DNA of 64,000 nucleotides from an uncultured Alphaproteobacteria bacterium. GTDB taxonomy: Bacteria; Pseudomonadota; Alphaproteobacteria; RF32; CAG-239. The position numbers and the translations under genes were made by a program. Location of the stretch: contig CALXVY010000001.1 in assembly GCA_944392255.1 (NCBI GenBank), forward strand, positions 1 through 64,000, in the 5' to 3' direction. Numbering within the stretch: position 1 is the stretch's first letter; the number at the start of each line of letters is the position of its first letter. The notes beneath the pieces are model-generated. The model saw nothing but the letters and a program-made list of their open reading frames with translations, was not told the origin of the DNA and did not search any database. Positions 1-64,000 of the stretch are shown here, one piece after another.

Positions 1-23
1 ATAAGCGTTTCTTATATCTTTTT

Positions 24-191
24 CAGCACCGCCGACAAAGCGTTATAAATCGAGTGACCGCAGCGCAGTTAGTGAGCTAAAGCGAACTTACAAGCCAGAC
101 AGGGATGTAATCCCTTCACCCGCATAAACTAAACATAAGACAAAAAAAAGACCTCAACACTTTCGTGGAGGTCTTTAGAAATTGGAGCGGG
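24..191. repeat. Tandem repeat copy A (tRNA-Gly 3' flank)
   Basis: This 168-bp unit recurs at 266-433, offset by 242 bases, with only two substitutions that I can find. It ends in 9 bases matching the last bases of the tRNA-Gly gene (minus-strand CCCGCTCCA), so copy A carries a truncated tRNA 3' end without the tRNA body. It includes a terminator hairpin and, at 109-123, an inverted 15-base copy of the T-arm/acceptor 3' strand of the tRNA. A local duplication, or an old recombination at the tRNA 3' end, would explain it. Confidence 0.85.
140..176 (-). terminator. Duplicated tRNA terminator (copy A)
   Basis: A 9-bp stem (147-155 with 168-176) reads on the minus strand as a hairpin followed by a run of T (the A run at 142-149). 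It is the same hairpin that follows the intact tRNA-Gly in copy B, so here it terminates nothing except transcripts reading through copy B. Confidence 0.6.
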
Positions 192-265
192 CTGAAGGAA
201 AGAAAAAACTTCTGTGAAGATTTTTCTGACGACAGGCGAAGATTTGTTAGCTTTGAGGCTAGCGA
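192..265. other. Spacer between the two tRNA-flank repeats
   Basis: These 74 unique bases separate the repeat copies. They hold an imperfect 10-bp hairpin near 203-227 (one A-A mismatch). No ORF or RNA gene is visible. Confidence 0.4.
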
Positions 266-433
266 CAGCACCGCCGACAAAGCGTTATAAATCGAGTGAC
301 CGCAGCGCAGTTAGTGAGCCAAAGCGAACTTACAAGCCAGACAGGGATGTAATCCCTTCACCCGCATAAACTAAACTTAAGACAAAAAAAAGACCTCAAC
401 ACTTTCGTGGAGGTCTTTAGAAATTGGAGCGGG
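266..433. repeat. Tandem repeat copy B (overlaps tRNA-Gly 3' end)
   Basis: Second copy of the 168-bp unit. Its right edge runs into the 3' end of the intact tRNA-Gly gene, so this copy is the natural downstream flank of the tRNA and copy A is the likely derivative. At 351-365 it contains a 15-base inverted match to the tRNA positions 429-443, preceded by a short GGGA/TCCC stem that resembles a degenerate T-arm. Confidence 0.85.
382..418 (-). terminator. Terminator of tRNA-Gly
   Basis: A 9-bp hairpin (389-397 with 410-418) lies just 7 bases downstream of the tRNA CCA end on the minus strand and is followed by a T run. This is a standard intrinsic terminator for a monocistronic tRNA transcript. 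Confidence 0.8.
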
Positions 434-499
434 TGAAGGGATTCGAACCCTCGACATCAACCTTGGCAAGGTTGCGCTCTACCCCTGAGCTACGCCCGC
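425..499 (-). tRNA. tRNA-Gly (anticodon GCC)
   Basis: The reverse complement folds into a 75-nt cloverleaf: acceptor GCGGGCG, D-arm GCTC/GAGC, anticodon arm CAACC-TTGCCAA-GGTTG with anticodon GCC, T-arm GAGGG-TTCGAAT-CCCTT, discriminator T and an encoded CCA. It reads glycine GGC/GGU codons. The acceptor stem has one oddity: position 6 is C and its partner 67 is A, a C-A mismatch where family members normally pair. A promoter lies upstream and a terminator just downstream, so the gene looks functional and monocistronic. Confidence 0.95.
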
Positions 500-517
500 A
501 TCATCAGAACGAGATAT

Positions 518-545
518 TTAATACCATATAAAAAAAATATTGCAA
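518..545 (-). promoter_or_regulatory. Sigma-70-type promoter of tRNA-Gly
   Basis: On the minus strand TTGCAA (540-545) is followed after 16 bases by TATTAA (518-523). The expected start would lie roughly 10-12 bases before the tRNA 5' end. The call rests on spacing and position alone. Confidence 0.5.
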
Positions 546-653
546 GCATTTTTTTAAATTTTTTTCACTTTTTTTTATGAAGATATAATCTTCCTTGCTT
601 TTCCTAAAAAATTTTCATATTTTTACAATAAAATAACTTAAGGATAAAGAAAA

Positions 654-1424
654 ATGCAGCTTTCCGTTTATATCATTACCTTGAATGAAGAAGCCAGAAT
701 CGAAGCTACAATCAAACAGGCAAAAAAAATTGCCGATGAAATCATTGTAGTTGATAGCGGTTCTAAAGACAAAACCGTTGATATTGCCCAAAAGCTAGGA
801 AGCAAGGTTATCCATCACGATTGGGAAAGCTATTGCAAACAAAAATCCTTTGCCGAAAAGCAATGTTCCAACGATTGGGTTTTGATGCTTGATGCCGATG
901 AAGTTTTATCAGATGAGTTGGTAACAGAATTAAAGTCATGGAAAAAAACAACACCTGAGTTTAATGCCTATAAACTCAAAATCTGCAATATGTTTCCCAA
1001 TGATAAAAAACCCCGCCGCTTTACCCATACTTTCAATGTGGTGCGCCTATACAATCGCCAATTTGCGCACATGCCGGAAGATTTGATGAACAAAGACCGC
1101 ATTAAGGTAGATGAAGGTCAAAAAATCGGACAATTCAAAAATGTAATTCATCATTTCTGCATTTTGAGTTTGGAACAAGCTACAGCAAAATATAACATCC
1201 ATAGTTCTGAATTGGTTAAAACCTTAGCTAAAAATAAGCGCAAAATTTCCAAATTGCGCATTTTCACCGAATTTCCACGTCAATTTTTGCATTATTACTT
1301 TGGCAAAAGATATTGCTTGCTCGGTACCGAAGGCTACATCCAAGCTTTGGTTTTAGCAAACTTCCGCTTTTTGAAAATTGCCAAATATTATGAATATGTG
1401 CAGAAAGAAAAATCTAAGAATTAA
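654..1424 (+). CDS. Glycosyltransferase family 2, LPS-core glucosyltransferase-like
   Basis: A 256-residue GT-A fold glycosyltransferase that probably adds a sugar to the lipopolysaccharide core at the cytoplasmic face of the inner membrane. The start VYIITLNEEARI, the nucleotide-sugar motif VDSGSKDKT (about 33-41) and the metal-binding DAD at 80-82 are all present. The overall pattern and length match the WaaE/LgtF beta-1,4-glucosyltransferase group. A ribosome site (AAGGA) precedes the ATG. It stands alone, and its last 11 bases overlap the convergent TM2 gene. The exact acceptor sugar cannot be read from the sequence. Confidence 0.8.
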   Translation: MQLSVYIITLNEEARIEATIKQAKKIADEIIVVDSGSKDKTVDIAQKLGSKVIHHDWESYCKQKSFAEKQCSNDWVLMLDADEVLSDELVTELKSWKKTTPEFNAYKLKICNMFPNDKKPRRFTHTFNVVRLYNRQFAHMPEDLMNKDRIKVDEGQKIGQFKNVIHHFCILSLEQATAKYNIHSSELVKTLAKNKRKISKLRIFTEFPRQFLHYYFGKRYCLLGTEGYIQALVLANFRFLKIAKYYEYVQKEKSKN

Positions 1425-1905
1425 CAATTTCGGAAATAGCCGATAAATCTTCATCTGCAACCGGCAAAGATAAATCAACATAATTTGCCGATATAGCTGC
1501 TGATACGAAGACAATCAGTACTAACAAACGCAATCCCCAAATAAGCTTACGGCTACCGGACATAACATGACCATCAGCCGATTTTCTTTTAAACAAAAGC
1601 TCTCCCAAAGCCCATAAAGAAGTAACAATAAGCGGTAAATACAAAAACAAAGACGCCGTAAGCGTCAAAAAAAGCTGCAACATGCCGCGTTTCCAAAAAC
1701 CGGCATAAAAATTATGAATTCCAAGCGTTCCTAAAAAGAAAGCAAGCAAAATATAAACTATACCGCTTTTGGGATTTTCCCTTTCTCCCGATTCGCGTAG
1801 AGTGCGACGAAACAAAATTCGTTTTTGCTCTTCATATTCTGCGGAAGAGATTTTTCCTTCCGCCAAGAGCTTGTTTAACGTCTCCAAAGAAACCATATCT
1901 GTCAT
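1414..1905 (-). CDS. TM2-domain membrane protein with SHOCT-like N-terminus
   Basis: A 163-residue inner-membrane protein of unknown function. Residues 1-30 (LETLNKLLAEGKISSAEYEE) resemble the short SHOCT helical motif. Residues 45-105 form a TM2 domain: two hydrophobic helices around the GTLGIHNFYAGFWKRG signature, which is the conserved loop of the family. A third hydrophobic helix follows near 120-140. The gene is convergent with, and overlaps, the upstream glycosyltransferase by 11 bases. TM2 proteins are widespread, but no activity is established, so none is assigned here. Confidence 0.75.
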   Translation of the reverse strand: MTDMVSLETLNKLLAEGKISSAEYEEQKRILFRRTLRESGERENPKSGIVYILLAFFLGTLGIHNFYAGFWKRGMLQLFLTLTASLFLYLPLIVTSLWALGELLFKRKSADGHVMSGSRKLIWGLRLLVLIVFVSAAISANYVDLSLPVADEDLSAISEIVNS

Positions 1906-1921
1906 TTTATTTCTCCCAACA

Positions 1922-1958
1922 AAAAAGCCGAAAGCATTGTATCTGCTTTCGGCTTTTT
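1922..1958 (-). terminator. Terminator downstream of groEL
   Basis: A 15-bp stem (1922-1936 with 1944-1958) with a 7-base loop has A and T runs at its two sides. It sits between the groEL stop and the start of the TM2 gene, so it ends the groESL transcript on the minus strand. Confidence 0.85.
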
Positions 1959-1974
1959 AATCAAGGTCGATTGG

Positions 1975-3648
<1,674 letters not shown>

Positions 3649-3661
3649 TCAAAAAAATCTA

Positions 3662-3952
3662 TTATTCAGTAATAATAGCTAAAATTTCAGGTTCTTTAAT
3701 AATGAGGCGATCTTCACCTTTTACTTTGATTTCAGTACCGGCCCATTTACCAAACAAAACTTTATCACCAACTTTAACAGTCATAGGAACAAGTTTTCCG
3801 TCAGGAGTAACCATTCCGGGACCTATTGCTTCAACAATACCTTCACTGGGTTTTTCTTTAGCTGTATCGGGAATGATAATTCCGCCGGCAGTTTTGGTGT
3901 TTTCATCAAGTCTTTTAATCAAGACTCTATCTTGTAACGGTTTAATAGCCAT
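3662..3952 (-). CDS. groES: Co-chaperonin GroES
   Basis: A 96-residue Hsp10 lid of the GroEL chamber. The start [15 protein letters not shown], the mobile-loop region ([13 protein letters not shown]) and the closing [20 protein letters not shown] are all typical, and the length matches the family. It is the first gene of the groESL operon. A GGAG sequence 8 bases before the ATG supports the start. I looked for a CIRCE inverted repeat upstream and did not find one, so HrcA control is not indicated. A heat-shock sigma factor promoter is possible but was not identified. Confidence 0.97.
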
Positions 3953-4045
3953 AATTTTTCTCCATGATTACATTTTTCTGATTCAGAAAGTAGGTATTGA
4001 AAAAGACAAAGTCAAGCAAAGCAATAAAAAAATTTAAAAAAGTTT

Positions 4046-4074
4046 TTGACAAAGAAAAAGCATCTCATTATTTT
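4046..4074 (+). promoter_or_regulatory. Putative sigma-70 promoter for the 4123 orphan
   Basis: TTGACA at 4046-4051 and TATTTT at 4069-4074 are separated by 17 bases. The -35 is perfect and the -10 matches four of six consensus positions. It lies about 50 bases upstream of the ATG at 4123. Confidence 0.5.
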
Positions 4075-4122
4075 ATAAACCGCTAAAAAGATAATTATGT
4101 ATAGATTTTAACTTTTTTAATT

Positions 4123-4743
4123 ATGAAAGATTTTGCTACAATTGAAAAAATGCAAGATGACATTCTGCGCATTATCGGTTCAATCCAAATGAGTAAAGAT
4201 GCCAGCGCACATTTTCTTGGCATCATGGGGGTTATGTTTGGCAGAGAACACCCTGATTACAAACAGTTTGAAGAATTAACCCGCGACGAACACGTGCAAA
4301 TGGGAATGCTCCGAAAGGGAGAAAGTTACAAATACAGACAGCAATTTCAAGTATTTTGCCATATTGTATTAAAAGACTACATTTACCAAGTTGCCGAGGA
4401 ATTCAACTCTGAACCACAAGAAGGTCCTAAAGACAACATTCCGGAAAAAGATATTTTGCTGGAACACTATTTCAGAGAAATGGAAAAAGCAACGCAGCAT
4501 AGCTTTCGGTTAATTGGATTTGATGAAAACAAATTTGTTGAACTAAAAAAACTGGAATACAGTTTATTGCGCCGAATTTTTCCGCATCATGATGAAGGCG
4601 ATCCAATTACCAATACCGAATTTTCGGCTGGAAATTATCGCCAATTGCTTACCGTTTGGTTGATGTATACTCAATACATTTTTTATCCAGAAGAAATAGA
4701 AAAACTTATTGAGTTATGCAAAAACGGTATTATCAAAGTATGA
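4123..4743 (+). CDS. Hypothetical protein, mostly helical
   Basis: I do not recognise this 206-residue protein. It is soluble by composition: it has no signal peptide and no membrane helix. It is rich in charged helical stretches, with several aromatic residues near the end (MYTQYIFYPEE). There is no good ribosome binding site before the ATG, so the message may be nearly leaderless or weakly translated. A plausible sigma-70 promoter lies upstream and a strong terminator downstream, so it is probably a single-gene unit. It may be a clade-restricted protein. Confidence 0.65.
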   Translation: MKDFATIEKMQDDILRIIGSIQMSKDASAHFLGIMGVMFGREHPDYKQFEELTRDEHVQMGMLRKGESYKYRQQFQVFCHIVLKDYIYQVAEEFNSEPQEGPKDNIPEKDILLEHYFREMEKATQHSFRLIGFDENKFVELKKLEYSLLRRIFPHHDEGDPITNTEFSAGNYRQLLTVWLMYTQYIFYPEEIEKLIELCKNGIIKV

Positions 4744-4785
4744 AAAAAAGCCTTCTGTTAATTGCAAAAACAGAAGGCTTTTTTT
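4743..4785. terminator. Bidirectional terminator
   Basis: A 16-bp stem (4743-4758 with 4770-4785) carries A and T runs at its two edges. It sits between the convergent orphan (ends 4743) and ion-channel gene (ends 4797) and can serve both. Confidence 0.85.
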
Positions 4786-4796
4786 TCAATTTCTCA

Positions 4797-5534
4797 TTAC
4801 TTTTTCAAATGATCCATAACTGTTGTAATGGCATTCATCAAAAAAGAAACCAAAATCAAAAATGACAATAAAATAAAAGAGGTAAAATAGAGCCATGCAT
4901 CAGGAAAGACCATCATCACCGGACGAGCAATGGAAGCAGCCCAGCCATCAAGCGTAAAAGCTTGCATTAAAACAAACAAGGTTGACCCGAGCGTTGCAAA
5001 ATCTTTAAATACGTCACCATAAAGGCTAACACCAATAACTGCAAAAGAATAGAAAATCACAGCTTCCACAGCAAGAAGAGAAAGGAAATTAGGCAACAAC
5101 TTTATAAAAGTGTCTACCAAATTATCCAAACTTGGAAAATGGTCCAAAAACTTAAATAAACGAAAGATACGAAATGTTCGTAGAACAATCAAAGAGCTAG
5201 CATAAGGAACGGAAGAAACAGCCACGATAATAAAGTCAAAAACATTCCATCCATTTTTGAAAAAAGCTTTTCTGTATACATAAATTTTAAGAAGCATTTC
5301 CATAATAAAAATACCCATAAACAAACGGTCGAGCAAAAAGAGCAAATGGCTGTAATAAACATCAAACACGTCTGAGGCCAATATTCCCAAAACAAAAGCA
5401 TCAACCAAAATCACAGAAATAATAAACAAGTCAAAATTATGGCTTTCCAATAGACGATTAAGTTTTCTTTTATCTTCTGGTTGTTTTCGCAAAAGCTTAT
5501 CCGTAACCAATTCTTTAACTTTTTCCAAATTCAT
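4797..5534 (-). CDS. Voltage-gated ion channel, NaChBac-like single repeat
   Basis: A 245-residue six-helix channel subunit, expected to form a homotetramer in the inner membrane. S1-S4 lie at about 30-135. S4 carries regularly spaced charges (LRTFRIFRLFKFL: three Arg and one Lys at three-residue intervals), which is the voltage sensor. The pore loop near 190-205 has the filter TLDGW, where sodium channels of this family usually have TLESW. Family membership is clear. Ion selectivity is uncertain because the filter carries Asp instead of Glu. It lies in a minus-strand run with the prepilin peptidase and htpG. Confidence 0.85.
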   Translation of the reverse strand: MNLEKVKELVTDKLLRKQPEDKRKLNRLLESHNFDLFIISVILVDAFVLGILASDVFDVYYSHLLFLLDRLFMGIFIMEMLLKIYVYRKAFFKNGWNVFDFIIVAVSSVPYASSLIVLRTFRIFRLFKFLDHFPSLDNLVDTFIKLLPNFLSLLAVEAVIFYSFAVIGVSLYGDVFKDFATLGSTLFVLMQAFTLDGWAASIARPVMMVFPDAWLYFTSFILLSFLILVSFLMNAITTVMDHLKK

Positions 5535-5573
5535 TGTGTTTATCCTTATATAAAAAATTTATTTTATTGTAGC

Positions 5574-6251
5574 TCAAAAGAAATAGAATGCAATAACAAT
5601 TGCGGAAATTACAACCGATGGACCATAAGCTCCTGAGCGTTGCCTTAAAATGAGCGATTGTAATGCAAACAAAATCACGGAAAGCAATATTGTGTAGATA
5701 AGTTTTTCCACACCAAACCACGCCCCGATTGCCGCCAATAATTTTATATCACCGCCGCCAAACATATCTTTATTTTTCCAAACCAATAACAAACTGGCCA
5801 ACACCGGCATAAAATATCCGACACTTGCACCCAGCGCACTATCGGCAGCAAAAGTCCAATCGGCAATCAAAGCCGCATAAACAAAACCGATAATTAAGAG
5901 CGGAATGGTTAAAATATCGGGCAGCAAAAACATCCGCCAATCAATTTCCGTCAGCAAGAGCAAAGACCATATAAAAAACAAATGCCAATAGATTCCGATT
6001 TCACCGAAATGCCAAAATACCGCAAAAGAAAGAAGAGATGTAAGGATTCCGCAAACAAAAGAGCGCCACAAAAACTTATTTTTCAGTTTTTTATAACGAA
6101 AATCTTGACGTTTTTCCAAAGGAAGGCTTTTCCCGGCACGAAAAATCTCGACAAGAGCATATGCAAAAGTCGCCGGCATAAACTTGGCAAAACGTCTGGC
6201 AATATATGGTATAAAACAACCAAAAACAAAACCTAAAGCGGCATAAAACAT
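5574..6251 (-). CDS. Type IV prepilin peptidase (A24 family)
   Basis: A 225-residue polytopic aspartic protease that cleaves leader peptides of type IV pilin-like proteins at the inner membrane. Both catalytic aspartates are visible: EIDWRMFLLPD in the first conserved loop and FGGGDIKLLAAIGAWFG (GxGD) in the second. The typical GPS near the end (YGPSVV) is also present. The cysteine-based N-terminal methylase motif of PilD is absent. No pilus or secretion genes lie nearby, so the substrate is unknown. Its ribosome binding site lies inside a perfect 14-bp hairpin (6254-6286), suggesting translational control. Confidence 0.85.
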   Translation of the reverse strand: MFYAALGFVFGCFIPYIARRFAKFMPATFAYALVEIFRAGKSLPLEKRQDFRYKKLKNKFLWRSFVCGILTSLLSFAVFWHFGEIGIYWHLFFIWSLLLLTEIDWRMFLLPDILTIPLLIIGFVYAALIADWTFAADSALGASVGYFMPVLASLLLVWKNKDMFGGGDIKLLAAIGAWFGVEKLIYTILLSVILFALQSLILRQRSGAYGPSVVISAIVIAFYFF

Positions 6252-6253
6252 AA

Positions 6254-6286
6254 GTACACTCCTTTATCAATTATAAAGGAGTGTAC
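6254..6286 (-). promoter_or_regulatory. Hairpin sequestering the prepilin peptidase Shine-Dalgarno
   Basis: A perfect 14-bp stem (6254-6267 with 6273-6286) has a 5-base loop. On the minus-strand transcript the 3' arm contains AAGGAG exactly 7 bases before the ATG at 6251, and the 5' arm contains the complementary CTCCTT. The hairpin follows htpG (stop at 6314), has no T run after it, and so is a poor terminator. It would hide the ribosome site unless opened by translation, heat or a factor. Confidence 0.7.
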
Positions 6287-6313
6287 GTTAAAAAGCATAA
6301 AAATTAATTAATA

Positions 6314-8152
6314 TCAGATAGCTTTCAAAATATATTCCGAAAGTTTTTCTGAATAAAAAGATGGGTCAGAAATTGCCTCACCTTCGGCAATTTTAGCTTG
6401 ATCTAATAAGATTTTTGCCACTTCTTCCACTTTTTCCATATCTTTATTTTCACCAACCATTTCTGATAATTTAACAATCAGCGGATGATATGGGTTCAGT
6501 TCAAGAATTCGCGTGCTGGCAAAAGCTGTCGGTTGCTGATGGTTTCGCATCAAACGCTCCAAGTGAATAGACATTTGCCCATTTTCAACCGTCAAACTAA
6601 CCGGAGATTTAGTCAATTTATCGGTTGTAACCACCTTACCCACTTCAGACTTAAACATTTCGGTCAGTTTCTCAATTAACTTTTGCATATCGCCGTCAGC
6701 AGCTTTTTGTGAATTACGCTCAATATTCCAATCAATATCAGCTTGATTGATATGTCTAATGGCATAACCTTTGTAATTTTGCAAAGTCTGTGTCCAAAAT
6801 TCATCAATCGGGTCAGTCAAAAGTAAAACTTCAATATTTTTGGCTTTAAATGCTTCCAACTGTGGATTGTTGCGCAAAACTTTCTCATCATCACCGGTAA
6901 TATAATAAATAATTTTTTTATCATCGGCGATTCGCGCAATATAATCATCAAGAGAAGTATATTTTTCGGCATCATTCGTTGACATAAAACGAGAAAGCGA
7001 AGCAATTTCCTCACGATTATTAAAGTCTTCATAAATACCTTCTTTGAAAGCGATTCCAAAATCTTTCCAAAAAAGCATATAATCATCATAATTTTCGGAG
7101 CGTTTTTTGAGTTCTTTCAAAATTCTTGAAACCGTACCATGACGGATTTTTTCCAAGAGAGCGCTTTGTTGCAACATCTCGCGTGAAATGTTCAACGGCA
7201 AATCTGAAGAATCAATAACCCCAACCACAAAACGCAAATAAGAAGGTAAAAGTTCTTCAACTTTGTCCGAAATAAAGACTTTATTAACATAAAGTTTCAA
7301 GCCTGTTTTCTTGTCAGGCTGAAACAAATCATACGGAGCTTGCTTCGGGATATATAATAATCCGGTATATTCCATATTTCCTTCCGCTTTGAAGTGGAGT
7401 GTCATCCATGGTTCATCAAAGTTTTTGGAAAGATGATGATAAAATTCTTTATATTGCTCTTGTGTAATTTCACTTTTATGACGTGCCCACAGAGCTGAAC
7501 CGGTATTAACGTTTTCTTCGCCAACCTCTCCCAAGCAAAGAACAATCGGATAATTAATATGGTCGGAATAAGTGCGAATGATGTAACGCAGATAAATGGT
7601 GTCGGTAAAGTTTTTATCATCTTCTTTCAGATAAAGTTTAATATCGGTACCGTTCCCGTCCTTTTGTGCTTCTTCAATTTCAAAACCGCCAATACCGTCA
7701 GAAATCCATTTCCAAGCCTTATCTTCACCGGCTTTACGAGTTAAAATCTCTACTTTTGAAGCCACCATAAATGCTGAATAGAACCCCACACCGAACTGAC
7801 CGATTAAGTCAACGCTGGAACCGTTATCTTTGGCATTGTTCACAAAATCTGCAGTACCGGATTTGGCAATTGTTCCCAAATGATTAATCAAATCATCTCT
7901 GTTCATACCGATTCCGTTATCGGAAATGGTTAAAGTATTTTCTTTGGCATCAGGCGTGATTTTAATTTTGAACTCACCGGAGCTTTTGGCAATATCCGGA
8001 TTGGTTAAAACCAAATATTTGAGTTTATCGCAAGCATCGCTGGCATTAGAAATAAGTTCACGTAAAAAGATATATTTTTCTGAATAAAGAGAATTCACCA
8101 CAATATCCAAAAGTTTGCTGACTTCAGCTTGAAAATTCATTTTTTCTGACAT
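6314..8152 (-). CDS. htpG: Hsp90-family chaperone HtpG
   Basis: A 612-residue bacterial Hsp90, an ATP-dependent homodimeric cytoplasmic chaperone. The N-terminal GHKL ATPase motifs are present: ELISNASDACDKL, TISDNGIGMNRDDL and GQFGVGFYSAFMV. The middle domain carries the conserved arginine in LPLNISREMLQQ, and a C-terminal dimerisation domain follows. The length is typical. A strong AAGGAG site precedes the ATG. It is followed 62 bases later on the same strand by the prepilin peptidase. Confidence 0.97.
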   Translation of the reverse strand: MSEKMNFQAEVSKLLDIVVNSLYSEKYIFLRELISNASDACDKLKYLVLTNPDIAKSSGEFKIKITPDAKENTLTISDNGIGMNRDDLINHLGTIAKSGTADFVNNAKDNGSSVDLIGQFGVGFYSAFMVASKVEILTRKAGEDKAWKWISDGIGGFEIEEAQKDGNGTDIKLYLKEDDKNFTDTIYLRYIIRTYSDHINYPIVLCLGEVGEENVNTGSALWARHKSEITQEQYKEFYHHLSKNFDEPWMTLHFKAEGNMEYTGLLYIPKQAPYDLFQPDKKTGLKLYVNKVFISDKVEELLPSYLRFVVGVIDSSDLPLNISREMLQQSALLEKIRHGTVSRILKELKKRSENYDDYMLFWKDFGIAFKEGIYEDFNNREEIASLSRFMSTNDAEKYTSLDDYIARIADDKKIIYYITGDDEKVLRNNPQLEAFKAKNIEVLLLTDPIDEFWTQTLQNYKGYAIRHINQADIDWNIERNSQKAADGDMQKLIEKLTEMFKSEVGKVVTTDKLTKSPVSLTVENGQMSIHLERLMRNHQQPTAFASTRILELNPYHPLIVKLSEMVGENKDMEKVEEVAKILLDQAKIAEGEAISDPSFYSEKLSEYILKAI

Positions 8153-8302
8153 TACATAAACTCCTTAAAGTCTTTTGATTACTGATATATATGGGAAGTT
8201 CATACACGATTCGCAAGGATTAAAAATAAAAAAGCTTGATTTTAAATACAATCAGACTAGAGTAAGGCTTGATACAAATGTAATTACATGGAGTTTTTTA
8301 AT

Positions 8303-8542
8303 ATGGTATCTGTAGTAAATGATTCCTGCATCAAATGCAAATCTTGCGTAGATGTATGTCCGGTAGACGCTTTCCACGAAGGCGAATCTCAAATGGTTGT
8401 TGATCCTGATGTATGCATTGACTGCGGTGTTTGCATTTCAGAATGCCCGCAAGGTGCAATCTGCAACGATGCTGATGCCGAACAAAAATGGATTGATTTC
8501 AACGCTGAAAAAGCTGCTGAATGGCCATCTGCTAACGACTAA
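8303..8542 (+). CDS. Ferredoxin, two [4Fe-4S] clusters
   Basis: A 79-residue bacterial-type ferredoxin that carries electrons in the cytoplasm. Two cluster motifs are visible: C9-x2-C12-x2-C15-x3-C19-P and C38-x2-C41-x2-C44-x3-C48-P. The spacing is that of two [4Fe-4S] centres, not the 3Fe-4S variant common in alphaproteobacterial FdxA. I place the start at the ATG at 8303, which has GGAG nine bases upstream and gives the family's usual beginning. An in-frame ATG at 8288 would put the GGAG inside the gene. It is a single gene with its own terminator. Confidence 0.93.
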   Translation: MVSVVNDSCIKCKSCVDVCPVDAFHEGESQMVVDPDVCIDCGVCISECPQGAICNDADAEQKWIDFNAEKAAEWPSAND

Positions 8543-8557
8543 TAAATAATAAGTCTA

Positions 8558-8592
8558 AAAAGCCCTGCATATAATAAAATAGCAGGGCTTTT
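8558..8592 (+). terminator. Terminator of the ferredoxin gene
   Basis: An 11-bp stem (8558-8568 with 8582-8592) with a 13-base loop ends in a TTTT run. It lies 16 bases after the ferredoxin stop codon. Confidence 0.8.
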
Positions 8593-8664
8593 ATTTTGCC
8601 TTGCAGAATCCTTTAATATATATTAATTAAATAAAGTAAGTTTAATTTATTTGGATTTTTCATT

Positions 8665-9687
8665 ATGATAACAAAAACGGACAATACATATTATGACGTT
8701 GTAGGCATTGGAAATGCCATTGTCGACGTTTTAGCCAAAGTTGGTGAAGGTTTTTTAAGCGAAAGAAAATTAGTCAAAGGTGGCATGACTTTGGTTGAAG
8801 CTAAAGATGCCGGAAAAATTTACCAAGATTTGATTCCCGAAAGAGAAATTTGCGGCGGCTCGGCAGCCAATACGGTTGCTTGCTTAGCGTCATTAGGCGG
8901 TTCTCCGGCATTTATAGGAAAAGTTCATGATGATGAGTTAGGACAACTTTTCAAAAGAGATATCGGAGCTGCCGGTGTCGACTTTGATACACCTTCTTTA
9001 AATGAAGGTCCCATGACCGGAAGAAGTATTGTTTTGGTTACTCCTGATGCTGAACGCAGCATGTTTACTTATCTTGGGGCCGCTAAAAAGCTTTCAACCG
9101 CTGATATTGACGAAAATATTATCAAAGCAGCCAAAATTATTTATATGGAAGGCTATCTGTGGGACACGTACAGCGCCCAAAAAGCCATGATTAAAGCTTG
9201 CAAACTAGCTCATAAACATGGGCGTAAAGTAGCTTTTAGCTTATCTGATTGTTCTTGTGTTGACCGCCATCGTCCCGAATTTAAGAAAATCGTTGAAAAA
9301 TACGTTGATATTTTATTCTGCAATGAAGAAGAAATCAAAGATTTATTTGAAGAAGACGATTTATATAAAACATTAGATATGATAAAACCTCATGTTGAAA
9401 TTGCTGCTGTTACCAGAAGCGAAAAAGGTTCTGTTGTTGTCAACGGTCGCACACAAACATTCGTTGAAGCTGAAAAAGTAACCGATGTTGTCGACACGAC
9501 CGGAGCCGGAGATTCTTACGCTGCTGGATTTTTATACGGCATTATCAACGGACGTTCACTAGGAACTTGTGCCATCATCGGTAGCATTGCCGCTTCCGAA
9601 GTCATTTCACACTATGGCGCCCGACCGGAAGTTTCCTTAAGAGGGTTTGTCCGCAAAAAACTTATTGAATATGGCATAAGAGTTTAA
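8665..9687 (+). CDS. PfkB-family carbohydrate/adenosine kinase
   Basis: A 340-residue ribokinase-fold kinase that transfers phosphate from ATP to a sugar or nucleoside hydroxyl. It has the N-terminal VGIGNAIVDVLA, the substrate motif CGGSAANTVACLASLGG and the C-terminal anion-hole DTTGAGD (277-283), whose last Asp is the catalytic base. The overall pattern is that of the alphaproteobacterial group annotated as adenosine kinase. The substrate is inferred only from that resemblance. It is flanked by terminators on both sides and so is its own transcription unit. Confidence 0.85.
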   Translation: MITKTDNTYYDVVGIGNAIVDVLAKVGEGFLSERKLVKGGMTLVEAKDAGKIYQDLIPEREICGGSAANTVACLASLGGSPAFIGKVHDDELGQLFKRDIGAAGVDFDTPSLNEGPMTGRSIVLVTPDAERSMFTYLGAAKKLSTADIDENIIKAAKIIYMEGYLWDTYSAQKAMIKACKLAHKHGRKVAFSLSDCSCVDRHRPEFKKIVEKYVDILFCNEEEIKDLFEEDDLYKTLDMIKPHVEIAAVTRSEKGSVVVNGRTQTFVEAEKVTDVVDTTGAGDSYAAGFLYGIINGRSLGTCAIIGSIAASEVISHYGARPEVSLRGFVRKKLIEYGIRV

Positions 9688-9691
9688 GCCA

Positions 9692-9729
9692 AAAAAAACG
9701 GGACTTTTTCAAAGAAGTTCCGTTTTTTT
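9692..9729. terminator. Bidirectional terminator between the PfkB gene and a small convergent ORF
   Basis: A 15-bp stem (9692-9706 with 9715-9729, one G-T pair) has an A run on the left and a T run on the right. It ends the kinase gene on the plus strand and touches the stop codon of the minus-strand membrane ORF. Confidence 0.8.
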
Positions 9730-10051
9730 ATAATAATACAGAATGTCTTTTAAATAGATTCCATATAAAAAAAAGTAAACCTTCCTCTATAAAAGGAACC
9801 ACCCAAGACAAAGCCACGGCGCAAGTATATCCGTCAGCACTTACAAACCAATGAGGATTTATCATGGCAAAAAAGATACTGGAAACAGCTGAAAAAAAAT
9901 ATCCTAATATCCTTACTATCGACCAAGATAACGTCGAAATTTTTTGTAATTGATACAAAAAATTTAACAAAACGCAAATAAATCCAACAAAAAACAAAAC
10001 AGTAAAAACTTGTACCATAATGCTTAAAATTATAAATTTTAACAATATCAC
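9728..10051 (-). CDS. Small hypothetical membrane protein
   Basis: A possible 107-residue protein with about three hydrophobic helices: near 1-30, near 45-65, and ending in EEGLLFFIW. I do not recognise a family. The longest reading starts at GTG (10051). An ATG at 10018 would give a 96-residue form, and neither has a clear ribosome site. The case for a real gene is that nothing else occupies the 540-base gap and that the bidirectional terminator sits exactly at its stop codon. Hydrophobic AT-rich ORFs can be spurious, so confidence is limited. Confidence 0.45.
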   Translation of the reverse strand: MILLKFIILSIMVQVFTVLFFVGFICVLLNFLYQLQKISTLSWSIVRILGYFFSAVSSIFFAMINPHWFVSADGYTCAVALSWVVPFIEEGLLFFIWNLFKRHSVLL

Positions 10052-10229
10052 AACATAATTTCTTTGATAATTTTATGCTGACATAAACCGATTAACAGAT
10101 GATTAAAAAAACAAAAAAAATTTCACTAAAATCTTGTATTTTAATTTTAAGTTGGTATGTTAAGGGTGAATTTTAAGATAAAAGGCACATAATAAGAATA
10201 ACAAGCCTTTTTGAAGAGGAAATAATTTA
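10052..10229. other. Non-coding upstream region of typA
   Basis: A very AT-rich stretch that must contain the typA promoter. No confident -35/-10 pair, repeat or RNA structure was found. Confidence 0.4.
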
Positions 10230-12050
10230 ATGAATTTAAGAAACATTGCCATTATTGCCCACGTTGACCATGGTAAAACCACAATGGTTGATGGGCTTTT
10301 AAAACAAAGCGGCACTTTCCGCGATAACCAAAAAGTTGAAACTTGCGTTATGGATAGCAACGATTTGGAACGCGAAAGAGGCATTACCATTTTATCAAAA
10401 TGCACATCTGTTAACTGGCACGGCACCCATATCAATATCGTAGATACCCCCGGACACGCAGACTTCGGCGGCGAAGTGGAACGTATTTTATCTATGGTAG
10501 ATGGTGTTGTTTTGCTCGTAGATGCCTCTGAAGGCCCTATGCCGCAAACCAAATTTGTAACCGGAAAAGCCTTGAAACTCGGCTTAAAACCAATCGTCGT
10601 CATTAACAAAGCAGATAAAGCTGATGCTCGCGTTGACGAAGTTTTAGATGAAGTTTTTGACCTATTCGTCAGCTTAAATGCCAATGATGAACAACTTGAC
10701 TTCCCTGTTTTGTATGCTTCAGGACGCAACGGCTGGGCCGTTAAGGATATGAACGATGAGAAAAAAGATTTAACACCTTTATTCGAACTCATCTGTTCTT
10801 ATGTTCCTGAACCAAACTGCGAACCCAACAAACCTTTCTCCATGTTGGCTACAACTTTGGAAGCTGACAAATTTGTTGGTCGTTTGCTTACAGGTAAAGT
10901 TCAATCCGGTACACTTAAGGTTAACGATACCGTAAAAGTTTTGAATGCAGAAGATAAAGAAGTTGAACGTGTCCGTATCAGTAAAATTTTGGCTTATCGC
11001 GGCTTAACCAGAGAGTCTTTGGAAGAAGCCCACGCCGGTGATATTATCGCTGTAGCCGGAGTTGTTAAAGGTACCGTTGCTGATACCATTTGTGCTTTTG
11101 AAGTTGAAAAACACATTCCCGCTCAGCCGATTGATCCTCCGACATTGGCCATGACCTTCTCTATTAACGATTCGCCTTTAGCCGGTCGTGAAGGTGATAA
11201 AGTAACCTCTCGTATGATTTGGGATAGATTATGCAAAGAAGCCGAAGGTAATATCGCTTTGAAAATTTCTCGTACCGATTCTACCGATTCTTTTGAAGTT
11301 GCCGGTCGTGGTGAATTGCAATTAGGTGTTTTAATTGAAACCATGCGTCGAGAAGGTTTTGAATTATCCATTTCTCGTCCACGCGTTTTAATGCATCGTG
11401 ATGAAAACGGCAATTTATTAGAACCGATTGAAGAAGTTGTTGTCGACGTAGATGAAGAATTTTCCGGCACTGTTGTTGAGAAGTTAGGTTCTCGCCGTGC
11501 AGAAATGGTAGATATGATTCCTTCACAAATTGGTAACAAAGTTCGTTTGATTTTCAACGCCCCTTCTCGTGGCTTGATTGGTTATCACTCCGAATTTTTA
11601 ACCGATACTCGAGGAACCGGTGTAATGAACCGTAGTTTCAAAGATTATGAACCCTACAAAGGCGAAATTGAAGGTCGTCGTAACGGTGTTCTCATTTCTT
11701 CCGAAGCCGGAACCGCAGTTGCATATTCTTTGTGGAAATTGCAAGACCGTGGTCCGATGTTCATTGAGCACAACTCTCCGGTTTATGTTGGTATGATTAT
11801 CGGCGAACACACCAAACCAAACGATTTGGAAGTCAACCCGACAAAATCTAAACAATTAACCAACATTCGCGCCGCAGGTAAAGATGATGCCATCGACCTT
11901 ATTCCTCCAAGAAAAATGACCTTGGAACAAGGCTTGTCATACATCCAAGCTGACGAATTATTGGAAGTAACACCTAAAAGCTTGCGCTTAAGAAAACGCA
12001 TTTTGGACCCGTTACAAAGAAAACGTCAAAAACCTGATGTTGCTGAATAG
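10230..12050 (+). CDS. typA: Ribosome-associated GTPase TypA/BipA
   Basis: A 606-residue translational GTPase of the EF-G family that acts on the ribosome during stress and in 50S assembly. The G1 motif AHVDHGKTT (10-18), the RERGITI switch, G3 DTPGHAD and G4 NKADK are all visible. They are followed by beta-barrel, EF-G-like and BipA-specific C-terminal domains. The length is typical. A GAGG sequence precedes the ATG. It is a single gene closed by a strong terminator. Confidence 0.97.
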   Translation: MNLRNIAIIAHVDHGKTTMVDGLLKQSGTFRDNQKVETCVMDSNDLERERGITILSKCTSVNWHGTHINIVDTPGHADFGGEVERILSMVDGVVLLVDASEGPMPQTKFVTGKALKLGLKPIVVINKADKADARVDEVLDEVFDLFVSLNANDEQLDFPVLYASGRNGWAVKDMNDEKKDLTPLFELICSYVPEPNCEPNKPFSMLATTLEADKFVGRLLTGKVQSGTLKVNDTVKVLNAEDKEVERVRISKILAYRGLTRESLEEAHAGDIIAVAGVVKGTVADTICAFEVEKHIPAQPIDPPTLAMTFSINDSPLAGREGDKVTSRMIWDRLCKEAEGNIALKISRTDSTDSFEVAGRGELQLGVLIETMRREGFELSISRPRVLMHRDENGNLLEPIEEVVVDVDEEFSGTVVEKLGSRRAEMVDMIPSQIGNKVRLIFNAPSRGLIGYHSEFLTDTRGTGVMNRSFKDYEPYKGEIEGRRNGVLISSEAGTAVAYSLWKLQDRGPMFIEHNSPVYVGMIIGEHTKPNDLEVNPTKSKQLTNIRAAGKDDAIDLIPPRKMTLEQGLSYIQADELLEVTPKSLRLRKRILDPLQRKRQKPDVAE

Positions 12051-12055
12051 ATAAC

Positions 12056-12086
12056 AAAAAAGGTCGGAAAATTCCGACCTTTTTTT
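12056..12086. terminator. Terminator between typA and the convergent orphan
   Basis: A 14-bp stem (12056-12069 with 12072-12085) has a very short loop and is flanked by A and T runs. It lies between two convergent genes and overlaps the stop of the minus-strand one. Confidence 0.85.
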
Positions 12087-13311
12087 AATCCAGACTTACA
12101 AAATTAACATTATCGGCAAAACTATGTCGATGAGGTTTTCTTGCCCACCAATAATATTTTAACATAATGAGCAAACCTTTGATTCTGGCTATTTGAAAAC
12201 TCCAAAAATGGTACATCAAACCACCAACCAAACTAAAAACCGAAAGATTTCTAGGTTTATCGGATATACTGTTTTCAATTGCACTCAACAAAACAAAAAC
12301 GGCCATTCTTTGCATTTTAAAAGCAGCATAACTCATATTTGGATAAGGATAAAAACCCAAAAAATCATGTTCTGAAACATAAGATTTTTTTTGCTCAACA
12401 TTTTCATTATGCAAATTTTCATACCAAGCTTTCGGATCCACTCGCCTAAAAACAAGAGGATTTCCTTCAACACCTTCTTTAGAATATTTAGCACAATAAA
12501 ATGCTCTTCCCCATTTTCCCGATAAATAACACAAGCCAAAATCTTCCACAAACATATTCCGATGAACATAGCGAATAAAGCCATTTCCATGCTGAATAGA
12601 TAAATCAGAGGCCGAAGAAAAAGAAATAAACTGTGCATTAGAATATCCAAGCGGACAATCCGGAGAATAAGCAACAACAGTTATACTTTTAAGCAAAAGC
12701 TTCTTTTGACGATTCGTATATTTTTTACCGATAAGCAACAAATTTATTTGTTCTTCTAGTTTCATCCAAGTATAAGCGCCGTGACAATAAGTAACTACGA
12801 CCAACTTTCTCATTCGTTGCAAAGCCATATCAAACGGCAACAGATTTTGCTTTTCATCGCACAGTCTAGGGATAATCAATTTCTCAAACAAATCAGCAAC
12901 ATAATTTGGAACAGCATATTCTATGGCTTCAGCTTGTTCAAAATTACGCATCTGTCCTTCATATGTGCGATAATCTTTATAATACAAATAGAGAAGTTTT
13001 CGCGCCATATCAGGATTAAGATATTTTCCAAAATGGCAAACAGCGGTACAAACTTGCACCTCTTCTTTTTCAAAATTGCAAATATTAAAAATAAAATCAT
13101 CAACTTTTTTCAAAAGGCCATTACTTAAACGCAAAGCACTTCTTTCATCTACGGTTCCGGCAAGAAGAACAACTGTAGTTCGGCTCAAATCCGGCTTACA
13201 AAGTTTGATACTGTATGGATTTTCTTCAGAACGAGAACATCGTTCCATTAAAAACGCAAAACTTTTATTAGTTTCTTGTTTCTTTTTTTCAAAATAATCT
13301 TCTACTTTCAT
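12085..13311 (-). CDS. Large hypothetical protein (408 aa)
   Basis: I do not recognise this family. The protein has no signal peptide. It contains a hydrophobic beta-strand-like segment (TTVVLLAGTV, about 45-54), another (RKLVVVTYCHGAYTW, about 168-182), and aromatic-rich patches toward the end (MYHFWSFQIARIKGLL and a WW pair near 388). The CHGAYTW segment after a predicted strand loosely recalls the nucleophile elbow of alpha/beta hydrolases, but the canonical G-x-S-x-G is absent, so I make no functional claim. It is a monocistronic minus-strand gene with no informative neighbours, probably clade-restricted. Confidence 0.7.
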   Translation of the reverse strand: MKVEDYFEKKKQETNKSFAFLMERCSRSEENPYSIKLCKPDLSRTTVVLLAGTVDERSALRLSNGLLKKVDDFIFNICNFEKEEVQVCTAVCHFGKYLNPDMARKLLYLYYKDYRTYEGQMRNFEQAEAIEYAVPNYVADLFEKLIIPRLCDEKQNLLPFDMALQRMRKLVVVTYCHGAYTWMKLEEQINLLLIGKKYTNRQKKLLLKSITVVAYSPDCPLGYSNAQFISFSSASDLSIQHGNGFIRYVHRNMFVEDFGLCYLSGKWGRAFYCAKYSKEGVEGNPLVFRRVDPKAWYENLHNENVEQKKSYVSEHDFLGFYPYPNMSYAAFKMQRMAVFVLLSAIENSISDKPRNLSVFSLVGGLMYHFWSFQIARIKGLLIMLKYYWWARKPHRHSFADNVNFVSLD

Positions 13312-13374
13312 AATATAAAAAATCTAATAATATTTCTTTAGACAAAAAACTATCATATTTTATAAAAAAAGCAA

Positions 13375-13403
13375 TAAAAAAACCCTTCCGGAACGGAAGG
13401 GTT
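13375..13403 (-). terminator. Terminator of the 13446 orphan
   Basis: A perfect 10-bp stem (13381-13390 with 13394-13403) has a 3-base loop. On the minus strand it is followed by a T run. Confidence 0.8.
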
Positions 13404-13445
13404 AAATCTTTTTATAAAGAAGAAGTTTTTATTAATTGATAAACA

Positions 13446-13760
13446 TTATCTATCGTAGCCTTTGTCCATTGCATTAAAGATTACCTTAGACTTAGGAGTC
13501 TCATACTCAAAACCAAATTTGTCAGCAAAGGCATCAAGCATTTCTTTTTTTCCGATAGAAAGAGCGGTCATTCTTCCATCAACAAAACCATTGACCAAAG
13601 ATTTTTCTTCTTGATTAGACTTTAAATCTTTTACCCATTGAGGCAAGCTTCTAAAAGCTGCTTCATTCATTTTTTCCTTAATAGCATCAGGAAGCGGCAT
13701 CTTTGAATGCAAAGACTTTACTCCACCTTCCTTTGCAAAAAACTCATCCATTTTTGTCAT
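13446..13760 (-). CDS. Small hypothetical protein (104 aa)
   Basis: No family is recognised. The product is soluble, charged and probably helical. It has no cysteine, signal peptide or membrane segment. The start is well supported by AAGGAG with good spacing before the ATG, and a clear terminator follows the stop, so it is very likely a real single-gene unit. Neighbours (an orphan and murJ) give no hint of its role. Confidence 0.75.
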   Translation of the reverse strand: MTKMDEFFAKEGGVKSLHSKMPLPDAIKEKMNEAAFRSLPQWVKDLKSNQEEKSLVNGFVDGRMTALSIGKKEMLDAFADKFGFEYETPKSKVIFNAMDKGYDR

Positions 13761-13957
13761 AAAACTTCTCCTTAAAACTCTATCTCTTTTTGTCTATTAT
13801 CGCAACATTTGGTTTATTTGTCAACCAAAAACTAAACTTAAAAAGGGATAAAAGTTCAATCTTCGTTTCATAAATCAAGAATTTTTCTCGCTTTTGTCAT
13901 ATTTATACACTAGAATGCTTAAAATTCAATAAACAATTAAAATATAGGTTAATAAGT

Positions 13958-15541
13958 ATGTCTTTATTCAAATCCATAGCCACATTTGGAAGCTTTACGC
14001 TTTTAAGCCGAATTACCGGTTTCATCAGAGATATGGTTTTGGCTCGATTTTTAGGAGCCGGCATGATTGCCGATGCTTTTTTTGTTGCGTTTAAATTGCC
14101 CAATTTATTCCGTAGCCTTTTTGCCGAAGGAGCATTTACCTCGGCATTTGTTCCGATGGTTTCCCAAAAATTAGCCGGTGAAGGAAAAGAAAGCGCCATC
14201 AAATTTGCCTCTCAAGCAATTTCTGTACTGGCAGTAATCTTAACTTTATTTGTTTTGCTTATGGAATTTGGAATGCCATGGATAGTAAGATTAATGGCTC
14301 CCGGATTCTCGGATAATCCGGAAAATTTTGCTTTAGCGGTAAGCTTATCACGCATAACCTTTCCTTTTTTGCTTTTTATATCTATTGTTTCTTTTCAATC
14401 GGGAATTTTAAACTCTTTAGGTAAATTTGCCGCACCGGCAGCTGCTCCGGTAATATTAAATTTAATGATGACCGGTGCTGTTTTTATCTTTGTTCCTTTT
14501 GGTTTAACACCGGCACACGGCATAGCTTTCAGCGTTACTTTCGCCGGATTCATTGAGATTTTGTGGCTGACTTATTTTTTACATTGCCAAAAAGTATATA
14601 TCCACCCCCAAACAAACATTAGCAAAATCATAAAAGAAAAAGAAATCAAAACCTTATTCAAGCGCATCACCCCCGGAATTCTTGGCGCCGGAATTTACCA
14701 AATTAATATGGTCGTAGATACCATCATTGTATCTTTGGTTGGAACAGGAGCCATCAGTTGGCTATATTACGCCAATCGTTTGCAACAACTACCGTTAGGA
14801 GTCGTTGGCGCAGCAATCAGCGTTGCCGTATTACCTATATTATCAAAACACTTAAAAGAAAATAATATTGAAGAAGCAAAACGCACACAAACAAAAGCAT
14901 GCGAATATGGAGCATTGCTATCAATTCCGGCAGCTATAGCTTTAATCTTTTTAAGCACGCCAATAGTCAATATACTCTTTCAACACGGTAAATTCGGCGC
15001 TTTGGAAACACAAATGACTTCTTTTGCGGTTATTGCTTATTCCTTTGGGTTACCGGCATATGTTTTAGTTAAAGCCATGACCCCAAACTTTTTTGCTCGA
15101 GGAGACACCCAAACACCGGTCAAATATAGCATTATTGTCTTTTTTGCTAATTTACTATTCTCTGTTTCCTTGATGCCATATTTTGGGCATGTTGGCGTTG
15201 CAACTGCTACATCTATTGCCGCTTACGTTTCTCTCTATCAATATATACGAGGACTAAAAAAACGCCAATATTGGACATTTGATAATCAATTAGTCAAACA
15301 AATTTTCAAAATCACAATCAGCTCTTTGATAATGGGCGGCATTCTTTTTGCTGCCGAAATTGGCTTAAATTCCTATTATGGAAATTGGCTTACTCAAGTT
15401 TATTGGCTCAAAATATTGATTCTTGTGGGTTTATGTGGATTGGGGGTTGCAAGTTTTGCAATTGCGGCTAAACTAACAGGAGCATTGGATATTAATGAGG
15501 TTATCAATCTGCTATTAAAAAAGAAAAGAAAGAATGCTTAA
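13958..15541 (+). CDS. murJ: Lipid II flippase MurJ
   Basis: A 527-residue MOP-superfamily transporter that moves lipid II across the inner membrane for peptidoglycan synthesis. It has the expected 13-14 hydrophobic helices and the family's N-terminal signature: LLSRITGFIRDMVLARFLG, then FFVAFKLPNLFRSLFAEGA. The length is standard. It overlaps the next gene by 8 bases, so murJ and the DUF2333 gene are translationally coupled and share an operon. Confidence 0.96.
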   Translation: MSLFKSIATFGSFTLLSRITGFIRDMVLARFLGAGMIADAFFVAFKLPNLFRSLFAEGAFTSAFVPMVSQKLAGEGKESAIKFASQAISVLAVILTLFVLLMEFGMPWIVRLMAPGFSDNPENFALAVSLSRITFPFLLFISIVSFQSGILNSLGKFAAPAAAPVILNLMMTGAVFIFVPFGLTPAHGIAFSVTFAGFIEILWLTYFLHCQKVYIHPQTNISKIIKEKEIKTLFKRITPGILGAGIYQINMVVDTIIVSLVGTGAISWLYYANRLQQLPLGVVGAAISVAVLPILSKHLKENNIEEAKRTQTKACEYGALLSIPAAIALIFLSTPIVNILFQHGKFGALETQMTSFAVIAYSFGLPAYVLVKAMTPNFFARGDTQTPVKYSIIVFFANLLFSVSLMPYFGHVGVATATSIAAYVSLYQYIRGLKKRQYWTFDNQLVKQIFKITISSLIMGGILFAAEIGLNSYYGNWLTQVYWLKILILVGLCGLGVASFAIAAKLTGALDINEVINLLLKKKRKNA

Positions 15542-16565
15542 AGAAAAGATAAAAAAGTTTGCAGAAAAAACAAAAGACCGGTTAAAACAAATTAACTGGA
15601 AGCAAATTTTTTCAGAAAAATTCAAGCAAACAACCTCACATGCTTTTCACTTTATCACTTCTTGGTGGCATATTCTTTTAGCCGGCATTATTTTATTTAT
15701 TTGCCTTTATTACCCATTGGGCGGATGGATTACTCAAAATATAGACCGTAATACAAACTATGAAATAGCCTCAGAAAACAACAAACAATCAACAACTGTT
15801 GAAATGGCATCTTTTATCATTAACCGTGAAGTTAATGATAAACTTTGGACGGCCAATGTTCCGTTTTTCTTTCCTTCATATTTCCTTGATAACATGCCGA
15901 ACTTTCAATTGGGAATGATGAACGCAACAGCAAACATCATCAATTCTTTAAGCAAAAAAATTGATTCTCCGATTATTGACCAAGAACAGACTTCTGTATT
16001 AAAAAGAGCTGCCAAGCTTTTACAATATGACGGAAAAATATGGATGTTTTCACCCACTAACCGTTTTACTCCTGTTCCTTCAGCAAATACCCAATATCGA
16101 AAAGCTCGTAAAGATTTAATTGCATTTAATCATGCCTTAAACACGGATAAAATCATCTTTTACCATAGACCGGAAGATTTAGCTTTTGTACTAAAACGCG
16201 TTAATTCCAACTTAAAAAAATCCATCGGAGAAATAGATAGCCAAATCAGAGAAGAAAATTCAAGTTGGACAGACTTTAAGGCTGATGATATTTTCTATTA
16301 TAATCAAGGCAAAGCATATGGATATTATCTGTTGTTAAAAGCCATCGGACATGACTATAAAAACATTCTGGTTGAAAAAAACATTTATATACAATGGACG
16401 CAATTACTAAAATCATTGGAAGACGCATCTAAGCTGGAAGCTTTTTATATCCGCAATGCCGAACTAAATGCTTTAACAGCTCCAAACCATTTATTATATT
16501 TAGCTTATTACATAGAAAAAGCGCAAAATATAAATAAAGACATTATTCAAGCATTAGAAAAATAA
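15534..16565 (+). CDS. DUF2333-family membrane-anchored protein
   Basis: A 343-residue protein with one transmembrane helix at about 43-65 (WWHILLAGIILFICLYYPL). The large periplasmic part contains the stretch PFFFPSYFLDNMPNFQLG, which I associate with family DUF2333. Family function is unknown. Coupling to murJ by an 8-base overlap and the single-pass topology suggest an envelope role, but that is inference. The Nfu gene follows 15 bases later, so three or four genes (murJ to the Bax-like hydrolase) form one operon. Confidence 0.75.
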   Translation: MLKEKIKKFAEKTKDRLKQINWKQIFSEKFKQTTSHAFHFITSWWHILLAGIILFICLYYPLGGWITQNIDRNTNYEIASENNKQSTTVEMASFIINREVNDKLWTANVPFFFPSYFLDNMPNFQLGMMNATANIINSLSKKIDSPIIDQEQTSVLKRAAKLLQYDGKIWMFSPTNRFTPVPSANTQYRKARKDLIAFNHALNTDKIIFYHRPEDLAFVLKRVNSNLKKSIGEIDSQIREENSSWTDFKADDIFYYNQGKAYGYYLLLKAIGHDYKNILVEKNIYIQWTQLLKSLEDASKLEAFYIRNAELNALTAPNHLLYLAYYIEKAQNINKDIIQALEK

Positions 16566-16580
16566 GAAACAAGGAAAGAA

Positions 16581-17144
16581 ATGCTGATAGAGACACAAAA
16601 AACCGCAGATAAAGAAGTAATGAATTTTTTTCCGCCGATAAAATTATTACAAAGCGGAAGAGCTGAGTTTATAGATTCAAAATCTTTACGTCGCTCACCT
16701 TTGGCTGAAAGACTTTTCGACATTGGCGGAATAAAATCAATTTTCATCACCGAAGAACTAATATCGGTTACCAAAGTTCCTGAAGCAGATTGGGAAGATT
16801 TAAAGCCCCAAATTTTAGCAGAAATAATGGATCATATTTCCCTTGGTGAAGAAACAGTTGTTGATGAAAATACAACGTGCCAAGAAGGACAAGAAGAAAT
16901 TATCGGACAAATCATTGGTCTTTTAAATGCACGCATTCGTCCGGCAGTAAAACAAGACGGCGGCGACATAGTTTTCAAATCTTTTGAAGATGGCATTGTT
17001 TACGTCGAAATGAAAGGAAATTGTGCCGGCTGTCCCTACGCTCTGGTAACCTTAAAAGAAGGGGTTGAAAAAATATTAAAGACATACATTCCCCAAGTCA
17101 AAGAAGTAAGAAGCTTCGAAAAAGAAAAGGAGAATAGCCATTAA
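16581..17144 (+). CDS. Fe-S cluster scaffold/carrier, Nfu type
   Basis: A 187-residue iron-sulfur carrier with the mitochondrial/alphaproteobacterial Nfu layout. An N-terminal Nfu_N domain (about 1-88) is followed by a C-terminal NifU-like domain (about 105-180) whose cluster-binding C148-x2-C151 is visible as GNCAGCPYA. It delivers [4Fe-4S] clusters to target enzymes in the cytoplasm. Its stop codon overlaps the apparent ATT start of the next gene, so the two are translationally coupled. Confidence 0.92.
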   Translation: MLIETQKTADKEVMNFFPPIKLLQSGRAEFIDSKSLRRSPLAERLFDIGGIKSIFITEELISVTKVPEADWEDLKPQILAEIMDHISLGEETVVDENTTCQEGQEEIIGQIIGLLNARIRPAVKQDGGDIVFKSFEDGIVYVEMKGNCAGCPYALVTLKEGVEKILKTYIPQVKEVRSFEKEKENSH

Positions 17145-18078
17145 ACATCTAGCCTTAATATTTTGTTGTTTTATTCTCCTGAATGCATCAGCATTTGCGG
17201 AATCTTCCGTAGTTGCAACAAAAAAACAAGGCTTATATTTTGAAGACATAAAAACAGAAAAACTTCAAAAACTATATCTTGATAATAATAGTAATTATTT
17301 CATTCCTCGAGATAATTGGGAAGTTCCGGCAATTTTCTTAAAAAAACTTCCTTCTGATTTTTATCAAATTCAAGATAACAATCTTCGCAATGAATTATTC
17401 ATTCAAATTTTGTCACCGCTGGCTCTAAAAGTAAATGAAGAAATTTTAGCGGAAAGAAAAGAACTCGAAAACATAGAAAAAAGTTTTCAAAATCAAAAAA
17501 ATATAAGCAAAGAACAAAAAGCTTGGTTAGAAGAAAAAGCCCAAAAATATGATGTGTTTTCTCATCTAAAAGACAATAAAAGAACAGATGTTCTAATTTT
17601 CAAACTCAAAGAAAAAATTGATATCATTCCCCCTTCTATACTCATTGCCATTGCCGGTATAGAAACCGATTGGGGGCAATCTCGTTTTGTAAAAGAAGGA
17701 AACGCTCTTTATAAAGAAATTTTATGGAATGATATGAGCGGTATGGTTCCTCAAGACGAAAAAGAAGATTTAACATATAGCATCAAAAGGTTTCCATCTT
17801 TATATGATTCGATGAAATCATTTGCGCTAAAAATAAATTCCGGAATTAATTATGCCAGTATGCGCGATTTGAGAGCAAGCTTAAGATATCGCCGCAAAAT
17901 CATAGACGGCAGGTCATTAGCCAGCAGCTTTGTTTTATATTCGCCGCAAAAAAACTATATTGGCTTACTGGACTATACAGTAACTTTTTATGAATTAATT
18001 AACGTTGATGCCGCAAAATTAATTTATGAATTACCCTTAAAAAAACCGGCACGACAGGAAATTGTCATAAAAACGTAA
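17140..18078 (+). CDS. Bax-like exported glucosaminidase, apparent ATT start
   Basis: A peptidoglycan hydrolase of the Bax/glucosaminidase family. Key stretches are IPPSILIAIAGIETDWGQSRF (catalytic Glu in ETDWG), EGNALYKEI, the SIKRFPSLYDSMKSFALKIN segment and a terminal YSPQKNYIGLL. The first ATG-like or TTG start in frame (17410) would remove about 90 residues. The frame is open back to 17140, where a typical signal peptide (KHLALIFCCFILLNASAFA) begins directly after an ATT codon. That ATT has AAGGAG 7 bases upstream and overlaps the Nfu stop. I therefore annotate a 312-residue exported protein starting at ATT, a rare initiator. Confidence 0.75.
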   Translation: MKHLALIFCCFILLNASAFAESSVVATKKQGLYFEDIKTEKLQKLYLDNNSNYFIPRDNWEVPAIFLKKLPSDFYQIQDNNLRNELFIQILSPLALKVNEEILAERKELENIEKSFQNQKNISKEQKAWLEEKAQKYDVFSHLKDNKRTDVLIFKLKEKIDIIPPSILIAIAGIETDWGQSRFVKEGNALYKEILWNDMSGMVPQDEKEDLTYSIKRFPSLYDSMKSFALKINSGINYASMRDLRASLRYRRKIIDGRSLASSFVLYSPQKNYIGLLDYTVTFYELINVDAAKLIYELPLKKPARQEIVIKT

Positions 18079-18086
18079 TGTAATAA

Positions 18087-18112
18087 TTGACAAAAAAGTA
18101 ATATAATATAAT
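18087..18112 (+). promoter_or_regulatory. Possible promoter for the DUF2336 gene
   Basis: A perfect TTGACA (18087-18092) precedes two overlapping TATAAT hexamers (18102-18107 and 18107-18112). Their spacings of 9 and 14 bases are both short of the ideal 17. A promoter is likely here but the exact -10 is uncertain. Confidence 0.35.
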
Positions 18113-18137
18113 CTAGAGATAAAAGCGGACAAAAGCT

Positions 18138-19241
18138 ATGAATGATAAATTGAGCCCAAAAGATATTGTAACGCTGTCACAAGAAACAAACGCGGTAAAC
18201 AAATCCGTTACCGCACAGAAGGTTGGTGCGCTATATAAATCTGAACAGTTGTCCAACCAGGCCTTAGATTTGGCAGAAGACATATTCCGCATTTTAATCA
18301 AAGATATTGAAGTAAAAGTCCGTGAAGCATTAGCTGAAAGCTTAAAAAACTGCAAAAATTTACCATCCGATATAGTCCGCGATTTAATCAATGATGTTGA
18401 TAGCGTATCAATGCCCTTTATCAAATATTATGCAGATTTATCACAAGAAGACATCATTAGCATTATAGATTCTCAAAATTTAAACAAACAAAAAGCCGTT
18501 GCCATGCGAGCAAATTTAACTGAGAATATAACTCATTACATTGCTCAAAATTGCCCTGAAGATGTTGTTGGGGTTTTAATCTCCAATGAAACGGCAGATA
18601 TCAAAGAAAATACTTACGATGTTATTATTGACCGTTTTCCGGAAAGTCAAACCATACAAAAAAATATGGTTTATCGTTCTGAACTTCCGGTATCAATTAT
18701 AGAAAAAATAGTTCATTCCTTATCTGATGAACTATTGCGACATTTAGTTTTAACCCACAATTTGCCAAACGATATTGCTTGTAACATTGTGGAACAAGTT
18801 AAAGAAAGAACCACCCTAAAAATATCCGAAGAATATAGTTCAGATAAAAAGATTGAAGAGTTAATTCATGAATTATATACATCTAACCGCTTAACTTCTT
18901 CCTTAGTAGTTCGTGCAATATGCATGGGAGATTTAAAGTTTTTTGAATATGCCTTAGTATATTTATCTAACACGCCAATAATGGAAGTTCGAAAAATTTT
19001 GTTCAATAATACCATGGACTTTATGGTCAGAAATTTATTGCGTAAAGCCTATATTCCAAAATCTATGTTTCCGGCGGTTTTCAGTGCCTTAAAAGTTATA
19101 AAAGACATTCGTTTTGATTACAAAAAAAATGACAGTAAAACATTTGCCCATAAAGTAATTGAGCGTATTTTATCTTATGGCTCAGCTGGAGAAGATTTGA
19201 GTGAAGAAGATGTTAATTATCTCATTTCCAAAATTTGCTAA
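18138..19241 (+). CDS. DUF2336 helical-repeat protein
   Basis: A 367-residue, all-helical protein of the alphaproteobacterial DUF2336 family. It shows repeated units of the form VREALAESLKNCKNLPSDIV and later LPNDIACNIVEQV, typical of HEAT-like repeats. No catalytic motif or membrane segment is seen. The family has no settled function, although members often lie near sensory or signalling genes. Here the following gene is an HD-GYP phosphodiesterase, which fits a signalling context without proving it. Confidence 0.8.
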   Translation: MNDKLSPKDIVTLSQETNAVNKSVTAQKVGALYKSEQLSNQALDLAEDIFRILIKDIEVKVREALAESLKNCKNLPSDIVRDLINDVDSVSMPFIKYYADLSQEDIISIIDSQNLNKQKAVAMRANLTENITHYIAQNCPEDVVGVLISNETADIKENTYDVIIDRFPESQTIQKNMVYRSELPVSIIEKIVHSLSDELLRHLVLTHNLPNDIACNIVEQVKERTTLKISEEYSSDKKIEELIHELYTSNRLTSSLVVRAICMGDLKFFEYALVYLSNTPIMEVRKILFNNTMDFMVRNLLRKAYIPKSMFPAVFSALKVIKDIRFDYKKNDSKTFAHKVIERILSYGSAGEDLSEEDVNYLISKIC

Positions 19242-19340
19242 AAATATTAACAAAAGCAAAGAGTCCTAAAACAATTTTATCCAATTGTTAATAAATACTC
19301 ATATAATATAAATGAAATAATAAACTTTTAAGGAAAAAAA

Positions 19341-21023
19341 TTGCAATACGAGACTTCAGCCGTTTTAGAAGAATTTTTAAATATTTCTGATTCTATCACA
19401 ACAGAACCGGATTATTTATCGTCTATTGCTAAAATAATAGATTTGGCAGGACACACCTGCTCAGCGGAAGTTGGTTTTTTTTATACATTCACAGATGATA
19501 AATTTCTAAATTTAGAATACAGTTATAATGAAAAATTAAATATCCGAAAATTTGGTTCAGATAATAACATTTATCAAACCGGAATATTTATCCCTGACAG
19601 CCGTTCTAAACAACAAAAATCGGCCATAGAAAGATGTGTTATAAATAATGAAATCATAAACTTGCCGGACATATATAGTTCAACTAAATTAGATAACACT
19701 TTTTTTGCCAACTATGATTCTCTAAACGACTATCTTTCCTTATCTTTACTAACCATTCCATTGGTCAATCGCAAAGGTTATGTTATTGGAGCTGTTCAAT
19801 ACATAAACCCCAAAGATATCAAAGGTAAAAATATATCCTTTACCAAAGATATGCAAGAAGACATTTCCGCCTTATGCAATTTGGCCACTCTAATTTTAGA
19901 AAATCGTAAACTAAGTGAAGATTATATCCGACTTTTAGAATCTTTTATAGAAGTTTTAGCCCGTGCAATTGATGCAAAATCTCCTTACACGGGAGCACAT
20001 TGCCAAAGAGTTCCGGTTATAGCCAGAATGTTGGCAACCGCAGCCGTACAAGAAGAAAACGGTCCCTTAAAAGACTTTGAAATGAGCAATGATGATTGGT
20101 ATGCTCTTAATATTGCCTCTTGGCTTCATGATTGCGGTAAAGTAACCACACCCGAATATATTGTAGATAAAGCAACCAAGCTGGAAACAATTTATAATCG
20201 CATTCATGAAATCCGTAATCGTTTTGAAATTTTAAGAAGAGACGCACATATTGAATATTTGAAAAAAAGATTAGCCAATATTGCCCCACAAGAAACATTA
20301 CAAGCAGAATTTGTCAATAAAATCAGAGAATTAGAGACAGAGTTTGACTTAGTTGCTCGTTGTAATATTGGTGATACGCCTTTAACAGATAAAGATATAG
20401 AAGCTTTAGACAATATAAGCAAAAAACAATTTGTCCGCTACTTTAGCCGAGCAAAAGGTATTTCATGGGCAGAGCGAGATCATATGGAAGATATTGAATC
20501 CGCCTCACATCCGCAAATGGAAAATCTCTTACAAAATCGTCAGGACCAAATTTGGGGACAATATAATCGAGGAGAACTTTATAATCTAAAAGTTAGAAAC
20601 GGAACAATTAATAAAGAGGAAAGAGAAAAAATCAATGAACATATCATCGTAACAATTGACATGCTCAAAGCACTTCCTTTCCCCAAAGAACTCTCCAATG
20701 TAGTAGAATATGCAGGAGCTCACCACGAACGCATAGACGGCAAAGGTTATCCCAATGGACTAACCGGAGATCAGATGTCCATACCGGCAAAAATTATGGC
20801 CATTGCCGACATATTTGAAGCTCTGACAGCAAATGACCGTCCTTACAAAGAACCTAAAAAATTATCTCAAGTTTTGGCAATAATGAAACATATGAAAGAA
20901 ACCGGACATATTGATCCTGATTTATATGATGTATTCATCCGTGCTGGTGTTTACAAAGAATATGCCGAACAATATATAGATAAAGAACAAATTGATGATA
21001 TTAATCCGGAGGATTATTTGTAA
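19341..21023 (+). CDS. GAF/HD-GYP cyclic-di-GMP phosphodiesterase
   Basis: A 560-residue cytoplasmic signalling protein. A GAF sensor domain occupies about 15-190. The HD domain begins near 218 with the metal ligands H263-D264 in WLHDCGKV. The GYP part has H461-H462 and DGKGYP (466-471), followed by AIADIFEALTANDRPY. The HD and GYP halves are separated by an insertion of roughly 150 residues that I recognise as a known HD-GYP subgroup. It should hydrolyse cyclic di-GMP. Translation starts at TTG, supported by AAGG a few bases upstream. Its stop overlaps the gloB start by one base. Confidence 0.9.
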   Translation: MQYETSAVLEEFLNISDSITTEPDYLSSIAKIIDLAGHTCSAEVGFFYTFTDDKFLNLEYSYNEKLNIRKFGSDNNIYQTGIFIPDSRSKQQKSAIERCVINNEIINLPDIYSSTKLDNTFFANYDSLNDYLSLSLLTIPLVNRKGYVIGAVQYINPKDIKGKNISFTKDMQEDISALCNLATLILENRKLSEDYIRLLESFIEVLARAIDAKSPYTGAHCQRVPVIARMLATAAVQEENGPLKDFEMSNDDWYALNIASWLHDCGKVTTPEYIVDKATKLETIYNRIHEIRNRFEILRRDAHIEYLKKRLANIAPQETLQAEFVNKIRELETEFDLVARCNIGDTPLTDKDIEALDNISKKQFVRYFSRAKGISWAERDHMEDIESASHPQMENLLQNRQDQIWGQYNRGELYNLKVRNGTINKEEREKINEHIIVTIDMLKALPFPKELSNVVEYAGAHHERIDGKGYPNGLTGDQMSIPAKIMAIADIFEALTANDRPYKEPKKLSQVLAIMKHMKETGHIDPDLYDVFIRAGVYKEYAEQYIDKEQIDDINPEDYL

Positions 21024-21736
21024 TGTTACAAGTTTATCCCATTCTCTGCCGAGCTGGCATAATGGACAATTATGCCTATCTGATTATTGACGAAGAAACA
21101 CAGACCAGTGCCATAATTGACCCATCAGAACCAAACCCAATCATCAAAAAATGTGAAGAGCTAAAAATTAATCCCGATTATATACTCAACACTCATCACC
21201 ATTTTGATCATACCGACGGAAATTTGATTTTAAAACAAAAATATGGTTGTAAGGTTGTCGGTAATATCAAAGATTCACACCGCATACCCGAATTTGACAT
21301 TGGCGTAGAAAGCGGTAAAACATTCACTCTCGGCAATAGCATTGCAGAAATTATTGATGTTTCAGCACATACACAAGGTCATATTTTATGGTATTTCCCT
21401 CAAGATAAAGTTCTTTTCACGGGAGATACTCTGTTTAATTTATGCATAGGTGGATTATTTGAGGGTACGGCAGAAGAAATGTTTTCTGCATTACAAAAAA
21501 TCAAAGCATTGCCAGATGACGTTGTTTTTTATCCCGGACATGAATATACCATGCATTTTGCAAGAGAAGCTTTAAGTTTACAGCCCAACTCTCCGGTTTT
21601 GATAGAATATATAAAAAGAGCTCAAGACCGCCTATCTCAAGGACTTCCCGTTGCTCCCGTTGCCTTAAAAACGGAAAAACAATGCAATCCTTATTTAAGA
21701 GCAGAAAATTTAACAGAATTGAAACACATTTTATAA
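21023..21736 (+). CDS. gloB: Hydroxyacylglutathione hydrolase (glyoxalase II-like)
   Basis: A 237-residue metallo-beta-lactamase-fold hydrolase that splits S-lactoylglutathione in methylglyoxal detoxification. The binuclear metal motif T57-H-H-H-F-D-H63 is present, with further ligands in AHTQGHILWY, TGDTLF and PGHEY. The C-terminal HAGH-like domain ends with NPYLRAEN. The length fits GloB. It is coupled to the HD-GYP gene by a one-base overlap. Other members of this fold act on different thioesters, so the substrate rests on family resemblance. Confidence 0.88.
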   Translation: MLQVYPILCRAGIMDNYAYLIIDEETQTSAIIDPSEPNPIIKKCEELKINPDYILNTHHHFDHTDGNLILKQKYGCKVVGNIKDSHRIPEFDIGVESGKTFTLGNSIAEIIDVSAHTQGHILWYFPQDKVLFTGDTLFNLCIGGLFEGTAEEMFSALQKIKALPDDVVFYPGHEYTMHFAREALSLQPNSPVLIEYIKRAQDRLSQGLPVAPVALKTEKQCNPYLRAENLTELKHIL

Positions 21737-21746
21737 ACAAAAAAAA

Positions 21747-21775
21747 TAGACAAAACACAAAAACAGTGCTATATT
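21747..21775 (+). promoter_or_regulatory. Sigma-70-type promoter for the 21813 gene
   Basis: TAGACA (21747-21752) and TATATT (21770-21775) are separated by exactly 17 bases, and the ATG at 21813 follows after about 37 bases. Both hexamers differ from consensus at one position. Confidence 0.55.
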
Positions 21776-21812
21776 AAAATAAAAGCAAGATTATGATGCA
21801 CGGAGAATAAAA

Positions 21813-23003
21813 ATGGTTGATATGGATACAGCATGCTTAACAGAATATCTTAAAGATAAAAAAATGTCTTTAGATGAATTTAAAAAGCTTGATAGACAAA
21901 GTGATCAATATAAAAATTTGATTAAAGGATATGAGCCATTTTTCAATGAATGGAAAAAAAATAAGCAACAAAAAGAAGATAAAAATTCCGAAAATAAAAA
22001 AGATGACAAAGCAAAAACTTTAACCATTAATGAAATAGAAAACCAAACAGAAAATTCAAAAGAAAATAACACTCCTAACCAAGACAATTCTTGGAAAGAA
22101 AGTTTTGCTAAAGAATGGCGTATTTGGGGAACACAACAAGGCCTTGAATTCAAAGATGCATCAATTCCGACAAGAGAAAATCAGTTAAGTTTTCGTTTCT
22201 ATGAAAAAGACCAAAAAGATTACGCCGCAGAAATAACCTATAGCTCACCATATAATTTGAGTATACGTGGAAGTGACGGAAAAATCCCTGACAACAAATA
22301 TTTTGAAAAAGCCGTCAATATGGCCATTCAAAATGGAACCGCTATTGAATTTGGCAATATATCATCTCCGGAATTTAAAGCGAAATTATTGGCTGCATGC
22401 TACAAACAAGGCACAGCTCAAATTATTAATGCTCCGACAGCAGAAGAAATGGCAAAATGGCCGGAACACTTGAAAAAGATGGTCGCTGATGCACGCAATG
22501 CCGCAATGGCTCAACAAAAATCTAAACAAAGTCAACAACAAGAAGATAAGCCACAACCCAAAACATCAGCAGCTCAAAGTAAAATTGCCGAATTAAGAGC
22601 CAGAATTCAAGCCCGCGATGAAAAAATTGAAAAAGCAAAAATAGAAGCCAAAGCAAGCGGTAAAAGCTTAAGTGATGCAGAAATAGCTTCTCTAAGCCAA
22701 GAAGGTTTGTCTGCAGAAGAGAAAAAATTAAGAGATTTGCGTAAACAATCCAGAGAAGGCAACCAAGAAGCCACCAAAGAATTATATGCTCGTCGCGAAA
22801 AAGGCTTAACAGACGACTTCAAATATGAAAGAGTAATAAAAGAAGATGAAAAGGGTAATAAAATATATAAAGACGGAAAACCTGAATATCTGAAAAAAGA
22901 AGACGGAAGTTATGTTTACAAAGAAGATGAAAATGGCAAACCCATATTGTCAGAAGCTTATAAAACATTTTTAACAAAGTTAGGAAAGACATCAAGTCGA
23001 TAA
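21813..23003 (+). CDS. Charged hypothetical protein with an LPD7-like domain
   Basis: A 396-residue, Lys/Glu/Gln-rich cytoplasmic protein. Residues about 125-215 form a compact domain that ends in a pattern like 'AIEFGNISSPEFKAKLLAAC' followed by a Pro-containing strand. This resembles the LPD7 domain found in relaxases and other large polyvalent proteins of conjugative elements. The domain is flanked by low-complexity charged linkers, and the tail has short KDGKPEYLKKEDGSY-type repeats. No mobile-element genes are nearby. It has its own promoter and terminator. The domain call is a resemblance by eye, and the function is unknown. Confidence 0.6.
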   Translation: MVDMDTACLTEYLKDKKMSLDEFKKLDRQSDQYKNLIKGYEPFFNEWKKNKQQKEDKNSENKKDDKAKTLTINEIENQTENSKENNTPNQDNSWKESFAKEWRIWGTQQGLEFKDASIPTRENQLSFRFYEKDQKDYAAEITYSSPYNLSIRGSDGKIPDNKYFEKAVNMAIQNGTAIEFGNISSPEFKAKLLAACYKQGTAQIINAPTAEEMAKWPEHLKKMVADARNAAMAQQKSKQSQQQEDKPQPKTSAAQSKIAELRARIQARDEKIEKAKIEAKASGKSLSDAEIASLSQEGLSAEEKKLRDLRKQSREGNQEATKELYARREKGLTDDFKYERVIKEDEKGNKIYKDGKPEYLKKEDGSYVYKEDENGKPILSEAYKTFLTKLGKTSSR

Positions 23004-23006
23004 AAG

Positions 23007-23033
23007 AAAGCCCGCAATAAAGCGGGCTTTTTT
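23007..23033 (+). terminator. Terminator of the LPD7-like gene
   Basis: A 9-bp GC-rich stem (23007-23015 with 23022-23030) with a 6-base loop is followed by a T run. It also lies just past the trmL stop on the other strand. Confidence 0.85.
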
Positions 23034-23034
23034 A

Positions 23035-23511
23035 TTATTCAGAAATCTTAGGAAAACCATTTGTTTGACGTAAACATTCACCCACAACCATCACGGCAGA
23101 TACGGCAACGTTGATGGAACGCGCATTTTTGTTCATCGGTATCAACAATCTGGCATCAACCGTTTCATGCACTTCCTGTGGCACACCGGCACTTTCTCTT
23201 CCCATTAAAATAATATCATTAGGTTTGAACTCAAAATTATAATAAGGCTCGGTTGCATGGGTTGTAAGCAAAACTATGCGCCCATATTCTTCCGGATGTT
23301 CTTCACGATATTTCAAAAAATCATACCAAGAATTGTGGCGACGATACTTTACCAAATGCAAATAATCCATACCAGAGCGTTTGAGTGTATGTTCAGAAAA
23401 AACAAAACCGCAAGGTTCAATAATATCCAACTCCACGTCTAAACAAGCTCCCAAACGAAGTAAAGTTCCGGTATTTTGTGGAATATCCGGCTGAAAAAGC
23501 GCCAATCTCAT
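23035..23511 (-). CDS. trmL: tRNA (cytidine/uridine-34-2'-O)-methyltransferase TrmL
   Basis: A 158-residue SPOUT methyltransferase that 2'-O-methylates the wobble base of certain leucine tRNAs using S-adenosylmethionine. The start LALFQPDIPQNTGTLLRLGA is the family signature. The SAM-binding knot is seen in LMGRESAGVPQEV and IPMNKNARSINVAVSAVMV. The length is exactly that of the family. It stands alone on the minus strand. Confidence 0.95.
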   Translation of the reverse strand: MRLALFQPDIPQNTGTLLRLGACLDVELDIIEPCGFVFSEHTLKRSGMDYLHLVKYRRHNSWYDFLKYREEHPEEYGRIVLLTTHATEPYYNFEFKPNDIILMGRESAGVPQEVHETVDARLLIPMNKNARSINVAVSAVMVVGECLRQTNGFPKISE

Positions 23512-23572
23512 ATATCTTTCTCCTCTAATTTATAGGATTCAAATACAACCATGGGAAAGCAAAATCAAGCAA

Positions 23573-23606
23573 AAAAAAACAGGTTCCGTCATCACGACGA
23601 AACCTG
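23573..23606 (-). terminator. Terminator of the 23631 orphan
   Basis: An 11-bp stem with one mismatch (23580-23590 with 23596-23606) is followed on the minus strand by a run of T. It lies 25 bases after the orphan's stop codon. Confidence 0.75.
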
Positions 23607-23630
23607 CGTAATAAAAAAAATGGCAAATCA

Positions 23631-24173
23631 TTACAATACTGGATACTCTTTCCCGAAGAGTACATCCGCAATTCGATTTATTGTTTGAGCCTCATAGAAA
23701 GGCGTACAATATTTAAAATACCCAAAACGGTTGCGAACCGCATTTTTTATTGTACCGACTTTGTTGGCAAAAGCCATCTCTTCACGGAGATATTGGTCTT
23801 TTTCCAATTTTGTCGCTTTTGCCTCATCAATGGGCTTCGGCATTAACTCTGAACAAAGCTGTTCATTTGGTTGATACTCACGCCCAAATCTGTCTGCTAT
23901 AAATTTTTGCAGACGCTCAACAAATATTTCACGACCTGTATTGTGTTTTTTGATAATACCTGACCATTCATGGACATAGTCCTCAATGGTCATTAAATTA
24001 GGCACAAAAGCAGTCCTTATCTTTAATGCTTCGCTGATATACATCCACAACAGCATCGCATTTTTTTGATAGACAACTGTATCTTCCTCAATTCCGGTCC
24101 GTATACCAGAGATATCAGAAAATTTGTCACTTACTAAATCAAAAAGCCATTCTTGTTCTTCGAATATTCCCAT
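23631..24173 (-). CDS. Hypothetical protein (180 aa)
   Basis: I do not recognise this protein. It is soluble and probably alpha-helical, with many charged residues and scattered aromatics. It has no signal peptide, membrane helix or catalytic motif. The ATG follows a very AT-rich leader without a clear Shine-Dalgarno sequence, and the gene ends at a good terminator. The gap before it (24174-24521) contains a structured palindromic element. Probably a clade-specific gene. Confidence 0.65.
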   Translation of the reverse strand: MGIFEEQEWLFDLVSDKFSDISGIRTGIEEDTVVYQKNAMLLWMYISEALKIRTAFVPNLMTIEDYVHEWSGIIKKHNTGREIFVERLQKFIADRFGREYQPNEQLCSELMPKPIDEAKATKLEKDQYLREEMAFANKVGTIKNAVRNRFGYFKYCTPFYEAQTINRIADVLFGKEYPVL

Positions 24174-24289
24174 AATAAATAATTTTTAAATGTTTAACAA
24201 AAATAATAGTTTCTTTACGACTCCGTATAACACAGAAATTTTCTATTGTCAAATTTTTGTCAAAAAAAATATTTATAAAGAACATTGCA

Positions 24290-24521
24290 AAACAAAAAAT
24301 TTGGAGACGGCCGCAAAAGAAAGCACCTTAAATGTGCTTTCTTTAAGGAGACGCAATGAGACTTGGCTTTGGCAGAATGCGACAGCTTTCACAGCAAAGC
24401 CTTAGTCGGAATTGGAGAAATAGAGTAGTGTTAGGAGCGAGAAAAATCCTAGTGTACAAAGAGGTACATGGATTTTTCGAGACGACGCTAAACTGCTCTA
24501 GTTCTCCATTATACAAATTTT
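24290..24521. repeat. Structured palindromic element, copy 1
   Basis: This 230-base non-coding block abuts the glgA stop codon. It contains an 11-bp hairpin (24316-24326 with 24334-24344), a hairpin with GGCTTTG/CAAAGCC arms (about 24361-24407), and a long cruciform spanning about 24413-24507 with an outer GGAGAA/TTCTCC stem. Inside the cruciform is a nested hairpin whose tip is the 20-base core at 24451-24470 (TGTAC/GTACA stem). The same core and outer architecture recur at 40185-40340 with compensating base changes. It could be a transcribed structured RNA or a miniature mobile palindrome. Confidence 0.75.
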
Positions 24522-26561
24522 TTACAGTTGACCGGTTTTCAGCAGATTAAAATACTTGTAAACCGATCCACCTTCAATATCCCAACTAAAATCTTTGCGC
24601 ATGGCGGCAGCTTGCATACGTTTGATTTTTTCAGGTTTATAAAAGAATGTATTGATGGCATGATTTAAGGTTTCAGTATAGGCATTTTTATTATTTTTAA
24701 CCCGACGCGCCGTGATATTGTTTCCATAAACATGTTGTCTCTTAGCAAAAAAGACTTCCGTTCTAAAACCATCAACGCCTTCTTCAATGGTATCGACCAA
24801 ACCACCTGTTGATGTTGCCACCGGCAATGCGCCTTTAGCCATTGCTTCCATTTGAGTCAAACCACAAGGTTCAAAACGAGAAGGCATCATATAAAAATCA
24901 GCCGCCAGTTGGATAGCATAAGCAAACTCATCTTTATATCCACGGAAAACGAAAATGCGTTTAGCGGCAATCGGACTAACTTTAGCCACTTCATCTTTGA
25001 GTTTTTCTAAAAGTTGTTTGAAGTAGTCTTTATCACCGGCACCACCTAACACAAAAATCGGATATTCGCGATAAGTATGATTTTCCAAAACATTCAAAAT
25101 AGCTTTAGCCGCAATATCATAACCTTTTTGTTCGACCAAACGGCTAGTCATACAAAAGACCGGAGTTTTGGCCACATCTTGCACTGATTTTTCAATATCG
25201 GCAAATTTATAAATATCAATAAGCGGTATAACTTCGTCTTTATAAGCTTTATCTTTGGCAATTTTAGAAATAAGCTTTATAAACTCTGTTTTATTATGCA
25301 GCTTAACATCTAAATGTTCTGCATCAAAATATTTAAAATCGGTTGTTTTGAAATAAGCATTAATGGCATCTATTTTATCTTTAAGAGGTGCAATCAGTTT
25401 TTTATCATAGCCATTAACAATACCATAAAAATTACGATGGTCTTTTCTTATTTTTAACACATCGCGAAAATCCAAACCGAGCTCCAGTTCCTTAGAAACT
25501 TCTTCCATATAGTTCTTTGAAACGGTCACAATTCTATCTGCAGCAAAAACATTACATGCTGCTTGATTATAACAATCAGAAATGACCAAACTGTTTACAG
25601 CCCGAGGATTACTATTCTTAACAGTTTTTGCATTTTTAAAAACCGTCATGGCCAAATCTTCATACAAGGAATTAAGAATTTTTGATGTATTATCATAATC
25701 CCAACCTTGATATCCAAAATGGTGTGCAATATGAATAATCGGAATATTTTTAAGTTGGCGCGCAATTTTTTCATCCAAAGCACCAATTTCAACTTGAGCC
25801 AAAGTAAAATACTTCGTCAAACCTGCCAAAGCACCCACGTGCCAATCGTTTGCCAAAATAACATTCGGCAATGAAATTTCGCGACAGTTTTTACAAGCAA
25901 TTGTTTCCAAGAGCTCATACACAGCTTTAGAAAAGAAAGCAAAGCGCTCAACTTCATTAACATTAAATTCGTTTAAGACATAGCAACCATCTTGTGCCGA
26001 AACATTTTTCGGACTTGGATTAATGGAAAAGAAACGGTCGCTTTCTAAAAAGATATAATTAGTATTATCATATTTTGCGGTATAAACATTAACGGCAAAT
26101 CGGTTCAAGACGGCACGGTTGCCAAAGAAAGGAACATGAATGGTCTTAATTTTTTTAACCTTAATGCTTTTGCCTTCAGCTCCCAAATAGATATCACCGT
26201 TTAGCTCAGCCTTTTTCTTACCGGTATTTCCCAAATACATCGGAGTTACAACCGTACAATAATGTCCTTGGGCACCAAAAGTTTTGTTAAAAGCTTCCGG
26301 CAATTCGGAAGCAATCATACCCAAACCGCCCCATTTCATAAAAGTACCGGTTTCAGCAGATACCATCCACGTATTAATTTTATCAATTTCTGGCCAAGAA
26401 AAACGTCCCAAACACTGGCTACGAGAAATATTCTGAATTTCTTTTAAATGAGGATTATTACAGACAGAATAGATAATTGAAAATTTTTTCTTTTTATTAA
26501 AATCTTTCTCTAAAAATTTACACTGCGCATCAGAACCTGAGATGGCAACATTATTATTCAT
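24522..26561 (-). CDS. glgA: Glycogen/starch synthase (GT5), extended
   Basis: A 679-residue GT-B glycosyltransferase of family GT5 that elongates alpha-1,4-glucan from a nucleotide glucose. The N-terminal nucleotide-sugar loop KWGGLGMIASELPEAF and the C-terminal domain (SRLVEQKGYDIAAKA, then MPSRFEPCGLTQMEAMAKG and STGGLVDTIEEG) are intact, including the catalytic-site EPCGL. Typical bacterial GlgA has about 480 residues. The extra length lies in an N-terminal extension and an insertion of roughly 80-100 residues between the two domains. No other glycogen genes are adjacent. The donor (ADP- or UDP-glucose) cannot be decided. Confidence 0.88.
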   Translation of the reverse strand: MNNNVAISGSDAQCKFLEKDFNKKKKFSIIYSVCNNPHLKEIQNISRSQCLGRFSWPEIDKINTWMVSAETGTFMKWGGLGMIASELPEAFNKTFGAQGHYCTVVTPMYLGNTGKKKAELNGDIYLGAEGKSIKVKKIKTIHVPFFGNRAVLNRFAVNVYTAKYDNTNYIFLESDRFFSINPSPKNVSAQDGCYVLNEFNVNEVERFAFFSKAVYELLETIACKNCREISLPNVILANDWHVGALAGLTKYFTLAQVEIGALDEKIARQLKNIPIIHIAHHFGYQGWDYDNTSKILNSLYEDLAMTVFKNAKTVKNSNPRAVNSLVISDCYNQAACNVFAADRIVTVSKNYMEEVSKELELGLDFRDVLKIRKDHRNFYGIVNGYDKKLIAPLKDKIDAINAYFKTTDFKYFDAEHLDVKLHNKTEFIKLISKIAKDKAYKDEVIPLIDIYKFADIEKSVQDVAKTPVFCMTSRLVEQKGYDIAAKAILNVLENHTYREYPIFVLGGAGDKDYFKQLLEKLKDEVAKVSPIAAKRIFVFRGYKDEFAYAIQLAADFYMMPSRFEPCGLTQMEAMAKGALPVATSTGGLVDTIEEGVDGFRTEVFFAKRQHVYGNNITARRVKNNKNAYTETLNHAINTFFYKPEKIKRMQAAAMRKDFSWDIEGGSVYKYFNLLKTGQL

Positions 26562-26627
26562 GACTTAACCCTTCTGCCTTTAATAATTAATTAAGCTCAA
26601 ATTTATTTGATAATTGAGGTTAGACAC

Positions 26628-26656
26628 TTGACTTGTGCGCCAATTATCACTAGATA
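26628..26656 (+). promoter_or_regulatory. Putative promoter of grpE
   Basis: TTGACT (26628-26633) and TAGATA (26651-26656) are spaced by 17 bases, about 44 bases before the grpE ATG. The -10 lies within a perfect 10-base palindrome (TAGATATCTA), a possible operator. A heat-shock sigma site was not recognised. Confidence 0.5.
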
Positions 26657-26699
26657 TCTAAATATAAAATCTATAAGATGATTTGTAAAGAGGAATCGC

Positions 26700-27308
26700 A
26701 TGACAAAAGATAAAAATAACCAAGAAAAATCAGCCGAAAACACAACATTTGATGTTAATGATGTTCCCAGCGAAAATGAAGCTGATTTGAGTGAAGAAGA
26801 AATGGCTGCCGAAAATGCCGAAGCAGGTGATTTTTCACAAATTGAAAAAGACAATATAGAAAGTTTGCGTCTTGAAAATGCTCACCTCAAAGATGAATAT
26901 TTAAGAGCATTGGCTGAAAGTGAAAACACCAAAAAACGTTGCGCTCAAGAAATTGAAAAAAACAACAAATACGCTATTTCCTCTTTTGCCAAAAACTTAC
27001 TGACCGTTGCAGATAACTTGCATCGTGCTATTGAGGCAGCAAACCAAAATGCCGAAAACTGCCAAGATTTGCTCAAAGGGGTAGAAATGACCGAAGCCGA
27101 GTTGATGAAAGTATTTAACAAACACGGCATTACCAAAATGGAAGTTTTGGACAAACATTTTGACCCCAATTTTCATCAAGTTATTCAAGAAGTTGAAGAC
27201 AAAAGTAAACCCAATGGCACTGTCATTGCCGAACTGCAAACCGGCTATATGATAAACGACCGCATTTTGCGTGAAGCCATGGTTGTGGTTTCTAAAGGTG
27301 GGGAATAA
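26700..27308 (+). CDS. grpE: Nucleotide exchange factor GrpE
   Basis: A 202-residue dimeric co-chaperone that releases ADP from DnaK. An acidic, variable N-terminus (1-60) precedes a long coiled-coil helix (about 60-110). The compact C-terminal beta domain ends with the family signature NGTVIAELQTGYMINDRILREAMVVVSKG. It lies divergently from glgA and convergent with ftsK. dnaK and dnaJ are not in the window. Confidence 0.95.
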   Translation: MTKDKNNQEKSAENTTFDVNDVPSENEADLSEEEMAAENAEAGDFSQIEKDNIESLRLENAHLKDEYLRALAESENTKKRCAQEIEKNNKYAISSFAKNLLTVADNLHRAIEAANQNAENCQDLLKGVEMTEAELMKVFNKHGITKMEVLDKHFDPNFHQVIQEVEDKSKPNGTVIAELQTGYMINDRILREAMVVVSKGGE

Positions 27309-27335
27309 AGTTCTTAAAAAACATACATACCAAAA

Positions 27336-27369
27336 CTGCCGATTTTTTTATCAATCGGCAGCACTTTTT
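27336..27369 (+). terminator. Terminator of grpE
   Basis: A perfect 9-bp stem (27336-27344 with 27353-27361) is followed by a TTTTT run. It lies between the convergent grpE and ftsK stops. Confidence 0.75.
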
Positions 27370-27393
27370 GTTGATAATTTGGTAGGTATAGTC

Positions 27394-29676
27394 TTACAAG
27401 ACCTCACGACGACCAACATGGTCAGCTGCCGAGATAACCCCCTCTTCTTCCATACGCTCAATCAAAGATGCGGCACGGTTATAACCAATGCGCAGTTTAC
27501 GTTGAATGTAAGAAGTTGAAGCTTTTTTATCATTGCGGACAATTTCCACGGCTTGCATATACAAGTCTTCATCGCCTCCGTCACCACCACCCATACCGGT
27601 TTTATCAAACACTGCCACGCCCGATGAGCCTTTTTCATTAAGCTCACCTTCAGTCACACCTTCAACATATTCTGGCTCTTTTTGTGATTTTAAGAATTCG
27701 ACCACTTTTTCAACTTCGCTGTCTTTAACAAAGCTACCATGAACACGCAAAGGTCTTTGACCAGCAGGCATATAGAGCATATCGCCCATACCAAGGAGCT
27801 GTTCAGCACCCTGCTCACCTAAAATGGTGCGGCTATCTATTTTGGAGGTAACTTGAAAACTGATACGGGTTGGGAAGTTTGCCTTAATGGTACCGGTGAT
27901 AACATCAACAGATGGACGTTGGGTTGACATAATCAGGTGCAAACCGGCAGCACGAGCCATTTGCGCCAAACGCTGAATTGCAGCTTCTACTTCCTTACCG
28001 GCAACCAGCATCAAATCTGCCATTTCATCAACAACAATCACGATGTAGGGCAATGGTGTTAGGTCTAAATCTTGCTCTTCATAAATCGGTTGTCCGGTTT
28101 CTTTATCAAATCCGGTTTGCACGGTTCGTGTAACCTTTTCGCCACTGGCACGTAGTTCTTTAAGTTTTTGGTTATAGCCGACAATATTGCGCACATTAAG
28201 CTTAGCCATAGCGCGATATCTGTCTTCCATTTCTCGAACAGCCCATTTCAGACCGATAACCGCTTTAGCCGGATCGGTAATCACCGGCGTAAGCAAATGA
28301 GGAATGCCGTTATACATGGAGAACTCAAGCATTTTCGGGTCAATCATGATGAGTTTGCATTCATCAGGGCGCATTCTGTAAAGAAGCGACAAAATCATAG
28401 AGTTCACCCCGACAGATTTACCGGAACCGGTCGTACCGGCAACCAACAAGTGCGGCATTTTAGATAAATCGGCATAAACATTTCGACCACCGATATCTTT
28501 ACCCAAAACCACATTCAGAATATTTTTTGATTCTTCAAAAGCTTTATCTTCCAAAAGCTCTCTGAGCCATACGGTTTCGCGTTTAGCATTCGGCATTTCG
28601 ATACCGATAGTGTTCGACCCCGGAACTACGGCAATACGAACAGAGACAACCGACATTGAACGAGCAATATCATCTGCCAAACCAATAACTCGTGCAGTTT
28701 TAGTACCAGGAGCCGGCTCTAACTCATACAAAGTAACCACCGGACCGGGGCGTACTTTAACAATTTTGCCATTAACACCAAATTCTTGCAAAACATTTTC
28801 CAAATCTCTGGCAATAGCTTCCAGTTCTTTTTCATTAACTTGTCCGGCATTTTTGTCCTTAACCATAGAAAGCAAGTTAACACTTGGTTTTTGATAACCA
28901 TCATCAACATCTTTGCTTTTAGCAACAGACATTTTTGTTGCCATTTTTTCAGCAACAGGAGAACTATCGGAAAGTTTAGGCTCTTTACGTTCTTTAGTTT
29001 TTTTAGGCTTAACCACGCGTTGCTCATCGTCAGCATGTTTAAAAATATGACCAAAACTAAATATTCCTTGGCAACAACGCTTTAATAATTGGCAAACCTT
29101 CAAACCAAAAGCATAAGCTTTTCTAAACCATGCAAACCAATTTTTATATGTAATACCAACGGCAAAATCAAAGGCCAAAAATCCTAAGGCAAATAAAATA
29201 AAAGCAAAAATATATTTTCCGTAAGCATAAACATAGATTGAATTAAACAAAGACAACAAATGCCGAGCAAAAAAAACACCTACATTTCCGCCAATTTTTC
29301 CCAATCCCCAAGTTTGCGGAATTAAACTAAATAAAACAGAAAAACAAAAAACGCCAAAGCCAAACGCAAAAATTCGGCTATAAGGATTAATAACTTCTCT
29401 AAGACGTAAGAGATGATAGCCCCATACCAGAGGAGCAATCAAGAACAACGGCAAAGCATATCCAAACCACGATAAAACAAAATCCGCAGAAACCGCACCA
29501 AAGCCACCTAAGACATTATGAATTTCTGCAGATGCCGTATTATATGAAGAATCATGAGGATTAAAAAAGAAAATGCTAACCAACATAAAAATAGAAGTCA
29601 GCATCAACATCGCTCCCAGAATTCTAATTCCGAGTTTTGCAGCAAAACTTTTTTCTTTTTTCTTTTTCTTAGCCAT
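27394..29676 (-). CDS. ftsK: DNA translocase FtsK
   Basis: A 760-residue septal DNA pump that clears and aligns chromosome ends at division and activates XerCD recombination. Four or five N-terminal helices (about 15-180) anchor it in the membrane. A short charged linker follows, shorter than in E. coli. The RecA-like motor has Walker A GTTGSGKS and Walker B VIVVDEMADL. The C-terminal winged-helix gamma domain, which reads KOPS sequences, is complete (SYIQRKLRIGYNRAASLIERM). xerD, its expected partner, is also in this window. Confidence 0.95.
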   Translation of the reverse strand: MAKKKKKEKSFAAKLGIRILGAMLMLTSIFMLVSIFFFNPHDSSYNTASAEIHNVLGGFGAVSADFVLSWFGYALPLFLIAPLVWGYHLLRLREVINPYSRIFAFGFGVFCFSVLFSLIPQTWGLGKIGGNVGVFFARHLLSLFNSIYVYAYGKYIFAFILFALGFLAFDFAVGITYKNWFAWFRKAYAFGLKVCQLLKRCCQGIFSFGHIFKHADDEQRVVKPKKTKERKEPKLSDSSPVAEKMATKMSVAKSKDVDDGYQKPSVNLLSMVKDKNAGQVNEKELEAIARDLENVLQEFGVNGKIVKVRPGPVVTLYELEPAPGTKTARVIGLADDIARSMSVVSVRIAVVPGSNTIGIEMPNAKRETVWLRELLEDKAFEESKNILNVVLGKDIGGRNVYADLSKMPHLLVAGTTGSGKSVGVNSMILSLLYRMRPDECKLIMIDPKMLEFSMYNGIPHLLTPVITDPAKAVIGLKWAVREMEDRYRAMAKLNVRNIVGYNQKLKELRASGEKVTRTVQTGFDKETGQPIYEEQDLDLTPLPYIVIVVDEMADLMLVAGKEVEAAIQRLAQMARAAGLHLIMSTQRPSVDVITGTIKANFPTRISFQVTSKIDSRTILGEQGAEQLLGMGDMLYMPAGQRPLRVHGSFVKDSEVEKVVEFLKSQKEPEYVEGVTEGELNEKGSSGVAVFDKTGMGGGDGGDEDLYMQAVEIVRNDKKASTSYIQRKLRIGYNRAASLIERMEEEGVISAADHVGRREVL

Positions 29677-29743
29677 AGATTAAATCGCCTAAAATTAATA
29701 TATTACAAGAAGAATACAAGCAATTTACCAAAATATTCTTAAA

Positions 29744-30202
29744 TTATTCAAAAGAACTATAATCGGGATTATGAGCGCTTTGCATATATTTAGGATCCGT
29801 TTGTTTAATCATGATAGCGCGTTTAATTTTAGCAATATTTGCTTCTTTTTCATCTTGTTTATAAGGCTCGGAGTGGTTATTCCAAACCGTTGTCGGCCAA
29901 TCAGGATCGCCTTCCTTACGACAAACAATATGAACATGAAGTTGCGGACACAAATTACCGATAGCGGCAACATTCGTTTGATCATGTGGGAAATTTTCTG
30001 CCATAACTTCTTCACACAAATCAATCTCACGCATGAGCTGAAGTCTGTCTTCCATACAAAGACCAAGCATATTTTTAACATTATTAACCTTTGGAACCAA
30101 AATAATCCAAGGATAAAAGGCATTATCTTCAAACAACACTTTACAAAGTTTCAAATCTATAACATGGGCTTTTTTAGCCAAAGCCGGAACAAGTTCAAAC
30201 AT
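29744..30202 (-). CDS. HIT-family nucleotide hydrolase
   Basis: A 152-residue histidine-triad protein, probably a nucleotidyl hydrolase or transferase. The triad reads QLHVHIVCR, so the first histidine is replaced by Gln while the catalytic middle His and the last His are kept. This Q variant is common in the alphaproteobacterial branch of the family. Substrate unknown. A single gene between ftsK and the divergent fabD. Confidence 0.85.
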   Translation of the reverse strand: MFELVPALAKKAHVIDLKLCKVLFEDNAFYPWIILVPKVNNVKNMLGLCMEDRLQLMREIDLCEEVMAENFPHDQTNVAAIGNLCPQLHVHIVCRKEGDPDWPTTVWNNHSEPYKQDEKEANIAKIKRAIMIKQTDPKYMQSAHNPDYSSFE

Positions 30203-30379
30203 CTTAACTCCTCACATTCAACTTGTTTTATAATTAATATAAAGCGTTATAATACCAATTGATTAATATGTAATTAATATAAAATGATGATTCAAGTTCA
30301 TAAAAGTCTTTAAATGCTTGACTTTTTAAGCATATCAGATAATGCTTTTCCTTGATATTAATAATAAGGAAAACTATGA

Positions 30380-31330
30380 ATGACTAGAGCTTTCGTATTT
30401 CCCGGACAAGGTTCACAATTTGTCGGCATGGGAAAAGAACTGGCTGAAAATTTCAAATCAGCCAAAGAAGTTTTCGAAGAAGTCAATGAAGCATTAAATC
30501 AAGACTTATTCAAAATTATGGTAGAAGGTCCGGAAGCGGACTTAACAATGACAAGCAACGCGCAACCGGCATTAATGGCAAACTCAATGGCTATTGTCCG
30601 CGTTCTTGAAAAAGAATTCGGCATCAACCTTAAAGACAAAGCCTCTTTTGTTGCTGGACACTCTTTAGGTGAATATTCAGCAGCATGTGCTGCCGGTGTT
30701 TTCTCTTTAACAGATACAGCAAAATTATTGCGCACTCGTGGTGATGCTATGCAAAAAGCTGTTCCCTTGGGAGTTGGCGGCATGGCTGCGGTTATCGGTT
30801 TAAGTGCAGAAAAAGTACACGAATTGGCTGATGCTTGCGCCGATGAAAATAATGTATGCGTATGTGCCAATGACAACTCAGACGGACAAATCGTCATTTC
30901 CGGACATATGGGAGCCATTGATAAGGCTGTTGAAATTGCCGGTCCTGAATTTGGAGCCAAACGTTGCTTAAAACTTCCCGTAAGTGCGCCTTTCCACAGC
31001 CCGTTGATGAAACCTGCTGCCGAAGTAATGGCCAAAGCTTTACACGAAGTTGAAGCTCATGATGCCAACATTCCGTTAATTGCCAATGTTTTGGCTTCTG
31101 CAATCAGTAAAAAAGAAGAAATCATTCAACACTTAATCGAACAAGTAACAGGTTCTGTTCGCTGGAGAGAAAGTGTTGCCTATATGAAAAATAACGGTGT
31201 TACCGATGTTGTAGAACTCGGCGCCGGTAAGGTTTTGTCTGGTCTTGTAAAAAGATGCGACAAAGAAATTAATGCAATTTCGGTTGGAACCGCAGCTGAA
31301 ATTGAAGAATTGGCTAAAAGTTTAATTTAA
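30380..31330 (+). CDS. fabD: Malonyl-CoA:ACP transacylase FabD
   Basis: A 316-residue enzyme that moves malonyl from CoA to acyl carrier protein, starting fatty acid elongation in the cytoplasm. Motifs are FPGQGSQFVGMG at the start, the nucleophile elbow GHSLGEYSA and the active-site His in APFHSPLM. An ATG four bases upstream is out of frame and meets a stop, so 30380 is the start. fabG follows 14 bases later in the same operon. Confidence 0.97.
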   Translation: MTRAFVFPGQGSQFVGMGKELAENFKSAKEVFEEVNEALNQDLFKIMVEGPEADLTMTSNAQPALMANSMAIVRVLEKEFGINLKDKASFVAGHSLGEYSAACAAGVFSLTDTAKLLRTRGDAMQKAVPLGVGGMAAVIGLSAEKVHELADACADENNVCVCANDNSDGQIVISGHMGAIDKAVEIAGPEFGAKRCLKLPVSAPFHSPLMKPAAEVMAKALHEVEAHDANIPLIANVLASAISKKEEIIQHLIEQVTGSVRWRESVAYMKNNGVTDVVELGAGKVLSGLVKRCDKEINAISVGTAAEIEELAKSLI

Positions 31331-31344
31331 TAAGGAAAACAGAC

Positions 31345-32082
31345 ATGTTCGAATTACATGATAAAGTAGCTTTGATTACCGGTGCTGCCGGTGGTTTAGG
31401 CGATAAAATTGCCCGCACTTTGCACAAACAAGGCGCAACTTTAGCTTTGACCGATATGCGTGAAGAACCCATGCTCAAACTCAAAGAAGAATTGGGTGAC
31501 CGCGTAGAAGTTTTCACAGCTAATTTAACCAATGCTGATGATGTTAAAAATTTGGTTGCTAAAGTTGAAGAAAAATTGGGTCGCATTGACATTTTGGTAA
31601 ACAATGCCGGCTTGACCAGAGATAACTTGTTCATGCGCATGAGTGATGAAGATTGGCAATTGGTTTTGGATGTTAACCTTTCTGCTGGTTTCAAATTGGC
31701 AAAAGCAGCTGTTCGCGGTATGATGAAACGTCGTTTTGGCCGCATCATTGGTATTGCTTCTGTTGTTGGTGTAACCGGAAACGCCGGTCAAGCAAACTAC
31801 TCTGCTTCCAAAGCAGGTATGATTGCCATGAACAAATGCTTGGCTCAAGAAGTTGGTTCTCGCGGCATTACCGTAAACTCAATTGCTCCGGGCTTCATTC
31901 GTACCCCGATGACCGATGTTTTGCCAGACGATGTTAAAGCCGCTTTGCTCGCCAAAATTCCTGAAGGCAAACTTGGTGAAGCTCAAGATATTGCTAACGT
32001 TGTTGCTTTCTTAGCCTCTGATGAAGCTCAATACATCACCGGTCAAACCATCAACATCAACGGTGGTATGGCTATGATTTAA
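31345..32082 (+). CDS. fabG: 3-oxoacyl-ACP reductase FabG
   Basis: A 245-residue short-chain dehydrogenase that reduces beta-ketoacyl-ACP with NADPH. The cofactor motif TGAAGGLGDKIA, the structural NNAG, the catalytic YSASK and the C-terminal YITGQTININGGMAM are all classic FabG. AAGGA precedes the ATG. The usual next genes acpP and fabF are not here. A terminator closes the two-gene operon. Confidence 0.96.
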   Translation: MFELHDKVALITGAAGGLGDKIARTLHKQGATLALTDMREEPMLKLKEELGDRVEVFTANLTNADDVKNLVAKVEEKLGRIDILVNNAGLTRDNLFMRMSDEDWQLVLDVNLSAGFKLAKAAVRGMMKRRFGRIIGIASVVGVTGNAGQANYSASKAGMIAMNKCLAQEVGSRGITVNSIAPGFIRTPMTDVLPDDVKAALLAKIPEGKLGEAQDIANVVAFLASDEAQYITGQTININGGMAMI

Positions 32083-32103
32083 GGTTTCAAACCTTATACA
32101 AGC

Positions 32104-32141
32104 AAAAAGCACTTGTTCGTTTAAGAACAAGTGCTTTTTTT
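32104..32141. terminator. Terminator of fabD-fabG
   Basis: A perfect 15-bp stem (32104-32118 with 32125-32139) with a 6-base loop ends in a T run. It also ends the convergent 32141 gene. Confidence 0.9.
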
Positions 32142-32611
32142 TAAGACAAAGAAAAAAATAATTCTTTATTAGAACCAATCCACGCAGTTAATTTCTTCTC
32201 TTCACCATTTTCAATGATTTTTGCTTGAAAATTATCTGCATCTATCTGTTTGCAAGATGTACAAACAAAAATTTTGTCCTGACAAACCAACAAATGTTTA
32301 GCCGGTTCAAAAGAAGGCAAATGAATAAGAGCCAAAAAACCATTAACTCTATCACCAAACACAGAAGAAACAAAATTTCCATCCATAAAAATCTGCTTCC
32401 AAGAAAAATCTTTTCTTTTAAACAACCAAACATGTTCATCTTCATCAGCAATCAAAATAAAATCATTTGAAGAGGCAATCATTTCAGAAGATTCCGTAAG
32501 TTTGGTAAACATTTTGAAGCGATCTTCACTAGGGTCGTATACACGCCAAATTTTGCTGCCGTTCACGCAAATGGTCTGAAAAGAACTAACATTTTGTATT
32601 TCCATAATCAA
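32141..32611 (-). CDS. Hypothetical protein, probable beta-rich
   Basis: A 156-residue protein of unknown family. Alternating hydrophobic strands and short turns (for example FILIADEDEHVWLFKRKDFSWKQ written over two strands) suggest an all-beta fold resembling part of a propeller. No signal peptide or membrane helix is seen. Two possible starts (residues 1 and 3) lie together. It is a single gene between the fab terminator and an acetyltransferase gene. Confidence 0.6.
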   Translation of the reverse strand: MIMEIQNVSSFQTICVNGSKIWRVYDPSEDRFKMFTKLTESSEMIASSNDFILIADEDEHVWLFKRKDFSWKQIFMDGNFVSSVFGDRVNGFLALIHLPSFEPAKHLLVCQDKIFVCTSCKQIDADNFQAKIIENGEEKKLTAWIGSNKELFFSLS

Positions 32612-32680
32612 AAAAAATTAAATAATTCAACATAAGATTAAAAAATATGTTGCCTAGTATATGAATAAAAAAACTCCTTG

Positions 32681-33187
32681 TCAAAAAATATCTGCGTTAA
32701 AAAAGAAACAATCTTCTTCTAAAATAAAACCACTATCTTCTTGCTGTTTGGCAAATTCTGGTTTGAGGATTCCCCCCTTAGAAATATAGAATTTTTTAGC
32801 TTTTCCATTGTTTTTGAGCGCAAACAAATAAAAATCTGCCTTTATTTCACAAGCAAAAGCTTTCAAAAGAGCTGAACCAAAACCATGTTTTTGCTCTTTT
32901 TCATCAACATATAAGGCATACAACTCAAACTGCCGAGAGATTCGTTCATCTGTACCGATTCCACCCCAAGCAAAGCCGGTAACGATTCCCTCATCGTTTT
33001 CTGCAAGTAAAACAATGTGATTTTTATTTTTTAAACGATTCTCCCAGCGTAAAACTCTTTCTTGTGAAAAAGCTCTTTTTTCTAAAATTTTTTGTGGAAT
33101 TAGATTCGCATAGGCTGTTTGCCACGTATCACTATGAATTTTAGCTAAAGAAAAAGCATCAAAAACCTCTGCATAACGTATTTTCAT
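32681..33187 (-). CDS. GNAT-family N-acetyltransferase
   Basis: A 168-residue acetyltransferase that would transfer acetyl from acetyl-CoA to an amine of unknown identity. The start MKIRYAEVFDAFSLAKIHSD is typical. The acetyl-CoA site lies around LYVDEKEQKHGFGSALLKAF (motif A, with Q/HGxG). I chose the ATG at 33187 because GAGGA lies 7 bases upstream and the family pattern starts there. A longer in-frame start at 33217 has no ribosome site. Confidence 0.82.
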   Translation of the reverse strand: MKIRYAEVFDAFSLAKIHSDTWQTAYANLIPQKILEKRAFSQERVLRWENRLKNKNHIVLLAENDEGIVTGFAWGGIGTDERISRQFELYALYVDEKEQKHGFGSALLKAFACEIKADFYLFALKNNGKAKKFYISKGGILKPEFAKQQEDSGFILEEDCFFFNADIF

Positions 33188-33287
33188 TCTTGATTCCTCA
33201 AAAAAAGATTGATTCATTTAGAAATAAAGGTATGTTACTATCCATGTATGCATAAAATGGTATAAAAAGAATAAATAAAACCGCGGT

Positions 33288-34421
33288 ATGAAAAAACTAA
33301 ACCGATACATAATCAGACAAATATTTGTGGGCTTTTTATTAGTAACTTTTTCATTAATGTCCATTATTTGGCTGACCCAATCATTACGCTTTGTTGATTT
33401 AATAACCAACAACGGCATTCCTGTGAGTATATTCGCAGAATTAACATCATTATTAATGCCGCGTATTTTCTCAATTCTGGCACCGGTTGCCGTGTTTGCC
33501 GCAGTTTTATTTGTATATAATCGCATGCTTTCTGATAGAGAACTGGTAGTTATGAAATCTGCCGGCATTAGCCCGATGCAATGTGCCGTACCGGCCATAA
33601 TTTTCGGTTTAATTATGTCCTTTTTCAACATATTTATATATAATTTTGGCATACCTTGGGCCGAAAAAGAATTTAATGAATTGCAATGGAAAATAAAAAA
33701 TGATGTCTCTCATCTCATGCTAAGAGAAGGAGAATTTACGCGTTTGCAAAATGGTTTAACCGTTTTCATCACAACACATGAAAAAGACGGCTCTATCACA
33801 GGAATCATGGTTAATGACGAAAGAGATCCGTTAAGCAAAGTCACAATTTCAGCAGAAAAAGGACGCGTTGTTTATACGGAAAAAGGTCCCAAAATCATTA
33901 TGGTCAACGGAGCCAGACAAGAAATAGACAACAAAGACAAACAATTTACCTCTGTTTCTTTTGAACGTTACTCAGTTGACTTTGGAATGAAAGAAAGCTC
34001 TCGCAAAAAAGAAGCCGGCGTTAGAGAAAGAAACTTAAAAGAACTTTTAAATGCGCGAAATAACCCTAAATTAGATGAAAAAGAAGCAAATCGTTTTTTT
34101 GTTGAAGGCAATCGCCGCCTTTTAAATCCATTTTTTAATTTGCTTTTTGCCATTTTAGCCTGCACCGGTCTACTTTGCGGAAATTTCAACCGCCGTGGTC
34201 AAACAAAAATTATCTCCATTTCCATCACAATAATGATTTCCATTCTTGCCTTGGATTTATCTTTAACCAATATTGCCGTAAATAATATATCATTATTATC
34301 GCTTATTTATACCAATTTATTCTTACCGCTAATAGCATGCATATACTTACTTCTCTATTACAATCCGGCCATGCTAAGAAGAAAAAAACAAATTCCCGAC
34401 GAGGTTTTAAATCATGAATAA
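33288..34421 (+). CDS. lptF: LPS export permease LptF
   Basis: A 377-residue inner-membrane subunit of the LptB2FG ABC exporter that pulls lipopolysaccharide out of the membrane. It has three N-terminal helices (including the RYIIRQIFVGFLLVTFSL start), a periplasmic jellyroll (about 130-260) and three C-terminal helices. It is the first gene of an envelope run lptF-lptD-surA-rsmA and overlaps lptD by 8 bases. The usual partner lptG is not next to it but lies at 46035 on the other strand. Confidence 0.92.
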   Translation: MKKLNRYIIRQIFVGFLLVTFSLMSIIWLTQSLRFVDLITNNGIPVSIFAELTSLLMPRIFSILAPVAVFAAVLFVYNRMLSDRELVVMKSAGISPMQCAVPAIIFGLIMSFFNIFIYNFGIPWAEKEFNELQWKIKNDVSHLMLREGEFTRLQNGLTVFITTHEKDGSITGIMVNDERDPLSKVTISAEKGRVVYTEKGPKIIMVNGARQEIDNKDKQFTSVSFERYSVDFGMKESSRKKEAGVRERNLKELLNARNNPKLDEKEANRFFVEGNRRLLNPFFNLLFAILACTGLLCGNFNRRGQTKIISISITIMISILALDLSLTNIAVNNISLLSLIYTNLFLPLIACIYLLLYYNPAMLRRKKQIPDEVLNHE

Positions 34422-36684
34422 AACTTTATCAGGAATATATATTTTTCTTCCGTCTTTTCTGCTTTTTGCAACCCAGACAACAGCAGAAGAAGTTATCTAT
34501 AACACAACAGACGCCGGTGTTGTATTAAACGATTCGGACTTAGAAACGCTGCCTAAAGCCACAATAGAACCATTAAATATAGCCAGCGCAGCCAATATTG
34601 TTTCTCCAAAAGTAGTAGAAGAAGAGCAAGATATATATTTCAGTGCTAATGAAATGCAAAATGACCAACGTTTGCAAACCATTACGGCCATTGGTGATGT
34701 CAATATTGTCAGAGACAATCTCACCGTAAAAGCAGACAAAGTCATATATAACCAAAAAGATGATATTGTAACGGCGGTAGGCAATGTTGTTTTGCTAAAT
34801 GAAGATGGTACGGTTGTTTTTTCTGATTATGTTGTCTTGTCAGACAAAATGCAAGAAGGAGAAATGGACAACATCAAAATCATCATGAAAGACAAAAGTC
34901 AAGTTGCCGCAACCAAAGTCACAAAATTTGCCAATGACGATAAAGAAATGGAAAATGCGGTATATTCTCCTTGTGATGTTTGTACCGGCAAAGACCCTTT
35001 ATGGCAATTAAAAGCCAAAAAAATCATTCATGATGCAGAAAATAAAAACGTTTATTACAACCATGCTTTTCTTGAAGTAAAAGGATTACCTGTATTCTAT
35101 ACTCCTTTCTTATCACATCCGGATCCAAGTGTAAAAAGACGTTCAGGCTTTTTAATTCCCAACATAGCAAGTAGTTCATATTTGGGAGCAGCGATTCAAC
35201 CTAAATATTTTTGGAGCATATCCGATCATGAAGATTTGTTCTTAGACCCAATTTTTTCAACCGATAAAGGAGTAATTTTAAGCGGAAAATACAACAAATA
35301 TCTTTATCGCGGAGAGTTGAGCGCAGAAGGCAGCTTTATGAAAGATGATGATAAAGATGAAACCAGAGGTAATATTTTTGCCAAAGGTCGCTATGAAGTC
35401 AATGACTATTGGGTTGCTGATATGGATATCAACTATGCTTCAGACCGAACATATTTGAAAGATATGTCTTTAGATAAGCAAGATGATGCATGGCTCACCT
35501 CCAGTTTAAAAATGCAAGGTTTTGATAACAGAAACTACGCATCTATCGAAAGCTATTATTATCAACTTTTAAGTTATGATATGAAAGAATATGATGAACC
35601 AATAGTCTTGCCTTTAATGAACTATGAAAACATCAGTGATGTCGGCCCATACGGAGCATATAGCAAAACTAACTTAAACTTTGCTTCCATATACAGAGAA
35701 GAAGAAACCAATACTCAGCGTTTTTCCATGATTAATTCATGGGTTTTGCCATATACATCTCCTTATGGCGAAAAATATCGTATGATGGCATCTGTTAAGT
35801 CAGACTTATATTACGTTGATAATTATCTCAATCCCGAAGGAGAAGAATTTACGGGTGGTGTTGCAAGAATCTTTCCGCAATTGGGTTTGGAATGGAAGCT
35901 ACCTTTCATAAGAGCTACCGAAACATCTCGTCAAATATTAGAACCGACAATTGTTGGTGTTTTAGCTCCTAATGACAGTAACAAAACAAACAAAATTCCA
36001 AATGAAGATAGCCAAGACTTTGAATTAGACGATTCTAACGTACTGGATATAAACCGCTATGCCGGTTACGACCGCAATGACACCGGCAGCCGTATCAGCT
36101 ATGGTATTAACTGGAACTCATACGGAGATACCTTTGGTAGAACTAATGCTTTTCTGGCACAAAGCTATTATTTTGATAAGCATGAATCCATCAACAATAC
36201 AAGTTCTTATGATTTTAGCGAAAAAGAAGACCACTTAAGTGACTACGTTGGTCGTATATATGCCAGCCCGACAGATTATTTTGATTTAAATTATCGTTTT
36301 AGAGTAGATAAAGATGATTTAGAATTAACTTATAGCGAACTTTCCACCAAAATAGGTCCGCAAATCTTGAATGCCTACATTTCATATATATATTTACAAG
36401 ACAATAAAAATTCTTCATTAATAGAAAATAGTGAAAGAAAAGAATTATACACGGCATTAAGAAGCAAATTAACCAAAGATTGGAGCATAAGCATATTCAA
36501 CAGACAAGACTTAACGGACAACGGTGGTTCTCTTGAATATGGTGGTGATTTAATTTATGAAGACGAATGTACGGCTCTTATCTTTTATATGAGAAGAGAC
36601 AATTCAAGTGATCCTGACTATGAAGGAGACTTTGAATTTGGCGTCAACTTCCTATTAAAAACACTTGGTGGCACAAGTAAATAA
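34414..36684 (+). CDS. lptD: Outer-membrane LPS assembly protein LptD
   Basis: A 756-residue outer-membrane protein that receives LPS from the periplasmic bridge and inserts it into the outer leaflet. A signal peptide (about 1-24, ending TTAEE) is followed by the OstA/LptA-like jellyroll (about 65-180) and a long C-terminal beta-barrel with aromatic-ended strands. A cysteine pair CDVCTG lies near 189-192. The gene is coupled to lptF by an 8-base overlap. Confidence 0.93.
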   Translation: MNKTLSGIYIFLPSFLLFATQTTAEEVIYNTTDAGVVLNDSDLETLPKATIEPLNIASAANIVSPKVVEEEQDIYFSANEMQNDQRLQTITAIGDVNIVRDNLTVKADKVIYNQKDDIVTAVGNVVLLNEDGTVVFSDYVVLSDKMQEGEMDNIKIIMKDKSQVAATKVTKFANDDKEMENAVYSPCDVCTGKDPLWQLKAKKIIHDAENKNVYYNHAFLEVKGLPVFYTPFLSHPDPSVKRRSGFLIPNIASSSYLGAAIQPKYFWSISDHEDLFLDPIFSTDKGVILSGKYNKYLYRGELSAEGSFMKDDDKDETRGNIFAKGRYEVNDYWVADMDINYASDRTYLKDMSLDKQDDAWLTSSLKMQGFDNRNYASIESYYYQLLSYDMKEYDEPIVLPLMNYENISDVGPYGAYSKTNLNFASIYREEETNTQRFSMINSWVLPYTSPYGEKYRMMASVKSDLYYVDNYLNPEGEEFTGGVARIFPQLGLEWKLPFIRATETSRQILEPTIVGVLAPNDSNKTNKIPNEDSQDFELDDSNVLDINRYAGYDRNDTGSRISYGINWNSYGDTFGRTNAFLAQSYYFDKHESINNTSSYDFSEKEDHLSDYVGRIYASPTDYFDLNYRFRVDKDDLELTYSELSTKIGPQILNAYISYIYLQDNKNSSLIENSERKELYTALRSKLTKDWSISIFNRQDLTDNGGSLEYGGDLIYEDECTALIFYMRRDNSSDPDYEGDFEFGVNFLLKTLGGTSK

Positions 36685-36703
36685 TAGAGAAAGGAGAAAA
36701 AAA

Positions 36704-37624
36704 ATGAAAAAACTTTTTGGTTTATTGACTATAAGTTTGTTTTTGAGCAGCAACCCAGTTCAAGCTCAAAATTCTGTTAAAATAGCCGCTTTAGTCAACG
36801 GAGAAATTATATCCAATCAAGACGTTCAAAACCGTATCAATTCATTTTTGATGACTTCTCAAATTCCCTTAAATGCCCAAACAAAAGGCATGATAGTTCA
36901 AAAAGTACTCCACTCTGCCATTGATGAAAAAATAAAAATCCAAGCAGCAGAAAAAGATGGAATAAAAATAACTGACAAAGATATAGACGCCGCAATCGCA
37001 AATTTTGAAAAAAACAATAAAATAGCCAAAGGAGAATTAAAAAATATTCTCAAAGAAGCCAAAGTTTCAGAAAAAAGCTTCCGAGAACAAATGAAAGCAG
37101 ATTTAGCTTGGGTTCGTTTTTTAAGAAATAAATTGCGTATGGAAGGAAACATCACTCAAAGCGAAATCGAACAAGCTTTAATTGAAGCTAAAGAAGATTT
37201 AAACACACCTAAATATCAAATTTCTGAAATTTTTGTAAAAAAAGCCAAAGCCAAAGACATTCAAGATTTAGTAGAAAATTTAAGAAAAGACCCTCGCTTT
37301 GAACTTTATGCCATGAAATTTTCAGATAGCCCGAGTGCAGCCAAAGGCGGAAATTTAGGGTGGGTCAACCAAGGAAAACTACCAGAAAAATTGGAAGAAG
37401 TCATTTTAGGAATGAAAGAAGGCGAAATAAGTGATGCCATTCTCTTAAATGATGGCTATTACATCATTCGTCTCAATCAAAAATTTAACCCCAAAAAGGA
37501 TAAACCAACCATACCCAATGAAGAAGAAATCAAAAATTATTTAACTAACCAAAAAATGGAAACTTTAGCTCAAAAATATTTGCAAGATCTGAGACAACAA
37601 GCCGTTATTGAAATAAGAAATTAA
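36704..37624 (+). CDS. surA: Periplasmic chaperone/isomerase SurA
   Basis: A 306-residue parvulin-type prolyl isomerase and chaperone for outer-membrane proteins. A signal peptide (KKLFGLLTISLFLSSNPVQA) precedes a SurA N-terminal helical domain with NGEIISNQDVQNRI. A single PpiC domain (about 165-265) contains SPSAAKGGNLGWV and MKEGEISDAILLNDGYYIIRL. E. coli SurA has two such domains. The start is at 36704, preceded by AAGGAG. A longer in-frame reading from 36665 would bury the signal peptide. Its neighbours lptD and rsmA match the conserved order. Confidence 0.9.
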   Translation: MKKLFGLLTISLFLSSNPVQAQNSVKIAALVNGEIISNQDVQNRINSFLMTSQIPLNAQTKGMIVQKVLHSAIDEKIKIQAAEKDGIKITDKDIDAAIANFEKNNKIAKGELKNILKEAKVSEKSFREQMKADLAWVRFLRNKLRMEGNITQSEIEQALIEAKEDLNTPKYQISEIFVKKAKAKDIQDLVENLRKDPRFELYAMKFSDSPSAAKGGNLGWVNQGKLPEKLEEVILGMKEGEISDAILLNDGYYIIRLNQKFNPKKDKPTIPNEEEIKNYLTNQKMETLAQKYLQDLRQQAVIEIRN

Positions 37625-37625
37625 G

Positions 37626-38480
37626 ATGAGTGATATTGCACAAAAAATAGACGAGCTTCCAAGTTTAAGAGAAACCGTAGAAATTCATGGTCTCATGGCC
37701 AAAAAAGCTTTAGGTCAGAATTTTTTACTGGATAGAAACATTACCGATAAAATAATCAACACTTCTCTGATAAAGCAAAACAAGCCAGATTTTAGCGGAG
37801 AATATGTTTTTGAAGTTGGCCCCGGGCCGGGAGGGCTAACGCGTTCAGTATTGCGCCACAACCCCAAAAAACTAACCGTAATAGAGATGGACGAGCGTTG
37901 CATAGAAATTATGCAAGAAATCAGAGAAAAAGTTGGAGAAGATAAGCTTGAAATCATCAATGGCGATGCCTTAAAGCAAGATTTTTCTCATTTTGAGGGT
38001 TGTCCTAAAAACATCGTCAGCAACCTACCTTATAACATCTCTGTACCTTTGCTGATTGGCTGGCTAAAACGAATTGAAAACTTTGATAGTTTAACATTGA
38101 TGTTTCAAAAAGAAGTGGCAGATAGAATTTGCGCCCCAACAAAATGCAAAGATTATGGTCGAATTTCCATTCTTTCTCAGCTTTTATGCAAAATCGAACG
38201 CTTATTTGATATCAACCCGAACTGCTTTGTTCCTGCCCCCAAAATCTGGTCAACCGTAGTTTTGTTCCGTCCCCTTCATGCCAATATCAGTAATGAACTT
38301 TTAGAAAAGGTGGAAAAATTAACCACACAAGCCTTCAGCCAACGTCGTAAGATGATTCGCCAAAGCTTAAAATCGGTAAAAGGTTTAGAAGAAAAATGCT
38401 CAGCAATTGGCTTAAACTTAACCATGCGGGCAGAAGAAATCACCCCTGAACAATATTTAGAATTAGCTAAATTACTTTAA
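37626..38480 (+). CDS. rsmA: 16S rRNA dimethyladenosine transferase RsmA (KsgA)
   Basis: A 284-residue methyltransferase that dimethylates two adjacent adenosines near the 3' end of 16S rRNA, a late 30S assembly checkpoint. Motifs: KALGQNFLLD, the SAM loop EVGPGPGGLT, and NLPYNIS. The start is one base after the surA stop, so translation is coupled. pdxA, which often lies between surA and rsmA, is missing. It overlaps the convergent xerD by 9 bases. Confidence 0.96.
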   Translation: MSDIAQKIDELPSLRETVEIHGLMAKKALGQNFLLDRNITDKIINTSLIKQNKPDFSGEYVFEVGPGPGGLTRSVLRHNPKKLTVIEMDERCIEIMQEIREKVGEDKLEIINGDALKQDFSHFEGCPKNIVSNLPYNISVPLLIGWLKRIENFDSLTLMFQKEVADRICAPTKCKDYGRISILSQLLCKIERLFDINPNCFVPAPKIWSTVVLFRPLHANISNELLEKVEKLTTQAFSQRRKMIRQSLKSVKGLEEKCSAIGLNLTMRAEEITPEQYLELAKLL

Positions 38481-39377
38481 ACGGCTTAGTGGATGTAAAC
38501 GCTTAACCATATCAATTAACTTTTCTGAAGTAATATGAGTATAAATCTCGGTTGTAGATATATCTTCATGACCGAGCATTTTTTGCACACTGCGCAAATC
38601 GGCATCATGATTAAGCAAGCGCGTAGCAAAAGTATGACGTAAAACGTGCGGAGAAAGTTTTTGAGGAGAGATACCAGCTTCTGCGGCAAGCTCTTTTAAG
38701 GCCATAAAAAAAGCCTCTCTGGTCATATGTCCCGAAGATGATGTAAGAGAAGGAAAAAGCCAAATAGATTTTCTGCCACCACGAATAAAATTATCACGAT
38801 AAGTAGAATAGTCCAACACCGCTTCAATGGCTTCATCAGAAATGGGAATAAGCCGTTCTTTGCTACCCTTACCTTTAACAAGAATTTCTTTTTTATCAAA
38901 ATTGATGCAATTTTCAGGTAATCCAACTAGCTCGGAAACACGCAAACCACAAGCCGACATTAAAATAAGCATTACGGCAAGACGTCTGGCATGGATTCCT
39001 TCTTTGGAAAGAGCTGTATTAATTAAAGATTTAAGCTCATTTTCACTCAAAAATTTAGGAAGCGATTTTTCTTGCTTAGGAGCCAAGAGATAGGCCGTTG
39101 GATTCTCTTTAATTTCCTTTTCCGAAAAAAGAAATTTGAAAAATTCTTTTAAAGCCGAGATTTTGCGAGCAATACTTTTGGGAGCATAATTCATTCTGCT
39201 GAGAGTTTGCACATACTGATACACATCATTATCCGTAACCTTTGCCATATCAGAAACAGCAACAATCGTCAAAAACTGTTCTAAATCACGCTGATAATTT
39301 TCTACCGTATTTTGAGAGGCACCACGTTCAGCCACCATCATAGATAAAAAACTTTCCAGCAAAGCTCCCGCAGACAT
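38472..39377 (-). CDS. xerD: Tyrosine recombinase XerD
   Basis: A 301-residue site-specific recombinase that resolves chromosome dimers at dif together with XerC and FtsK. The N-terminal SAM-like domain occupies about 1-100. The catalytic set is complete: R146 (CGLRVSEL), the beta-hairpin Lys near 170, H244-x2-R247 (HVLRHTF), H270 (LGHEDIS) and nucleophile Y279. Divergence from aroK is a conserved alphaproteobacterial arrangement and favours XerD over XerC or a phage integrase. It begins two bases after a tiny membrane ORF. Confidence 0.9.
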   Translation of the reverse strand: MSAGALLESFLSMMVAERGASQNTVENYQRDLEQFLTIVAVSDMAKVTDNDVYQYVQTLSRMNYAPKSIARKISALKEFFKFLFSEKEIKENPTAYLLAPKQEKSLPKFLSENELKSLINTALSKEGIHARRLAVMLILMSACGLRVSELVGLPENCINFDKKEILVKGKGSKERLIPISDEAIEAVLDYSTYRDNFIRGGRKSIWLFPSLTSSSGHMTREAFFMALKELAAEAGISPQKLSPHVLRHTFATRLLNHDADLRSVQKMLGHEDISTTEIYTHITSEKLIDMVKRLHPLSRLK

Positions 39378-39379
39378 GA

Positions 39380-39526
39380 TTATTTATTGTTCAAAAAAGA
39401 ATTTTCAAGAGGTTGTTCAACATGTTCAATCTTAACCGGAATTTCCGTAGAAATAACAAAAAGAACAGCCAAAACAACAATTAATCCCAAAATATAAAAG
39501 ATAGCCTTTGATTTTTTTTGACGCAT
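39380..39526 (-). CDS. Tiny single-pass membrane protein upstream of xerD
   Basis: A 48-residue ORF starting at the ATG at 39526. It has a basic N-terminus (RQKKSK), one strong transmembrane helix (AIFYILGLIVVLAVLFVI) and a polar tail. An AAGG lies upstream, and the stop is two bases before the xerD ATG, which has no ribosome site of its own. The pair is probably translationally coupled. The topology, coupling and otherwise unexplained 150-base gap support a real gene. No known function. Confidence 0.65.
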   Translation of the reverse strand: MRQKKSKAIFYILGLIVVLAVLFVISTEIPVKIEHVEQPLENSFLNNK

Positions 39527-39607
39527 GATATATAAACCTTAATTAAATTAAAACTGTTTATATAACAGTTAGCACAAAATCTATGAAAGAAAAATGAAAA
39601 AATAACA

Positions 39608-40153
39608 ATGATAAAAAAAATAAATAAAATAATTTTACTCGTCGGATTAATGGGAAGTGGAAAAACCAGCGTAGGCAAGAGGTTAGCCAAGAAATTAAAT
39701 CTCCCCTTTATAGATGGTGATACAGAAGTGGAAAAAGCAGCCGGTCTGTCTTTGATGGACTTATTAAAATGCTTTGGTGAAACCGAATTTCGAGCCGGAG
39801 AGATGCGCGTAATGAAACGCTTATTGCAGGGAGCACCATGTGTTTTAGCCTCAGGTGGTGGTTCTTTTGTTGCCGAACAAACAAGAGCTTTAGCCAAAGA
39901 ACATGCCTTAACCATCTGGCTCAAAGCAGATATAGATGTTTTGTATCACCGCACAGCAGGAAGAAAACACCGTCCGTTTTTAATCGGTAGTGATGACCAG
40001 CTAAAAAGCAAACTGGAAAAATATATCGGCGATGAATATCCCTACTATTCTGAAGCAAATATTGTAGTTGAAACCAAAGAAGAACCGGTAGACATCACCG
40101 TCAACCGTGTAATTGACGCCATTAATCAATATCTGGAAGAAAACAAGGAATAA
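39608..40153 (+). CDS. aroK: Shikimate kinase
   Basis: A 181-residue P-loop kinase that phosphorylates shikimate in the aromatic amino acid pathway. Visible are Walker A GLMGSGKTS, the shikimate-binding Asp in FIDGDTEVE, the FRAGE arginine motif, the GGGSF loop and the lid arginine in GRKHRPFL. The usual downstream aroB is absent. Copy 2 of the palindromic element follows instead. Divergent from xerD. Confidence 0.95.
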   Translation: MIKKINKIILLVGLMGSGKTSVGKRLAKKLNLPFIDGDTEVEKAAGLSLMDLLKCFGETEFRAGEMRVMKRLLQGAPCVLASGGGSFVAEQTRALAKEHALTIWLKADIDVLYHRTAGRKHRPFLIGSDDQLKSKLEKYIGDEYPYYSEANIVVETKEEPVDITVNRVIDAINQYLEENKE

Positions 40154-40179
40154 ACGGATATTCGCCTCTAAATTACTTA

Positions 40180-40345
40180 GTTACCTATTATACAAATTTT
40201 TTAGAAAAGTTTGGAGAACGAGGAATATAATAAGAAACCAGAAAAAAATTTGAGGGAGTGTACAAAGAGGTACATGACCGAAAATTTTATTCGCAGTTTC
40301 TGTATTAGATTCCCGTTATACAAACTTTTCCCTAGCGGGCGGATA
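40180..40345. repeat. Structured palindromic element, copy 2
   Basis: A long palindrome lies between aroK and the stop codon of the ADP-dependent kinase gene. Left arm about 40204-40241 and right arm about 40296-40329 pair over roughly 30 positions with a few mismatches. Nested inside is the 20-base core at 40257-40276, identical to that of copy 1. Both copies also share TTATACAAA beside the outer stem and lie within about 15 bases of a minus-strand stop codon. Stem sequences differ between copies but remain paired, which points to selection for structure or to mobility as a hairpin. Confidence 0.75.
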
Positions 40346-41732
40346 TTAAGGACATCGACGATATCGTATCCCCCATACCCACGAGTGTTACCGGTTTTTC
40401 AATCAAAATGGTCGGTAGCGCAATCACATCAAATCCGTCAAAGGTTGAAATACCTGTTTCAAGCAAAGAAGCATCTCCGATATAAGCCGCCAAATCTTGA
40501 AGCTCTTTAAGGCCGACATCAGAAACTTCACGACCTTGCGCCCAAAGCAAGTTTTCTTTTTGGTTCACACTACCCGTACCGGCTTTTCCGGCGGCAATTG
40601 TAGCCGCAGTCATCATACCACGTAGATTTGCTTCCGGAGAAACAAAAGTATTTTTATCTTGCAAAGTGATATAAAGACCAAACATATGGAGCTGGATTCT
40701 CGGGGCTTTGAGAGCCTTTTTAATAGCCACCAGCGCTTTGAACATATTTTGGCTATGCGTATCTTTCTCGCAAGCTTCTGCTAATTTTTCCTGTCCGATA
40801 ATTTCCAAAATATCAATAGCTTCACGTTCGTTAATACCAATTGAATCAACTTTCGGAGCAATTTTTTCAATAATGGCTTTGCGTACGGCTAAATCTTGGG
40901 TGGAGGCAATTTCCAAATGCACAATGGTACCATTATCTTTCCAAGCTTTGAGCATTGGTAAAACACTATGTGTAAGCGCCACACCGTCATTATTTTCGGT
41001 CAAAGCATGGAAACCGGATAAAATCATATAGTTAAGTTTGTTTTTCTCAGCTGCTTTTACAAAATTTTCATCCATTACCAAATGCAGATTCAATGGGTCA
41101 TATGTGGCAATAAAACGGTTTGCTTTCGGGCAAACAAAAGTTTCGCCATCTAGCTCTACTTTATCCCCTTTATCAAACTCAATAATCCAGTGAATAAGCG
41201 GAATATCGGTTTTACGGTCAATTTGATAAGCAGGCTTTTCATTACCTTTTTCATCAAAAGAAAGCAAGTTATCAAGAGCCAAAAATTGTTGAGCCTGTAA
41301 TTCCGGCAAAGAATTGGCATGAGCATAAACTTTTTTCACACCGGCAACAGCTAAAATATTAGCCACGATTCCGCCTTGTCCGCCCATTTGCAAACGATCA
41401 TAACCTAAATTTTTGACCATCCAGTCATAAACGAGCTTATCTTCGGTCAACCACTCTTCGGCAATGCCTTTAGTAAAGCATTTAAAAATGCCTTTAATCA
41501 CATCTTGCGGAGAAGAAAGTTTGGTTTCTTTAATATCTTGAAGTTGTTTTAATGACAGATTTTGCTTTTTTGCCAGTTCAACTATTTTTTTACCACTGAT
41601 TTTTAACACCGCATCCACATTGGTATTAAAAGCCGTAGCCGCAGCTTTAACATCTTGAACGGCATTCAAAGTTTGAGGAACTACCTTATATTTTTCAAGC
41701 CAAGAAGCTTTAGCTTTAGCAAAATCTGTCAT
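40332..41732 (-). CDS. ADP-dependent glucokinase/phosphofructokinase family protein
   Basis: A 466-residue member of the ADP-dependent sugar kinase family (ribokinase fold), known mainly from archaea and animals. Key motifs are GGQGGIVAN (117-125) and the C-terminal GMGDTISS with catalytic D455. It would phosphorylate glucose or fructose-6-phosphate using ADP as donor. The length matches the archaeal enzymes. The sugar cannot be decided by eye. It follows hemY by 14 bases on the same strand and could share its transcript. Family confidence is high; activity in this organism is inference. Confidence 0.85.
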   Translation of the reverse strand: MTDFAKAKASWLEKYKVVPQTLNAVQDVKAAATAFNTNVDAVLKISGKKIVELAKKQNLSLKQLQDIKETKLSSPQDVIKGIFKCFTKGIAEEWLTEDKLVYDWMVKNLGYDRLQMGGQGGIVANILAVAGVKKVYAHANSLPELQAQQFLALDNLLSFDEKGNEKPAYQIDRKTDIPLIHWIIEFDKGDKVELDGETFVCPKANRFIATYDPLNLHLVMDENFVKAAEKNKLNYMILSGFHALTENNDGVALTHSVLPMLKAWKDNGTIVHLEIASTQDLAVRKAIIEKIAPKVDSIGINEREAIDILEIIGQEKLAEACEKDTHSQNMFKALVAIKKALKAPRIQLHMFGLYITLQDKNTFVSPEANLRGMMTAATIAAGKAGTGSVNQKENLLWAQGREVSDVGLKELQDLAAYIGDASLLETGISTFDGFDVIALPTILIEKPVTLVGMGDTISSMSLISAR

Positions 41733-41746
41733 ATCAACAACCTCCG

Positions 41747-43207
41747 TTAATCATCATCTTCTTCTTTATCAAGAGTTGGGATTTGTTCCGCAATATCCTG
41801 AGGAACTTCTGCAAATTTGGCATTATCATTTTTTTCAACGTACAAATGCCATTTTTTAGTACCAAAAGAACCACATTTGTCACAAACAGCTTCCCATTTA
41901 TCAGAAACATGTCCGCAATCTTCACAAACCCAACCGGAATCTTCATCACAAGATTTCATACGTTGTTTCCATTCAGCCGCAGCTTTTTTATCTTTGTTTG
42001 CTTTTTCTTCATATGTGGCTAAGAGAGAGCAAATTTTCTTTGTACAAGGATTATTGATGATAAACATATCTATTTCGGTTTTAGCCTTATTCCACAATCC
42101 GGCTTTTACGGCGAGTTCTGCAATCAAACGATTATTCAAAGACGGACGCAAGCTATTCATATTCGCCCAAGCTTCAATGCGTTTGATTTGGTCTAAGATA
42201 TCATCTTCAGGCCAGAGGTTCATATATTCATAAGCCAACGCATCAACCGGATTTCTCTTCCAAGCCTGAGTTAAAATATTGGCAGCTTTTCTAACCTGAT
42301 TATCATGTTCTTTATAGTAACGAGCCAAAGATATTGCAGCCGCAACCAAAGTCTCATCAGCTTCAAAAGATTGAGAAGCAAACTTAAAGAAGTTAACTTC
42401 ATCTTTTTTAGCTTTAAACTCAAAAGCTCTTTCCAAAAGCACGATAGATTTAAATCTATCATAATTAACTTTATTAATAATTTTCTTTTTCAAGCCGGCA
42501 TCAAGCACTTGCATAGCGCCTTCCCAATCTTTGGCTTTGGCACGAAGTTCAAAGGCACTTTCAATAACCCAGTACAAATCTTGACGCAGTTCATATGCAC
42601 GGTTAACCGTAGCCAAAGCTTCTTTAAATTCTTTTTTCTGCATTTGAGCCTCAACGGCGGCTTTCAAACCGATAAGTTGAACATTTTCATTTTTCATCAT
42701 CTTACCGGAGAGTTTTTCCATCTTATCAAAGTCTTTTTCACCTTTATAAATTTTCATTTTCAAGACATCAATAATCGGGTCATTGCCAATAATTTTTTTG
42801 AGTTTAGAAAGATTAGAGCGGGCTTCTTTCATATCACCGGCCGTAATAGCTGTCATAGCTTGCAGCACGAGAAGCATGGAACTATCAAAATCATGACGAT
42901 TAATAATCATTTTTTCGCTTATTTTTCCGGCCAACACATCAATAGCAGCATTTTCATCAGTATTATCTCTGAATACAGAAGTTCTATATACTTCTTTGAG
43001 CTGAGCTTTTTGAACGCTGCGAATGATTCTTGTCAATAAATCTATAATAGCAAAAATAACCAAGAGGAAGAGCATGGCCTCGGGAATAGAAAATTCAAAA
43101 CTCACACCGCGCCAATTAACGGCAACCAAGCTATCTCGATCCATCATCCAAATAACAAAAGTAAAAATAAGTCCGAGAAAAATAAATATTGAAGTTTTTC
43201 TAGTCAT
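41747..43207 (-). CDS. hemY: HemY-family TPR membrane protein with C-terminal zinc ribbon
   Basis: A 486-residue inner-membrane protein of the alphaproteobacterial HemY family, named for its hem neighbourhood; it is not a proven haem enzyme. Two N-terminal helices (about 7-22 and 40-60) precede a long tetratricopeptide-like helical region (about 120-420). The end has a zinc ribbon, CEDC and CDKC separated by a WEAV-type linker, reminiscent of LapB. It overlaps the Mic60-like gene upstream by 8 bases, so the two are coupled. Confidence 0.82.
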   Translation of the reverse strand: MTRKTSIFIFLGLIFTFVIWMMDRDSLVAVNWRGVSFEFSIPEAMLFLLVIFAIIDLLTRIIRSVQKAQLKEVYRTSVFRDNTDENAAIDVLAGKISEKMIINRHDFDSSMLLVLQAMTAITAGDMKEARSNLSKLKKIIGNDPIIDVLKMKIYKGEKDFDKMEKLSGKMMKNENVQLIGLKAAVEAQMQKKEFKEALATVNRAYELRQDLYWVIESAFELRAKAKDWEGAMQVLDAGLKKKIINKVNYDRFKSIVLLERAFEFKAKKDEVNFFKFASQSFEADETLVAAAISLARYYKEHDNQVRKAANILTQAWKRNPVDALAYEYMNLWPEDDILDQIKRIEAWANMNSLRPSLNNRLIAELAVKAGLWNKAKTEIDMFIINNPCTKKICSLLATYEEKANKDKKAAAEWKQRMKSCDEDSGWVCEDCGHVSDKWEAVCDKCGSFGTKKWHLYVEKNDNAKFAEVPQDIAEQIPTLDKEEDDD

Positions 43208-44210
43208 GCTGCGTCTCCTTTTTTATAAAATTTACCTTCAAAGCCGCCAAATAATAAGTTGCAATCTGCGAAATAGCTTCATCGAAAGCAATTTTTGCCT
43301 GAGCTTTTTCCAACCAAGCTTTCAATAAAGGTTCTTTTTGCAGATTCGCACTGGAAAGCTGTGATAACATTACAACAGCTTTTTTAATATTTCCTGAATT
43401 TACCAAAATTTTTACATTATCCAAATCCTGCAGATTTTGGTTAAGGGGTGTTTTTTCACCATTTTTCTGAATCTTAATATATTCACTGATTTTGCTATTA
43501 AGACGGTCTTTCCATGTTTTTTCGGATTCTTGACGAGCTTGCTTCAACAAAGTGCTATAAACATCATCAAAAGACTTTATAAGATAAGCATCATTTACAA
43601 TACCATCAACGGCCGCTTTTTGAATAACATCAAGCGCCGGTTTAATTTGAGTATTATCTGTTGCAAGTTGATTTAAAACCTCAGCCTCATAAATAAAACT
43701 TCCGCCTCTTTCAGCCGCATCTTTCACCATCATGGTTGCGGTTAAAATAACTGCACCTTGATCGGTAATTTTGCTCAAAACGTCTAATTGTTGCTCAACT
43801 TTATCCAGACGAGTAAGCAATCCTAAAACGATAGAAACATCTGCTTTGGAATCAATCACATTTTGGTTAAATTTTTCAAGAGTTTCAAAACGCTTTTCCA
43901 AAGCGGCTGTATCTTGCTTTTGCGCTTGCAAACTTTGCATCAAAGCAATTTGGGTTCTTAAATCATTAACTTCTTGTCGAAGCAAAGCCACTTGGTCAAT
44001 TTGCGGCATTTCAGATTCGCTGTTAGAACTTTCAAAAAAAGATTTTACTTTTGCAGATACATCATTGCTTAGATTCGGATTTTTCCAAAAAGCATATCCT
44101 CCGCCCAAAACAAGAGCTATCAAAAAAACTCTAAAGGTCAATTTTCCGAAAGTATGCGCTTTTATGGGCAAATTTTCGGATGATTCTTTTTTATCTTTTG
44201 TATCAGCCAT
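43200..44210 (-). CDS. Mitofilin/Mic60-like inner-membrane protein
   Basis: A 336-residue protein with an N-terminal cytoplasmic segment, one transmembrane helix (about 26-44, FLIALVLGGGYAFW) and a coiled coil (about 70-150). The C-terminal helical domain matches the alphaproteobacterial mitofilin group. Bacterial Mic60 is known to bend membranes and is thought to be ancestral to the mitochondrial cristae protein. Its position before hemY and divergent from tsaD matches the conserved order, although hemC and hemD, usually between, are missing. Confidence 0.8.
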   Translation of the reverse strand: MADTKDKKESSENLPIKAHTFGKLTFRVFLIALVLGGGYAFWKNPNLSNDVSAKVKSFFESSNSESEMPQIDQVALLRQEVNDLRTQIALMQSLQAQKQDTAALEKRFETLEKFNQNVIDSKADVSIVLGLLTRLDKVEQQLDVLSKITDQGAVILTATMMVKDAAERGGSFIYEAEVLNQLATDNTQIKPALDVIQKAAVDGIVNDAYLIKSFDDVYSTLLKQARQESEKTWKDRLNSKISEYIKIQKNGEKTPLNQNLQDLDNVKILVNSGNIKKAVVMLSQLSSANLQKEPLLKAWLEKAQAKIAFDEAISQIATYYLAALKVNFIKKETQHD

Positions 44211-44295
44211 TTTTCCAAATTCCTTATTTGCTATTTTTATTTTCTTAGTGTATATAAATAAAAAAAACTTTCAATAAAATAACGGAAAAAAAGCA

Positions 44296-45375
44296 ATGTT
44301 GGTATTAGGAATAGAAAGCAGCTGTGATGAAACCGCCGCTGCAATAGTTAACGAAAAGAAAGAAATTTTAGGCCAATGCTTGTGGACACAAATAGAAGAC
44401 CACAAAATATATGGCGGTGTTGTACCGGAAATTGCCGCTCGCGAACATTTGGAACATATTGACGAAATAATAGAACACACCCTCAAGCAGGCAAATTTAA
44501 AACCCGAAGATATTGACGCTTTTGCGGCCTCATCTGGTCCGGGATTAATCGGCGGTGTTGTCATTGGGGTTATGGCCACCAAAGCCTTGGCTTTGGCCTT
44601 AAACAAACCCTTTATTGCCGTCAACCACTTAGAAGGACATGCTTTAGCTCCACGCTTGACCGGAGATGTTAAATATCCCTACTTGTTATTACTTGTTTCC
44701 GGAGGGCATTGCCAAATTTTAATTGTTAAAGGTGTTGGAAATTTTGAAAGATTAGGAACAACGATTGATGATGCCGCAGGAGAAGCTTTTGACAAGGTTT
44801 CCAAAATGCTCAATTTAGGCTACCCCGGAGGTCCGATTATTGAAAAAATGGCAGAAACCGGAGATGAAACACGCTTTGTTCTGCCTCGTCCGTTAGCCAA
44901 CTCCGGCGATTGCAACTTATCTTTTTCCGGCTTAAAAACAGCAGTTAGAAAAATCATTGAATCTTATGCGGCAGACGGAAATATAGAACATATTAATTTA
45001 GATAAGAAAGACACCGCAGACATTTGCGCCAGCTTTCAATTAGCTGTAGCAGATTGCTTAATTCACAAATTGGAAAAAGCCATTAAAATTTTCAAGAAAG
45101 AATGTCCTGAAGGCAAAGACATTGTTGTTTCGGGCGGTGTTGCAGCTAATTCTTATCTGCGTAAAAAAATGGCCGCTCTGGCAGAAAAAGAAGGTTTGAT
45201 ATTCTCAGCTCCACCAATTCGTTTCTGCACAGATAACGGAGTTATGATTGCTTGGGCAGGCTTAGAGCGTTTTCAAAATGGTTATACCAATGAACTGGAT
45301 TTCAAACCACGTCCCCGTTGGCCTTTAGATGAAAATGCACCCAAAGCAGCAGGTGCCGGAGGGGTTAAGGCATGA
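44296..45375 (+). CDS. tsaD: tRNA threonylcarbamoyladenosine transferase TsaD
   Basis: A 359-residue ASKHA-fold enzyme that transfers threonylcarbamoyl to A37 of ANN-decoding tRNAs, working with TsaB and TsaE. The start LGIESSCDETAAAIV is characteristic. The metal-binding H-x3-H is in NHLEGHALAPRL, and SGGHCQILIV and SGGVAANSYLRKKM are present. Its stop overlaps the nth start by 4 bases (ATGA), so the two are coupled. Confidence 0.96.
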   Translation: MLVLGIESSCDETAAAIVNEKKEILGQCLWTQIEDHKIYGGVVPEIAAREHLEHIDEIIEHTLKQANLKPEDIDAFAASSGPGLIGGVVIGVMATKALALALNKPFIAVNHLEGHALAPRLTGDVKYPYLLLLVSGGHCQILIVKGVGNFERLGTTIDDAAGEAFDKVSKMLNLGYPGGPIIEKMAETGDETRFVLPRPLANSGDCNLSFSGLKTAVRKIIESYAADGNIEHINLDKKDTADICASFQLAVADCLIHKLEKAIKIFKKECPEGKDIVVSGGVAANSYLRKKMAALAEKEGLIFSAPPIRFCTDNGVMIAWAGLERFQNGYTNELDFKPRPRWPLDENAPKAAGAGGVKA

Positions 45376-46007
45376 GAAATAAAAAAGAAATTTTGGAGAT
45401 TATGCACGTTTTCCAACAAAACGACCCCAATCCGCGCTGTGAATTAGATTATAAAAACGCTTTTACCTTATTAGTTGCTGTTGTTCTTTCAGCACAAAGC
45501 ACCGACAAAGGCGTTAATAAGGCCACCAAAGCTCTGTTTGAAGTTGCCGACACACCGCAAAAAATGGCAGGATTAGGTTTAGAAAAAATCAAAGAATATA
45601 TCAAGACCATTGGTTTATATAATAACAAAGCCAAAAATATATTAGCTTTAAGTCAGGAACTGGTTGAAAAATACCAAGGCGTTGTTCCCGAAAACCGTGA
45701 AGCTTTAGAAAAGCTCCCCGGAGTGGGCCGCAAAACCGCCAATGTAGTTTTAAATGTTTGGTTCAATCAACCAACTTTAGCTGTTGATACGCATGTTATG
45801 CGCATTTCGCAAAGATTGGGTTTCAGCGAAGGCAAAACACCTTTAGCCATAGAGCAAGATTTAATGAAAGTTTTGCCGACCGAATATGTTAAAAACGCCA
45901 ATCACTGGCTGGTTTTGTTTGGACGTTATATTTGCAAAGCACAAAAACCCGATTGCGAAAAATGTCCAATTGCATCATATTGTCACAGCAAAGACAAAAG
46001 AATATAA
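45372..46007 (+). CDS. nth: Endonuclease III
   Basis: A 211-residue DNA glycosylase/AP lyase that removes oxidised pyrimidines. The helix-hairpin-helix LPGVGRKTANVVL contains the catalytic Lys, the catalytic Asp is in AVDTHVMRIS, and the [4Fe-4S] loop has C-x6-C-x2-C-x5-C at the end (CKAQKPDCEKCPIASYC). Length is standard. Coupled to tsaD and followed by a strong terminator. Confidence 0.96.
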   Translation: MRNKKEILEIMHVFQQNDPNPRCELDYKNAFTLLVAVVLSAQSTDKGVNKATKALFEVADTPQKMAGLGLEKIKEYIKTIGLYNNKAKNILALSQELVEKYQGVVPENREALEKLPGVGRKTANVVLNVWFNQPTLAVDTHVMRISQRLGFSEGKTPLAIEQDLMKVLPTEYVKNANHWLVLFGRYICKAQKPDCEKCPIASYCHSKDKRI

Positions 46008-46033
46008 AAAAAGGCTGATTTTCAGCCTTTTTT
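46007..46033. terminator. Terminator of tsaD-nth
   Basis: A 12-bp stem (46007-46018 with 46022-46033) with a 3-base loop has A and T runs at the two edges. It starts at the nth stop codon and also faces the convergent lptG. Confidence 0.85.
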
Positions 46034-46034
46034 G

Positions 46035-47144
46035 TTAACCATCTTCCAAATGAAGCAATACCGAAACACTGATAAGCACAGCTACCAAGGTTGGCGTGCA
46101 TACGGCTAAAAATGCCGGAATTGTTCCATTTAAACCAAAAGCATAAATGAGTTGAGACATAAAATAAACAATGAAACCTGTAGTAATACCACCTACAATC
46201 AAAAACATCACCCCGCCACGACGATTATTGGCACGCAAAGCAAAAAGAGAAGCAACTAAAACCATGGCACAAAGCAAGAAAGGTGAAATAAGCAAAGAAT
46301 AGTAGCGCATCAAATGTTTTTGTGCCGAGAAACCGGCATTTTCATAAAAACGGATAGTATCAGGCAAATTCCAAAAAGAAATAGCATCAGGTTCTACAAA
46401 ATTTTCTTTGATTCTATCTACGGTTAGAGCCGATTTATATTTCATACTGTTCAGAACTTGAGTTGGCTTACCGGCTTCATAGACACGGACATCTTTCAAA
46501 TCAAAATACCCATCATGAAGAATGGCGGCAAAAGCCTCTATGGTTCTCTGCGGTTGAGATTGTCTATCCATCTCTAAGATGCTGACATTGCGCAAAAGCA
46601 AAGAATCTTTACCCTCTTGACGAGCCGATTTTGCCTGCATCACCTGAAAAGTATCTTCATCAACCGCCTCGCGCGTCCACAATCCTTTATCTGAAAACAA
46701 CACGGCATTCGGATTTCTGGTATCAAAACGATAATCGAGCGTTTCATAAATTTCATAAAGACGAGCGGCAATCGGGTTTACCAAAGTAATATTTAAGACG
46801 CCCAAAACAAATACGGCAAATAAAACCGGAGCTAAAAACCCCCAAATAGAAACACCGGCGGCACGAATAATCACAAATTCATTGCTTTTACTCACACGCC
46901 AAAAAGTAACCATTGCCGCAATCATCATTACAAAAGGGAAAACCATATCAATGGTTTTAGGCATTTTTGTCAGGGCAATTTCGAGTAAGAACCAAAAAGT
47001 TACATCTTCGCGACCGGAAGCCTTACGAAGAAGTTCAACCATTTCAAACATCAAAATCACACCAACCACCATCAAGAGGACGGATAAGAAATTGACAACG
47101 ATTTGTTTGGCCAAATAACGACCTAAAATGGACTTAGGGTTCAT
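46035..47144 (-). CDS. lptG: LPS export permease LptG
   Basis: A 369-residue inner-membrane subunit of the LptB2FG exporter, the partner of LptF. The N-terminal ILGRYLAKQIVVNFLSVLL helix, two further helices, a periplasmic jellyroll and three C-terminal helices ending in a short basic/acidic tail all fit. It is separated from lptF by about 12 kb and lies on the opposite strand, whereas the two are adjacent in most proteobacteria. The neighbours nth and cysK have no related role. Confidence 0.9.
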   Translation of the reverse strand: MNPKSILGRYLAKQIVVNFLSVLLMVVGVILMFEMVELLRKASGREDVTFWFLLEIALTKMPKTIDMVFPFVMMIAAMVTFWRVSKSNEFVIIRAAGVSIWGFLAPVLFAVFVLGVLNITLVNPIAARLYEIYETLDYRFDTRNPNAVLFSDKGLWTREAVDEDTFQVMQAKSARQEGKDSLLLRNVSILEMDRQSQPQRTIEAFAAILHDGYFDLKDVRVYEAGKPTQVLNSMKYKSALTVDRIKENFVEPDAISFWNLPDTIRFYENAGFSAQKHLMRYYSLLISPFLLCAMVLVASLFALRANNRRGGVMFLIVGGITTGFIVYFMSQLIYAFGLNGTIPAFLAVCTPTLVAVLISVSVLLHLEDG

Positions 47145-47214
47145 TGAATTAATCTTTTAACAGTTAATATTAACGACAAAATATATCATGATACATAAAA
47201 TATCAAACTAAAAA

Positions 47215-48141
47215 TTAACAAGAAAGCATGGAAAGATAACGTTCCACACTATCGGGCAAAATGATGACAATATTTTTACCCTTCATTTCCGGACGCTGTC
47301 CGAGTTTAACTGCAGCAGCCACGGCAGCTCCGGCAGAAAGTCCAGCAGAAACACCTTCTTGTATACCGAGTTGTTTAGAGAAAAACTCAGCATCTTCATC
47401 GGTTATATCCATCACTTCATTAACCAAAGATTTGTCATAAAATTCAGGCACAAAACCAGCGCCAATTCCAGGGATTTTATGTGCACCAGCTTGTCCTCCA
47501 TTCAAAACCGCACTGGAAGCTGGTTCAACGGCAACCACATAAAAATCCGGATTATAAGTACGCAAAGTAGAAGCAATGCCGGTTAAAGTACCGGAAGTTC
47601 CAACCGAGCAGACAAACGCATCAACTTCGCCGGCTGTATCTTCAATAATTTCAATACTGGTGGTAAAACGATGCGCATCAGGATTTGCTTGATTTGAAAA
47701 TTGACGCAAGAGAATAACATTCTCATTTTTTTCAGCCAACATATCAGCTTTGGCAATTGCGCCTTGCATACCATCTTCTGCGGGGGTCAAAATGACCTCA
47801 GCACCAAAGTGACGCATCAACATAATACGTTCTTTGGTCATATTTTCCGGCATGGTAATAACAAGCTTATACCCTTTGGCGGCGCAAATTCCAGCCAAAC
47901 CGATACCGGTATTTCCGCTTGTAGCCTCAACAAAAACGGTTTCATCGGTAATTTTATGAGTTTTTTCGGCTTGCTCTATCATATTCAAAGCCACACGATC
48001 TTTAATGGAAAAAAGTGGATTTAAAAATTCGCATTTTGCCAAAAGATGCGCTTTGACATGAAAATGTTTTGCCAAGCGAGAAAGCCTTAACATAGGCGTT
48101 TTTCCGACGAGTTCGGTAACTGAATTATAAATTTTTTTCAT
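47215..48141 (-). CDS. cysK: Cysteine synthase A
   Basis: A 308-residue PLP enzyme that makes cysteine from O-acetylserine and sulfide. The cofactor lysine is in LFSIKDRVALN, the substrate loop is EATSGNTGIGLA, and the PLP-phosphate glycine motif is seen in VGTSGTLTGI. Length is typical. It is a single gene on the minus strand. A perfect 12-base palindrome (GTTAATATTAAC) lies between it and lptG, about 45 bases past its stop; its role is unknown. Confidence 0.93.
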   Translation of the reverse strand: MKKIYNSVTELVGKTPMLRLSRLAKHFHVKAHLLAKCEFLNPLFSIKDRVALNMIEQAEKTHKITDETVFVEATSGNTGIGLAGICAAKGYKLVITMPENMTKERIMLMRHFGAEVILTPAEDGMQGAIAKADMLAEKNENVILLRQFSNQANPDAHRFTTSIEIIEDTAGEVDAFVCSVGTSGTLTGIASTLRTYNPDFYVVAVEPASSAVLNGGQAGAHKIPGIGAGFVPEFYDKSLVNEVMDITDEDAEFFSKQLGIQEGVSAGLSAGAAVAAAVKLGQRPEMKGKNIVIILPDSVERYLSMLSC

Positions 48142-48251
48142 AACATAACCTCAAAACCATTCTAAGATGTTCATAAAAGGCAATTTATACTTTTATTAGG
48201 ATTAACATTGAACTACTATTAACACAAGTTTTAAAAACATAAAATAAAGAA

Positions 48252-48806
48252 ATGAATAAAAAACTAAAAATAATTTTAAGTTTACTAATATTTTTCTCAT
48301 CGGTTCAAACCGGACAAGCTGCCAGTTTGGATGAGATTTATCGTGACATAGTGAGAGATGACAATAGTGGCTATTTACCTATTTTTGTCAGAAACCGCAA
48401 TCGTCCGGAATTATTATTTGAAGACAAACTTCCCAAAGAAGAAATAAAAACAGAAAAAAAACAAGAACAGCCGATAGTCAAACTCATTGATGAAAGAAAA
48501 ATAAAACAAGATGCCATCAAAGCTGAAGAAGAAAGATGGCAAAACACCATAAAAGCCATTCAAACCAACAATTTTACGGCTAAAGAATTAAAAATTTTAG
48601 ATAAATATGTTGCAAAAGACAATGCCAAAGCCGTAGAGATAAAAGCTTGGATGTTAGCTAAAGGACATGGCGTAAAACCAAATTTGGTTGAATCTTTTTT
48701 ACTTTATCGCAAAGCTGAAAAACTTGGCGTAAAAGATGCCAGAAAAAATGCCGCGCAAGTTTATCGCACCATGAACCGCGACCAAAGAGAAAGTTTAGCA
48801 AAATAA
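48252..48806 (+). CDS. Exported hypothetical protein with a Sel1-like repeat
   Basis: A 184-residue protein with a clear signal peptide (KKLKIILSLLIFFSSVQTGQA, cleavage after QAA). A charged linker (about 60-100) follows. The C-terminal helical part, KAVEIKAWMLAKGHGVKPN followed by ESFLLYRKAEKLG, looks like one Sel1/TPR-type repeat. Probably periplasmic. No binding partner is suggested by the neighbours (cysK, a Nudix gene). Confidence 0.7.
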   Translation: MNKKLKIILSLLIFFSSVQTGQAASLDEIYRDIVRDDNSGYLPIFVRNRNRPELLFEDKLPKEEIKTEKKQEQPIVKLIDERKIKQDAIKAEEERWQNTIKAIQTNNFTAKELKILDKYVAKDNAKAVEIKAWMLAKGHGVKPNLVESFLLYRKAEKLGVKDARKNAAQVYRTMNRDQRESLAK

Positions 48807-48809
48807 ACG

Positions 48810-49307
48810 TTATTTATTTCCAGCAAACAAATTTTGCACCGCCAACCAATGGGTATAATTAATTTTGACCTTTTGTGAAAGAATATCTTGAACATTCACC
48901 CATTCGGCTTTGCCATTTTCTGGTGTCTTCCATAAATTTTGATTTGTTTCAAAACCATAAGAAGAAGCATCATAAACAATAAACATCTGTTCATAAATGC
49001 AATAAACACCATTAGGTTTAGCATCATCGGCAAAATAATTAATGGTTTGAGAAAACTCTTTCATGCCATAATCAAGCATAAAATCTATACCTGTTTCTTC
49101 ATAGAGTTTGCGATACAAACAATCTCTAAAATCTTCTCTTCTACTAATAGAACCACCTGGAAATTCCGGTAAATCCACTTGTGGCGGATAAGTTAGTAAA
49201 ACTTTATCATCTTTAAGCAATATGGCAAAATAACCTTTTTGGTGCGTAGGAATAATATCTTCACCATATTTTTGTTTACCATATCTGTCAAAATACATAT
49301 TATTCAT
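48810..49307 (-). CDS. Nudix hydrolase family protein with a degenerate box
   Basis: A 165-residue Nudix-fold protein. The box starts at GGSISRRE and reaches EETGI with correct spacing, but the conserved RE is RK. One of the glutamates that normally bind metal is therefore a lysine. It may have altered activity or bind a ligand without hydrolysis. It overlaps the gmk stop by 8 bases, so yicC, gmk and this gene form one operon. Substrate unknown. Confidence 0.8.
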   Translation of the reverse strand: MNNMYFDRYGKQKYGEDIIPTHQKGYFAILLKDDKVLLTYPPQVDLPEFPGGSISRREDFRDCLYRKLYEETGIDFMLDYGMKEFSQTINYFADDAKPNGVYCIYEQMFIVYDASSYGFETNQNLWKTPENGKAEWVNVQDILSQKVKINYTHWLAVQNLFAGNK

Positions 49308-49965
49308 GAGCAGAAGCTTCTTTGATAAGTTCGTTTACAAAATCATCTAAACCGGTTTGGCGCACGCGTTTCATACGTTCTCCTGAGATAATCTTTTGCA
49401 CTTTGGCAATGGTTTCTTCCACATCGACATTAACAATCACATAATCAAACTCTTTCCAGTGGCTCATTTTATCCAAAACCATTCCCATACGCTTATTAAT
49501 TTGCTCTTGGCTGTCGGTTGCACGATGTTCCAAACGTTCACGCAAATCATGAATAGAAGGGGGCAAAAGGTAAATTGTTACCACATCATTTGGAGCTTTT
49601 TGACGCATTTGTCGCGCACCGACCCAATCCATATCAAAAAGCACGTCTTCTCCCACATTCAAAAAGCTATCAACTTCCGAGCGCAAAGTTCCGTACCTAT
49701 TGCCATATTGAGAATCAACACATTCATAAAAAGCATCATCTTTCATATATTGATTATATTGTTCATCAGAAATGAAATAATAATCCACTCCGTCAACTTC
49801 GCCTTCTCTTTTGGCGCGAGTTGTTACCGAAACCGAAAATTTGATATTAGGGTCACGTTTCAAAATTTCTTTAGCAATCGTTCCTTTACCAACACCGGAA
49901 GGACCTTCAATAATAAACATGGCACCGCGGCGAACTTGTCTCAATTTTTCAATAATGGCATTCAT
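49300..49965 (-). CDS. gmk: Guanylate kinase
   Basis: A 221-residue kinase converting GMP to GDP with ATP. Walker A IEGPSGVGKGTIAKEIL, the GMP-binding SVTTRAKREGEVDGVDYYF and a lid arginine region (LRERLEHRATDSQEQI) are all present. It follows yicC by 11 bases, the conserved alphaproteobacterial pairing, and overlaps the Nudix gene. Confidence 0.96.
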   Translation of the reverse strand: MNAIIEKLRQVRRGAMFIIEGPSGVGKGTIAKEILKRDPNIKFSVSVTTRAKREGEVDGVDYYFISDEQYNQYMKDDAFYECVDSQYGNRYGTLRSEVDSFLNVGEDVLFDMDWVGARQMRQKAPNDVVTIYLLPPSIHDLRERLEHRATDSQEQINKRMGMVLDKMSHWKEFDYVIVNVDVEETIAKVQKIISGERMKRVRQTGLDDFVNELIKEASAHE

Positions 49966-49976
49966 ATCATTTCTCT

Positions 49977-50885
49977 CTATTCAATATTTTGTACTTGCTC
50001 TCTGAATTGTTCTATTAAAGTTTTTAAATCCATTCCATAATTTGTCAATTCAATATCGCAAGATTTTGAACATGTTGTATTAGCTTCACGATTAAGTTCC
50101 TGACACAAAAAGTCTAGTCTGCGACCAACCGGCTCATTCAAAGCGAGTAAATTTTGTGCTGTTGCAATATGGGCTTTCAGGCGATCAACTTCTTCTTGAA
50201 TATCCGCTTTGGCAACATACATAGCCACTTCTTGCGCCAGTCTGTCTTCTGAAACCGGATTTGTCGGATCAAGAAGCAAATCAATTTGTGCTTGCAAACG
50301 CGCTTTAAGTTTTTCTGGTTGCGTTTTAGCAAAAGCATCAACTTTGGCAACAATTGAGGAGATATTTTGCAAAATATCCATCAAAGCTTGTTTGATTTTC
50401 TCGCCTTCTTCTTTTCTGTCGTGCTGTAGTTTTTGGCAAGTTTCTTCAAAGCTTGCAAGCAAAGACTTAACCAACATATCTGTTTCTTCTTCATTCAAAG
50501 AAACATCTTCGGTTTCACACACGCCTTTAATAGCCAATAATTCAGAAGTTGTCGGTTTTTGCAAAACATCAATATGCGCTTGATATAACTCGATTGCTTT
50601 TGCAGTCAGAGATTGGAGTAAATCTTCATTAATTTTTAGTTGTTGATTTGCAACATTTGAAGACAAATCCAAATAAAGAGAAAAACTACCGCGTGCAAAA
50701 TATTTCATTAAAATATTTTTACAAGGTAAAGCCAAGGCGCTATCAAGCCAAGCCGGAACTTTCATTTTAATATCAATGGCTTTGTTGTTCACGCTTTTCA
50801 CTTCCCAAAACCAAGTAAAACTCATTTTATCAAATTGAAATTCGTCATTTTTACGAGAAAAACCGGTCATACTTGCAATTGTCAA
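49977..50885 (-). CDS. yicC: YicC-family endoribonuclease
   Basis: A 302-residue YicC/YloC-type protein; the family is known as an RNA endonuclease involved in small-RNA turnover. The N-terminal ASMTGFSRK and VKSVNNKAIDIKMKVP segments and the C-terminal LDFLCQELNREANTTCSKS block are diagnostic. First gene of a yicC-gmk-Nudix operon. A good AAGGAG lies upstream of the start on the minus strand. Confidence 0.93.
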   Translation of the reverse strand: MTIASMTGFSRKNDEFQFDKMSFTWFWEVKSVNNKAIDIKMKVPAWLDSALALPCKNILMKYFARGSFSLYLDLSSNVANQQLKINEDLLQSLTAKAIELYQAHIDVLQKPTTSELLAIKGVCETEDVSLNEEETDMLVKSLLASFEETCQKLQHDRKEEGEKIKQALMDILQNISSIVAKVDAFAKTQPEKLKARLQAQIDLLLDPTNPVSEDRLAQEVAMYVAKADIQEEVDRLKAHIATAQNLLALNEPVGRRLDFLCQELNREANTTCSKSCDIELTNYGMDLKTLIEQFREQVQNIE

Positions 50886-50965
50886 AGCAACCTCCTTAAA
50901 CTTTTTATTAGCATTTACTTATTATAATTTCCAATCGTTAATACTAATTTAAGGAAAAAAACAAA

Positions 50966-51856
50966 ATGCAAAACCGCAATTTAAATATTTTAATAACCGG
51001 AGCATCTTCCGGTATTGGTGAAGCTTTGGCAATATACTATGCCCAAACCAGAGCCAAAAATTTATTTATCTGCGGAAGAAATCCCGACCGGCTTAAGATT
51101 GTAGAAAACAAATGTCGCAACTTTGGTAGTGTTGTCTATAGTAAAATTGTTGATGTAACAGATAAAGAAACCATGTTAGAGTGGATAAAAGAATGTAATA
51201 ACATTGCCGAATTAAACTTAGTGATTGCCAATGCCGGTATTGGCGTAATAAACGAAACCAATCAGGCAATTTATGATACGTTTAATACCAACGTCAATGG
51301 TGTATTGAACACTGTTTTGCCAACCATAGACATTTATAAAAATAATATTATTAAAGCCAAAAAAGAAACCTCTTCTTTAGACCGCTTCATCACCAATATG
51401 AAAAACAAAAAGCAAGCCTTTTATATCCCCTTCTGGGATAAAATTCGCTTAGGCCAAAAAGGCAACGAGTTTTATCATTTACATAATCATAGCATTGCCA
51501 TTGTCAGCTCCATTGCCGGTTACCATGGTTTGGCAACCTGTCCGGCTTATAGCGCAACAAAAGCCTGCGTCAAAGCTTGGGGAGAAGCTTTGCGCGTAAA
51601 ACTCCGTCCTTCTGGAATTAATGTCAGCATCATCTGCCCCGGATTTGTTCGCTCACGCATCACCGATAAAAACACTTGCCCCATGCCTTTTTTCATGGAA
51701 GGAGAACAAGCCGCAAAAATCATTGCCGATGGTATAGCTAAAAACAAAGGTATCATTGCTTTTCCATGGCAACTTAGATTCGCCACTTGGCTGGTTTCCA
51801 TTTTGCCCAATTGGCTGAGTGATAAAATCTATGCTAAATTACCAGATAAAGCCTAA
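50966..51856 (+). CDS. Short-chain dehydrogenase/reductase
   Basis: A 296-residue NAD(P)-dependent oxidoreductase of the SDR family. It has TGASSGIGEALA for cofactor binding, NAG in VIANAGIG, and catalytic Ser plus YSATK (SSIAGYHG, then AYSATKACVKAW). It is longer than a classical SDR because of an insertion near 125-160. Substrate unknown; it lies between yicC and a polysaccharide gene, which hints at envelope or lipid metabolism but is not decisive. Confidence 0.87.
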   Translation: MQNRNLNILITGASSGIGEALAIYYAQTRAKNLFICGRNPDRLKIVENKCRNFGSVVYSKIVDVTDKETMLEWIKECNNIAELNLVIANAGIGVINETNQAIYDTFNTNVNGVLNTVLPTIDIYKNNIIKAKKETSSLDRFITNMKNKKQAFYIPFWDKIRLGQKGNEFYHLHNHSIAIVSSIAGYHGLATCPAYSATKACVKAWGEALRVKLRPSGINVSIICPGFVRSRITDKNTCPMPFFMEGEQAAKIIADGIAKNKGIIAFPWQLRFATWLVSILPNWLSDKIYAKLPDKA

Positions 51857-51858
51857 AG

Positions 51859-51885
51859 AAAAAGCGGAGATTTTCTCCGCTTTTT
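51859..51885. terminator. Terminator between the SDR and the KpsC-like gene
   Basis: A 12-bp stem (51859-51870 with 51874-51885) with a 3-base loop lies between two convergent genes, with A and T runs at its edges. Confidence 0.85.
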
Positions 51886-51886
51886 C

Positions 51887-53071
51887 CTAAAAATCAGCCC
51901 TAATATTATTTTCCTTAAAATATTGATTGCGACATTCAAACAAATAATCCACCGCTTCATCAATTGAACAAGCTTTTTGAGTTTTTGGATTAACATAATG
52001 AGAATACCATACATAACTATAATAAAAAAGCTCTTCTAATGTCCTTCTTTTAGCGCGACGTTTTTTAAGTTCTGGTGTTTGAAACCACGGGTGTCTGTCG
52101 ATAGTCACACCCCAACCGGCATAAAATGGTGTTCCATAGGTTATCACCTCTTTACCACACATCAAAGCTTCAAAGCCCATACCAGAAGACCAAACATACA
52201 CTTTATCTACATTTTTTAAAACAACAATCGGATTAATATTTTCTGCAAATAAAATTACATTCGGATAATGTGTATTATCCAAAGAATAAAATCCCTTTGC
52301 CCGTTTTTTTCTTTGAACCAAAGCATCTGGATGAACTTTCACAAAAATCAAACTATTAGGATTTTCTTTAACAGCATCGAAAAGCATTCTATCAAAATCT
52401 TTTTGCTTACCATTTCCGCCAAAAATAATTGAATAATCTCCGAAAGATTGGTCAATTATTAAAACCTTATTTTGTTTTGTTTGCAAAATCTCAGGAATAT
52501 AAATTGGTTGGTGATTATATTTGGTAATATAATTATCAACAATTTTTTGCATAGATTTTTTAGACTGAGCTAAGATTACATCATCTAATTTTTCTTCAGA
52601 ATTAAGTTTTTGTTCCAATCTGGAAATATATGCTCCGCAAAAATGCGTTGCCATATCATCAATCGTAAAAGAGATGGCTGTTCGAGCTTCTTTAGGAGCA
52701 TTCTTGTCGGCCGCTGTTGTTACTGAACGTAAAAAACTATCTTCAGCAATAAAACAACGTTTGTTTTTCAAAATAAAACGAAAAAGGCGGTTCATCCCCC
52801 ATTTGAAACACACATCAGCATCTTTTTTTTGCTCTACTATTGGATTTTTAGGAAAAGCATTTTTAATATATTTACATTCATCATCCTCTAAAGACCAATA
52901 TATTTTTTCATTTGGTAAAATATCAAACTTTTTATCAATATTTTTTTGGGCATATTTCAAAAAAAGTTTAGCACCTTCAATATTAATAATTTTCTTAAAT
53001 TTATTTTTTAGTTTTGTATTAAAAATCAAAATATTAAACAAATAAATAAATTTTAACATCCATATTTTCAT
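51887..53071 (-). CDS. KpsC/capsule-type polysaccharide glycosyltransferase
   Basis: A 394-residue protein of the capsule polysaccharide (KpsC/KpsS-like) family, which adds Kdo or related sugars at the cytoplasmic membrane face. Recognisable features are the Asp/Gly-rich loop VLIIDQSFGDYSIIFGG, the HPDAL motif and the strongly conserved YVWSSGMGFEALMCGKEVITYGTPFYAGWGVT. It lacks the duplicated half of full-length KpsC. No other capsule genes are nearby, so it may act on LPS or another glycan. The start has a good GGAAG site. Confidence 0.82.
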   Translation of the reverse strand: MKIWMLKFIYLFNILIFNTKLKNKFKKIINIEGAKLFLKYAQKNIDKKFDILPNEKIYWSLEDDECKYIKNAFPKNPIVEQKKDADVCFKWGMNRLFRFILKNKRCFIAEDSFLRSVTTAADKNAPKEARTAISFTIDDMATHFCGAYISRLEQKLNSEEKLDDVILAQSKKSMQKIVDNYITKYNHQPIYIPEILQTKQNKVLIIDQSFGDYSIIFGGNGKQKDFDRMLFDAVKENPNSLIFVKVHPDALVQRKKRAKGFYSLDNTHYPNVILFAENINPIVVLKNVDKVYVWSSGMGFEALMCGKEVITYGTPFYAGWGVTIDRHPWFQTPELKKRRAKRRTLEELFYYSYVWYSHYVNPKTQKACSIDEAVDYLFECRNQYFKENNIRADF

Positions 53072-53091
53072 GATTCTTCCTTTCCTGTTAA

Positions 53092-53359
53092 AAACAAAAA
53101 AACCACCTTCGGAAAGGTGGCCGGAGAGTTAAGAAATCATACCCACAGATGTGACCGTTTTTGCCTTTAAATCAAAGATTCTGAACATACGCAAAAACCT
53201 CCCCGACCAATAAATAAAATCGGGGATATAATTATCTGCTCTATATTCATCTGAATATAAAGCAAACTGACGATATATATCCAATACCGCTGTGAGTAGG
53301 GCTTCTTACGACCCCGAACCGTCTCCGGTTCTAATCAACAACACCATTGTTTATTGACT
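53092..53359 (-). ncRNA. Candidate stand-alone structured RNA
   Basis: The gap between two minus-strand genes contains its own promoter (53366-53394) and intrinsic terminator (53098-53122), which define a transcript of about 268 nt without a plausible ORF. In the transcript I see a GAGA-capped AACCG/CGGTT hairpin near the 5' end, then a closing helix CTCACAG/CTGTGGG. That helix encloses three hairpins: an 11-bp GCTTTATATTC arm, CCCCGA/TCGGGG, and GTTTTTGC/GCAAAAAC. It does not show the hallmarks of SRP RNA, RNase P RNA or tmRNA. 6S RNA is possible but not demonstrated. Confidence 0.6.
53098..53122 (-). terminator. Terminator of the candidate RNA
   Basis: On the minus strand a GC-rich stem (GGCCACCTT / AAGGTGGTT type, around 53100-53122) is followed by a long T run. 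It ends the candidate RNA 25 bases before the KpsC-like gene. Confidence 0.8.
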
Positions 53360-53365
53360 GCTTAC

Positions 53366-53394
53366 AATGTAGAAGATTAAAAAAAAGATTTCAA
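53366..53394 (-). promoter_or_regulatory. Promoter of the candidate RNA
   Basis: On the minus strand TTGAAA (53389-53394) and TACATT (53366-53371) are separated by exactly 17 bases, between the AmpG stop and the structured region. Confidence 0.55.
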
Positions 53395-53413
53395 TAAAAT
53401 AAAATCAGGCTTT

Positions 53414-54688
53414 TTATTTTTTTAATTTTTTTTGCAAATAAAACAAAATCAAAAGCCCCGGAAGCGCCATTAATGTAGTTATAATAAAGAACATACTCCA
53501 TCCCGTCACTTTGACCAGCGCGCCGGAAGTTGAAGCCAGTAAATCTCTTGCCAAAGACATAAAAGAAGAAAGAAGCGCATATTGCGTTGCCGTATACGCT
53601 GTATTACAAAGAGAAGAAATATAAGCCACAAACGCAGTTGTGCTCATTCCTCCGGCCAAATTATCGAGAGAAACTGTCCCCATTAGCAAATATAAATCAT
53701 TACCGGCATGAGCCTGCCAAACATACATCAAAGTTGTCAAACCTTGAAGAATGCTTCCGAGATACAAACTTTTAACAATACCGAAACGATTAACAATCAC
53801 TCCACCCAAAATTCCGCCGATAATTGTTGCCGCCATACCATAAAACTTAGTAACAAAAGCAATCTGCCCTTTAGTAAAGCCCATTGCATCATAAAAAGGC
53901 ATAGTCATCGGCACCATATAGGCATCGCAAAGCTTATAAAACATTACAAAAAGCAAAACCACAAACCAAGACGGACGGGTGATAAAATCAGCTATCGGAC
54001 TTTTAATCGCCGTTTGATAAAAGTTTTTCAATCTTTGGATAAAACTACCTTCAAATTTAAGTTTCTGCTCTTTACTTTTCTGTGGTTCACGTGAACATAA
54101 AATCGTTACCACACCCAAAACAGCACCCAAAGCCATGCAAACATAAACTTCATTCCATGTTAAAATGGTTGCTAAAAGTAAAGCCACAGCACCTGAGAAA
54201 ACCGAACCTATACGATATCCCAAAATAAACATGGCCGTACCCGCCGCTTGGTCACGATTATCAAAACTCTCCACACGATAAGCATCAAGAACAATATCTT
54301 GCGTAGCCGAAGCAAAAACGGTTAAAAGAGCCAAAAACATCATCAAATAAACCGATTGTGCCGGCTCGACCGAAGCCATACTTAAAATGGCTAAAAGCAA
54401 AAATATTTGCGAAAAAACGGCCCAACCGCGACGACGCCCGAGTTTTGAAAATAAAGGAATATTAAATCTATCCACCAGAGGCGACCAGAGCCATTTGAAA
54501 CTATACGGCGTTTTAACCAAAGAAAACAGGCCAATCATCTCAAGCCCGACGCCGGAATCTGTCAACCACAGAGCCAAAGTCCCGCTTACAAGTAAAAACG
54601 GAAAACCGCTGGAAAAACCCAAGCCAATCATTGTCAGCATGCGCCAATCAAAATAAACAGCTAAAGAATTTTTCCAATTTTGAATCAT
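53414..54688 (-). CDS. AmpG-like muropeptide permease (MFS)
   Basis: A 424-residue major facilitator transporter with about 12-14 helices, resembling AmpG, which brings anhydro-muropeptides into the cytoplasm for cell-wall recycling. Supporting stretches are the start GLGFSSGFPFLLVSGTLALWL and TPYSFKWLWSPLVDR with ATQDIVLDAYRVE, all typical of AmpG. I chose the ATG at 54688 because GAGG lies upstream and the family pattern follows. A start at 54718 has no ribosome site. mltA, which makes the substrate, is in the same window. Confidence 0.88.
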   Translation of the reverse strand: MIQNWKNSLAVYFDWRMLTMIGLGFSSGFPFLLVSGTLALWLTDSGVGLEMIGLFSLVKTPYSFKWLWSPLVDRFNIPLFSKLGRRRGWAVFSQIFLLLAILSMASVEPAQSVYLMMFLALLTVFASATQDIVLDAYRVESFDNRDQAAGTAMFILGYRIGSVFSGAVALLLATILTWNEVYVCMALGAVLGVVTILCSREPQKSKEQKLKFEGSFIQRLKNFYQTAIKSPIADFITRPSWFVVLLFVMFYKLCDAYMVPMTMPFYDAMGFTKGQIAFVTKFYGMAATIIGGILGGVIVNRFGIVKSLYLGSILQGLTTLMYVWQAHAGNDLYLLMGTVSLDNLAGGMSTTAFVAYISSLCNTAYTATQYALLSSFMSLARDLLASTSGALVKVTGWSMFFIITTLMALPGLLILFYLQKKLKK

Positions 54689-54736
54689 ATTAACTACCTC
54701 TAAACTCAAACATAACATTAAGATGTTAAATAAATC

Positions 54737-54767
54737 ATAATGGCCGATTATAAAAATCGGCCATTAT
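54737..54767. terminator. Palindrome after secB, possible terminator
   Basis: A perfect 12-bp stem (54737-54748 with 54756-54767) lies 19 bases after the secB stop on the minus strand and before the AmpG start. It has no clear T run, so it may be a weak terminator or a protein-binding palindrome. Confidence 0.5.
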
Positions 54768-54785
54768 AAAAACACTGTATTTAAA

Positions 54786-55253
54786 CTAATTTTTTTGTTG
54801 TGCTGCGTGTTTTTTAGCTTGGAACAATGCAGCAAAATCAATCGGGTTCAACATAAACGGTGGCAAACCGGCCTCTGTTAAAGAGGTTGTAATAACTTGA
54901 CGTGCAAAAGGAAACAAGAGTCTTGGAATTTCAATCATCAAAACAGGCTCAATATGTTCTTGCGGAATATTAAGCTGAACGACAGCCGAATAAGTTAATT
55001 CAATAATAAAAAACTTTTTATCTTCCGCATCACCATTAATGGTAAAAACCAAATCCACATTAAAATAATTTTCTTCCAAAGGGCGAGCATTAACATCGAC
55101 ATTAACATTCACATCAGGATTTTTCTTAATTTCTTTAAAAATTTCCGGAGCATAAGGAATTTCTAAAGAAAAATCTTTAATATATTGATTATTTATCACA
55201 ATAGCCGGCAATTGTTGTTTGTTTTCATTTTGCGGCTGATTATCTTGTTGCAT
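54786..55253 (-). CDS. secB: Export chaperone SecB
   Basis: A 155-residue tetrameric chaperone that keeps preproteins unfolded for SecA. The conserved strands (INNQYIKDFSLEIPYAPEIF and LLFPFARQVITTSLTEAGLPP) and the C-terminal LNPIDFAALF are present. It lies divergent from the Tim44-like gene, as in the conserved alphaproteobacterial block. A GAGG precedes the ATG. Confidence 0.96.
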   Translation of the reverse strand: MQQDNQPQNENKQQLPAIVINNQYIKDFSLEIPYAPEIFKEIKKNPDVNVNVDVNARPLEENYFNVDLVFTINGDAEDKKFFIIELTYSAVVQLNIPQEHIEPVLMIEIPRLLFPFARQVITTSLTEAGLPPFMLNPIDFAALFQAKKHAAQQKN

Positions 55254-55425
55254 AGTTCTCTCCTCAACAACATTAAAACTGAAATTATATCAAAATTACA
55301 CTCAAAAAATGCATAGGTCAATTTTATTTAGATATTTTTTTAATAAAGATAATTTATATTGCTAAGAACTGAAAAAATACTTATATATATAATATAAAAA
55401 TATTTTATAAGGAAGAAAGCAAACC

Positions 55426-56076
55426 ATGGGACAATATTTAGATATTATCATTCTTTTATTAGTTGTTTTATTTATCTTTCAGCGTTTAAAATCTGTCTTA
55501 GGAACAAGACCACATGGTGAAAGCACAAAATTATCAGATGAAAGTGCTGCCAAGATTTTTGACATCATCATGAAAGAAGCCGAAAAAAACAAACTTTCTG
55601 AAGAACAAAAAGACAATATCAAAGATATAAACTTAACCGAAGCCCAAAAAACCTTAGCCAAAATACCAAACTTTGAAGAAAAAAACTTTTTAACCGGTGC
55701 TAAAAAAGCCTTTGAAATTATCTTAACCGCCTTTAGCAAAGCTGATTTAGAAACCTTAGAAATGTTGGTCAACAAAACCATTTATAACAAGTTTAAGGAT
55801 ATTATCGAAAAAAGAAAAGAAGAAGGCATAACTGCCGAGTTAGACTTCATTGGTTTTGACAAGGCAGAAATTGTTGATGCCAAAATCAGCAAAAACAATG
55901 TTGCAAAAATCACGGTAGAATTCATTTCTCAGCAAGTAAATTTGCTCAAAGATAAAGAAGAAAAAATAATAGAAGGCGATGATCAATACATTCAAACCAT
56001 CACAGATAAATGGACTTTTGAAAAAGCCATCACGTCAACCAACCCCAATTGGATACTTGTTTCAACAAAGAAATAA
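55426..56076 (+). CDS. Tim44-domain membrane protein
   Basis: A 216-residue protein with an N-terminal transmembrane helix (LDIIILLLVVLFIFQRL), a charged linker and a C-terminal Tim44-like domain (about 75-215). Such proteins (TimA) are alphaproteobacterial relatives of the mitochondrial import motor subunit. Their bacterial role is not settled. It begins a plus-strand run tim44-like, mltA, hypothetical, smr with gaps of only a few bases. Confidence 0.85.
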   Translation: MGQYLDIIILLLVVLFIFQRLKSVLGTRPHGESTKLSDESAAKIFDIIMKEAEKNKLSEEQKDNIKDINLTEAQKTLAKIPNFEEKNFLTGAKKAFEIILTAFSKADLETLEMLVNKTIYNKFKDIIEKRKEEGITAELDFIGFDKAEIVDAKISKNNVAKITVEFISQQVNLLKDKEEKIIEGDDQYIQTITDKWTFEKAITSTNPNWILVSTKK

Positions 56077-56080
56077 AAAT

Positions 56081-57232
56081 ATGAAAAAAATTGCTTATAT
56101 ATTCGGACTATGCTTCATTTTAATTTCTTGTGGAGAAGAAACATCCACACCAACAAGCATGGAAGATTTAAATTTGAAAAAAAGCAATTATTCAGATTTA
56201 AGCAATTGGAAAAAAGATGATATACAAGACGCCATAAAAGCGTTCAAAAAATCTTGTCAAAAAATAAAAGATAATAAAAACGAATATATTGATAAAAAAG
56301 CCGCTATAAAAATTTCTACCAAAGACTATCAAAAGCTTTGTCGCCAAATAACTGAAATTCGTCCTACCAAATATAAAGAATTCATAGAACAAAACTTCAC
56401 TCCCTATTTGGTTGAATATAAAGGTTCTTCTGAAGGAAAATTCACCTCTTATTATGAGGCCGAACTTCACGCTTCTTATCATAAATCAGATAAATATAAA
56501 TATCCTGTTTACGGTCGCCCTTATGATATGATAGAACTTAACTTACAAGATTTTGACAAAAGCCTTCCCAACAAAAGGTTAGTTGGTCGCATCAAAGGCA
56601 ATACTTTTATCCCTTATTATACCAGAGCCGAAATCCATGATAAGCCATTAAATGCTCCAATTATTTTGTGGGGAGATAATGAAGTTGATATTTATGTCAT
56701 GCAAATTCAAGGTTCTGCCGTTGCCAAAATGGAAGACGGCTCATATATCCGCATTGGCTATACAGATAACAATGGTCAAGAATTCAAAGGTATAGGCAGT
56801 ATATTATTAGAAGAAAAACTCATCAAACCCGGACAAGCTTCCATGGGCAAAATAAAAAAATGGCTCAAAGAAAATCCGGATAAAGCTATTGAACCAATGA
56901 ACAAAAACAAACGTTATGTCTTTCATCGTTTAGTTAATGCCGATGGACCAATCGGAGCTCAAGGTGTTTCATTAACCTCTGGCAGAAGCTTAGCTGTTGA
57001 CCGCACATATATTCCTTTAGGTGCTTTATTATGGTTAGAAACAACCGGTCCTGATAAAGAAAACATCAACAAACTAGTCGTTGCTCAAGATATCGGCGGA
57101 GCCATTAAAGGAGCTGTTCGAGGAGATTATTTCTGGGGCAGCGGTGGAGATGAAATTTTAGAAAAAGCCGGAAGAATGCATGCCAAAGGCAAATATTATA
57201 TACTTATACCCAACTCAACTGAGGTAAAATAA
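56081..57232 (+). CDS. mltA: Membrane-bound lytic murein transglycosylase A
   Basis: A 383-residue lipoprotein lytic transglycosylase that cuts glycan strands of peptidoglycan at the outer membrane. It starts at 56081 with a signal peptide and lipobox LISC. A longer frame from 55979 would overlap the Tim44-like gene and destroy the lipoprotein signal. The MltA domain (about 110-280) and the C-terminal 3D domain with catalytic AQDIGGAIKGAVRGDYF are complete. Four bases separate it from the preceding gene. Confidence 0.95.
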   Translation: MKKIAYIFGLCFILISCGEETSTPTSMEDLNLKKSNYSDLSNWKKDDIQDAIKAFKKSCQKIKDNKNEYIDKKAAIKISTKDYQKLCRQITEIRPTKYKEFIEQNFTPYLVEYKGSSEGKFTSYYEAELHASYHKSDKYKYPVYGRPYDMIELNLQDFDKSLPNKRLVGRIKGNTFIPYYTRAEIHDKPLNAPIILWGDNEVDIYVMQIQGSAVAKMEDGSYIRIGYTDNNGQEFKGIGSILLEEKLIKPGQASMGKIKKWLKENPDKAIEPMNKNKRYVFHRLVNADGPIGAQGVSLTSGRSLAVDRTYIPLGALLWLETTGPDKENINKLVVAQDIGGAIKGAVRGDYFWGSGGDEILEKAGRMHAKGKYYILIPNSTEVK

Positions 57233-57233
57233 A

Positions 57234-57743
57234 ATGGTAACAAAAGCAGACAAAATGGTTTTCAGAGCCTTAAAAACCGCCGTAGAAAAAGACCAACTTC
57301 GTTTATACATGGACTATGGCAAAGTCAACCGCCCCGGTTCACCGATATATAATCCTTGGGAATGTCTGTTACCAATACTTATTCCTGTGCTCATAGGATT
57401 AATGCTGATAATTTTTGTCGGCGTCATTTTTGGCTTATTATTCATTGTTGCCATGATAATGGTTTATAGCACATATTTTAAGAAAAAACTCTATCACAAA
57501 GTTATAGAAAGAACTAAAGCTTATCTTATTTCATCTTTTGACAATTGTGAAAATTTATGGAAATTCGGAGGCATTGTCTTAGTTAATGCAGAAAATAAAA
57601 AACTCGGCTGTGTTGCTCCCGAAGGAGATTGGAAAGAATTTGTCATATTAAATTTTTCTGATTATATGTTAGAAAAAAAACCGGAAGAAACAAAATCAGA
57701 AGACAAAAAAGCAGATGAAGAAAAACCAACCGAAAATAAGTGA
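57234..57743 (+). CDS. Hypothetical membrane protein in the mltA-smr operon
   Basis: A 169-residue protein not recognised by family. Two close hydrophobic helices (about 43-80, ILIPVLIGLMLIIFVGVIFG and following) are followed by a soluble domain and a Lys/Glu-rich tail. It starts one base after the mltA stop and overlaps smr by 29 bases, so it is translated as part of this operon. An envelope function is suggested by position only. Confidence 0.75.
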   Translation: MVTKADKMVFRALKTAVEKDQLRLYMDYGKVNRPGSPIYNPWECLLPILIPVLIGLMLIIFVGVIFGLLFIVAMIMVYSTYFKKKLYHKVIERTKAYLISSFDNCENLWKFGGIVLVNAENKKLGCVAPEGDWKEFVILNFSDYMLEKKPEETKSEDKKADEEKPTENK

Positions 57744-58257
57744 AGAAGACTTAAATCTTTGGCAAGAAACCACCAAAGACATACAAGCTTTGCCACAAAT
57801 AGAAGAAATTGAACGCCCAACAAAAGAATTACCGCCCATACGCAATAGCATAGATAATTCTACGGTTTATCAAGGCAATAAATTAACAGATTTAGCCATC
57901 GGACAAATTGCCGACTTGGATAGGAATACCGCCACAAAATTCAAGCGTGGTGAATTTAAAATCGAAAGAAGATTAGACCTACATGGCTATACCGAAGATG
58001 AAGCTTGGAATGCCGTAACAAACTTTGTCAAAAATGCTTACATAGACAATTTGCGTTGCATATTAATTGTCACCGGCAAAGGTCGCCCTCACCCCGAAGA
58101 TGAAGACTTTATGCCTCGCCGTGGAATTTTAAAAGAAAAAGTGCCGCAATGGCTCAATTCAAGAGAACTAAGACCTTTAATTTTGAGTATCAGCTATTCA
58201 CAGATTAAAGATGGTGGAGAAGGCGCTTTATACGTCCTTCTCAGAAGAAAAAGATAA
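57715..58257 (+). CDS. Smr-domain protein
   Basis: A 180-residue protein with a C-terminal Smr domain, a DNA/RNA endonuclease fold first seen in MutS2. The motifs LDLHGYTEDEAW and VTGKGRPHPEDEDF with RGILKEKVPQWL are complete. The N-terminal 85 residues are charged and probably disordered. It overlaps the preceding ORF by 29 bases and ends 1 base from the convergent dnaQ. Target nucleic acid unknown. Confidence 0.9.
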   Translation: MKKNQPKISEEDLNLWQETTKDIQALPQIEEIERPTKELPPIRNSIDNSTVYQGNKLTDLAIGQIADLDRNTATKFKRGEFKIERRLDLHGYTEDEAWNAVTNFVKNAYIDNLRCILIVTGKGRPHPEDEDFMPRRGILKEKVPQWLNSRELRPLILSISYSQIKDGGEGALYVLLRRKR

Positions 58258-58974
58258 CTATTGCTTGTTTTCAGCTTCCGGCTCTGCGAGCCAAATAGCT
58301 CCTTTTATTTTGTTTTGTAAAAATTCATTATGAATATTAATTTCTTCTTCAGAAAGAGGAAAATGGCGAACTTCTCTAACTTTTCCTTCTGCTCCGAATT
58401 GAACCTCTGCTGTTTGCTGAGTTGCTTTTTTCTTTTCATCAAACATCATGGCCGGTTCTTGACCGCCAATCAATTGCAGATAAACCTCAGCTAAGAGCTC
58501 AGCATCAAGCAGAGCACCGTGTTTGGTACGATTGGAGTTATCAATATTAAAACGCTTACAAAGTGCATCCAAATTAACGCGCGCACCGGGAAACATATTA
58601 CGGGCAATTTCCAAGGTATCAATAACCTTATCCCATGTAAACTCACGTTTATTTAAAGCTTTTTGCTCAAAGTTACAAAAAGTGATATCAAATTTAGCAT
58701 TATGAGCTACCAAAATGCCATCTTCTCCGACAAAATCGAGCCATTCATCAACAATTTGGTCAAATGTCGGAAAATCTTTCAAAAAGTCATAAGACAAACC
58801 ATGAACTTTAAAAGCATCTTCGGGAACTTCTCTTTGCGGGTTAATATACTGATGATAGACTTTGCCGGTGGGAACATGGTTAATGAGCTCTACTGCACCG
58901 ATTTCAACCAATCTATCTCCCTTATCAGCATCAAAACCGGTCGTTTCCGTATCAAAAACAATCTCTCTAACCAT
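58258..58974 (-). CDS. dnaQ: DNA polymerase III epsilon subunit (proofreading exonuclease)
   Basis: A 238-residue 3'-5' exonuclease that proofreads replication. Exo I carries D8 and E10 in FDTETTGFD, Exo II is VAHNAKFDITF and Exo III is HGALLDAELLAEVY. The length matches alphaproteobacterial DnaQ. It overlaps the coaE stop by 8 bases in a coaE-dnaQ operon reading away from the putative origin. Confidence 0.95.
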   Translation of the reverse strand: MVREIVFDTETTGFDADKGDRLVEIGAVELINHVPTGKVYHQYINPQREVPEDAFKVHGLSYDFLKDFPTFDQIVDEWLDFVGEDGILVAHNAKFDITFCNFEQKALNKREFTWDKVIDTLEIARNMFPGARVNLDALCKRFNIDNSNRTKHGALLDAELLAEVYLQLIGGQEPAMMFDEKKKATQQTAEVQFGAEGKVREVRHFPLSEEEINIHNEFLQNKIKGAIWLAEPEAENKQ

Positions 58975-59560
58975 AATTTTTTCCCTTCAAACCTTTAACA
59001 ATTTCCAAAGCTGAAACTTTGAGCAAATTAAGCGGTACATCTGTTTCCACCACCCAATCTGCTTTTGCAACTTTTTCCTTTTGGCTCATTTGCTTACTAA
59101 TGATTTTATCAACATGCTCTGCAGAAACCTTATCTCTTTGCATGACACGCTGTTTTTGCAACTCTTCATCAACATTAACGGCAATAACAAAATCACAATA
59201 TTTATCCCAACCAAGTTCAAACAAAAGCGCGGCATCTAAAAACAAAATATCGTCTGTTTTAGCATTTTTACGAATAAGTGCTTTTAATTGTCTTTTTAAG
59301 AAGGGATGAATCAAACTCTCTAACTTTTGCAATTGTTGTTTATCATCAAAAACAAGCAAACGCAATTTTCTTTTATCAAAAACCCCATTGTTTTGGGCTT
59401 GCGGAAAGTTTTGCAAAATTACTTTAATAAACTCCGGCTTAAAATAAAGTCTTCTCACCCAAGCATCAGCATCAAAAACAGGATATCCGAGTTTTTTAAA
59501 TATATTAGCCAAAGTAGTCTTTCCACACCCGATAGAACCGGTAATCGCCGCCAAAATCAT
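58967..59560 (-). CDS. coaE: Dephospho-CoA kinase
   Basis: A 197-residue P-loop kinase for the last step of coenzyme A synthesis. The start ILAAITGSIGCGKTTLA contains Walker A. DADAWVRRLYF and the LFELGWDKYCDFVIAV stretch are typical. I place the start at 59560, with AAGG upstream; an ATG at 59578 is an alternative. A longer frame to 59686 adds residues foreign to the family and overlaps DnaA and CtrA motifs, so I reject it. Confidence 0.92.
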   Translation of the reverse strand: MILAAITGSIGCGKTTLANIFKKLGYPVFDADAWVRRLYFKPEFIKVILQNFPQAQNNGVFDKRKLRLLVFDDKQQLQKLESLIHPFLKRQLKALIRKNAKTDDILFLDAALLFELGWDKYCDFVIAVNVDEELQKQRVMQRDKVSAEHVDKIISKQMSQKEKVAKADWVVETDVPLNLLKVSALEIVKGLKGKNYG

Positions 59561-59604
59561 AATCTGAGCCTTAACCATTTGATAAATAAAACAAAACGGA
59601 GTTA

Positions 59605-59620
59605 TTAACAGAATATTAAC
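59605..59620 (+). promoter_or_regulatory. CtrA-type site 1
   Basis: TTAA-CAGAATA-TTAAC, a perfect match to the CtrA consensus TTAA-N7-TTAAC, between coaE and the first DnaA box. Confidence 0.6.
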
Positions 59621-59624
59621 TTTT

Positions 59625-59633
59625 TGTGCATAA
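59625..59633 (-). promoter_or_regulatory. DnaA box 1
   Basis: On the minus strand the sequence is TTATGCACA, a perfect match to TTATNCACA. It lies five bases from CtrA-type site 1. Confidence 0.7.
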
Positions 59634-59725
59634 CTACTCCGCCTCATAGTTCTTATACAATTTAATCCGCATTTTGCAAAATCCAAACTCAGAGTTATAT
59701 ACAGGCATCAAAACTTATCCTCCCT

Positions 59726-59734
59726 TGTGGATAT
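59726..59734 (-). promoter_or_regulatory. DnaA box 2 (one mismatch)
   Basis: On the minus strand the sequence is ATATCCACA, which differs from TTATCCACA at the first base. Confidence 0.5.
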
Positions 59735-59814
59735 TTAAAAAATCTAAAATTAAAGTTTTGAATCCGTTAATGGTGTTTATGGGGTTGAAAAAGAATCCAA
59801 AAAACTAAATTTTG

Positions 59815-59830
59815 TTAATCATTTGTTAAC
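59815..59830 (+). promoter_or_regulatory. CtrA-type site 2
   Basis: TTAA-TCATTTG-TTAAC, a perfect match to the full consensus, between DnaA boxes 2 and 3. Confidence 0.6.
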
Positions 59831-59852
59831 GATTCGTTTTAAAGCAAGGCAA

Positions 59853-59861
59853 TGTGGACAA
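59853..59861 (-). promoter_or_regulatory. DnaA box 3 (one mismatch)
   Basis: On the minus strand the sequence is TTGTCCACA, one base from consensus, and only 17 bases before box 4 with opposite orientation. Confidence 0.5.
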
Positions 59862-59877
59862 CTCTGTTTATGAAAAC

Positions 59878-59886
59878 TTATCCACA
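59878..59886 (+). promoter_or_regulatory. DnaA box 4
   Basis: TTATCCACA, the exact high-affinity consensus, at the left edge of the AT-rich half of the gap. Confidence 0.75.
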
Positions 59887-59952
59887 AAACTCACAGGGAT
59901 ATACAAATAACTACAAAAATTTAAAAAATACATTGTTAGCCCTGCGGGGCTG

Positions 59953-59968
59953 TTAATAAAAAATTAAC
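59953..59968 (+). promoter_or_regulatory. CtrA-type site 3
   Basis: TTAA-TAAAAAA-TTAAC, a perfect match to the full consensus. It lies next to a short GC-rich hairpin (AGCCC/GGGCT, about 59938-59951). Confidence 0.6.
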
Positions 59969-60035
59969 TTTAATCTTTAATATAATCTCGGCAGGTAATC
60001 ATATTTTTTACATTCCTCTCTTTTGCCAAATTTAA

Positions 60036-60064
60036 TTGACAAAAATAAAATAAAAGAATATATA
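60036..60064 (+). promoter_or_regulatory. Strong sigma-70 promoter of rho
   Basis: A perfect TTGACA (60036-60041) and TATATA (60059-60064) are spaced by 17 bases, about 85 bases before the rho ATG. The transcript has a leader of roughly 78 nt. Confidence 0.75.
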
Positions 60065-60098
60065 CAAATTACCTACCAAACATATTTATTAAAAAGAT

Positions 60099-60113
60099 TT
60101 AATAAATTCTTAA
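60099..60113 (+). promoter_or_regulatory. CtrA-type half-consensus site 4 in the rho leader
   Basis: TTAA-TAAATTC-TTAA, followed by A in place of C. It lies downstream of the rho start point, so binding would act as a block. It is the weakest of the four because the region is almost pure A/T. Confidence 0.35.
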
Positions 60114-60149
60114 ATTGCAGAAATTTATTCCCAAAAAGTTAAGGTAAGC

Positions 60150-61403
60150 ATGAATTTAAAAGACTTAAAGCAAAAATCCCCAAAAGAACTCTTAACAGAG
60201 GCCGAGGACCTTGGTATTGAAGATGCTTCTTCAATGCGTAAACAAGATTTAATGTTTGCAATTTTAAAAAAAGTTGCCAGTGAAGATAATATAATTTATG
60301 GAGAAGGTACAATCGAAGTTCTGCAAGATGGCTTCGGTTTTTTAAGATCCAGCCAATCAAATTACCTTGCCGGTCCGGATGATATTTATGTTTCTCCTTC
60401 TCAAGTTAAAAAATTTGGTTTAAGAACCGGCGATACTGTTGAAGGAGAAATCAGAGCTCCTAAAGACAATGAACGCTATTTTGCTCTTACCAAAGTAAAC
60501 CGAATTAATTTTGCTGATCCTGAACTTTCCAAACTCCGAATAAATTTTGATAACCTTACCCCCCTTTATCCTACTGAAAAATTAGATTTTGACATTATTT
60601 GCGGTGACAAAGACTATACCACCCGCGTAATTGATTTGATTGCCCCACAGGGTAAAGGTCAACGTGGTTTGATTGTAGCGCCGCCGCGCACCGGTAAAAC
60701 CGTTATGCTGCAAAATATAGCTCATGCCATTGCCACCAATCACCCTGAAGCATATTTAATGGTTTTGCTTATTGATGAGCGTCCGGAAGAAGTTACTGAC
60801 ATGATGCGTTCTGTTAAAGGTGAAGTTATTTCTTCCACCTTTGATGAGCCGGCATCTCGTCACGTTCAGGTCGCTGAAATGGTTATTGAAAAAGCCAAGA
60901 GATTGGTTGAAACCAAAAAAGATGTTATCATTTTGCTTGATTCTATTACTCGTTTGGGTCGAGCATATAATACGGTTATTCCATCATCAGGTAAAGTTTT
61001 GACCGGTGGTGTTGATGCTAACGCTTTGCAGCGTCCAAAACGCTTACTTGGTGCAGCTCGAAATGTTGAAGAAGGTGGTTCTTTAACCATTATAGCCACA
61101 GCTTTGATTGATACCGGTTCCCGCATGGATGAAGTTATTTTTGAAGAATTCAAAGGTACCGGTAACTCAGAAATTATTTTGGATAGAAAATTAACCGATA
61201 AACGTTTGTTCCCGACCATTGATATTACACGTTCGGGTACACGTAAAGAAGAATTGTTAGTAGATAAAGCCACCTTGTCCAAGATGTGGGTTTTGCGCCG
61301 TGTCTTGATGCAAATGGGCATGACCGATGGTATGGAATTCTTGCTTGATAAGCTTAAACAGAGCAAAGATAATCAAGATTTCTTCAATAATATGAATTCT
61401 TAA
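60150..61403 (+). CDS. rho: Transcription termination factor Rho
   Basis: A 417-residue hexameric RNA helicase that ends transcription. The Rho_N domain (about 1-45) and the cold-shock-like RNA-binding domain (DGFGFLRS, about 62-69) are followed by the motor. The motor has Walker A APPRTGKT, Walker [17 protein letters not shown] and the secondary RNA site near VDKATLSK. Standard length. It reads away from the putative origin. Confidence 0.97.
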
Positions 61404-61410
61404 AAATTAT

Positions 61411-61438
61411 AAAAGCTCCTGAAAAGGAGCTTTTCTTT
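61411..61438. terminator. Terminator of rho
   Basis: A 10-bp stem (61411-61420 with 61425-61434) with a 4-base loop is followed by TTTT-type sequence. It ends rho and faces the convergent HAD gene. Confidence 0.8.
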
Positions 61439-62109
61439 TAACCAAAAATGAAATGATAAATTTCATCCATAGTTTTGCATATATGTTTTATGCCTAAAGC
61501 TTTGACCTGAGAAATATATTCTTCATTGTTGTTCATTTTGCTTCCGACAAATGCAATCGTTTCCATTTGGGCAGCCAATCCGGCTTTAAGTCCAGCAAGA
61601 GAGTCTTCAATAACCAAGCAATTTTCAGGTTTTTCGCCCATTTTCTTGGCTGCAAGTAAAAATAAATCCGGCGCCGGCTTACCCTGAGCAACCATTTCAG
61701 AAAGAAAGACTTTATTCGGCGTAAAAATATTATCAATTTTAACCGCCTTTAGCTTCATTTGGGTTTTTTCTTTGGTACCTCCGGTAGCAATACATTGTTT
61801 GATGTCCGTTCTGGCAAAAATTTTCTTAATATCAGGTGTGAGAGAAATTCCTTTACTTAAAACTTGCAAATCTAACTTTGTTCCTTCGTCTTCAAATTTT
61901 TTATCAACATCAAATCCCATTTTTTGCAAAGTATGCAATCTTGTGGTCCAATGCATGCCGCCTAAGTAATGGTTTGTAGTTTTTAAATCCCAATCAATAT
62001 TAAAATATTTTTTAAGGAGTTGACGGCGATTTTCCATCCATAAACATTCAGTATCGGCAATTACACCATCAAAATCCCAAATTATCAATTTTTTAGAAAA
62101 TCTTGTCAT
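61438..62109 (-). CDS. HAD-superfamily hydrolase, beta-phosphoglucomutase-like
   Basis: A 223-residue phosphatase or mutase of HAD subfamily I. Motif I is DFDGVIADTE (nucleophile and acid Asp), motif II is CIATGG, motif III is GKPAPDLF and motif IV is VIEDSLAGLKAG. A helical cap lies at about 18-85. The substrate is probably a sugar phosphate or phosphoglycolate-like compound but is not determined. A single gene between rho and mnmE. Confidence 0.87.
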   Translation of the reverse strand: MTRFSKKLIIWDFDGVIADTECLWMENRRQLLKKYFNIDWDLKTTNHYLGGMHWTTRLHTLQKMGFDVDKKFEDEGTKLDLQVLSKGISLTPDIKKIFARTDIKQCIATGGTKEKTQMKLKAVKIDNIFTPNKVFLSEMVAQGKPAPDLFLLAAKKMGEKPENCLVIEDSLAGLKAGLAAQMETIAFVGSKMNNNEEYISQVKALGIKHICKTMDEIYHFIFG

Positions 62110-62256
62110 AATACAATTTATCGTAGAAAAAATTGAGTCCGTTAAAAGCCCGTAGAAGCATTTTTAAAATATTCTATGATAGTTTTATTAAAAAAATATA
62201 AACCCCCTCTCCAAAGTCAAAAAATCGGCTTTTTTTTTGGAGTCGTTTTTTAAAAC

Positions 62257-62285
62257 TTGCTTTCATCATACAATCTCGCTATAAA
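62257..62285 (+). promoter_or_regulatory. Sigma-70 promoter of mnmE
   Basis: TTGCTT (62257-62262) and TATAAA (62280-62285) are spaced by exactly 17 bases and lie 22 bases before the ATG at 62308. Confidence 0.65.
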
Positions 62286-62307
62286 AACAGCATAAGGAGA
62301 TTTAAAA

Positions 62308-63651
62308 ATGACAAACCAAACCATTTATGCTTTATCCACTGTTTACGGAAAGTCCGGTGTGGCTGTGATTCGCATTTCAGGAACCAAGGCTTTAAAAGCC
62401 ATTGAGTTGATGACAAGTATTGATGTAAAGAACATCAAGCCGCGCTATGCTTATTTTTCCAAATTGCATAATTTGGATAAAACCGAGAATTTGGATGAAA
62501 GTTTGGTTTTGTATTTCAAAGCACCAAATTCGTTCACCGGAGAAGACATTGTAGAATTTCAAACGCATGGTTCCAAAGCTGTAATTAGCTCAGTAATGAA
62601 TTGCTTAAGCCAAATAGATGGTTTTAGAATGGCCGAACCCGGAGAATATTCAAAACGCGCCTTTTATAATGGTAAAATGGATTTAACCGAAGCCGAAGGT
62701 TTGGCTGATTTGATAGATTCTGAAACATCAGAGCAACAAAAATACGCCATGAGACAAATGGAAGGTGGGTTAAAGAACTTATATGAAAACTGGCGTGCCG
62801 AGTTAGTTAAGATGTTGGCGCACCTAGAAGCATTTATAGATTTTCCCGATGAAGATATTCCCTCCTCTGTTATTGATAATATGAATAACACTGTATTTAA
62901 ACTCAAAAACGAGATAAATAGCCACTTGAACAGTGATTCAATTGGCGAGAGATTGCGTGAAGGTTTTAGAGTTGTGATTGTTGGTGCGCCTAATGCTGGA
63001 AAGTCAAGTTTATTAAATGCCATTGTCAAAAGAGATGCCGTAATTGTATCAGATATTGCCGGCACCACCCGAGATGCCATAGATGTTCACTTAGATTTAA
63101 ATGGTTATCCGGTAATGTTTACCGATACGGCAGGATTACGAGAAACAGAAGAAGAAATAGAAAAAATGGGCATTGATATTGCCTATAGCAAAATTCATGA
63201 TGCTGATTTGGTAATTTGTTTGTTTGATGCTTCTGTGGACACTGTTCAAGTGTTTGATAAGATAAAAAATTCATTTAAAAACAAAGCCTTGTTTGCTGCC
63301 AATAAAAGTGATAAATTAACATCAGAACAATGTTCAAAATTAGAAAAGTCAGGTTGTTTGGTTATATCGGCTAAGCAAAAACAAGGCGTTGATAAAGTTT
63401 TACAAGCCATTTCAAAAAATATTGAAGAACGTTTTACTTCTAACTCCAACCTTTTAATCACCAGAAGTCGTTATAGAGAAGCTTTGCAAGATGTTTTGGA
63501 AAATTTGCAGAACTTCGGCTTTAATAAAGAGATTGAATTAACAGCAGAAGATGTTCGCCTTGCTGCGCGCGCTTTGGGTAAAATTACCGGAAGAATAGAA
63601 GTTGACGAGATTTTAGATAAAATCTTTGGTGATTTTTGTATCGGTAAATAA
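62308..63651 (+). CDS. mnmE: tRNA modification GTPase MnmE (TrmE)
   Basis: A 447-residue GTPase that, with MnmG, adds carboxymethylaminomethyl to wobble uridine 34. The folate-binding N-domain (starting TIYALSTVYGKSGVAVIRIS), the helical domain, and the G domain (GAPNAGKSSLLN, DTAGLRETEE, NKSDK) are complete. So is the C-terminal catalytic FCIGK. The AAGGAG before the ATG is good. mnmG, its usual neighbour in this class, is not the next gene. Confidence 0.97.
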   Translation: MTNQTIYALSTVYGKSGVAVIRISGTKALKAIELMTSIDVKNIKPRYAYFSKLHNLDKTENLDESLVLYFKAPNSFTGEDIVEFQTHGSKAVISSVMNCLSQIDGFRMAEPGEYSKRAFYNGKMDLTEAEGLADLIDSETSEQQKYAMRQMEGGLKNLYENWRAELVKMLAHLEAFIDFPDEDIPSSVIDNMNNTVFKLKNEINSHLNSDSIGERLREGFRVVIVGAPNAGKSSLLNAIVKRDAVIVSDIAGTTRDAIDVHLDLNGYPVMFTDTAGLRETEEEIEKMGIDIAYSKIHDADLVICLFDASVDTVQVFDKIKNSFKNKALFAANKSDKLTSEQCSKLEKSGCLVISAKQKQGVDKVLQAISKNIEERFTSNSNLLITRSRYREALQDVLENLQNFGFNKEIELTAEDVRLAARALGKITGRIEVDEILDKIFGDFCIGK

Positions 63652-63750
63652 TTGTCATAATTTTTTCATGATTAAAACATTGACGAATAAAATGTTTTGT
63701 CTTATAAAGCAAAAACATTTTATATTATTGTTTAACTAAATTTATGTGTT

Positions 63751-64000
63751 ATGGAAAAGGATTTTAACTATTCTGTTTTACTTGGATTAAAAACTTATAC
63801 AGGTTTTATTTTTAATCCTCTGAGATTGTATGAAATTTTTTATGATGAAAATTCTGAGCGAAGAACAGTTACAATAGACACTATATTAGCCACACCGGTG
63901 TTTGCTGATTTTGTAAAAAAAGCAAAACCATTAGGAAATGGATTTTTTCAGGCAAATGCTTTTAAACATATTTATCAATTAGACTTTGATCAGAAACGTA
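63751..64000 (+). CDS. Hypothetical protein, 3' truncated by the window end
   Basis: A frame opens at the ATG at 63751 and stays open to the last base of the window (83 codons). The translation starts EKDFNYSVLLGLKTYTGFIF and continues with mixed charged and aromatic residues, with no recognised motif. No convincing ribosome site precedes the ATG. It lies where mnmG would be expected but does not resemble it. The coding call is by frame length alone. Confidence 0.55.
   Translation, partial: MEKDFNYSVLLGLKTYTGFIFNPLRLYEIFYDENSERRTVTIDTILATPVFADFVKKAKPLGNGFFQANAFKHIYQLDFDQKR

Follow-up and report, generated by a model that had tools for sequence, protein, structure and literature searches.

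Three CtrA Boxes in the Chromosome Origin of an Uncultured Alphaproteobacterium Suggest a Caulobacter-Style Brake on Replication

The chromosome origin of this uncultured alphaproteobacterium is the divergent gap between coaE and rho. It contains three TTAA-N7-TTAAC motifs, which are real and above chance. It is likely that these motifs are CtrA sites under selection, and that phosphorylated CtrA (CtrA~P) would exclude DnaA there, as in Caulobacter. Because three perfect sites, a CtrA gene with its relay, and sites in most genera of the family occur together, a Caulobacter-style replication brake probably operates in a lineage for which none has been described earlier. A literature search under the assumed taxon name returned only MAG surveys, and no work on CtrA in the lineage. 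The features of the locus are given below by their positions in the window, which is the whole stretch of 64,000 nucleotides analysed here.

58967-59560, minus strand: coaE, the anchor for finding the gap in relatives
59561-60149: oriC region, the divergent gap between coaE (minus) and rho (plus), 589 bp, 27% GC
59602-59610, plus strand: TTATTAACA, which contains the left half-site of CtrA box 1; most relatives have the DnaA box TTATNCACA at this position
59605-59620, plus strand: CtrA box 1, TTAACAGAATATTAAC, exact match; 8 of 9 half-site positions invariant in 5-6 congeners
59625-59633, minus strand: DnaA box TTATGCACA, conserved through the family
59726-59734, minus strand: weak DnaA box ATATCCACA, 9 of 9 positions invariant in five close species
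59815-59830, plus strand: CtrA box 2, TTAATCATTTGTTAAC, also matching on the minus strand (59814-59829); upstream of the DnaA core
59831-59835: GANTC (CcrM) site abutting CtrA box 2
59853-59861, minus strand: DnaA-box-like TTGTCCACA, matching the TGTGGATAAC element in relatives
59878-59886, plus strand: perfect DnaA box TTATCCACA, conserved in five close species
59889-59936, plus strand: conserved core ACTCACAGGGATATACAAATAACTAC followed by an AT-rich stretch, from the alignment
59938-59951: AGCCC-TGCG-GGGCT, a perfect inverted repeat that separates the AT-rich stretch from CtrA box 3
59953-59968, plus strand: CtrA box 3, TTAATAAAAAATTAAC, also matching on the minus strand (59952-59967); half-sites 9 of 9 invariant in five close species
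60099-60113, plus strand: TTAA-N7-TTAA, a partial site (15-mer) lacking the final C, in the leader of rho
60150-61403, plus strand: rho, 98-100% identical in congeners

The gap was assigned as the origin based on the GC-skew minimum, the DnaA boxes, and the nearby parAB genes. Along the 152,878-bp contig, the cumulative GC skew drops from the start to about 60-62 kb and then climbs, with its minimum at the coaE-rho gap. In one relative (G083) a steep rise also begins at this gap; the skew minimum there is too broad (60-190 kb), and it was dropped as a sharp independent proof. Judging from translations and general knowledge, we take the genes before the gap to be secB, a Tim44-like gene, mltA, an Smr-domain gene, dnaQ, and coaE, and those after it to be rho, a HAD gene, mnmE, mnmG, murA, rsmG, parA, and parB. 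Such a neighbourhood is usual for alphaproteobacterial origins. The flanks themselves are coaE and rho; hemE and COG1806, whose flanking position is typical and no functional requirement, do not border the gap. The layout in other orders, presumed from translations, is dnaQ-coaE-aroE-maf-(COG1806), origin, hemE-hemH-hemJ-rho. Both aroE-maf-COG1806 and hemE-hemH-hemJ are missing from the locus in the CAG-239 family, and by its position the gap therefore appears to descend from the canonical origin. The regions upstream of rho in other orders were mostly rejected as homologous origins, since the origin there lies upstream of hemE. The divergent coaE-rho gap is common to all 104 family genomes in which it was read (3 further genomes were excluded, as coaE was not recognisable in the stretch). 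The relatives are presumably gut bacteria, which we assume from the title of one horse-faeces MAG and from general knowledge of such MAGs.

All three perfect 16-mers lie exactly where the earlier note had placed them (59605, 59815, and 59953). Boxes 2 and 3 match both strands with an offset of one base, and therefore each reads GTTAA...TTAAC. A fourth motif had been claimed in the rho leader. TTAA-N7-TTAA is indeed present there, but only as the 15-mer; without the final C, and not kept in the most distant congener, it was not upheld as a firm site. The proposed comparison with shuffled DNA came out in favour of the motif: among 20,000 dinucleotide shuffles of the coaE-rho gap, none contained at least three distinct full sites, whereas two were found in 39 and one in 1,159. 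The full motif was seen 7 times in the whole 64-kb window versus 2.4 expected, and the looser 15-mer was at chance (10 versus 9.9). There was no genome-wide enrichment of the full motif (33 matches versus 80 for the reversed motif), which was thus rejected as support, and outside the origin the N7 spacing was no more frequent than other spacings. Because the gap exceeds its shuffles and the genome and the 15-mer do not, the signal is specific to the gap rather than to AT-rich DNA generally. Full CtrA boxes were also found upstream of a fliL-like gene (L022) and an infC-like gene (L030), which are candidate promoter targets. In addition, the motif TTAAAGAAAGTTTAAC occurs three times, unchanged, at intervals of exactly 110 bp (L018-L020, G000:C2:94293-94528), as a tandem repeat between genes resembling yidD and yidC.

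The CtrA boxes are interleaved with DnaA boxes, as the earlier note had described, namely those at 59625, 59726, and 59878 and the DnaA-box-like TTGTCCACA at 59853. Over 87 family gaps, DnaA boxes (TTWTNCACA) were seen 267 times versus 13 expected. The stretch 59889-59936 is the probable unwinding region. The inverted repeat next to it is kept in g1 (the window's genus), g2, most of g7, and several g12 genomes, with no T run after it; other genomes have a shorter-loop form, GGCCCTTCGGGC. The GANTC density is 5.1 per kb in the window's gap versus 1.9 per kb in a genome sample, and reaches 5-8 per kb in origins of the window's genus. For an IHF site overlapping a CtrA site, as in Caulobacter, the gap offers a single weak match (59572-59584), which overlaps no CtrA box and is not preserved when the congeners are aligned.

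The ctrA gene, whose presence the earlier note had made a check, was found. Its product scores 402 bits against the NCBIfam equivalog NF045991 (cut-off 350), is 69% identical to a Caulobacter CtrA query, and has a receiver matching PDB 4qpj CtrA. The gene adjoins a fliI-like gene; of 126 family genomes, 110 have ctrA, with identities of 82-100%. Homologues of CckA and GcrA, also on the list of genes to look for, are encoded together with those of ChpT, CcrM, and HdaA, so that the genome shares CtrA and these five with Caulobacter crescentus. ChpT is above the Pfam cut-off, and CckA, ChpT, and HdaA were identified as best NCBIfam matches; ChpT, CckA, GcrA, and CcrM are all below NCBI's narrow curated cut-offs. 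The CckA-ChpT phosphorelay is thus represented by a Pfam-supported ChpT and by best, sub-cut-off NCBIfam matches for both proteins. The gene hdaA, for the inactivator of DnaA, lies directly beside cckA and near chpT (L198:7555-10955), and two initiation brakes are thereby encoded together. Unlike in Caulobacter, RcdA (PF07323) and SciP (PF06627) were not found by the genome search, in which the Caulobacter control was positive, and CtrA ends in DPDEKK, without Ala-Ala. Most of the relatives' CtrA sequences that were read also end without Ala-Ala, and one has it. Since RcdA was not found and the Ala-Ala end is missing, switching of CtrA may depend less on proteolysis than on phosphorylation. 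The matched stretch of a second OmpR-family regulator (L002, G000:C27:24775-25434), which has 36% identity to CtrA, contains an in-frame TGA. The description of the lineage as reduced is fair for genome size (1.64 Mb), but the genome has retained fliI next to ctrA, as well as most parts of the circuit known from Caulobacter.

The strongest evidence for conservation is the spacing test. When TTAA-Nk-TTAAC was counted over 87 family origins, k=7 gave 120 matches and k=8 gave 33, and the other spacings (k 2 to 15) gave 0-18; the recurrence in relatives, which had been suggested as a check, therefore holds with a strict N7 spacing. The reversed motif CAATT-N7-AATT was found only 3 times, and distinct full CtrA sites numbered 94 versus 5.5 expected from shuffles. 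The k=8 matches are mostly neighbours within half-site arrays in g2, g7, g9, g10, and g16. These origins (e.g. L074, L082) have 3-4 TTAAC half-sites about 11-12 bp apart, beside the DnaA core; being about one helical turn apart, the half-sites are possible cooperative CtrA arrays.

At least one full site is present in 65 of 104 family origins and in 13 of 16 genus-level groups, with the horse-faeces MAG counted as its own group. Every species of the window's genus has at least one box. There the columns of the half-sites are modestly more often invariant than the rest of the gap (78% versus 61%, mean of three boxes), and the position of box 2 is not conserved even inside the genus, a replacement box being re-made nearby, upstream of the DnaA core. 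The remaining 39 origins have no full box, including all those of g5, g14, and the horse-faeces MAG. Loss of ctrA was ruled out as the explanation for absent boxes in g5, g12, and g14, since most of those genomes have the gene, and where found in g5 and g14 CtrA is 88-95% identical. With three groups lacking boxes, two of them despite near-identical CtrA, the arrangement either turns over or is dispensable. Outside the family, no full box was found in the sole genome from another family of the same order (G126), or in the gap of readable origins of other orders, except for one in the other-order genome with the most similar Rho (G181); the motif is in any case rare in GC-rich DNA, and many of the other-order genomes are of that kind.

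The CtrA sites of the window origin overlap or adjoin DnaA boxes or DnaA-box positions, and the outer two boxes of g1 occupy positions where most relatives have a DnaA box. At the left end, two DnaA boxes, TTATNCACA ... TGTGNATAA, stand 23 bp from each other in relatives. The first of them reads TTATTAACA in g1, as it does in one of the two g2 species, and forms CtrA box 1 jointly with a TTAAC 5 bases on. Where TTAAC follows the left box in any genus, it stands at exactly +5 bp in 24 of 28 cases, among them nine in which the left box remains a proper DnaA box. At the right end, CtrA box 3 overlaps TGTTAATAA (59951-59959), and relatives have a DnaA box TGTGCATAA there; g1 reads TGTTAATAAAAAATTAAC, while g8, g9, g10, and g16 mostly read TGTGCATAA. 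In a quick, shallow tree made from coaE and the first 100 Rho residues, g1 and g2 are set apart, so that the left conversion, read in the direction from DnaA to CtrA, probably occurred twice, once in each. Where TTAAC follows at 5 bp, a change of the centre of TTATNCACA to TTAA makes a full CtrA box, so that one or two substitutions might reset the balance between initiator and repressor. A more tentative matter is whether the family origin resets this balance by exchanging DnaA for CtrA boxes at set positions, repeatedly and in separate genera independently; we regard it as possible, with somewhat more doubt than belief.

The following mechanism is proposed as the likely one. The CckA-ChpT relay would phosphorylate CtrA, and CtrA dimers would settle on the three origin sites, two of them on or next to flank positions that hold DnaA boxes in relatives and one just upstream of the DnaA core. 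DnaA would then be blocked from assembling and from unwinding the adjacent AT-rich stretch, until dephosphorylation of CtrA permits initiation. Exclusion of DnaA by CtrA~P is the simplest account of this anatomy. The control of replication by CtrA that the earlier note had suggested thus gains support from ctrA and its relay, the shuffles, and the recurrence in relatives, with binding, competition with DnaA, repression, and release predicted from sequence.

This arrangement may be compared with known systems. In Caulobacter crescentus, CtrA keeps DnaA off the origin (PMC4468827). Its Cori has five CtrA sites (TTAA-N7-TTAA) among weak DnaA boxes, some overlapping, and the window origin is alike; Cori lies between hemE and COG1806 and the window origin between coaE and rho (PMC4468827). 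The DnaA boxes are of the TTATCCACA type in the window origin and TGATCCACA in Caulobacter (PMC4285127). Two points speak against a strong role: more than one third of the family origins carry no full box, although CtrA is nearly identical in most of them, and removal of the CtrA sites from the Caulobacter origin has only mild effects on replication in the laboratory (PMC4468827). Predicted origin CtrA boxes are also known from Rickettsia prowazekii and Wolbachia, which are likewise AT-rich and reduced (PMC1914354); those bacteria are intracellular, with hemE-flanked origins and looser motif criteria, whereas perfect 16-mers and a family-wide spacing test are available here. The CtrA ChIP-seq consensus of Hyphomonas neptunium, TTAA-N7-TTAAC, equals the 16-mer of the window (PMC7200025); one ChIP-seq site adjoins the origin in that species, whereas the window origin has three predicted sites within it, and two of these cover positions of DnaA boxes. 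Sinorhizobium meliloti has CtrA and needs it for normal replication control, but its origin has no CtrA sites, unlike the window origin (PMC4433202). According to a 2015 review, origin CtrA sites in Alphaproteobacteria occur only in Caulobacter and possibly Rickettsia prowazekii, and marine Caulobacter probably evolved theirs independently (PMC4468827).

It is unlikely, though conceivable, that CtrA bound at the boxes regulates the transcription of coaE, of rho, or of an origin transcript instead of blocking DnaA. The gap is a divergent promoter region with promoter-like matches at 59585-59556 (minus) and 60023-60051 (plus), and CtrA sites elsewhere in Alphaproteobacteria are mostly promoter sites (PMC7200025, PMC4433202). 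However, such matches are at chance in the gap (2 found versus 3.9 expected), the full boxes in most genera cluster by DnaA boxes at a distance of about 200-300 bp from rho, and two of the boxes lie over positions of DnaA boxes. It is very improbable that the sites are bound by a different regulator of the OmpR/PhoB family whose direct-repeat motif is similar. The genome encodes three more full-length OmpR-family regulators, and PhoB-type regulators use 11-bp direct repeats; but the motif agrees exactly with the published consensus for CtrA, the identity of the other regulators to CtrA is just 30-36%, and nearly all family genomes have ctrA. We give similarly little credence to the boxes being real but residual, the traces of a decaying ancestral origin brake with slight effect on replication. 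This would agree with the 39 of 104 origins without a full box and with their absence from g5 and g14, but not with the boxes in every species of the window's genus, and the new boxes that g1 and, separately, one g2 species have at positions of DnaA boxes look like gain. Chance pairing of TTAA, frequent in AT-rich intergenic DNA, would fit the chance-level 15-mer and the lack of genome-wide enrichment, and is refuted for the family as a whole by the shuffles, the N7-specific enrichment over 87 origins, and the scarcity of the reversed motif there.

Repression of the origin by CtrA is thus our preferred reading. Origin CtrA boxes are now seen family-wide in uncultured alphaproteobacteria, with zero to four boxes in dozens of species. 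The family therefore offers a natural series for studying how a master regulator gains or loses control of a replication origin, and this series suggests that CtrA control may start with the takeover of DnaA-box positions.
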